A program made the translations under genes and the position numbers. Positions 1 through 22,686 of a DNA stretch of 22,686 nt are shown here, piece by piece; the first letter of the stretch is position 1; each line of letters begins with the position of its first letter. Under the pieces are notes generated by a model that saw nothing but the letters and a program-made list of their open reading frames with translations, was not told the DNA's origin and did no database searches. The stretch lies in the IMG/VR virus record IMGVR_UViG_3300023301_000120, positions 1 to 22,686 of that record; one strand, written 5' to 3'. Source of the DNA: a virus.

Positions 1-971
1 GGTCTGCGCCTTGGTTCAGCGTCAGCCCTGCACTACGGCCGAAAAAGCAATTACCGGAGCCTGTAATATTACGTAATCCTGCACTACGGCCAAAGAAAGA
101 ATTATCTACGCCTGTAGTGCTATCCATTCCTGCGTTAAGGCCAAAGAAAGAATTATTGGAGCCCGTGGTGTTGGCCGCACCTGCGTTACGACCAAAGAAA
201 GAATTATCGGAGCCTGTAATATTAAGTAATCCTGCGTTACGACCAAAGAAAGAATTATATGAGCCTGTTGTGTTGGCCGCACCTGCACTACGACCAAAGA
301 AAGAATTACCGGAGCCTGTAATATTAAGTAATCCTGCGTTACGACCAAAGAAAGAATTATATGAGCCTGTTGTGTTGGCCGCACCTGCACTACGACCAAA
401 GAAAGAATTATCGGAGCCCGTGGTGCTGGCCTCACCTGCACTACGGCCAAAGGAAGAATTATCGGAGCCCGTGGTGTTGGCCTCACCTGCACTACGGCCA
501 AAGGAAGAATTATCGGAGCCCGTGGTGTTGGCCTCACCTGCACTACGGCCAAAGGAAGAATTACTGGAGCCTGTAATATTAAGTAATCCTGCGTTAAGGC
601 CAAAGGAAGAATTATTGGAGCCCGTGGTGTTGGCCACACCTGCGCTATGACCAAAGAAAGAATTATATGAGCCTGTTGTGTTGGCCGCACCTGCACTACG
701 ACCAAGGAAAGAATTATATGAGCCTGTTGTGTTGGCCACACCTGCACTACGACCAAAGAAAGAATTATTGGAGCCCGTGGTGTTGGCCTCACCTGCACTA
801 CGGCCAAAGGAAGAATTACTGGAGCCTATTGTGTTGGCCGCACCTGCGTTACGACCAAAGAAAGAATTATATGAGCCTGTTGTGTTGGCCGCACCTGCAC
901 TACGACCAAAGAAAGAATTATTGGAGCCCGTGGTGTTGGCCGCACCTGCACTACGACCAACCACTGTGTTG
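1..971 (-). repeat. 51-bp tandem coding repeat array (about 18 full units)
   Basis: Units recur exactly every 51 bp (17 codons), seen from the recurring GAATTAT/C and GAGCC blocks at about 46, 100, 150, 203, 253, 304 and so on up to 916. Variants are distributed as a mosaic: three consecutive E-A-N/S-T-T-G-S-D units lie near 410-560, and a two-unit block (A-A-N-T-T-G-S-Y followed by L-L-N-I-T-G-S) occurs twice in a row near 200-400. This suggests growth by slippage or unequal crossing-over. Length is a multiple of three, so copy changes keep the frame. Confidence 0.9.
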
Positions 972-1450
972 CCAATTATACCACCTCCCCCCAGCCCAAT
1001 CCGCAGCCCGTTAATGAAGGAATCAACGCTGAATGTTTTTTGCCCATCAATTGTCTGGTCCGTTTCGAGGGTTACAAAAAGCCCGGCAAAGGTCCCAGCG
1101 ATATCTATGTTTTCCCACCTACCTGCAACGGCGTTATAGCTTAACACCTCGGCATTCTGTGGATCGACAATAACAACATCACCCAACCCCGAAAGCGTTC
1201 CGGCTGTTGCGTCGAATAGCGAAGTAGGAACTAAGTACGCTTGTCCTGCCCGTATTAAGAGAAGCTCGTCCCCGCTAGCGGTTGTACCATCTTCCTGCAC
1301 ACCGGCCAATAAGTCGGCGCGGCTTTGGGCGTCGTACATTTCGTCAATCACATTTTGGATGAACCCCCTATGGGTGGCCGCCGTTATGGGCTGTCCGCCT
1401 GCCAGCAGTTCGTTCTTAAGTGCTTCTAATTGCGCTTTTGTTAGTGCCAT
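1..1450 (-). CDS. Tail fibre/adhesin with 17-residue repeats, C-terminus outside window
   Basis: 483 residues are visible; the frame stays open to the left edge, so the C-terminus is missing. It starts at ATG 1450 (M-A-L-T-K-A-Q-L-E-A), 4 nt after the stop of the upstream gene. The first 150 or so residues are a non-repetitive attachment-like domain. From about residue 160 onward there are about 18 copies of a 17-residue unit of the form N-S-F-F-G-R-S-A-G-A-A-N-T-T-G-S-N. Repeats of this type are frequent in Bacteroidetes phage fibres and adhesins and are thought to build an elongated beta-structured trimeric stalk. A C-terminal chaperone domain such as peptidase S74 is common in these proteins but lies outside the window if present. 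The likely role is a receptor-binding or side fibre at the tail tip. The fibre call rests on repeats and on its place last in the virion gene block; the receptor is unknown. Confidence 0.75.
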   Translation of the reverse strand, partial: MALTKAQLEALKNELLAGGQPITAATHRGFIQNVIDEMYDAQSRADLLAGVQEDGTTASGDELLLIRAGQAYLVPTSLFDATAGTLSGLGDVVIVDPQNAEVLSYNAVAGRWENIDIAGTFAGLFVTLETDQTIDGQKTFSVDSFINGLRIGLGGGGIIGNTVVGRSAGAANTTGSNNSFFGRSAGAANTTGSYNSFFGRNAGAANTIGSSNSSFGRSAGEANTTGSNNSFFGRSAGVANTTGSYNSFLGRSAGAANTTGSYNSFFGHSAGVANTTGSNNSSFGLNAGLLNITGSSNSSFGRSAGEANTTGSDNSSFGRSAGEANTTGSDNSSFGRSAGEASTTGSDNSFFGRSAGAANTTGSYNSFFGRNAGLLNITGSGNSFFGRSAGAANTTGSYNSFFGRNAGLLNITGSDNSFFGRNAGAANTTGSNNSFFGLNAGMDSTTGVDNSFFGRSAGLRNITGSGNCFFGRSAGLTLNQGAD

Positions 1451-1454
1451 TTTG

Positions 1455-2018
1455 TTAATCGTTAATCAAGTCTTCATACATATTGCTCCATATATAATTG
1501 CCGCCTGTGCCTCTGCCCCCGAAACGCTTCGGCGCTCTTATCGAAGTGCTTACATTGCCGGATTTCGCCTCCTTACTGTAGCTTATGCCATCAAACACAA
1601 ACGGCGTGGAGGTCATTTTCAAGAGTGCTACATTAGCGTCTGCGTCCACCTGCCGGGTGATTATAGCACGCTCCTGAGCCCCGGACTGGTCAAATGTGCC
1701 TTGCGGGTCGGTTGTTTTCGTTAGACCGAATTGAGTAACATTAAGGCCGTGCGCGCTTATGAACCGCTTGTATGCAACTAGGATTAAGTACCTTTTCACT
1801 TTCTTGTCGGTGAAAGCAAGTAGCTCAGGGCGCAAAGGGAAAGCAACGCTAGCCCCCAGCACATCGCTATACAACGTTTCGCCTAACCTCGGTTCTAGGT
1901 CGTATTCTTGTGCGGCCTGAATGTACATGTCCAGTTGATCCGCCGCTATGTTCTGCGAAAACTTAACGAGGTTAGCCCCTATGAAGTCCGCCTTAGTTAC
2001 TAATAGTTCATCTGCCAT
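1455..2018 (-). CDS. DUF6712-like virion protein, head-tail connector candidate
   Basis: 187 residues from ATG 2018. The protein is mostly helical in its first 110 residues (M-A-D-E-L-L-V-T-K-A-D-F start; T-D-K-K-V-K-R-Y-L-I-L-V-A-Y near residue 75) with a glycine-rich tail (R-F-G-G-R-G-T-G-G-N-Y). Size and general pattern resemble the DUF6712 proteins found beside portal or capsid genes of Bacteroidetes phages. It lies 25 nt downstream of the portal gene and directly before the tail fibre, which fits a head-tail connector or neck role. No catalytic motif is visible. The family assignment is from pattern memory and the function is inferred from position. Confidence 0.45.
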   Translation of the reverse strand: MADELLVTKADFIGANLVKFSQNIAADQLDMYIQAAQEYDLEPRLGETLYSDVLGASVAFPLRPELLAFTDKKVKRYLILVAYKRFISAHGLNVTQFGLTKTTDPQGTFDQSGAQERAIITRQVDADANVALLKMTSTPFVFDGISYSKEAKSGNVSTSIRAPKRFGGRGTGGNYIWSNMYEDLIND

Positions 2019-2043
2019 ACTCCTTATACTCTGTATCTTTGCT

Positions 2044-3366
2044 TTATTCGGATGCTCCGGATGCCGGAGGCACCGCTGACTCTAGGTTTATCTCGAATAG
2101 TTCTTTTTGCTCATCGGTCGTCAGGTTTGCGATTACGGCGTCCGGTATGAAGTCAAAAGGCTTAAGTGAACTCAGCGTGAAATCCGCGCCAGGCAAAAGT
2201 CCTTCGAGCGCAAGAAAAGGCGATAAGGTATCGAATGCCTGTTTGATGAGATCCTGCTTTTTGAATACGCTAAGCGCAAACAGGGCCATCTGGTTTTTCA
2301 CCTCATTTGATTCTCCCAGCTTACCGCCTTCGCCAAGCCCGACTAAGATGTCCGGAACCTCCATAACGCGCGCAACCCGCTTCGCTATTCTTACACTTGC
2401 GCGGTCCGTCTGATCGAGGATCTCGGCCACGTTAATCGTTGTAACGGTCGGCTTGAACTCTTCTGTATTGCCCTTAAGGTGGAGTATTGGGCTCGCATCT
2501 TCGCCAGTGAACCCCTCCAAAGCTTCGTCGAAGTAGTCTTGTGCCGTATTTCCGGAATCGTCTATGTTTTGGTCGTCGATCGGCCCTGTCGAAATTATAA
2601 CCGGCGTCCTGAACCCTTGTGCAATGTTTCGGAGGTCAAGCCTGCTTATCTTGCCATCACTTACCAGGTCCTCTATACTTGCGTAATAGCGCGGCACTGG
2701 GTACACATCATAATACCGCCCCAGCCCTTTTCGGAAAACGTAGAGAACCTCCCCTAACTGTTCGCCCTCCTTATCAATCTGCTTATTGATTAGCCCCAAT
2801 CGGTTCGCTGGGCTTCTATCCGGGTCGAACTCAGGGTAGAAACGCGTTTCGCGCTCGTACTTGCCTACCTCGCCCATAAGTGGGTTGTACTCGAAGCCGT
2901 CGCCTTTCCGACGGAGTGTCGAGATTGGAAGGCAGTATATTTTTTTGATCTTTCCGGAGTTGTCGAAGACAAGGCGAAGCGCAAGACCCTCCAGGTAGGC
3001 AACGTTCGTTACAACGTCGTCCAGTAAGGCGGCTAAGCTTTGCTTCTTGTTAACCCTTATGTCGTCGAGCCCTGCAAGGACGAAGCCATCGGCTTTGATG
3101 AACTGTTCCAGCCTGCCCACACACGCTGTTGCCGTTCCGCTGTTGTCGACGGTTGCGATTATAGCGTTCGGGAGGTTGTCCAGGTCGCCATAGAAATAGT
3201 AATCGTTGGATTGATTTTTGACGATTACCGCTACGGCGTTCTTAATACTTTGCGCAACGCGTTTTTTTAGGCCAGACAGCGATTGAAAAAGCGTGTCGCC
3301 TTTTGCGCCTGCCGAGGTCTGCATATTAATCATACGTTGCACCCTCCTTACCTTTTTGCTAGCCAT
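2044..3366 (-). CDS. Phage portal protein
   Basis: 440 residues, a usual length for HK97/PBSX-type portals. The portal is the dodecameric ring at the capsid vertex through which DNA is packaged and ejected. Supporting features: a basic N-terminus, a wing/stem-like region with a Y-P-V-P-R-Y-Y-A-S-I-E-D-L segment at about 222-234, a R-T-P-V-I-I strand at about 253-258, and a long helix followed by V-P-D-I-L-V-G-L-G-E-G-G at about 337-348, the typical 'P..LLG...G' portal motif. The C-terminus is a short low-complexity P-P-A-S-G-A-S-E tail. Start is ATG 3366, 3 nt after the stop of the upstream small gene, so the two are probably co-transcribed. Portal genes normally follow terL; here the gene lies about 13 kb away, after the capsid gene. 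Confidence 0.85.
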   Translation of the reverse strand: MASKKVRRVQRMINMQTSAGAKGDTLFQSLSGLKKRVAQSIKNAVAVIVKNQSNDYYFYGDLDNLPNAIIATVDNSGTATACVGRLEQFIKADGFVLAGLDDIRVNKKQSLAALLDDVVTNVAYLEGLALRLVFDNSGKIKKIYCLPISTLRRKGDGFEYNPLMGEVGKYERETRFYPEFDPDRSPANRLGLINKQIDKEGEQLGEVLYVFRKGLGRYYDVYPVPRYYASIEDLVSDGKISRLDLRNIAQGFRTPVIISTGPIDDQNIDDSGNTAQDYFDEALEGFTGEDASPILHLKGNTEEFKPTVTTINVAEILDQTDRASVRIAKRVARVMEVPDILVGLGEGGKLGESNEVKNQMALFALSVFKKQDLIKQAFDTLSPFLALEGLLPGADFTLSSLKPFDFIPDAVIANLTTDEQKELFEINLESAVPPASGASE

Positions 3367-3369
3367 CTG

Positions 3370-3648
3370 TTATTTTTTAGCTTTTCCTGACCGACTATTT
3401 TTTGGTACCGGATCTATTTCCTTAACCGGATCTATTTCCTTGACCGGATCTATTTCCTTAACCGGATCTATTTCCTTAACCGGATCTTCGGCACTTGGCT
3501 CGCACTCCTCGAAAAAATGAGCTAGGGAACTTTCACTTTTGATCCGCTTCTGCGAGTGCGCACCGTGGATGTTGTCCCGGTTAATTAGAGTTCCGTCCGC
3601 AAGAACTACACTCTGTTGTTCGAACTCCTTTTTGAACTTTAGGCTCAT
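3370..3648 (-). CDS. Small hypothetical protein with D-P-V-K-E-I repeats
   Basis: 92 residues from ATG 3648. A start 16 codons upstream (3696) is open but would lie inside the terminator hairpin at 3677-3706, whereas the 3648 start has the A-rich AAAAATAAAAGCT leader typical of this phage. The N-terminal half is charged (M-S-L-K-F-K-K-E-F-E-Q-Q), the middle has an acidic/cysteine patch, and residues about 56-80 are four exact copies of D-P-V-K-E-I, followed by a basic end (R-S-G-K-A-K-K). Low-complexity, probably disordered C-terminus. It sits between the tail-tube candidate and the portal, 3 nt before the portal start. I do not recognise the family; a virion or assembly accessory role is only suggested by position. 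Confidence 0.6.
   Translation of the reverse strand: MSLKFKKEFEQQSVVLADGTLINRDNIHGAHSQKRIKSESSLAHFFEECEPSAEDPVKEIDPVKEIDPVKEIDPVKEIDPVPKNSRSGKAKK
3411..3482 (-). repeat. Four tandem 18-bp coding repeats
   Basis: GATCTATTTCCTTAACCG (plus strand) occurs four times head to tail at 3411, 3429, 3447 and 3465; the second has G for A in TTGACCG. A fifth unit begins (GATCTTC) and diverges. Each unit encodes D-P-V-K-E-I in the minus-strand gene. Near-identity at nucleotide level points to recent expansion. Confidence 0.95.
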
Positions 3649-3676
3649 AGCTTTTATTTTTGTTGGGTAATATACC

Positions 3677-3706
3677 AAAAAAGTCCCCACTATCAAATAG
3701 GGGGAC
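3677..3706 (-). terminator. Rho-independent terminator after tail-tube candidate
   Basis: On the minus strand GTCCCC (3706-3701) pairs with GGGGAC (3688-3683) around a 12-nt loop and is followed by six T residues (3682-3677). It lies 18 nt downstream of the stop at 3725 and just ahead of the 92-residue gene. Confidence 0.75.
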
Positions 3707-3724
3707 CGTATATATTTATTTTGG

Positions 3725-4324
3725 CTAGACCACCGGAGCTGGCCATATGACCTGCCCTTCCAAGATAGCTATGTCCTCCGCAAGGGTGGACGTTTCTGGG
3801 ATGCTCTTGTAATATGCCTGTAGGTTCTCATGATTACCGTTCATGCTTAAGGTGTAGATATTGCTGTCAACAATAGTCGTACCGCTCCCACCATCAATTG
3901 CCGAAGCTTTCAGGCCAAAGTTTGCAAAGTTGGTGCCGATGTTCATGCCCCAGGCCTCCAATTCGCCGCTGTTCGTTTCAACGATCATGAATGCACCCTC
4001 CACATCCAACAGGGCGTCTAAGGCCTGTAGCTCTTCGCCGGTGTTGTAGTAAGCTACCATGTTAACACCGTGGTTCCTTAGGTTGAAGTTCTCTCCAACC
4101 TCTAGTGCCATTGCGGTGCTATGCTTCTCCCGCTTGCCGATGAACTTAACGAAGCCTTTGTCCACCGCAAAGGTAACCTCCGTTACAAAGTTACCTGTGG
4201 CGTCGAAAGTAGCTGCAGTAAGATCTGCTAGCAGGCCTATGTATATTCTTTTGTTCAGCCCGCCCGCTTTTCGAGTTGCTGCGCAATCTGGGTTAATCCC
4301 TCTTGTCAATTCATTACATCCCAT
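3725..4324 (-). CDS. Virion protein, major tail tube candidate
   Basis: 199 residues from ATG 4324. The N-terminus carries two cysteines and a glycine pair in a C-N-x-L-T-R-G-I-N-P-D-C...A-G-G-L-N-K-R-I-Y-I arrangement, which I associate with tail-tube-like structural proteins in Bacteroidetes phages. The rest is a regular alternating beta pattern (N-F-V-T-E-V-T-F-A-V; F-M-I-V-E-T-N-S-G-E-L-E-A-W-G) with no enzymatic motif. The gene is directly downstream of the major capsid gene, each with its own terminator, as expected for a second very abundant virion protein. Function is an inference; a minor capsid or decoration protein is the alternative. Confidence 0.5.
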   Translation of the reverse strand: MGCNELTRGINPDCAATRKAGGLNKRIYIGLLADLTAATFDATGNFVTEVTFAVDKGFVKFIGKREKHSTAMALEVGENFNLRNHGVNMVAYYNTGEELQALDALLDVEGAFMIVETNSGELEAWGMNIGTNFANFGLKASAIDGGSGTTIVDSNIYTLSMNGNHENLQAYYKSIPETSTLAEDIAILEGQVIWPAPVV

Positions 4325-4347
4325 TTTTTCTGTAAGTTTTTAATTTG

Positions 4348-4373
4348 AAAAATGCGCCCCGGTTACAGGGCGC
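4348..4373 (-). terminator. Rho-independent terminator after major capsid gene
   Basis: On the minus strand GCGCCC (4373-4368) pairs with GGGCGC (4359-4354) around an 8-nt loop, followed by A and five T residues (4352-4348). It begins 7 nt after the capsid stop codon. Confidence 0.8.
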
Positions 4374-4380
4374 TTATGTC

Positions 4381-5616
4381 TTACTGAGGTCTGTACAAAG
4401 AAACTTCGGCTGCGTACTTATAAGTAATGTCCGACTTCATACGGTTTTTTACTCGGTATACGTCGTCGCCTGTTACATCGCCTAGGTAGAGCACCCGCGC
4501 ATAGACCTCATCGCTTAATAGATCGAAGCCTAGGAAAACATTGCCTGGGTTCCACACGGCCAACTGGTTATCACTCCAATAAGGCATCGCAACCAGGTCG
4601 ATGTCCAAGTAAGGGATTAAGTCGTTTTGATCAAAGTACCCTTCGCGCGTGAACGACCCACCCTGCCCAGAAATTAATCCGTTTGCAACCCGGTAAGCGT
4701 CCGCTATTCTGTCACTAATGTGAATCTTGGTTCTACCATTCCCTACACCGGATAACTGCTTTTTGATCTTTTGCGGTATGCTCATGTAGACGGATGTCAA
4801 CACACTTAACACGTTGTTCTGGTTAATGAAAAAGCCGGAGCCCTCAGTCGCCGCAGCGCCACCTACTACTGCCTCCTCAATTGTCAAAACGTCCCCGGTA
4901 ATGGATATAACCGTTACGGTTTGGCCTACAATCGTAGCACCCCCGATAGTCTGGTTTCCATTAGTGCCGATGATTGTAACGCGATCACCCACGATTACAT
5001 TAGAAGCATCCGCAAGGGTTACTGTAGCCGAGCCTGCTGCTCCCGTGGCAATTCCAGAGATTGCAGACTTTGCGCTGGCTGGCAACGATTTTTTTGGTAC
5101 CGCTGCGTCTGCAACCATTTCTGGTAGAAGACCAGTATAATCAGCTGCGAAAGTGGCCGTAGCAATCTCCGAGGCGTTAACGCCTGCTTTGCCTAGAATG
5201 TATAGCGCCTCATTAGCGATTGCCATTCGGGGAACGTATATCCTTTCTAGCAAGAAGTTGTACAGTTCCGGAGTAAGCTTGTAATCTTCGAAAGACCCCG
5301 GGCTTTGTTGCTCGGATTCCCAGGTAGTTCGCAATAGGACCGCATCAATTTGGTCCATCACCTCGTATGGCACCATAGTCAACTGCTTTTCGCTTAACGC
5401 GATGTTGCCAGCCTGCGCGTTGAACATTGCACTAGGCGTTTGCAATTCGATTACTCTGTTCACGCCCCTAAGTGTTTCTACATTTTTCACGGATTCAACG
5501 GGAGTAACTAGGCCCCGGTTAACTAGGCCGGTAGGCGCTAGTATGGCCGGGGTGAGGTACTCGGCGTAGAGCTTGCCTGCGTAACTATTTCCGTTTGGAA
5601 AATTAATATATACCAT
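4381..5616 (-). CDS. Major capsid protein with inserted beta domain
   Basis: 411 residues from ATG 5616, with a very A-rich leader (about 35 nt nearly free of G). It forms the icosahedral shell. Residues 1-180 and 265-411 read as a HK97-type core: an N-arm (Y-L-T-P-A-I-L-A-P-T-G), a long spine helix (L-T-P-E-L-Y-N-F-L-L-E-R), and a C-terminal half with D-I-D-L-V-A-M-P-Y-W-S, D-N-Q-L-A-V-W-N-P-G-N-V-F-L-G and a beta-ending E-V-S-L-Y-R-P-Q. Residues about 183-264 are Gly/Ala/Thr/Val-rich with V-G-D-R-V-T-I-I-G-T-N-G-N-Q-T-I and look like a separately folded beta-barrel insertion. It follows the protease/scaffold gene by 39 nt and precedes the tail-tube candidate. Confidence 0.82.
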   Translation of the reverse strand: MVYINFPNGNSYAGKLYAEYLTPAILAPTGLVNRGLVTPVESVKNVETLRGVNRVIELQTPSAMFNAQAGNIALSEKQLTMVPYEVMDQIDAVLLRTTWESEQQSPGSFEDYKLTPELYNFLLERIYVPRMAIANEALYILGKAGVNASEIATATFAADYTGLLPEMVADAAVPKKSLPASAKSAISGIATGAAGSATVTLADASNVIVGDRVTIIGTNGNQTIGGATIVGQTVTVISITGDVLTIEEAVVGGAAATEGSGFFINQNNVLSVLTSVYMSIPQKIKKQLSGVGNGRTKIHISDRIADAYRVANGLISGQGGSFTREGYFDQNDLIPYLDIDLVAMPYWSDNQLAVWNPGNVFLGFDLLSDEVYARVLYLGDVTGDDVYRVKNRMKSDITYKYAAEVSLYRPQ

Positions 5617-5655
5617 TTTACTGTTAGTTTTTTGATTTTGATTTTATTTTTAGCG

Positions 5656-6870
5656 CTAAGCGGCTTCGGCTTTGTTCATGGCCCTAAGCCTAATTTTCTC
5701 GGAGGTTGACAGCTTTGCAAAATCTTCCGCTGGTAGTACCCCCGTCATTTTTTTCTTGATGTCCGGGTCCCCAGCTACTGCGTTTTTCAACTCCGAAAAG
5801 TCAATTACCAGCTTAGCTAGTTGTGCTTTGCTGTCTGCAATTACCTTTGCTTGTGCAGTTACCTGCTCCGACAAGGCAGTAGCGTTCGCCTCAGCGTCAA
5901 GCTTCTCTTTCTCCATATCCGCAAGCTGGGCCTGTACGGCCTCCACATCTTCGGAAACTGCCGGGGCGGTAACCTCGGTAATTACGCCGCCCTCGTCTAT
6001 TGTGATCGTACTGCCGTCTTCCAAGACGTGCGGTCCCGCCGGTGCTGGCGTTTCGGTTGGTAGGCCTTCTTCCGCAAGGAATACCGTCTTGCCTACTAGG
6101 TCGCCGTCTTCGCCGTCGGTTATGAAGATGGCCACGCCCTCGGCGGTTGTTGATAGCATGTTTTTCATTTGCGCCTTGAAAATATTCTTAAGGCCGTTAA
6201 GCGCCTTTTCGAAGGCTGTTAGTTTTTCTTCTGTTTTCATGTTGATTCCCCTGTTAATTATATTTTGCGATTCGATTAGGTCTGTCTGGTTCTTGCTGAA
6301 TGTCAGAACCCTATTTTTGAAACTTACCGATTTTTCGACGCCTTCGACTATCTCGGTTGCAAAGCCTAGTGATAAGGCAAGCTCTGCACTTAGGCTAGAT
6401 TCCTGCGACATAAGGGCCAATAGCTTTGCCGACTTGTCAGCTCCCGCAACTTTTGTATACACATCAAGTATCTGCATATCCGTTGCGGCGAACATTTCGG
6501 TAAGCGCGCTTAGTGTGTGCACATTAAGCTTTTCACCTGCAAGTACCTCGGCATCCACCCAGGCGTTATGGATTATAATCTCGCTTTGCACAGTCACCTT
6601 CCGGGTCTTACCCGCTAAGAAAATAACCGAGGCAATGCTGTTTGCTGTTAACGCCGTGGTTGTAACGTCAAGAGACTTAAGCAAATTATAGATTCTGAAC
6701 CCCTCTTCAACACTTCCGCCGGGGCTCTTAATTACTACCTCGAAAGGTTCGCCATTAGCCTCCGCGACAAAAGCCTCCAAGTCTTGCATAGCGAAAAACT
6801 TCTCACCCTCGGCAAATTTGGCCGCGTCTTCCCGGCTGCTAATTACACCCTCTATGTTAAGTACCTTCAT
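5656..6870 (-). CDS. ClpP-like (S14) head maturation protease fused to scaffold-like C-terminus
   Basis: 404 residues from ATG 6870 (M-K-V-L-N-I-E-G). The frame is open 54 codons further up, but that extension overlaps the divergent gene at 6937 and has no ClpP similarity. Residues 1-200 are a ClpP-type serine protease: I-K-S-P-G-G-S-V-E-E-G (about 48-58), nucleophile Ser81 in N-S-I-A-S-V-I-F-L-A-G, and His101 in I-I-I-H-N-A-W; the third residue would lie in the segment leading to S-A-E-L-A-L-S-L-G-F-A. Residues about 210-404 are scaffold-like: charged, coiled-coil-forming (E-A-V-Q-A-Q-L-A-D-M-E-K-E-K), ending in helical K-L-S-T-S-E-K-I-R-L-R. It cuts scaffold and capsid during prohead maturation. 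An internal in-frame ATG at 6240 could give a free 194-residue scaffold. Confidence 0.8.
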   Translation of the reverse strand: MKVLNIEGVISSREDAAKFAEGEKFFAMQDLEAFVAEANGEPFEVVIKSPGGSVEEGFRIYNLLKSLDVTTTALTANSIASVIFLAGKTRKVTVQSEIIIHNAWVDAEVLAGEKLNVHTLSALTEMFAATDMQILDVYTKVAGADKSAKLLALMSQESSLSAELALSLGFATEIVEGVEKSVSFKNRVLTFSKNQTDLIESQNIINRGINMKTEEKLTAFEKALNGLKNIFKAQMKNMLSTTAEGVAIFITDGEDGDLVGKTVFLAEEGLPTETPAPAGPHVLEDGSTITIDEGGVITEVTAPAVSEDVEAVQAQLADMEKEKLDAEANATALSEQVTAQAKVIADSKAQLAKLVIDFSELKNAVAGDPDIKKKMTGVLPAEDFAKLSTSEKIRLRAMNKAEAA

Positions 6871-6885
6871 AATTTCGTAGTAATG

Positions 6886-6893
6886 TAATTTTG
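6886..6893 (+). promoter_or_regulatory. Possible Bacteroidetes -7 element (TAATTTTG)
   Basis: TAATTTTG matches the TAnnTTTG -7 consensus of the Bacteroidetes primary sigma factor and lies about 44 nt before the first plus-strand start. No clear TTTG is seen at the -33 spacing, so this is weak. It lies in the 66-bp gap between the divergent protease and ribbon-helix-helix genes. Confidence 0.25.
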
Positions 6894-6936
6894 ATTGCCC
6901 AATAAATTTCGGTAAATTCCCCAAAAAGAAATTGAT

Positions 6937-7077
6937 ATGCCTGAAAGCAATCTTGATCAGATCAAAGTGCACTTGCCAAAAGACCTCAAAGCGCGCTTTG
7001 TCGCCAAGGCCAAAAAAGAAAGCAGAACACAAACAGGCATTCTCAGAACACTAATTCACACCTACTTAAATTCCTAG
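6937..7077 (+). CDS. Tiny ribbon-helix-helix (CopG/Arc-like) protein
   Basis: 46 residues, ATG 6937 to TAG 7075-7077. The sequence shows a short beta-type segment (Q-I-K-V-H-L-P) followed by two helices (K-D-L-K-A-R-F-V-A-K-A-K-K-E and T-G-I-L-R-T-L-I-H-T-Y-L-N), the layout of ribbon-helix-helix DNA-binding proteins; the 'i.v.lP..l...' start is typical. Such proteins dimerise and bind operators with the beta strand. It is the first gene of the plus-strand cassette, 66 bp from the divergent protease start, so it could autoregulate the cassette or the divergent head operon. The start is preceded by an A-rich AAAAAGAAATTGAT leader. Short length and lack of search make this a moderate call. Confidence 0.55.
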   Translation: MPESNLDQIKVHLPKDLKARFVAKAKKESRTQTGILRTLIHTYLNS

Positions 7078-7079
7078 AT

Positions 7080-7241
7080 ATGATATACCTAAAAAGGTTA
7101 GCAGCCGTAATCGTCGTGCTATTCGCTCTCATTATTTTCTGTATAGGCTACCCATTCTTTGCGGTATCCTACATAGCGACCGGCAAAGATCTTTCCTTTG
7201 ACGCCTTCGGGCTTATGGCCAAACTTAAGGAGAAAGACTAA
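7080..7241 (+). CDS. Small single-TM membrane protein, holin candidate
   Basis: 53 residues, ATG 7080 to TAA 7239-7241, 2 nt after the ribbon-helix-helix stop and 2 nt before the DUF5675 start. After a short positive N-terminus (M-I-Y-L-K-R) comes a strongly hydrophobic stretch at about residues 7-30 (A-A-V-I-V-V-L-F-A-L-I-I-F-C-I-G-Y-P-F-F-A-V), then a charged tail (K-L-K-E-K-D). This is the layout of a one-TM small membrane protein with positive-inside orientation. In a cassette with a spanin candidate, a holin or holin regulator is plausible, but sequence alone cannot show it. Confidence 0.5.
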   Translation: MIYLKRLAAVIVVLFALIIFCIGYPFFAVSYIATGKDLSFDAFGLMAKLKEKD

Positions 7242-7243
7242 TC

Positions 7244-7660
7244 ATGAACACACTTATGCTAATGCGCGACCCCCCAGAATCCGACAATCAGACTACGGGG
7301 CGGCTCTTTGTCCTAGATTCAAATGCGCAAGTGCTTTTCTCCTGCTTCACACTTGAACTACCATGGAGAGGGAACCAAAACAGCATTTCATGCATTCCGG
7401 AGGGATCCTATCCGATTACGCACAGGGTTTCAAAACGGTTCGGGAATCACTTTCACATCCTTGATGTACCCAACAGAACCTATATCCTTATTCACGAAGC
7501 CAATTACGTGCATCAGTTACGTGGGTGTATTGCTGTAGGCAAAGAGCGAAAAGACCTAAATGGTGACGGTCTTGCGGATGTGACCGACTCAGTCAAGACA
7601 AAAAATGAATTGACAAAATTTGTCCAATTAAAATCTAAAATAATAATCTCAACCCCATGA
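7244..7660 (+). CDS. DUF5675 family protein, possible cell-wall enzyme
   Basis: 138 residues from ATG 7244. Conserved DUF5675-type blocks are visible: T-L-E-L-P-W-R-G-N-Q (36-45), S-I-S-C-I-P-E-G-S-Y (47-56), and I-L-I-H-E-A-N-Y followed by R-G-C-I-A-V-G (81-99). The last block places His84 and Cys95 in an H...GCI order that recalls the catalytic motif of L,D-transpeptidases (YkuD), though the family has no proven activity that I know. No signal peptide or TM. It overlaps the next gene by ATGA (7657-7660), so the two are translationally coupled. In the cassette with a small membrane protein and a spanin candidate, a role in wall cleavage or modification is an inference. Confidence 0.65.
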   Translation: MNTLMLMRDPPESDNQTTGRLFVLDSNAQVLFSCFTLELPWRGNQNSISCIPEGSYPITHRVSKRFGNHFHILDVPNRTYILIHEANYVHQLRGCIAVGKERKDLNGDGLADVTDSVKTKNELTKFVQLKSKIIISTP

Positions 7661-8139
7661 AAAAGTTATTCGTAATCTTAGTGCTATTTTCTTGGGGTTG
7701 CAAACCGCAAAAGATGATCACCGATACCGTGGTCAAGGATTCGGTAATCATCCGAGAAATTCCCCGGATAGTTGAAATTCCGGGCAAGACAATCTACAGC
7801 CCCTCGGTAGACCTTGACTCCCTGGTGAAAGTGATTCAGTCTGGTGTGAAATCTGAGACAATTAACCGCACCCTCACACTCAGGGATCCGGAGACAAACC
7901 TCAAAGTAGGGCTCCTTATCGACAAGCTTGGCAACATCTCCGCTATCTGCGAGCAACAGGAGCAAACAATCACGCTTTTGGAGCGGGAAATTGAGCGTTT
8001 TCGGGCCGAGACTACTAATACAGAAACGATAAAACAGCCGTCTTTCTGGGATGCTGTAAAGAATATGGCAGTGGTAGGGTCCTGGGTACTGATTGCCATG
8101 GCCGTTTCCTTCGCCGCCGGCTACCTCAGATCCCCCTGA
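7657..8139 (+). CDS. Lipoprotein with C-terminal TM, unimolecular spanin candidate
   Basis: 160 residues from ATG 7657. The N-terminus is a short lipoprotein-type signal (M-K-K-L-F-V-I-L-V-L-F-S-W-G-C) with Cys15 as the lipidation site; the lipobox is loose, as is common in Bacteroidetes. The middle has beta-type and then coiled-coil segments (Q-E-Q-T-I-T-L-L-E-R-E-I-E-R-F at about 101-115). A C-terminal TM helix follows at about 134-156 (V-K-N-M-A-V-V-G-S-W-V-L-I-A-M-A-V-S-F-A-A). An outer-membrane lipid anchor plus an inner-membrane helix in one chain is the plan of u-spanins such as T1 gp11, which fuse the two membranes in the last step of lysis. The 3' end overlaps the convergent tape-measure gene by 19 bp. 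Confidence 0.6.
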   Translation: MKKLFVILVLFSWGCKPQKMITDTVVKDSVIIREIPRIVEIPGKTIYSPSVDLDSLVKVIQSGVKSETINRTLTLRDPETNLKVGLLIDKLGNISAICEQQEQTITLLEREIERFRAETTNTETIKQPSFWDAVKNMAVVGSWVLIAMAVSFAAGYLRSP

Positions 8140-10505
8140 ACCTCGACCATTTTAGACTCTCTTTGCACCCTGTTAAGATCGCTTACTTTTGTGACTATAG
8201 TCAGGCTGCTAATTGCATTCTCGAAGCTTTGTTGTGTATCGCTTAGCGCGCGCCGGTCCAATGATGGAACGCCGGCTCGCGCTACGGCTCCGCCATCCGC
8301 CAAATGCCTTTGCCCGGCACCAGACCAAGACTTGCCTCCATGCTTTTGGTTGAAGCTAGATAGTGCTTTCAACGCTCCAAAGGCGGATCGCTTCATTACA
8401 AATAGGCCTTCGCCTCCCTCCACGTTTGCAACTGTTTGACCACCCAGCGCCACGTCAACCCCTCCACCGCCATGCGAAGGGCCATTTACCTCTATGCCTC
8501 CGCCTTCTTCGAATTTTGGTGGAGGCTTGCTGTTTATTTTCGCCACGTTTGAAAGGCCTTGCGCTACGGTTGCGGCCGCAATTATCTGCCCAAATGGTGG
8601 AGGGATTGTGCCAAGTGCCAAGTTGGCCCCTCGGTAAGTATCTATCAAAGCTTGAAAGCTTGCCGCTATTTTGCCTGCTGCGCTTTGCTCGCCGAACACC
8701 GCCTTGGCTGCATTAAGAACTGCGTCTTGGGCGGCCATCTCTCCGTCCGCGACCTGTTTCGCCACCGCTACCTTGTCTGCGGCAAGCGCTTTGGCCGCGT
8801 TCAGTTCGGCTTTCTGGCTCTCCACTCCGGCGCTAAGCGTTTCGTCCCTTAGTGCCTGGAGCCGTTCTTGCAAACTTGCCTCCAGTTCAATGCGGGTCTC
8901 TGCGTCAATCTCGGCGTTTGCTTGGGTCTGCTCTAATTGCCCTTGCAATGCGGCCGTTCTCGTCTCGATCGCTAAGGCCTCGACTTGGTCAAGCTGTTCT
9001 TGGTAGGTGTCCAGGTCAATGATCCCATCGGCGAACTGTTGTTTCAAGCCGTCCAGTGAGGACTTTATGCCTGCGCTGGTTTCTTGCGCTCTTGCCTCCA
9101 CGGCCTCCGAGTAGTCCGCGTTTATTTTTTCCTGCAAAGCCTTTGAAGTTTTGAGTGCTTCAGCTTCTGCTTTGGACTGCCTGTCCGTCTCGGCCTTTGC
9201 GGATGCGGCATTTTTGTCGGCTGCCACTTTGTTGATCGAATTAAGTTTGTTGTTTAGTTCGATTTGCTTCGTAACACTTTCTTGTTGTAAGTTGGCCAAT
9301 TCTATTTCTGCGTCAATCGCCTTGTTTCTGTCGGCGTCCGTGGAGGTGCTTAGCGCGTTTTTAGCTTTTATGACCTCGATGCGTTCTTCTTGCAGTTCTA
9401 TGGCTTTTTGCTCCAATCCTAATTCCATCGTCAAGGCCTTTTCTGCCGCTGCGGCTCGCGCCTCAGTGCTTAGCGTCACATCGTCGCTGGCTTTTTTGAG
9501 GCTTTCAATTTGTTGGCGGCTTTGCGCACGCTCTAGCGAAAGATCCTTTTCGGCCCTCACTATATCCTGCATGCGCCCTTCCAGAGCGGCAGCCTCCTTG
9601 GCGGCTATTGCAGCGTTTTTTCCAACCTCTAGTATATTAATCCCGTCTATGTTACCAACCGCTTTTGCCACCTTGTCAAAGCCACTTGCCAGCTTATCAA
9701 TATCGAGAGTCAGAAGACCCAACATAATTTCACCTAACCCCTCGAAAACAGGAACGACGTTTTCGATTATCTGCTTGCCTAACCGGCTAAGCTCGTCAAA
9801 CAGCACGGCAGTGAAGGCGCTAACGGCCTCCGTGGCTCGCGCTACAAAGTCCATTCCCTCCTGTGTCTTTGTCAAGTAGCTAACTAGCGAACCCAAGACT
9901 ACTACTATCGCGCCTATGCCTGTCAGTATTAACGCTTTGCCAAATGATCTTGTAGCTATTGTTCCTCCGTCGGTTGCCTTATTAGCAACGCCCTGGGCTA
10001 GGGCTAAGGCTTTTTGCGCTTTGCTGAACAGCCCTGTGCTGTCCGCTGCTTCGACTATCGAGGCGGAGTAGTTACCAACATTCCTGCCCGTCACCCCTAT
10101 CTCGCCTTCAAGTTCTTTGAGGGCGTCGGTTTGCCCAAGCAGCTCCTTTTGGAGCTTCCCCCCTACTTCTATGTTACTCCGCTCCGCCTCGCTTAGGTCA
10201 ACATACTCCTGCTTTAGGCGCGACACGCTCCCCCTGAGTTCGGATATAGAACCCGTGGAGGCACTTTGTACCTTGGCATTAGCATTAAGCACCCTTTGGT
10301 TTTCACGCACCGAAGTGCTTAGGTTCTTTATGGCCGTTTCGCCTTTTACGTATTCAACGGTATTTTTTTTGCCCTGGTTGGCTAGCTCTTTCTGAGCAAC
10401 CTTAAGGCTGTCTATCGCTTTTCGTGAGTCCACTATAGCCGCCTCGCTTCTAGCTATCTGGTTTTCGTCTATCCCAACTTTGAGGAGAATACTTTCTTCT
10501 GCCAT
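8121..10505 (-). CDS. Tape measure protein
   Basis: 794 residues from ATG 10505. It sets tail length and is ejected with the DNA. It is the longest gene here, almost entirely helical and Ala/Glu/Lys/Gln-rich, with heptad-like stretches at about 20-135 and 310-620, one hydrophobic segment at about 190-211 (A-L-I-L-T-G-I-G-A-I-V-V-V-L-G-S-L-V-S-Y), and a Gly-rich C-terminal region (K-F-E-E-G-G-G-I-E-V-N-G-P-S-H-G-G-G-G-V-D-V-A), all typical of Bacteroidetes-type tape measures. The ATG follows a TAA-T-ATG junction identical to that of the duplicated fragment upstream, so this start is well supported. The gene is intact although its first 385 bp also exist as a second copy. Confidence 0.88.
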   Translation of the reverse strand: MAEESILLKVGIDENQIARSEAAIVDSRKAIDSLKVAQKELANQGKKNTVEYVKGETAIKNLSTSVRENQRVLNANAKVQSASTGSISELRGSVSRLKQEYVDLSEAERSNIEVGGKLQKELLGQTDALKELEGEIGVTGRNVGNYSASIVEAADSTGLFSKAQKALALAQGVANKATDGGTIATRSFGKALILTGIGAIVVVLGSLVSYLTKTQEGMDFVARATEAVSAFTAVLFDELSRLGKQIIENVVPVFEGLGEIMLGLLTLDIDKLASGFDKVAKAVGNIDGINILEVGKNAAIAAKEAAALEGRMQDIVRAEKDLSLERAQSRQQIESLKKASDDVTLSTEARAAAAEKALTMELGLEQKAIELQEERIEVIKAKNALSTSTDADRNKAIDAEIELANLQQESVTKQIELNNKLNSINKVAADKNAASAKAETDRQSKAEAEALKTSKALQEKINADYSEAVEARAQETSAGIKSSLDGLKQQFADGIIDLDTYQEQLDQVEALAIETRTAALQGQLEQTQANAEIDAETRIELEASLQERLQALRDETLSAGVESQKAELNAAKALAADKVAVAKQVADGEMAAQDAVLNAAKAVFGEQSAAGKIAASFQALIDTYRGANLALGTIPPPFGQIIAAATVAQGLSNVAKINSKPPPKFEEGGGIEVNGPSHGGGGVDVALGGQTVANVEGGEGLFVMKRSAFGALKALSSFNQKHGGKSWSGAGQRHLADGGAVARAGVPSLDRRALSDTQQSFENAISSLTIVTKVSDLNRVQRESKMVEVQGDLR

Positions 10506-10506
10506 A

Positions 10507-10588
10507 TTAATTCTTTTGTAGTAACTCGATCGTCACGGCAACCGCCACGCCGCCTAACGCCGTAAAGAGTAGTTCAAGTATGCTTTGA
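10507..10588 (-). pseudogene. 3' remnant of the small membrane protein gene
   Basis: 82 bp identical to the end of the intact gene at 10972-11053, including its TAA stop and the TAA-T-ATG junction to the tape measure. It has no start and results from the tandem duplication. Confidence 0.85.
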
Positions 10589-10970
10589 GGGTGTCGGTTT
10601 GCCTAAGCAGCTCCTTCCGAAGTCCCACACCTCTTTGGCCGCTCCGCTCCGTCTCGCTTAGGTTAACATACTCCTGCTTTAGGCGCGACACGCTCCCCCT
10701 GAGTTCGGATATAGAACCCGTGGAGGCACTTTGTACCTTGGCATTAGCATTAAGCACCCTTTGGTTTTCACGCACCGAAGTGCTTAGGTTCTTTATGGCC
10801 GTTTCGCCTTTTACGTATTCAACGGTATTTTTTTTGCCCTGGTTGGCTAGCTCTTTCTGAGCAACCTTAAGGCTGTCTATCGCTTTTCGTGAGTCCACTA
10901 TAGCCGCCTCGCTTCTAGCTATCTGGTTTTCGTCTATCCCAACTTTGAGGAGAATACTTTCTTCTGCCAT
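10554..10970 (-). pseudogene. Truncated duplicate of tape-measure N-terminus
   Basis: 138-codon frame from ATG 10970. The first 110 residues equal the tape measure except V-D-L-S-E-A to V-N-L-S-E-T; residues about 111-121 are altered by the 34-bp patch (S-G-Q-R-G-V-G-L-R-K); after Q-T-D-T-L-K the frame runs into the duplicated membrane-protein remnant out of frame and stops (A-Y-L-N-Y-S-L-R-R). It keeps the same start context as the real gene, so a 138-residue coiled-coil fragment could still be made and might compete with the tape measure. Most simply it is a by-product of duplication. Confidence 0.8.
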
Positions 10971-10971
10971 A

Positions 10972-11250
10972 TTAATTCTTTTGTAGTAACTCGATCGTCA
11001 CGGCAACCGCCACGCCGCCTAACGCCGTAAAGAGTAGTTCAAGTATGCTTTGAAAGGTAACTCGCTTAGTCCTTCCGAAGTCCCACACCTCTTTGGCCGC
11101 TCCGATTTCCGTGGCAGCCCTTATCATTTCGAACGGACTGTTTGTGAAAATAAGCGTGAGCAAAGCCGCTAATACGCCGGCGGGAAAGTGGAGCAGTACC
11201 AGGTCCGCAAAAGGGAACAGGTTCGATATTGTTCTTATTGCTTTTCTCAT
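10972..11250 (-). CDS. Small two- or three-TM membrane protein (DUF2279/VanZ-like pattern)
   Basis: 92 residues from ATG 11250, which overlaps the stop of the upstream tail gene as ATGA (11247-11250); the frame is open 10 codons further up but the coupled start is preferred. Hydrophobic segments lie at about 18-43 (L-V-L-L-H-F-P-A-G-V-L-A-A-L-L-T-L-I-F) and 71-86 (L-E-L-L-F-T-A-L-G-G-V-A-V-A-V). The pattern L-L-H-F..G, A-A-K-E-V-W-D, then L-F-T-A-L-G-G matches small phage membrane proteins with VanZ-like spacing. It stands immediately before the tape measure. A holin is possible, but a second lysis-like cassette exists at 7080-8139, so the role is open. Confidence 0.6.
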   Translation of the reverse strand: MRKAIRTISNLFPFADLVLLHFPAGVLAALLTLIFTNSPFEMIRAATEIGAAKEVWDFGRTKRVTFQSILELLFTALGGVAVAVTIELLQKN

Positions 11251-13298
11251 ATGCCTAATTTGATTAACCGCACGTAGCAACTCTCGCGCCTGTTAACCTT
11301 GAATTGTTTAATTTGCTCGATGTAGAAAAAAGCTCCGAAATAGTCTACATAAACAGGCCGCGTAAAATCTAGGTCCCTGACATCCGCTAAGTCCAAAAGG
11401 AACAGAGCCTCCACCACTTTGGTATTATCGAAAACTGTACTAAGGATTTGGTAGTTATCACGAAGAGCGCGCGCAAAGCTTAGCGCCCCGGCGTTAACTT
11501 CATAGTTGATTGTACTCGCCGACGCCTGTATCTGCAATGAAGCCTCCACGGGTGCGAGCATTGCAACCCTTGGCGAAAATTCAGATATCCTAAGATCCTC
11601 GTTAAGGTTGTAGTCGAACCCATCAAAAGTGTATTTTTCTCCGGTAAACACCCTACCCATTGTTCGTGTGCTTTGGATTACAGGCAGGACCGGGACCGGG
11701 CTGAACTTACTCTCAAAGATAACCCTTTCGGGCTCTAGATTTTCGTTAGCTACTAAGAACTGCCCGCGGCCTTCGTCGGGCTGCAGTAGCGCGTCTTTCT
11801 CGTCGCCAGCGAACTCGTAGTAATTACGCTGCGCAAAGCCTTTGAGTTGGTATCCTATCTCAGGCAAATCGCTAAGGTCCAACTTGTCGGACCAATCTAA
11901 CGCAGTTGCCTTGCTGGTTCTTAGCTTGTCAATCTTTGCGGTGTATACCGTTTTCGTCGTCTCATCCACTTGTATTATAACACCCTCCAGATTGGCTACT
12001 GTTAAAAGCAAATCACCCACTGTCGGGCCGGCGGGCAAAACGTCCGAGGCCTGTATGTTAATCGCAAGTGTGGGTATTTGGCCAGCCGCTCTTCCACCAC
12101 CTCGAGGCACTTGGCTAATTACAAACTCTAGATTCTCAAACCGTAGATATTGCAGGCCGTATCCCGGCCTATTGCTCCTAACTTGCCAGCCGAACCGCAA
12201 GGTTGTCAAATCCGAGGTTGCGTTAATTAGCACATTGAAAGCGTTCGAGTCCGAAGTCGTGGCTGGGTAAGTAAAATTTAGGTCCCTTTCCAGGAACCCG
12301 CTGCCCGGTGCTCGGTACACATTAAACGGTCCGAAAAACCTGTCTTCAAAAGTTGTTGACCCTGATTCCAATGTTAAGAGCAGGGTTCCTGTGTCGTCGT
12401 ATACCAGAAGGTCTACCCCAACCTCGGCATTAGTGTACCGTCTTGGTAGATTGGTTATGGCTTTGCCTGTTATGCCTACCACGAATCGTACGTCTGTCCG
12501 GTCCGATATGCTTGGCGAATAAGTGAACTGGCCAGCGTCGGCGTTCGTCTTGTATAGCGAAAGCACGTCTGTTACTTTGTTTGGGAAACTAATTTTTTCT
12601 GTTCCGTCCTCCGAAAGTTGGTTATAGTCGATCGTGAATTCGTACCGTGCTAAGTTGTCGATTAGGTTCGCTATGGCGCCTTGGCAAAGAACGACCAAGT
12701 TTCGGTATGTAAGAGCGTTTAGTAGGTCGCCTGCCAGCGTATACCCTAGGGTTTCGACGGCCTTTTCCAATATTGTTTTGGCCCAAAAACTAGGTTGAAA
12801 GAACCTAAAGTCGTAAGTGGCCTCCCCCGGTGTAGCGAACTCAAAAAACCCGTAGTCGATGTTAGGGTAGACAAAGCCTTCAATAGCTTCACGCCTTGCT
12901 ATTACGTTTGCGGCGGTATATTCGTGGCTGTACTCTGTCAAGTTAACATCCGTTAACTTAAGTGAACCGACCGCTTTGAAAAAATCCGTATTCCCCGCCG
13001 TTATGTATACGCGGTATGTCTCCTTAGTAGCTAGTATTATGGCGCTACCATCGACTACCAATTGCCCATCTATATAGATCTGGCAGGTGTTTTTTTGGTA
13101 GGGGATTGAAGTTAGGCTTGTAACGATGTCGCAATTGTCAAAGAGTGCTTTGTTAGAATTAGTCCTCGCCAAATCGAAAACATTAGAGTAGCTACCCCGT
13201 CGGTTACCCAGCTGATCGAAGGTAAGCGCCTGCGCGGTAATTACTATGTCGGCGTCTTGCGTATCGACTAACTGCCCATTAATGTATATCTCGCTCAT
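11247..13298 (-). CDS. Large tail protein, distal tail/baseplate candidate
   Basis: 683 residues from ATG 13298, coupled to the upstream gene by ATGA (13295-13298). Almost entirely beta-type. It opens with I-Y-I-N-G-Q-L-V-D and a F-D-Q-L-G-N-R-R-G-S-Y-S-N-V-F-D-L-A-R-T-N-S-N motif, the 'S-y-s....P.T..N' block I associate with distal tail proteins of Bacteroidetes phages; two further repeats of a D-G-Q-L-V-V-D-G type element follow. The C-terminal part has mixed beta segments ending in R-E-S-C-Y-V-R-L-I-K. It lies between another large tail protein and the tape measure, so a tail-tip or baseplate hub role is inferred. No enzymatic motif seen. Confidence 0.55.
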   Translation of the reverse strand: MSEIYINGQLVDTQDADIVITAQALTFDQLGNRRGSYSNVFDLARTNSNKALFDNCDIVTSLTSIPYQKNTCQIYIDGQLVVDGSAIILATKETYRVYITAGNTDFFKAVGSLKLTDVNLTEYSHEYTAANVIARREAIEGFVYPNIDYGFFEFATPGEATYDFRFFQPSFWAKTILEKAVETLGYTLAGDLLNALTYRNLVVLCQGAIANLIDNLARYEFTIDYNQLSEDGTEKISFPNKVTDVLSLYKTNADAGQFTYSPSISDRTDVRFVVGITGKAITNLPRRYTNAEVGVDLLVYDDTGTLLLTLESGSTTFEDRFFGPFNVYRAPGSGFLERDLNFTYPATTSDSNAFNVLINATSDLTTLRFGWQVRSNRPGYGLQYLRFENLEFVISQVPRGGGRAAGQIPTLAINIQASDVLPAGPTVGDLLLTVANLEGVIIQVDETTKTVYTAKIDKLRTSKATALDWSDKLDLSDLPEIGYQLKGFAQRNYYEFAGDEKDALLQPDEGRGQFLVANENLEPERVIFESKFSPVPVLPVIQSTRTMGRVFTGEKYTFDGFDYNLNEDLRISEFSPRVAMLAPVEASLQIQASASTINYEVNAGALSFARALRDNYQILSTVFDNTKVVEALFLLDLADVRDLDFTRPVYVDYFGAFFYIEQIKQFKVNRRESCYVRLIKLGI

Positions 13299-14755
13299 TG
13301 CGTTTGGATGTTCACTTGTTGCGCTTTCCGATACCTGAAGCTGAAACGTGTTTCGCTCTGGTTGAATCGGTTCCCATACGTCTGGAAGCTGGACCGGTCG
13401 AATACTACGGGTATGTCAAACGCCTCTGTAGATCTATTGTACAAGTACACCTGAATGGATGAGCGCAAACTCGAAAGCATATCTAATTGAACCTTTGAAA
13501 GCACTCCGCCACTTACCTCTGTAACATCGTATACATCCCGGAAGTTCACGCGTTTAAGTCTTCCCGCCGCGTCCACTACTGTACTGTCCCCGCCGAACTC
13601 CCTGCCATTAACATACTTTGCCTCCACCGCAAATGATGAAAAGCCACCTCGCTGGTTGAGCCATGCAAAGTTAAGAACGTCGGCACTACACACATTAACG
13701 ATCTCGCTAATTGGTGTAACGCATATACCCAACGTGAACAGTGCTCCACCCGAATCAAACACGAAGCTAAAACAACCGGTAACACTATTAACCACTCCGG
13801 AGGTTAGGTAATCGATCGGGTTGTAGTCCGCTGCTAAGTAGTCACCAACTCCTGCGCTACATGGATTAATTACCAAATCTATACTGTCCCCGTCTGCTGT
13901 TGCGGTTATCCACGAAGGAAGGGCCGGCGTAACCGTGAACCCCGAAGTCGGTGCCACGCCCAGCCACGTTATGATTTTTGGCTCGCAGCTAAGAAGCCTC
14001 GCATCCACGGTTGTCCCGGATGTTGTTTGCGCGGGTTTGCCTGGGTCCGATATGAAGTTGCTAATTATGCCTTTCGCTAATGCTAGGCTGTATAGAGTTG
14101 GCGCATTTCCGAAAAACAGTATAGGCCGTTCGCCTACTGCCTCGTCGCCATTTTGCTGAGGGGATGTTAGGTCTTCCAGTCCGTAGTACGCCGTTAACGC
14201 CTCGCTGTCCGTTGGTATTGCCGTGGCACTCTTAAGCCGAGCCGCGTGCCTTATGCTTATTGGAACGTTAGGACCTTCGACCGGTGCCACGATGCTGAAC
14301 CTAGTTCTTATGTATCCTGAAATGTCAAACCGGTAGATGCCTGATAAGTTTGGGCTTACTCTTATCTCGTCGGAGACTTGCCAAGGCTTTTCGGCTGCTC
14401 CGGCGCCTTCGCTATACCCGGTAATTAGCTGGAAGTCTTGGGCACCCTCGGGAGCAAATCGTGAGGATCCAGTTGAGGCAGAGGATCCAATGTACAGCGT
14501 GTTAAGAGTGAGCCTTAATAGCGATCCGGGCGTTACGGCCGTTATCCTGTACACCCCGATATAGGCGCCATCTATTATTCTTACGTTACTGCCGAGCGGC
14601 AAAAGAGTAGAATAGTTAGTAGGCACGTCTATTGCCGCTATGCCAGACAGATCAACAAACGAACATGTAGCTGACGAAAAGCTAAATTCGTATATCATTG
14701 GGCTGAATACATCCGAGCCGTTTGGCGGTGCGGTTGTCTGGTTAATTACTGGCAT
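13295..14755 (-). CDS. Large tail/baseplate structural protein
   Basis: 486 residues from ATG 14755, 1 nt after the stop-side neighbour arrangement with the gp10-like gene (TAG at 14757). Beta-rich throughout; it begins M-P-V-I-N-Q-T-T-A-P-P-N-G and holds a S-P-M-I-Y-E-F-S-F segment, a middle with several cysteines (C-S-A-G-V-G-D-Y; T-G-C-F-S-F-V-F; V-N-V-C-S-A-D-V-L), and a C-terminal R-F-S-F-R-Y-R-K-A-Q-Q-V-N-I-Q end. This end signature recurs in structural proteins of Bacteroidetes phages. It is translationally coupled to the next tail gene. Specific role (baseplate, minor tail or receptor-binding) cannot be told from sequence. Confidence 0.5.
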   Translation of the reverse strand: MPVINQTTAPPNGSDVFSPMIYEFSFSSATCSFVDLSGIAAIDVPTNYSTLLPLGSNVRIIDGAYIGVYRITAVTPGSLLRLTLNTLYIGSSASTGSSRFAPEGAQDFQLITGYSEGAGAAEKPWQVSDEIRVSPNLSGIYRFDISGYIRTRFSIVAPVEGPNVPISIRHAARLKSATAIPTDSEALTAYYGLEDLTSPQQNGDEAVGERPILFFGNAPTLYSLALAKGIISNFISDPGKPAQTTSGTTVDARLLSCEPKIITWLGVAPTSGFTVTPALPSWITATADGDSIDLVINPCSAGVGDYLAADYNPIDYLTSGVVNSVTGCFSFVFDSGGALFTLGICVTPISEIVNVCSADVLNFAWLNQRGGFSSFAVEAKYVNGREFGGDSTVVDAAGRLKRVNFRDVYDVTEVSGGVLSKVQLDMLSSLRSSIQVYLYNRSTEAFDIPVVFDRSSFQTYGNRFNQSETRFSFRYRKAQQVNIQTQ

Positions 14756-14756
14756 G

Positions 14757-15200
14757 CTAGTCTATAGATTTTCTTATGAATTCGTTAATTACGTAGTCCC
14801 TGAAAGTGGAGGTTAGCACATCGGTAAGCCCCTCTTTTACTGCCTGGTCATTTATGCTTTTTGATATCACACCAGATTTGCCACCCTGCCTATATAGCAA
14901 GCTGCCCTCCTCACCTATCTTTCTGGCAATTAGGAAGGCTACACTTCTACTAGACCGGCCGTCCAATGATAGCGGCTTGTCCTTAACCCATTGTTCGATT
15001 ACGTCTATGGGTGGGCGCTTACCCGGCTTTCTGCCCGTCTCCAAAACCGTGAAGTACTTTTGACTGCTGAATATAGTTAGTCCGGAGCTGTCGATCCTGT
15101 AGCCAAGACTCGCCGAGCTTTTGCCCGTTACATCTGGTATTCGAGATCGTATACCGGCTATTGTCTCTTCGGCAAAGTCCTTAAGGATCACTTCAGCCAT
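14757..15200 (-). CDS. HK97 gp10-like tail completion protein
   Basis: 147 residues from ATG 15200; the frame reaches a GTG at 15212 inside the end of the upstream gene, but the ATG 5 nt after that stop is more likely. The middle has the family hallmark F-T-V-L-E-T-G-R-K-P-G-K-R-P-P-I-D-V (about 50-67), i.e. 'y...lE.G......P' followed by a helix, as in the HK97 gp10 / minor tail family that joins tail to head. A basic N-terminal helix and a long C-terminal helix complete the usual 120-150 residue plan. Its neighbour upstream is the probable tail terminator, which fits the usual pairing. Confidence 0.65.
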   Translation of the reverse strand: MAEVILKDFAEETIAGIRSRIPDVTGKSSASLGYRIDSSGLTIFSSQKYFTVLETGRKPGKRPPIDVIEQWVKDKPLSLDGRSSRSVAFLIARKIGEEGSLLYRQGGKSGVISKSINDQAVKEGLTDVLTSTFRDYVINEFIRKSID

Positions 15201-15205
15201 AGCAC

Positions 15206-15619
15206 TTAACACGGAGAAACCAGATTAATTGTGAAGGATGTTGCGAACCCGCTAAGCGTTCCCTGGAACATCTGGTACTGCGGCTCTTTGAGTATAGATG
15301 TTAGTTTTGTTGTCGAAGGAACCAATAGGCTGTCTAGGAAGATGTCACTTAGCAGATCCATTTCTGCTATTATGGCCTCGCGCTTTTCTGGTGTTGTATC
15401 AGGCCGGTCCTCTTTCCAGAAGCCCACCACGATATTAGCACTGTCGAAAACGCCATCAGGGGCACCCCGCGCATCGCTTACCGTGAACGGTAGTAGTGTG
15501 ACCAGAGGGTAAGTTCCTGAGTAGCCTTGCGAAAAGTCCACTAATCGACCATGGATGAAACGCATGCTGTTGGGCGTTGCGGCTCTGCACACGTCTACGA
15601 TGTTTTGGTAGTTTGCCAT
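15206..15619 (-). CDS. Tail terminator-like virion protein candidate
   Basis: 137 residues from ATG 15619. Mixed alpha/beta: an N-terminal helix (Y-Q-N-I-V-D-V-C-R-A-A), a V-D-F-S-Q-G-Y-S-G-T-Y-P-L-V-T-L-L-P-F strand region, a long helix (P-E-K-R-E-A-I-I-A-E-M-D-L-L-S-D-I-F-L-D-S-L) and a final strand (F-A-T-S-F-T-I-N-L-V-S-P-C). Length and its place directly before the gp10-like gene fit a tail terminator or neck protein. The first gene after the terminator at 15671-15694, so it needs its own promoter or read-through; a 10-bp palindrome TACCATGGTA lies in its leader (15654-15663). Confidence 0.45.
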   Translation of the reverse strand: MANYQNIVDVCRAATPNSMRFIHGRLVDFSQGYSGTYPLVTLLPFTVSDARGAPDGVFDSANIVVGFWKEDRPDTTPEKREAIIAEMDLLSDIFLDSLLVPSTTKLTSILKEPQYQMFQGTLSGFATSFTINLVSPC

Positions 15620-15670
15620 ACTGGCGGTTAATATAGATCAAAAAGTTTGGAACTACCATGGTATGGGGTA

Positions 15671-15694
15671 AAAAAAATAAGCCCCGAAGGGCTT
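15671..15694 (-). terminator. Rho-independent terminator after zinc-ribbon gene
   Basis: On the minus strand AAGCCC (15694-15689), loop TTCG, GGGCTT (15684-15679), then A and a run of T residues (15677-15670). The C-UUCG-G tetraloop is exceptionally stable. It lies 8 nt downstream of the stop at 15703. Confidence 0.88.
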
Positions 15695-15702
15695 TTAGTT
15701 AA

Positions 15703-16062
15703 TCACTGGGTTTTAATCTCTTTGACTTTTTGGATGAACTCGGCCCTACCATTAGTTTGCATAAGCTGCGCTACAATTCCAAGCCAGTGGGCTTGGCTGT
15801 ATTTGTTAGTCCCAAACTTACGCGTTAAAATCCTACAGGCCATATTTTCCGCATTCTCCAGTTTATCGTCGTATGTTTTTACATAAGCAGCCACCTGCTT
15901 TTTATCAAAACCATGTTTTTTGTGCGCGCAGGTGGATCCATAGTAACGCTCTTCCCCCTCTATGGTTACACAAAAGGTTCCTTTTAAACCAGTTTTGCCA
16001 CAACATTCGCACTCGTTAACTGAATCCGTAAAACCTATTATCTTTATGCCTTCGTTTTCCAT
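15703..16062 (-). CDS. Small zinc-ribbon protein, stand-alone gene
   Basis: 119 residues from ATG 16062. Residues 18-47 hold C-E-C-C-G-K-T-G-L-K-G-T-F-C and, after a strand, R-Y-Y-G-S-T-C-A-H-K-K-H: Cys18/20/21/31/45 with His47/50, a likely zinc site. The 'GF....C.CCGk..LK.....yyGs.CA.k' pattern recurs in phage and bacterial small proteins of unknown role. The C-terminal part is helical (Q-V-A-A-Y-V-K-T-Y-D-D-K-L-E-N-A-E-N). The gene stands alone inside the virion operon: its own palindromic operator upstream (16073-16107) and a strong terminator downstream. That layout resembles a moron, a separately regulated accessory gene. Function unknown. Confidence 0.7.
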   Translation of the reverse strand: MENEGIKIIGFTDSVNECECCGKTGLKGTFCVTIEGEERYYGSTCAHKKHGFDKKQVAAYVKTYDDKLENAENMACRILTRKFGTNKYSQAHWLGIVAQLMQTNGRAEFIQKVKEIKTQ

Positions 16063-16072
16063 AACACTAATG

Positions 16073-16107
16073 TAAACAAAGTTTAACGATCTACCAAACT
16101 TTGTTTA
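16073..16107. promoter_or_regulatory. Inverted repeat operator upstream of zinc-ribbon gene
   Basis: TAAACAAAGTTT (16073-16084) and AAACTTTGTTTA (16096-16107) are perfect inverted 12-bp arms with an 11-bp spacer; the left arm lies within TGTAAACAAAG (16071-16081), the same 11-mer found in the 18492-18866 region. It lies 10 bp upstream of the zinc-ribbon ATG, where a bound repressor would block transcription. Confidence 0.7.
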
Positions 16108-16119
16108 ATAATACCCGAT

Positions 16120-16815
16120 TTATTTTTTAGGCCCTTGGCTTTTTCTTTCTTCGATGCTTCTTAAATTTTCTTGGTATCTACTCTTCGCTAGTTGGTATGT
16201 TAGCTCTAGATACACTTCTTCGGCGGTCCAGTTGTATATATCGTAAGGCCTTGCGTGGTACTTCGCCGCTATGCTTTCGCATATCCCATAGGTTCCAAAA
16301 GTGTGAAGCGCGTCTACCCCGGCCTCCTCCTCTTCGTCGGTCGGCTTTTCGCTACTCAGGTCTTTGAACCGGTTAAGCAATTCGTTAAGATCCTGGTAGA
16401 TCATTGCTCCGAGGGCCAACGCCGGCGCAGCGGGACCGCTTAGGTAGCCCTCCCCAAAGTATATTTCCACAAGGTCAAGAAAGAGCTTGTAAGGTGCTTT
16501 GCCTTCCAACGCCTTTGCCTTTGCGCGCTCTGCCTGCCCGAAAGTGCCTCCCGCAACATCAACCTTTGGCGGGTCGTAGTTTGGTGGCAAGGCATCCGCG
16601 ATCTCGCTTAGCTCGTCTATGAAGCTGACTATCTCATAGAGGGCTAAGACTTCTTCGGTTGTTAAGGCCCCCACCTCTTCGGCGGTTAGGCCGCTAAGTG
16701 CACGAATTACTTGTCTAGGTGTGTGCTTCTTAATACCTATCAGGTCTTCGACCGAAACATCGTTATAGCATTTCGCTATAGAAGTTGCCTTTCGTTTGCC
16801 TTTTGGCTTTGCCAT
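16120..16815 (-). CDS. Hypothetical virion-operon protein, tail assembly chaperone possible
   Basis: 231 residues from ATG 16815. The first 53 bp overlap the terL 3' end in another frame; no other Met is available near the N-terminus. Basic start (M-A-K-P-K-G-K-R-K), a helical middle (E-V-L-A-L-Y-E-I-V-S-F-I-D-E-L-S-E-I), a P-P-N-Y-D-P-P-K linker, an acidic T-D-E-E-E-E-A stretch, and a C-terminal region A-R-P-Y-D-I-Y-N-W-T-A-E-E-V-Y-L-E-L that recalls the 'p...v..w...e' of tail assembly chaperones. No second overlapping reading frame with a slippery site was identified. The function is not established; it may equally be a head or neck component. Confidence 0.5.
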   Translation of the reverse strand: MAKPKGKRKATSIAKCYNDVSVEDLIGIKKHTPRQVIRALSGLTAEEVGALTTEEVLALYEIVSFIDELSEIADALPPNYDPPKVDVAGGTFGQAERAKAKALEGKAPYKLFLDLVEIYFGEGYLSGPAAPALALGAMIYQDLNELLNRFKDLSSEKPTDEEEEAGVDALHTFGTYGICESIAAKYHARPYDIYNWTAEEVYLELTYQLAKSRYQENLRSIEERKSQGPKK

Positions 16816-18034
16816 GGGATTTTCCTTTGTAGTCGGTTTGGTTCATTAGCATAAGATAGGTTAGACCCCAGACAATTGCGTCCACTCGGTTAGGAGAACT
16901 GCCTTTGGTTGGGTCCCAAGTGGTCATTTCTATCTCCAGCTCGTTCAAATTGCCAAAGTGGAATATTTTGCCCTGCTCGTATAGGTTAACAATGGGCTCC
17001 GCCCTCGTTACTTTGCCCCTACTTGCATTCACTTTTTTGTAAGCGATCGTATTATCCACGGATCTGATTACCGCTTCGATGAAGTCCCCGCCGTTGTTTA
17101 CCTCCCCTATAATTATGTTTGCCTTCCATTTGTGATACAGCCTAATCGCTTGTGTTGCCATTCCGTTTGGTGTATAGATCCCACTTGCGTCGTCGAACAC
17201 ATACCCATTGCCATCTACGCCTAAGCCGACAGCCAATATTCCATGTTCGTCGGACTTCGGGTCCGATGTTACGGCTGGGTCAATTGGTATTGCTATCCTT
17301 TTCATTGCCGGCAGCTCAGGTACATTCTTAATTATGCCATAGCTCCACAACGCCCCCTCGACATCTTCGTAGTCCAACCCTTCAAAGTCCCGGTCGTATT
17401 TCTTCCGGTTTTTCTCTTTGACGGCAAGCCTTTTCTGGTGCCAAGATTCCGAAAGGTTTGTATAGTTGTCTCGGAAGGTACTTATTACTCGGTCGGTCAT
17501 GCCGTGGTAGAGTCCGTCAGGCTCAAAAAATTGCTTGTACTGCCAAGACTGCTTGTGTAGCGCGTTGGATACCAGAACTATCTTGTTTGAAGCTATTATA
17601 GATCTAATCGACTCGTCGAGCTTGTCGAATGAGTCTTGGTCCGGGTGCTCTTCGAACTCGTCGTATATAACGTCAGTTAGCCCTTGTATTGATTTCAGGT
17701 TTGCCGTTTGGTTAAGGGAGGAAGCCTTCACGCCCTTGAATATTATCTTCGACCCGGTGGCCTTGTTTGTAATCTCGGAACCAGATATATGGAAATTATC
17801 CCTGCAGGAGTTGACGTCCATTTGCGTTTCAAATTCTGGAACTATGGACACATAGGCGGATACCATTGTATATCTCAGGAATAGAACAACCCTGCCGGTG
17901 TCAAAGGTAAGTCGTAGGGCGTAATCAGATATTGCAAAAGATTTGCCAGACCCCCGCCCGCCCTTCTCGTAGACATACCTTTGCGTGGAGGCATACAATG
18001 CCTTGTGCTTATCGTTAATCCTTGGCACCTGCAA
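16763..18034 (-). CDS. terL: Terminase large subunit
   Basis: Up to 423 residues. It is the ATP-driven motor and nuclease that cuts and packages DNA. Walker A G-G-R-G-S-G-K-S at 25-32, Walker B V-I-Y-D-E at 122-126, coupling motif V-L-V-S-N at 153-157. The nuclease domain shows D252 (I-P-I-D-P-A-V-T), E311 (I-I-G-E-V-N-N-G-G-D) and D385 in S-P-N-R-V-D-A-I-V-W-G, the last typical of the Terminase_6C type. There is no ATG: a stop lies 9 nt upstream of TTG 18034, and GTG 18028 is the other option; both fall inside the end of terS, so TerL is translationally coupled to TerS with a non-ATG start. Confidence 0.93.
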   Translation of the reverse strand: MQVPRINDKHKALYASTQRYVYEKGGRGSGKSFAISDYALRLTFDTGRVVLFLRYTMVSAYVSIVPEFETQMDVNSCRDNFHISGSEITNKATGSKIIFKGVKASSLNQTANLKSIQGLTDVIYDEFEEHPDQDSFDKLDESIRSIIASNKIVLVSNALHKQSWQYKQFFEPDGLYHGMTDRVISTFRDNYTNLSESWHQKRLAVKEKNRKKYDRDFEGLDYEDVEGALWSYGIIKNVPELPAMKRIAIPIDPAVTSDPKSDEHGILAVGLGVDGNGYVFDDASGIYTPNGMATQAIRLYHKWKANIIIGEVNNGGDFIEAVIRSVDNTIAYKKVNASRGKVTRAEPIVNLYEQGKIFHFGNLNELEIEMTTWDPTKGSSPNRVDAIVWGLTYLMLMNQTDYKGKSHGKAKRQTKGNFYSEML

Positions 18035-18491
18035 CCCACTCTATAGGCTTAATCCCTGTCGCTTTTAGGCTGGTGGCGTTCACTGTCTTGTCAGCTAGTC
18101 CAAGGTCCCTGGCAATTATAGAGGCGTTATACAGCCCGGCAGCTGCCCCTTCAAGCTTCCTTTCGTACATTATCTCCCTTGCGCACGTTATGACGTGAGT
18201 AAATTCTTTTCGCTTTTCGTACTCCAGAAAGGTTGGTAGCGTTATGCCTAGCCATATGCAAAGCCCCTCAACGGTTGTGCACCTTGCCAGGGTCCGCTTA
18301 AAGCTCTTAACCATTTCCTTGCCGCCCTCGCCTTTTAGTTTGATAAGCTGGGTTTCATATAGCGGGTTGGACTCAACGTCGCTAAAGTAAGCCGCTATGG
18401 CGTTAGCAAGGTCCTCCGGCTTCTCGAAGATCTTCGCCCGACCACTGAACAGTCTGGCTTTCCAGTATTCGTTTCCTTTTGGTGCTCCCAT
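18015..18491 (-). CDS. terS: Terminase small subunit (gp3-type DNA packaging protein)
   Basis: 158 residues from ATG 18491. The N-terminus M-G-A-P-K-G-N-E-Y-W-K-A-R is the signature of the P22 gp3-type DNA-packaging family ('GaPkGN.yw..r'). A helical centre with a helix-turn-helix-like V-E-G-L-C-I-W-L-G-I-T-L-P-T-F-L-E-Y-E segment (about 83-101) would recognise the packaging start site. The C-terminus (L-G-L-A-D-K-T-V-N-A) is the oligomer/TerL contact region in this family. It overlaps terL by 20 bp. First virion gene after the non-coding region 18492-18866, so a promoter, and perhaps the packaging site, lies there. Confidence 0.85.
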   Translation of the reverse strand: MGAPKGNEYWKARLFSGRAKIFEKPEDLANAIAAYFSDVESNPLYETQLIKLKGEGGKEMVKSFKRTLARCTTVEGLCIWLGITLPTFLEYEKRKEFTHVITCAREIMYERKLEGAAAGLYNASIIARDLGLADKTVNATSLKATGIKPIEWVAGAKD

Positions 18492-18559
18492 CTCATATTA
18501 TTTTTGTTTGTAATTTTACAAATATTCCCGGCAAAAAGCAAATGTAAACAAAGCCATTT

Positions 18560-18784
18560 CTTTGTTTACAAGCTAACTGCCTAACGATCAGCTGTTTATA
18601 CCGAATTGTAAACAAAGTAACAAGGATTCCCTTAATAGTGTGTAGCTGGTAGGGGTGTCTTCTTTTTACCTCCCTATAATACCACCACCCCCCTTACTAC
18701 TCTATATCTTTTATATATATATTGTTTATTGTTTACAATAGTAGATAGCGCGTTGATATTCAGGCAGTTAGCTTGTAAACAAAG
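18560..18784. repeat. 23-bp perfect inverted repeat, arms 179 bp apart
   Basis: The arm 18560-18582 is the exact reverse complement of 18762-18784. Each arm contains CTTTGTTTACA plus the adjoining AGCTAACTGCC, so the match extends well past the short motif. A second, nested pair is AGAGGTAAACAA (18783-18794) with TTGTTTACCTCT (18804-18815). Confidence 0.9.
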
Positions 18785-18823
18785 AGGTAAACAAAGACTT
18801 TTATTGTTTACCTCTCTTAAACG

Positions 18824-18844
18824 CAAAAAGTGCCCGTAGGCACT
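18824..18844 (-). terminator. Rho-independent terminator closing the DNA metabolism module
   Basis: On the minus strand AGTGCC (18844-18839), loop TACG, GGCACT (18834-18829), then TTTT (18828-18825). It lies 22 nt after the stop of the 59-residue gene and before the non-coding cluster. Confidence 0.75.
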
Positions 18845-18866
18845 CTCAATGATTATACTTATATTT

Positions 18867-19046
18867 TTACTGCTTTTCGGCAACTGTAACGACCAGTGCC
18901 TCGCTTGGGGAGAATATGAAAGCCATAGGAGCCTTGCCGCCCTGAACAACAGTGATTTTTGTGCCGGGTGCTTCGTTCTCTTTCAAGAGCTCCCTAAAAT
19001 GCTCCATTCTTTTTGGCCCTTTGAGTACTATTTCTACGCTTTTCAT
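18867..19046 (-). CDS. 59-residue hypothetical protein
   Basis: ATG 19046 to TAA 18869-18867. It overlaps the upstream coiled-coil gene by ATGA (19043-19046) and is followed by a terminator, so it is the last gene of the operon. The sequence alternates strand (V-E-I-V-L-K-G), helix (R-M-E-H-F-R-E-L-L-K-E-N-E), strand (K-I-T-V-V-Q-G), then M-A-F-I-F-S-P-S-E-A-L-V-V-T-V-A, a compact alpha/beta pattern. I do not recognise the family. Translational coupling supports that it is real. Confidence 0.65.
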   Translation of the reverse strand: MKSVEIVLKGPKRMEHFRELLKENEAPGTKITVVQGGKAPMAFIFSPSEALVVTVAEKQ

Positions 19047-19537
19047 ATCTTCCTGTTCATAATGTCTAGAATGTCTTCGATTGAATTAATTTGGGGCCGG
19101 TCTAGGGACTCCCAGGACTCTTCTAATTTTTCATAGAGCATCCTGCGGGACAGGTTACTTGTGTCCAAAACGCCCCTCTCTTCGCTGAACTCTTGCTCTT
19201 CAAGGCATTCGATTCTTGCTATAAGCAAACGTATCTCTTCGTCTTGAGCCTCTTGGATTTCACCAGATCGCTCAGCCCTCAGGGTAAGCGCTTCAACTTT
19301 CTGCAAGGATATTTCCAAAGCGGCCTGGCAAATCGCAAGACGCTTTGCCACCATGGAGCTCTCTGCCCTAACGCTAAGGCCAAACACCCTCACTTGGTTA
19401 ATGTAGTGGTCTTCAGATAACTCGGACACGCTTTTTTCCATGGTCTCTCCCAAGGACTTTTCTAGCCCGCTAATCTTATCCTTAATCACTTTGACCTGGT
19501 AGGCTAATAGCGATATTTTTTCTTTTATGTTTTCCAT
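19043..19537 (-). CDS. Coiled-coil hypothetical protein
   Basis: 164 residues from ATG 19537, 4 nt after the stop of the clamp-like gene. Strongly helical with heptads over residues about 1-115 (I-K-E-K-I-S-L-L-A-Y-Q-V-K-V-I-K-D-K-I-S and I-R-L-L-I-A-R-I-E-C-L-E-E-Q-E), then a charged tail (S-R-R-M-L-Y-E-K-L-E-E-S-W-E-S). No enzymatic motif. Its place after the clamp and helicase genes suggests an accessory to DNA replication or recombination, with no direct evidence. Confidence 0.6.
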   Translation of the reverse strand: MENIKEKISLLAYQVKVIKDKISGLEKSLGETMEKSVSELSEDHYINQVRVFGLSVRAESSMVAKRLAICQAALEISLQKVEALTLRAERSGEIQEAQDEEIRLLIARIECLEEQEFSEERGVLDTSNLSRRMLYEKLEESWESLDRPQINSIEDILDIMNRKI

Positions 19538-19541
19538 ATAA

Positions 19542-20075
19542 TTAAGATTTAATTTTGCAGGGCATAATTATAGCACGGCCGCTCCCTGTTATTTCAGTCA
19601 CTTCTACGGCTACGCATTCCCCAAAGAACTTGAAGCGCAGTGGCCCTGCCAGCACCTTGCAAAGCTTTGCAAGGTGCTCGGACGCCAGGCCTATCTGGTG
19701 AACCGGGTCGCCGCTTTCAGTCGGCCAAACCTGATCGAAGGCAGGAAACCTAAAGCCCTCAGCACTCGGAGCCACTATGTGAATCGTTCGCTTCGTTCCG
19801 TCTCTAAGGGTCCCGGTCAGAGTTTCGAAGTCCTTGTCTATTATAACGCTTTGGACTGACTTCACTGTTAACTTCTCCCAGTCCTTTGGCTCCACGGCAA
19901 AATCTACAGGGTCCTTGGACTCGACCCCTAAGTCTATGTAGAACCCTGTTGGGTACCTCACTACTATATGCCCATCGGTGGCTTGTATGTACTTTTCAGT
20001 GATTTGTATGTGCTTATAGCTCTCTCTAATCTCGCCTTTATTCGGGACTAAATGTAATTTCGGTAATGCTTGCAT
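19542..20075 (-). CDS. Short sliding-clamp-like (DnaN-type) protein
   Basis: 177 residues from ATG 20075. Residues 28-37 read K-Y-I-Q-A-T-D-G-H-I, matching the DnaN 'ATDGHRL' block. Further on, F-R-F-P-A-F-D-Q-V-W-P-T (about 108-119) matches the 'yPd...v.P' of the beta clamp, and the end A-V-E-V-T-E-I-T-G-S-G-R-A-I-I-M-P (about 155-171) matches the terminal strand with its 'MP' that packs at the clamp's partner site. Two clamp-type domains of about 90 residues fit, against three in bacterial DnaN (about 366 residues). It would tether polymerase or helicase/nuclease to DNA. Position directly after the SNF2 helicase fits. Family call from motifs only. Confidence 0.6.
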   Translation of the reverse strand: MQALPKLHLVPNKGEIRESYKHIQITEKYIQATDGHIVVRYPTGFYIDLGVESKDPVDFAVEPKDWEKLTVKSVQSVIIDKDFETLTGTLRDGTKRTIHIVAPSAEGFRFPAFDQVWPTESGDPVHQIGLASEHLAKLCKVLAGPLRFKFFGECVAVEVTEITGSGRAIIMPCKIKS

Positions 20076-20095
20076 ATTTTCTATGTTTAGTTTGA

Positions 20096-21514
20096 TTATT
20101 CATATTTTTTGATTAGATCCTTAACCGCGCCAACCAGCCCGGTGTCTGCCTTAACGGCTTCTATTAGTTCGCCTTCTGTTAGGTCTTTCTTTTGCAGGGA
20201 GTCGACCACCCTTTCATCGAGCGTCTTACTTACTATAATCCGGTATATGAAGACCTGCTTGGCTTTCTGCCCCTGCCTCCACAGCCTAGCAATTAGCTGC
20301 TTGTACAACTCCAAAGACCAATTAAGCCCGAACCATACGACGTAGTTACTGCCATTTTGTAGGTTGAGCCCATGGCCGCCACTGGCGGGGTGGAGGACTA
20401 GCATGTCAACAAGCCCGGCGTTCCAGTCGTCTATGTCTTGATGCCCAGTGAGCTGCCTAACATCTATTTTCTTACTGTACTTTGCCAAGATACGGGCAGC
20501 GTCGTGCTTGAATGCCACTGCAACAAGTAACGGCTTACCGTTTGCCGCCTCGCGTATCTCCTCCAAGGCGTCGAGCTTAAGGTCGTGCACCTTGTGGATG
20601 TTGCGGTCCTCGTCGTATAAGGCACCATTCCCGAACTGCAGCAACTTATTCGACAGAGCCGCCGCAGTTGCCACGCTTATTTCCTTCTCACCCAATTCGC
20701 TAATTAGGCTCAGCACTAATTCCTTTTCGAAGGTCTTGTACTTTTCAGTTAGATCTGCGTCAAAGTGCAGGAGATGATCTACTATTATTTTCTCCGGCAT
20801 GTCCAGATAGTCCTCCGCCTTCATGCTTATGCATATATCGCCTATCGCCTTGTGGATCCTGTTAGAGGAGCCCTCATCCTTAAGTGCATAGCTGTAGACT
20901 ACGCTTGCATTGCGTTTGTCCGGTTTGAAGTAGGTCTCTCGGAACCTGCCGATGCTATGGCCTAACCGCTCCCCACCATCGAGCAGGTACACTTGTGACC
21001 AGAGGTCTATTAGGCCGTTTGGGGCTGGCGTACCCGTCAACCCAACGACCCTGTTAACCGAACTACAAACGCGCTTAAGCGCTTTGAACCTTTGGCTTTT
21101 GTGGTTTTTGAAACTGCTCAGTTCGTCGAGTATGACCATATCGAAGGGCACGAAGCTCCCACCATACAGGTCACAGAGCCAAGGCACGTTATCCCGACTA
21201 ATCAAAAAAACCTCCGCTTCAACCTCCAGAGCAGCGCGCCGTTTCTTTTCGGGGCCTGATACCAAACTAAAAGTAAGGCTCTTTGTATGAGCCCATTTTT
21301 TGGCCTCCTGTTGCCATACACTTTCGACCACCCGCTTAGGCGCGACTACCAGAACGCGGTCTACTTCCAGGCTGTTGATTAATTCGCATATGGCTGTTAG
21401 GGTGGTTACCGTTTTGCCAAGTCCCATGTCTAAGAACAGACCAGCCCCGAGGTTGTCAATTATATGCTTTTTGCCGTAGCGCTGGTAGTCGTGGAGGTTG
21501 CTAATGTCTAGCAT
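20096..21514 (-). CDS. SNF2-family DNA helicase/ATPase
   Basis: 472 residues from ATG 21514. Motifs in order: a Q-motif-like L-H-D-Y-Q-R-Y-G at 7-14, Walker A D-M-G-L-G-K-T (29-35), V-V-A-P-K (56-60), D-E-L-S in place of DEAH (130-133), G-L-T-G-T-P (158-163), and in the second half L-H-P-A-S-G-G-H-G-L-N-L-Q (about 375-387) and Q-L-I-A-R-L-W-R-Q-G-Q (about 407-417). This is the standard SNF2/Rad54 order of phage helicases that translocate on double-stranded DNA. The first 14 bp overlap the upstream 88-residue gene. Pairing with a VRR-NUC nuclease two genes upstream is common in phages. Confidence 0.92.
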   Translation of the reverse strand: MLDISNLHDYQRYGKKHIIDNLGAGLFLDMGLGKTVTTLTAICELINSLEVDRVLVVAPKRVVESVWQQEAKKWAHTKSLTFSLVSGPEKKRRAALEVEAEVFLISRDNVPWLCDLYGGSFVPFDMVILDELSSFKNHKSQRFKALKRVCSSVNRVVGLTGTPAPNGLIDLWSQVYLLDGGERLGHSIGRFRETYFKPDKRNASVVYSYALKDEGSSNRIHKAIGDICISMKAEDYLDMPEKIIVDHLLHFDADLTEKYKTFEKELVLSLISELGEKEISVATAAALSNKLLQFGNGALYDEDRNIHKVHDLKLDALEEIREAANGKPLLVAVAFKHDAARILAKYSKKIDVRQLTGHQDIDDWNAGLVDMLVLHPASGGHGLNLQNGSNYVVWFGLNWSLELYKQLIARLWRQGQKAKQVFIYRIIVSKTLDERVVDSLQKKDLTEGELIEAVKADTGLVGAVKDLIKKYE

Positions 21515-21767
21515 ATGGATCCCTTTTCCTGGATACAGGGTAAGCTGTTAGCTCAGATAAGCTTTCTATCGCCTCTACAACGTCTGCATTTTCTAGGAGT
21601 TTAGAAACATTTTCGATGCTTGTCATATCGGTTGGAAAAACCAAATTGAATTCGCGGATGAGGTGCTCAAAGCTAACGTACGCAACATACCGTTGCGCTT
21701 CTTTGTAGCTACCAAAAGGTGCGCTACGGCCAGAAACGTAGAACATAGATTTTTCTGAGATTTTCAT
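21501..21767 (-). CDS. 88-residue hypothetical protein
   Basis: ATG 21767, 2 nt after the VRR-NUC stop (TAA 21772-21770); its end overlaps the helicase start by 14 bp. Mixed helix content (Y-K-E-A-Q-R-Y-V-A-Y-V-S-F-E-H-L-I-R-E-F and I-E-N-V-S-K-L-L-E-N-A-D-V-V-E-A-I-E-S-L) with a basic end (R-K-R-D-P-Y-A-R-H). Tight spacing on both sides supports that it is translated with the nuclease and helicase. I do not recognise the family. Confidence 0.6.
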   Translation of the reverse strand: MKISEKSMFYVSGRSAPFGSYKEAQRYVAYVSFEHLIREFNLVFPTDMTSIENVSKLLENADVVEAIESLSELTAYPVSRKRDPYARH

Positions 21768-21769
21768 AA

Positions 21770-22213
21770 TTAGTGTTTATCCATTAAGTAATTAAGTATT
21801 TTGAGGTCATAGTGCCCTAGGTCGTCCGAACTGTCCCTGCTTTTCACCTCCTCCCGAGCCCTTTGCAGCTCCCACCTTTCGGCATTCTCTTCGCCGGTTA
21901 GCTTGCCTGGTGATTCATCCAGTACGTATGAGACCCGCACGGCGGCCAGCAAGTCGGACACCATCGCCTCGCTGTTGGCTACATACACTCTTATCCCCAG
22001 GGCTTCTATCTTCTTGGCTACGAATAATTGCCGGGGCCTAAGCTTCAGGCCTTCGCCTTTCACCTCCACGAAAAACACAAGCCCACCGGGTAGGATGATC
22101 AGCCGGTCCGGTATGCCGGCAAAGAACGTGGCCGGAAACTTAAGGCACATGCCACCCACCTTCTCGATGCCCACTTTTAGGCGCGCTTCTATTTTCTTTT
22201 CCGACGAGGTCAC
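21770..22213 (-). CDS. VRR-NUC domain nuclease
   Basis: 147 residues from GTG 22213, overlapping the methyltransferase stop as GTGA. The VRR-NUC fold is clear: an N-terminal helix with S-E-K-K-I-E-A-R-L, then F-F-A-G-I-P-D-R-L-I-I-L (Asp36), V-F-F-V-E-V-K-G-E-G (Glu50, Lys52), and L-R-P-R-Q-L-F-V-A-K (Gln62). These are the metal-binding and catalytic residues of the PD-(D/E)XK type. Phage VRR-NUC proteins act on branched DNA and usually pair with an SNF2 helicase, as here. The C-terminal 50 residues are an extra charged tail. Confidence 0.88.
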   Translation of the reverse strand: MTSSEKKIEARLKVGIEKVGGMCLKFPATFFAGIPDRLIILPGGLVFFVEVKGEGLKLRPRQLFVAKKIEALGIRVYVANSEAMVSDLLAAVRVSYVLDESPGKLTGEENAERWELQRAREEVKSRDSSDDLGHYDLKILNYLMDKH

Positions 22214-22686
22214 AATTGCATATTCTTAAGTATGTGAGATATCACGTCTATGGTCCACCCGTTACCAAGCATCCTGTAGCGTTGTGTGTTCGAGGTGCCT
22301 GCCTTTGCCGTGTAACCATCTGGGACAGTCTGTAACCGCTCGCACTCGGTAGGTGTTAATTTCCTGTAATGTGTTTCACTAACAGCTATCTTCTTTTCTT
22401 GGTTGCCACCGCTTACCGCCGTTAGTGTTGGGCTCTTACCATCAGTAGAGTACACACGTTTTAGTATATCGTGGCCTTTTATATCGGTTGCTAAGCCGAT
22501 TTGGGCGGGCCCGTTTAAAACTAACTGTCTTCTGCTTTTCTCAAAATACTGCTTGGGGTTTCCGTTTCCGGTGTTAACGTAATTAGCGTCTATGCAGTAG
22601 CTTTTTTCCCGGTCTACAAACCCATCTTCTATAATGTCTTTCAGGAAAATGCCCTTATCTTCGGGCTGGGTTACATCAGGTATATT
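22210..22686 (-). CDS. DNA cytosine-C5 methyltransferase, C-terminal part (N-terminus outside window)
   Basis: 158 residues are visible; the frame is open to the right edge. The C-terminal motifs of Dcm-type enzymes are present: A-N-Y-V-N-T-G-N-G, G-K-S-P-T-L-T-A-V-S-G-G-N (motif IX region), Y-R-K-L-T-P-T-E-C-E-R-L-Q-T-V-P-D-G-Y-T, and the motif X end Q-R-Y-R-M-L-G-N-G-W-T-I-D-V-I. These are the target-recognition side and the SAM-pocket closing helix. The catalytic P-C-Q motif lies outside. It probably modifies phage DNA against host restriction. First visible gene of the operon with VRR-NUC. Confidence 0.88.
   Translation of the reverse strand, partial: NIPDVTQPEDKGIFLKDIIEDGFVDREKSYCIDANYVNTGNGNPKQYFEKSRRQLVLNGPAQIGLATDIKGHDILKRVYSTDGKSPTLTAVSGGNQEKKIAVSETHYRKLTPTECERLQTVPDGYTAKAGTSNTQRYRMLGNGWTIDVISHILKNMQL

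Follow-up and report, generated by a model that had tools for sequence, protein, structure and literature searches.

A putative iteron-type origin of replication between the early operon and terS in a tailed-phage genome fragment

Introduction

What is the function of the largest intergenic gap in a 22.7-kb virus record in which almost every gene lies on the minus strand? In the order of transcription, this record (the window, i.e. the whole stretch of 22,686 nucleotides analysed here) carries the end of a methyltransferase gene, two replication module genes encoding a VRR-NUC nuclease (21770-22213, minus strand) and an SNF2-type helicase (phrog_62; 20096-21514, minus strand), small genes, a hairpin terminator, the gap (18492-18866), terS (PF16677 GP3_package, phrog_606; 18015-18491, minus strand), terL (16763-18034, minus strand) and head and tail genes. 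A sequence-only reading had noticed clustered short sites in the gap and left three interpretations open, namely repressor operators, origin iterons and a pac-like packaging site.

Two known systems provide a frame for this question. In the SaPI and PICI satellites, the DNA just 3' of the initiator gene comprises an AT-rich melting region with an iteron set on either side, and Pri-Rep-ori supports autonomous replication (PMC6092414); the C-terminal domain of SaPI Rep is the iteron-binding part (PMC7581432). In the Streptococcus phage Sfi21 (NC_000872), positions 34487-34784 are annotated as "origin of replication, 302 bp non-coding region, phage inhibitory sequence". This annotated origin overlaps the end of a D5/VapE-like primase gene, and a cos site is annotated elsewhere.

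Results

The window contains 10 copies of GTAAACA, seven of which fall at 18544-18811, that is within 268 bp of the 375-bp non-coding gap, while 0.036 copies would be expected there from the density in the rest of the window (Poisson P 1.5e-14). When the gap was shuffled 5000 times with its dinucleotides preserved, no shuffle contained seven or more GTAAACA, and in 400 shuffles of the gap no 7-mer of any kind exceeded five copies. This confirms the clustering proposed from the sequence alone, and the motif search across the window found no similar density elsewhere, only three of the 10 sites lying outside the cluster.

The full iteron reads TGTAAACAAAG. Motif and repeat search placed it at 18543-18553 (plus strand), with an inverted partner at 18560-18570 (minus strand) and an inner site between the core and terS at 18607-18617 (plus strand). 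Beyond the core, the inner site TTGTAAACAATA (18727-18738, minus strand) adjoins a degenerate TAAACAA (18722-18728) and is followed by TGTAAACAAAG at 18774-18784 (plus strand), by the tandem site GTAAACAAAG 12 bp after it (18787-18796, plus strand), and by GTAAACA at 18805-18811 (minus strand), which closes an outer inverted pair (hairpin AGAGGTAAACAA / TTGTTTACCTCT). The resulting spacings of 19-45-122-45-12-18 are nearly mirror-symmetric about the 122-bp core. The two 23-bp arms at 18560-18582 and 18762-18784 were indeed found to be exact inverted repeats flanking an AT-rich core, and are nested in a 57-nt inverted repeat of 77% identity. A+T content reaches 77% at 18690-18745 compared to 52% window-wide, with the putative melting region at 18700-18728. 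This A+T-rich part forms one side of the core, which also contains a G4/C4 inverted pair formed by the boxes AGGGGTGT (18651-18658) and CACCCCCC (18686-18693).

Two further symmetries had been overstated. The 28-bp element at 18543-18570, described as a perfect palindrome, is an inverted pair whose 11-bp arms are separated by 6 nt, and the supposed 16-bp palindrome ahead of terS (18507-18522) is the inverted repeat TTTGTAA-TT-TTACAAA, i.e. two 7-bp arms around TT. The gap is bounded by the terS start codon and by a minus-strand hairpin with T-run (about 18824-18846; fold, z -2.8) at the end of the upstream operon. A consensus match suggests a possible terS promoter (18521-18548, minus strand) overlapping the outermost iteron. 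An Rfam search yielded no RNA family.

Elsewhere in the window, the start of a tape-measure-like gene (8121-10970) is duplicated in tandem, with 10573-11000 being 95% identical to 10107-10535, leaving a truncated 138-aa copy; this is either a recent duplication or an assembly artefact. Positions 2-1450 hold an open-ended ORF of repeats of about 17 residues (TTGSxNSFFGRSAGAAN), a tail-fibre-like repeat protein, and the C-terminus of a 108-aa ORF carries 18-bp tandem repeats at 3407-3487 (VKEIDP).

In close TerS relatives (L017-L019, 72% identity), the same gap with the same layout precedes terS, including the hairpin-plus-tandem arrangement at both flanks. Their sites read TGGCAACAAAG or nearly so, with eight copies of GGCAACA. 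Four other contigs (L024, L025, L026 and L133) retain GTAAACAA at the same place despite other versions of terS, which are 40-50% identical to that of L017. The core boxes are kept in six aligned relatives as the pattern AGGGG.GT...CCCC. The arrangement, whose conservation in related phages the sequence-only reading had made a test of its proposal, is thus preserved; the exact motif is not, all copies having shifted in a coordinated manner. Repeats, symmetry, conserved layout and coordinated site change are established directly. That every site changes together while layout and core stay constant points to one co-evolving trans-acting DNA-binding protein.

The window record stops before the vapE region and before any second cluster, and hence lacks vapE. 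The nearest phage with both vapE and the cluster is represented by L017/L120, in which vapE ends about 4 kb upstream of the gap. The L017 protein contains a VapE-like domain (PF05272) and matches a solved helicase described as "similar to D. nodosus vapE" (E 3e-72). L017 also encodes a counterpart, 46% identical, of the 177-aa protein at 19542-20075 of the window, which matches PHROG 3007 (RusA-like resolvase; E 9e-11) without a Pfam match. Searches of IMG/VR with the exact palindrome found no other contig, DNA comparison with annotated phages returned only short low-complexity matches, and the helicase search of genome contigs returned no relative. L132 was discarded as a chance match, being DNA without replication or terminase genes. 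A second contig of the window phage with an early-side copy was searched for and not found, and L120, the longest contig of the L017 type, stops short of the start of the early module. The TerL relatives L005-L012, with a different terS and early-gene set, lack the gap. L014, a TerL relative whose replication module is of another kind, has 14 TGTAAAA in 300 bp (4508-4803).

Two clusters of the same iteron per genome were found in the Croceibacter phage P2559Y, the Bacteroides phages SJC14, BU241P1 and BT2, and the Phocaeicola phages BV674P5 and BV737P3, as well as in the IMG/VR records behind L029, L034, L036, L039 and L102. One copy lies ahead of the early module and the other between the early genes and terS. 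Both copies of any one genome share the iteron, which differs between genomes, and are about 65-83% alike across their aligned part. The two copies in BC669P1 are 81% similar and have weaker motifs; the motif that the copies share is weak there and in BK735P2, and PM682P4 yielded no shared exact iteron by the same method. The gap of the window corresponds to the terS-side copy of this arrangement. It resembles the origin-like gaps of the six phages first named in layout and in its place before terS; P2559Y uses the iteron GTAAACAATG, and all six differ by a second copy before the early module, a region outside the view of the window fragment. None of the Bacteroidetes phage records examined carries an origin annotation.

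An 11.8-kb contig (L031, 1-11805) starts within an iteron cluster, spans the early module and ends with two further iterons; its ends are what an assembly interrupted at both copies of the element would give. Directly after the early-side cluster of Bacteroidetes phages, L102 (676-1089), L113 and L115 encode small XRE-like HTH proteins (LFPDxKxPxxAxxRILKGE), which are candidate regulators.

The helicase relatives were searched de novo for 7-mers repeated in both orientations. About 35 loci proved to have a cluster, with a motif particular to each (GTAAACA, GTCTACA, GTCAACA, GTTACAA, AGCAACA, TGATGCA, GTAGTCA and others). In Firmicutes-type loci the cluster begins 0-70 bp past the vapE stop codon and ends before VRR-NUC. 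When we asked for at least six copies of one 6-mer within 350 bp after the vapE stop, 24 of 53 vapE loci were positive compared to 17 of 1168 control stretches, several of the latter being displaced clusters themselves. Post-vapE clusters also occur in phages of Staphylococcus, Clostridioides, Paenibacillus (phage Bloomfield) and Corynebacterium (phage StAB), so that vapE-adjacent clusters are found in Firmicutes- and Actinobacteria-type phages sharing the replication genes of the window. A Mantel test revealed no specific link between the iteron and the C-terminus of VapE; the correlation is better for the N-terminal part, probably due to phylogeny. GC skew, suggested as a check by the sequence-only reading, gave no signal, being monotonic both in the window and in the three cultured relatives analysed.

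In the annotated Sfi21 origin, nine AGTAAC sites facing either way surround an AT core. It shares with the window a non-coding gap of about 300 bp with short iterons in both orientations and an AT-rich core, and Sfi21 combines a D5/VapE-type primase-helicase with a helicase gene in one module; the features of this origin type (gap of about 300 bp, two-orientation repeats, AT core and replication module) recur in the window. It differs by its iteron, AGTAAC instead of TGTAAACAAAG, and by its position at the 3' end of the primase-helicase gene instead of upstream of terS. That the clusters of the relatives either adjoin vapE or bracket the early module is a direct observation, the former being the same place as that of the annotated Sfi21 origin. 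Relatives of the window carry VapE/Rep initiators related to those of SaPI and PICI (PMC6092414, PMC7581432). However, these satellites have one origin directly 3' of rep, whereas the complete Bacteroidetes relatives have two copies displaced from vapE, the gap of the window lies between the minus-strand early operon and terS, and the elements described here reside in tailed phages.

Discussion

The recurrent layout with phage-specific sites, together with the annotation of the Sfi21 origin at that spot, indicates that the gap is most likely a replication start. We therefore consider it likely that it constitutes an iteron-type origin of the SaPI/PICI/Sfi21 layout, served by a putative VapE-type initiator. 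Against this counts that the cluster in the clade of the window is not adjacent to vapE, contrary to the PICI rule. The end of the fragment before vapE, the flat outcome of the GC-skew analysis and the unspecific Mantel result count on the same side. Of the three interpretations initially left open, origin iterons are strongly favoured by the comparison and a packaging site is disfavoured, as are operators except in a possible second role.

In the proposed origin, two mirrored TGTAAACAAAG sets would flank the AT-rich core. In the manner demonstrated for SaPI/PICI initiators, a VapE-type primase-helicase (superfamily 3/AAA+), encoded outside the fragment, may bind both iteron sets, melt the core and load itself as the replicative helicase, after which the helicase and the phage polymerase A would start replication. 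In Bacteroidetes phages the putative element is located apart from vapE, in two copies bracketing the early module, and the window phage is predicted to possess the second copy as well; its terS-side copy also lies just ahead of the late genes.

Alternatively, the cluster could be an operator array through which a phage regulator, e.g. a small XRE-like HTH protein, switches early and late promoters, without any origin. In Bacteroidetes phages each copy immediately precedes an operon, the early copy is followed by small HTH-like genes in L039, L036 and L102, and the promoter-like match before terS overlaps the outermost iteron. However, clusters of Firmicutes- and Actinobacteria-type phages are located within the replication operon directly past vapE and not at operon starts, so that an association with promoter regions does not hold across the relatives. 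Moreover, the Staphylococcus phage phiSa2wa carries TACGAAA repeats in its CI/Cro region, unlike its post-vapE motif, the asymmetric sites with variable spacing do not resemble dimer operators, and the Sfi21 region is annotated as an origin. A purely repressor-operator function is accordingly less likely, and we regard it as improbable. Since the Bacteroidetes copies precede operons and the promoter-like match overlaps the outer iteron, a second regulatory role, i.e. dual control of origin and promoter, is possible.

The position directly upstream of terS is also what a pac or cos site recognised by TerS would occupy. In phage P1, clusters of short sites lie on both sides of the centre of pac, near terS, and the two clusters and core of the gap resemble this arrangement. 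P1 pac, though, is a terminase cleavage site within the terS-like gene, while in many relatives of the window the cluster is separated from terS by kilobases and adjoins vapE or precedes the early genes. Its position is thus not tied to terS across the relatives, which disfavours packaging; P2559Y and the Bacteroides phages hold a second copy far from terS, and the cos site of Sfi21 is annotated separately. We consider a packaging site very unlikely. The exact 23-bp inverted repeats flanking the core would suit a repeat element without replicative role, such as a MITE-like insertion or structural hairpins. This explanation has the lowest credibility, as the layout is conserved while sequence and iterons diverge, and neither further copies in the window nor a matching element in annotated phages were found.

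In Bacteroidetes phages, two direct-repeat origins would then bracket the whole early/replication module, and initiation at either of them or recombination between the two could amplify or excise this module as a mini-replicon, coupling replication to the adjacent early and late promoters. We put this forward as a speculative and rather unlikely extension; contig L031 is compatible with it, but could also result from an assembly that broke at a repeat.

The origin type itself is already known. In a limited literature search we found neither the displaced two-copy arrangement of Bacteroidetes phages nor a description of how widely tailed phages have the PICI-like layout. A simple rule locates candidate origins in dozens of genomes, including several of cultured phages: the largest gaps before the early module and before terS, or directly past vapE, with a phage-specific iteron in two orientations and an AT core. 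Since tailed phages from three bacterial phyla show the layout, a single origin system may be common to satellites and phages. With such a shared system, initiator specificity, incompatibility and resistance by origin titration would become directly testable.
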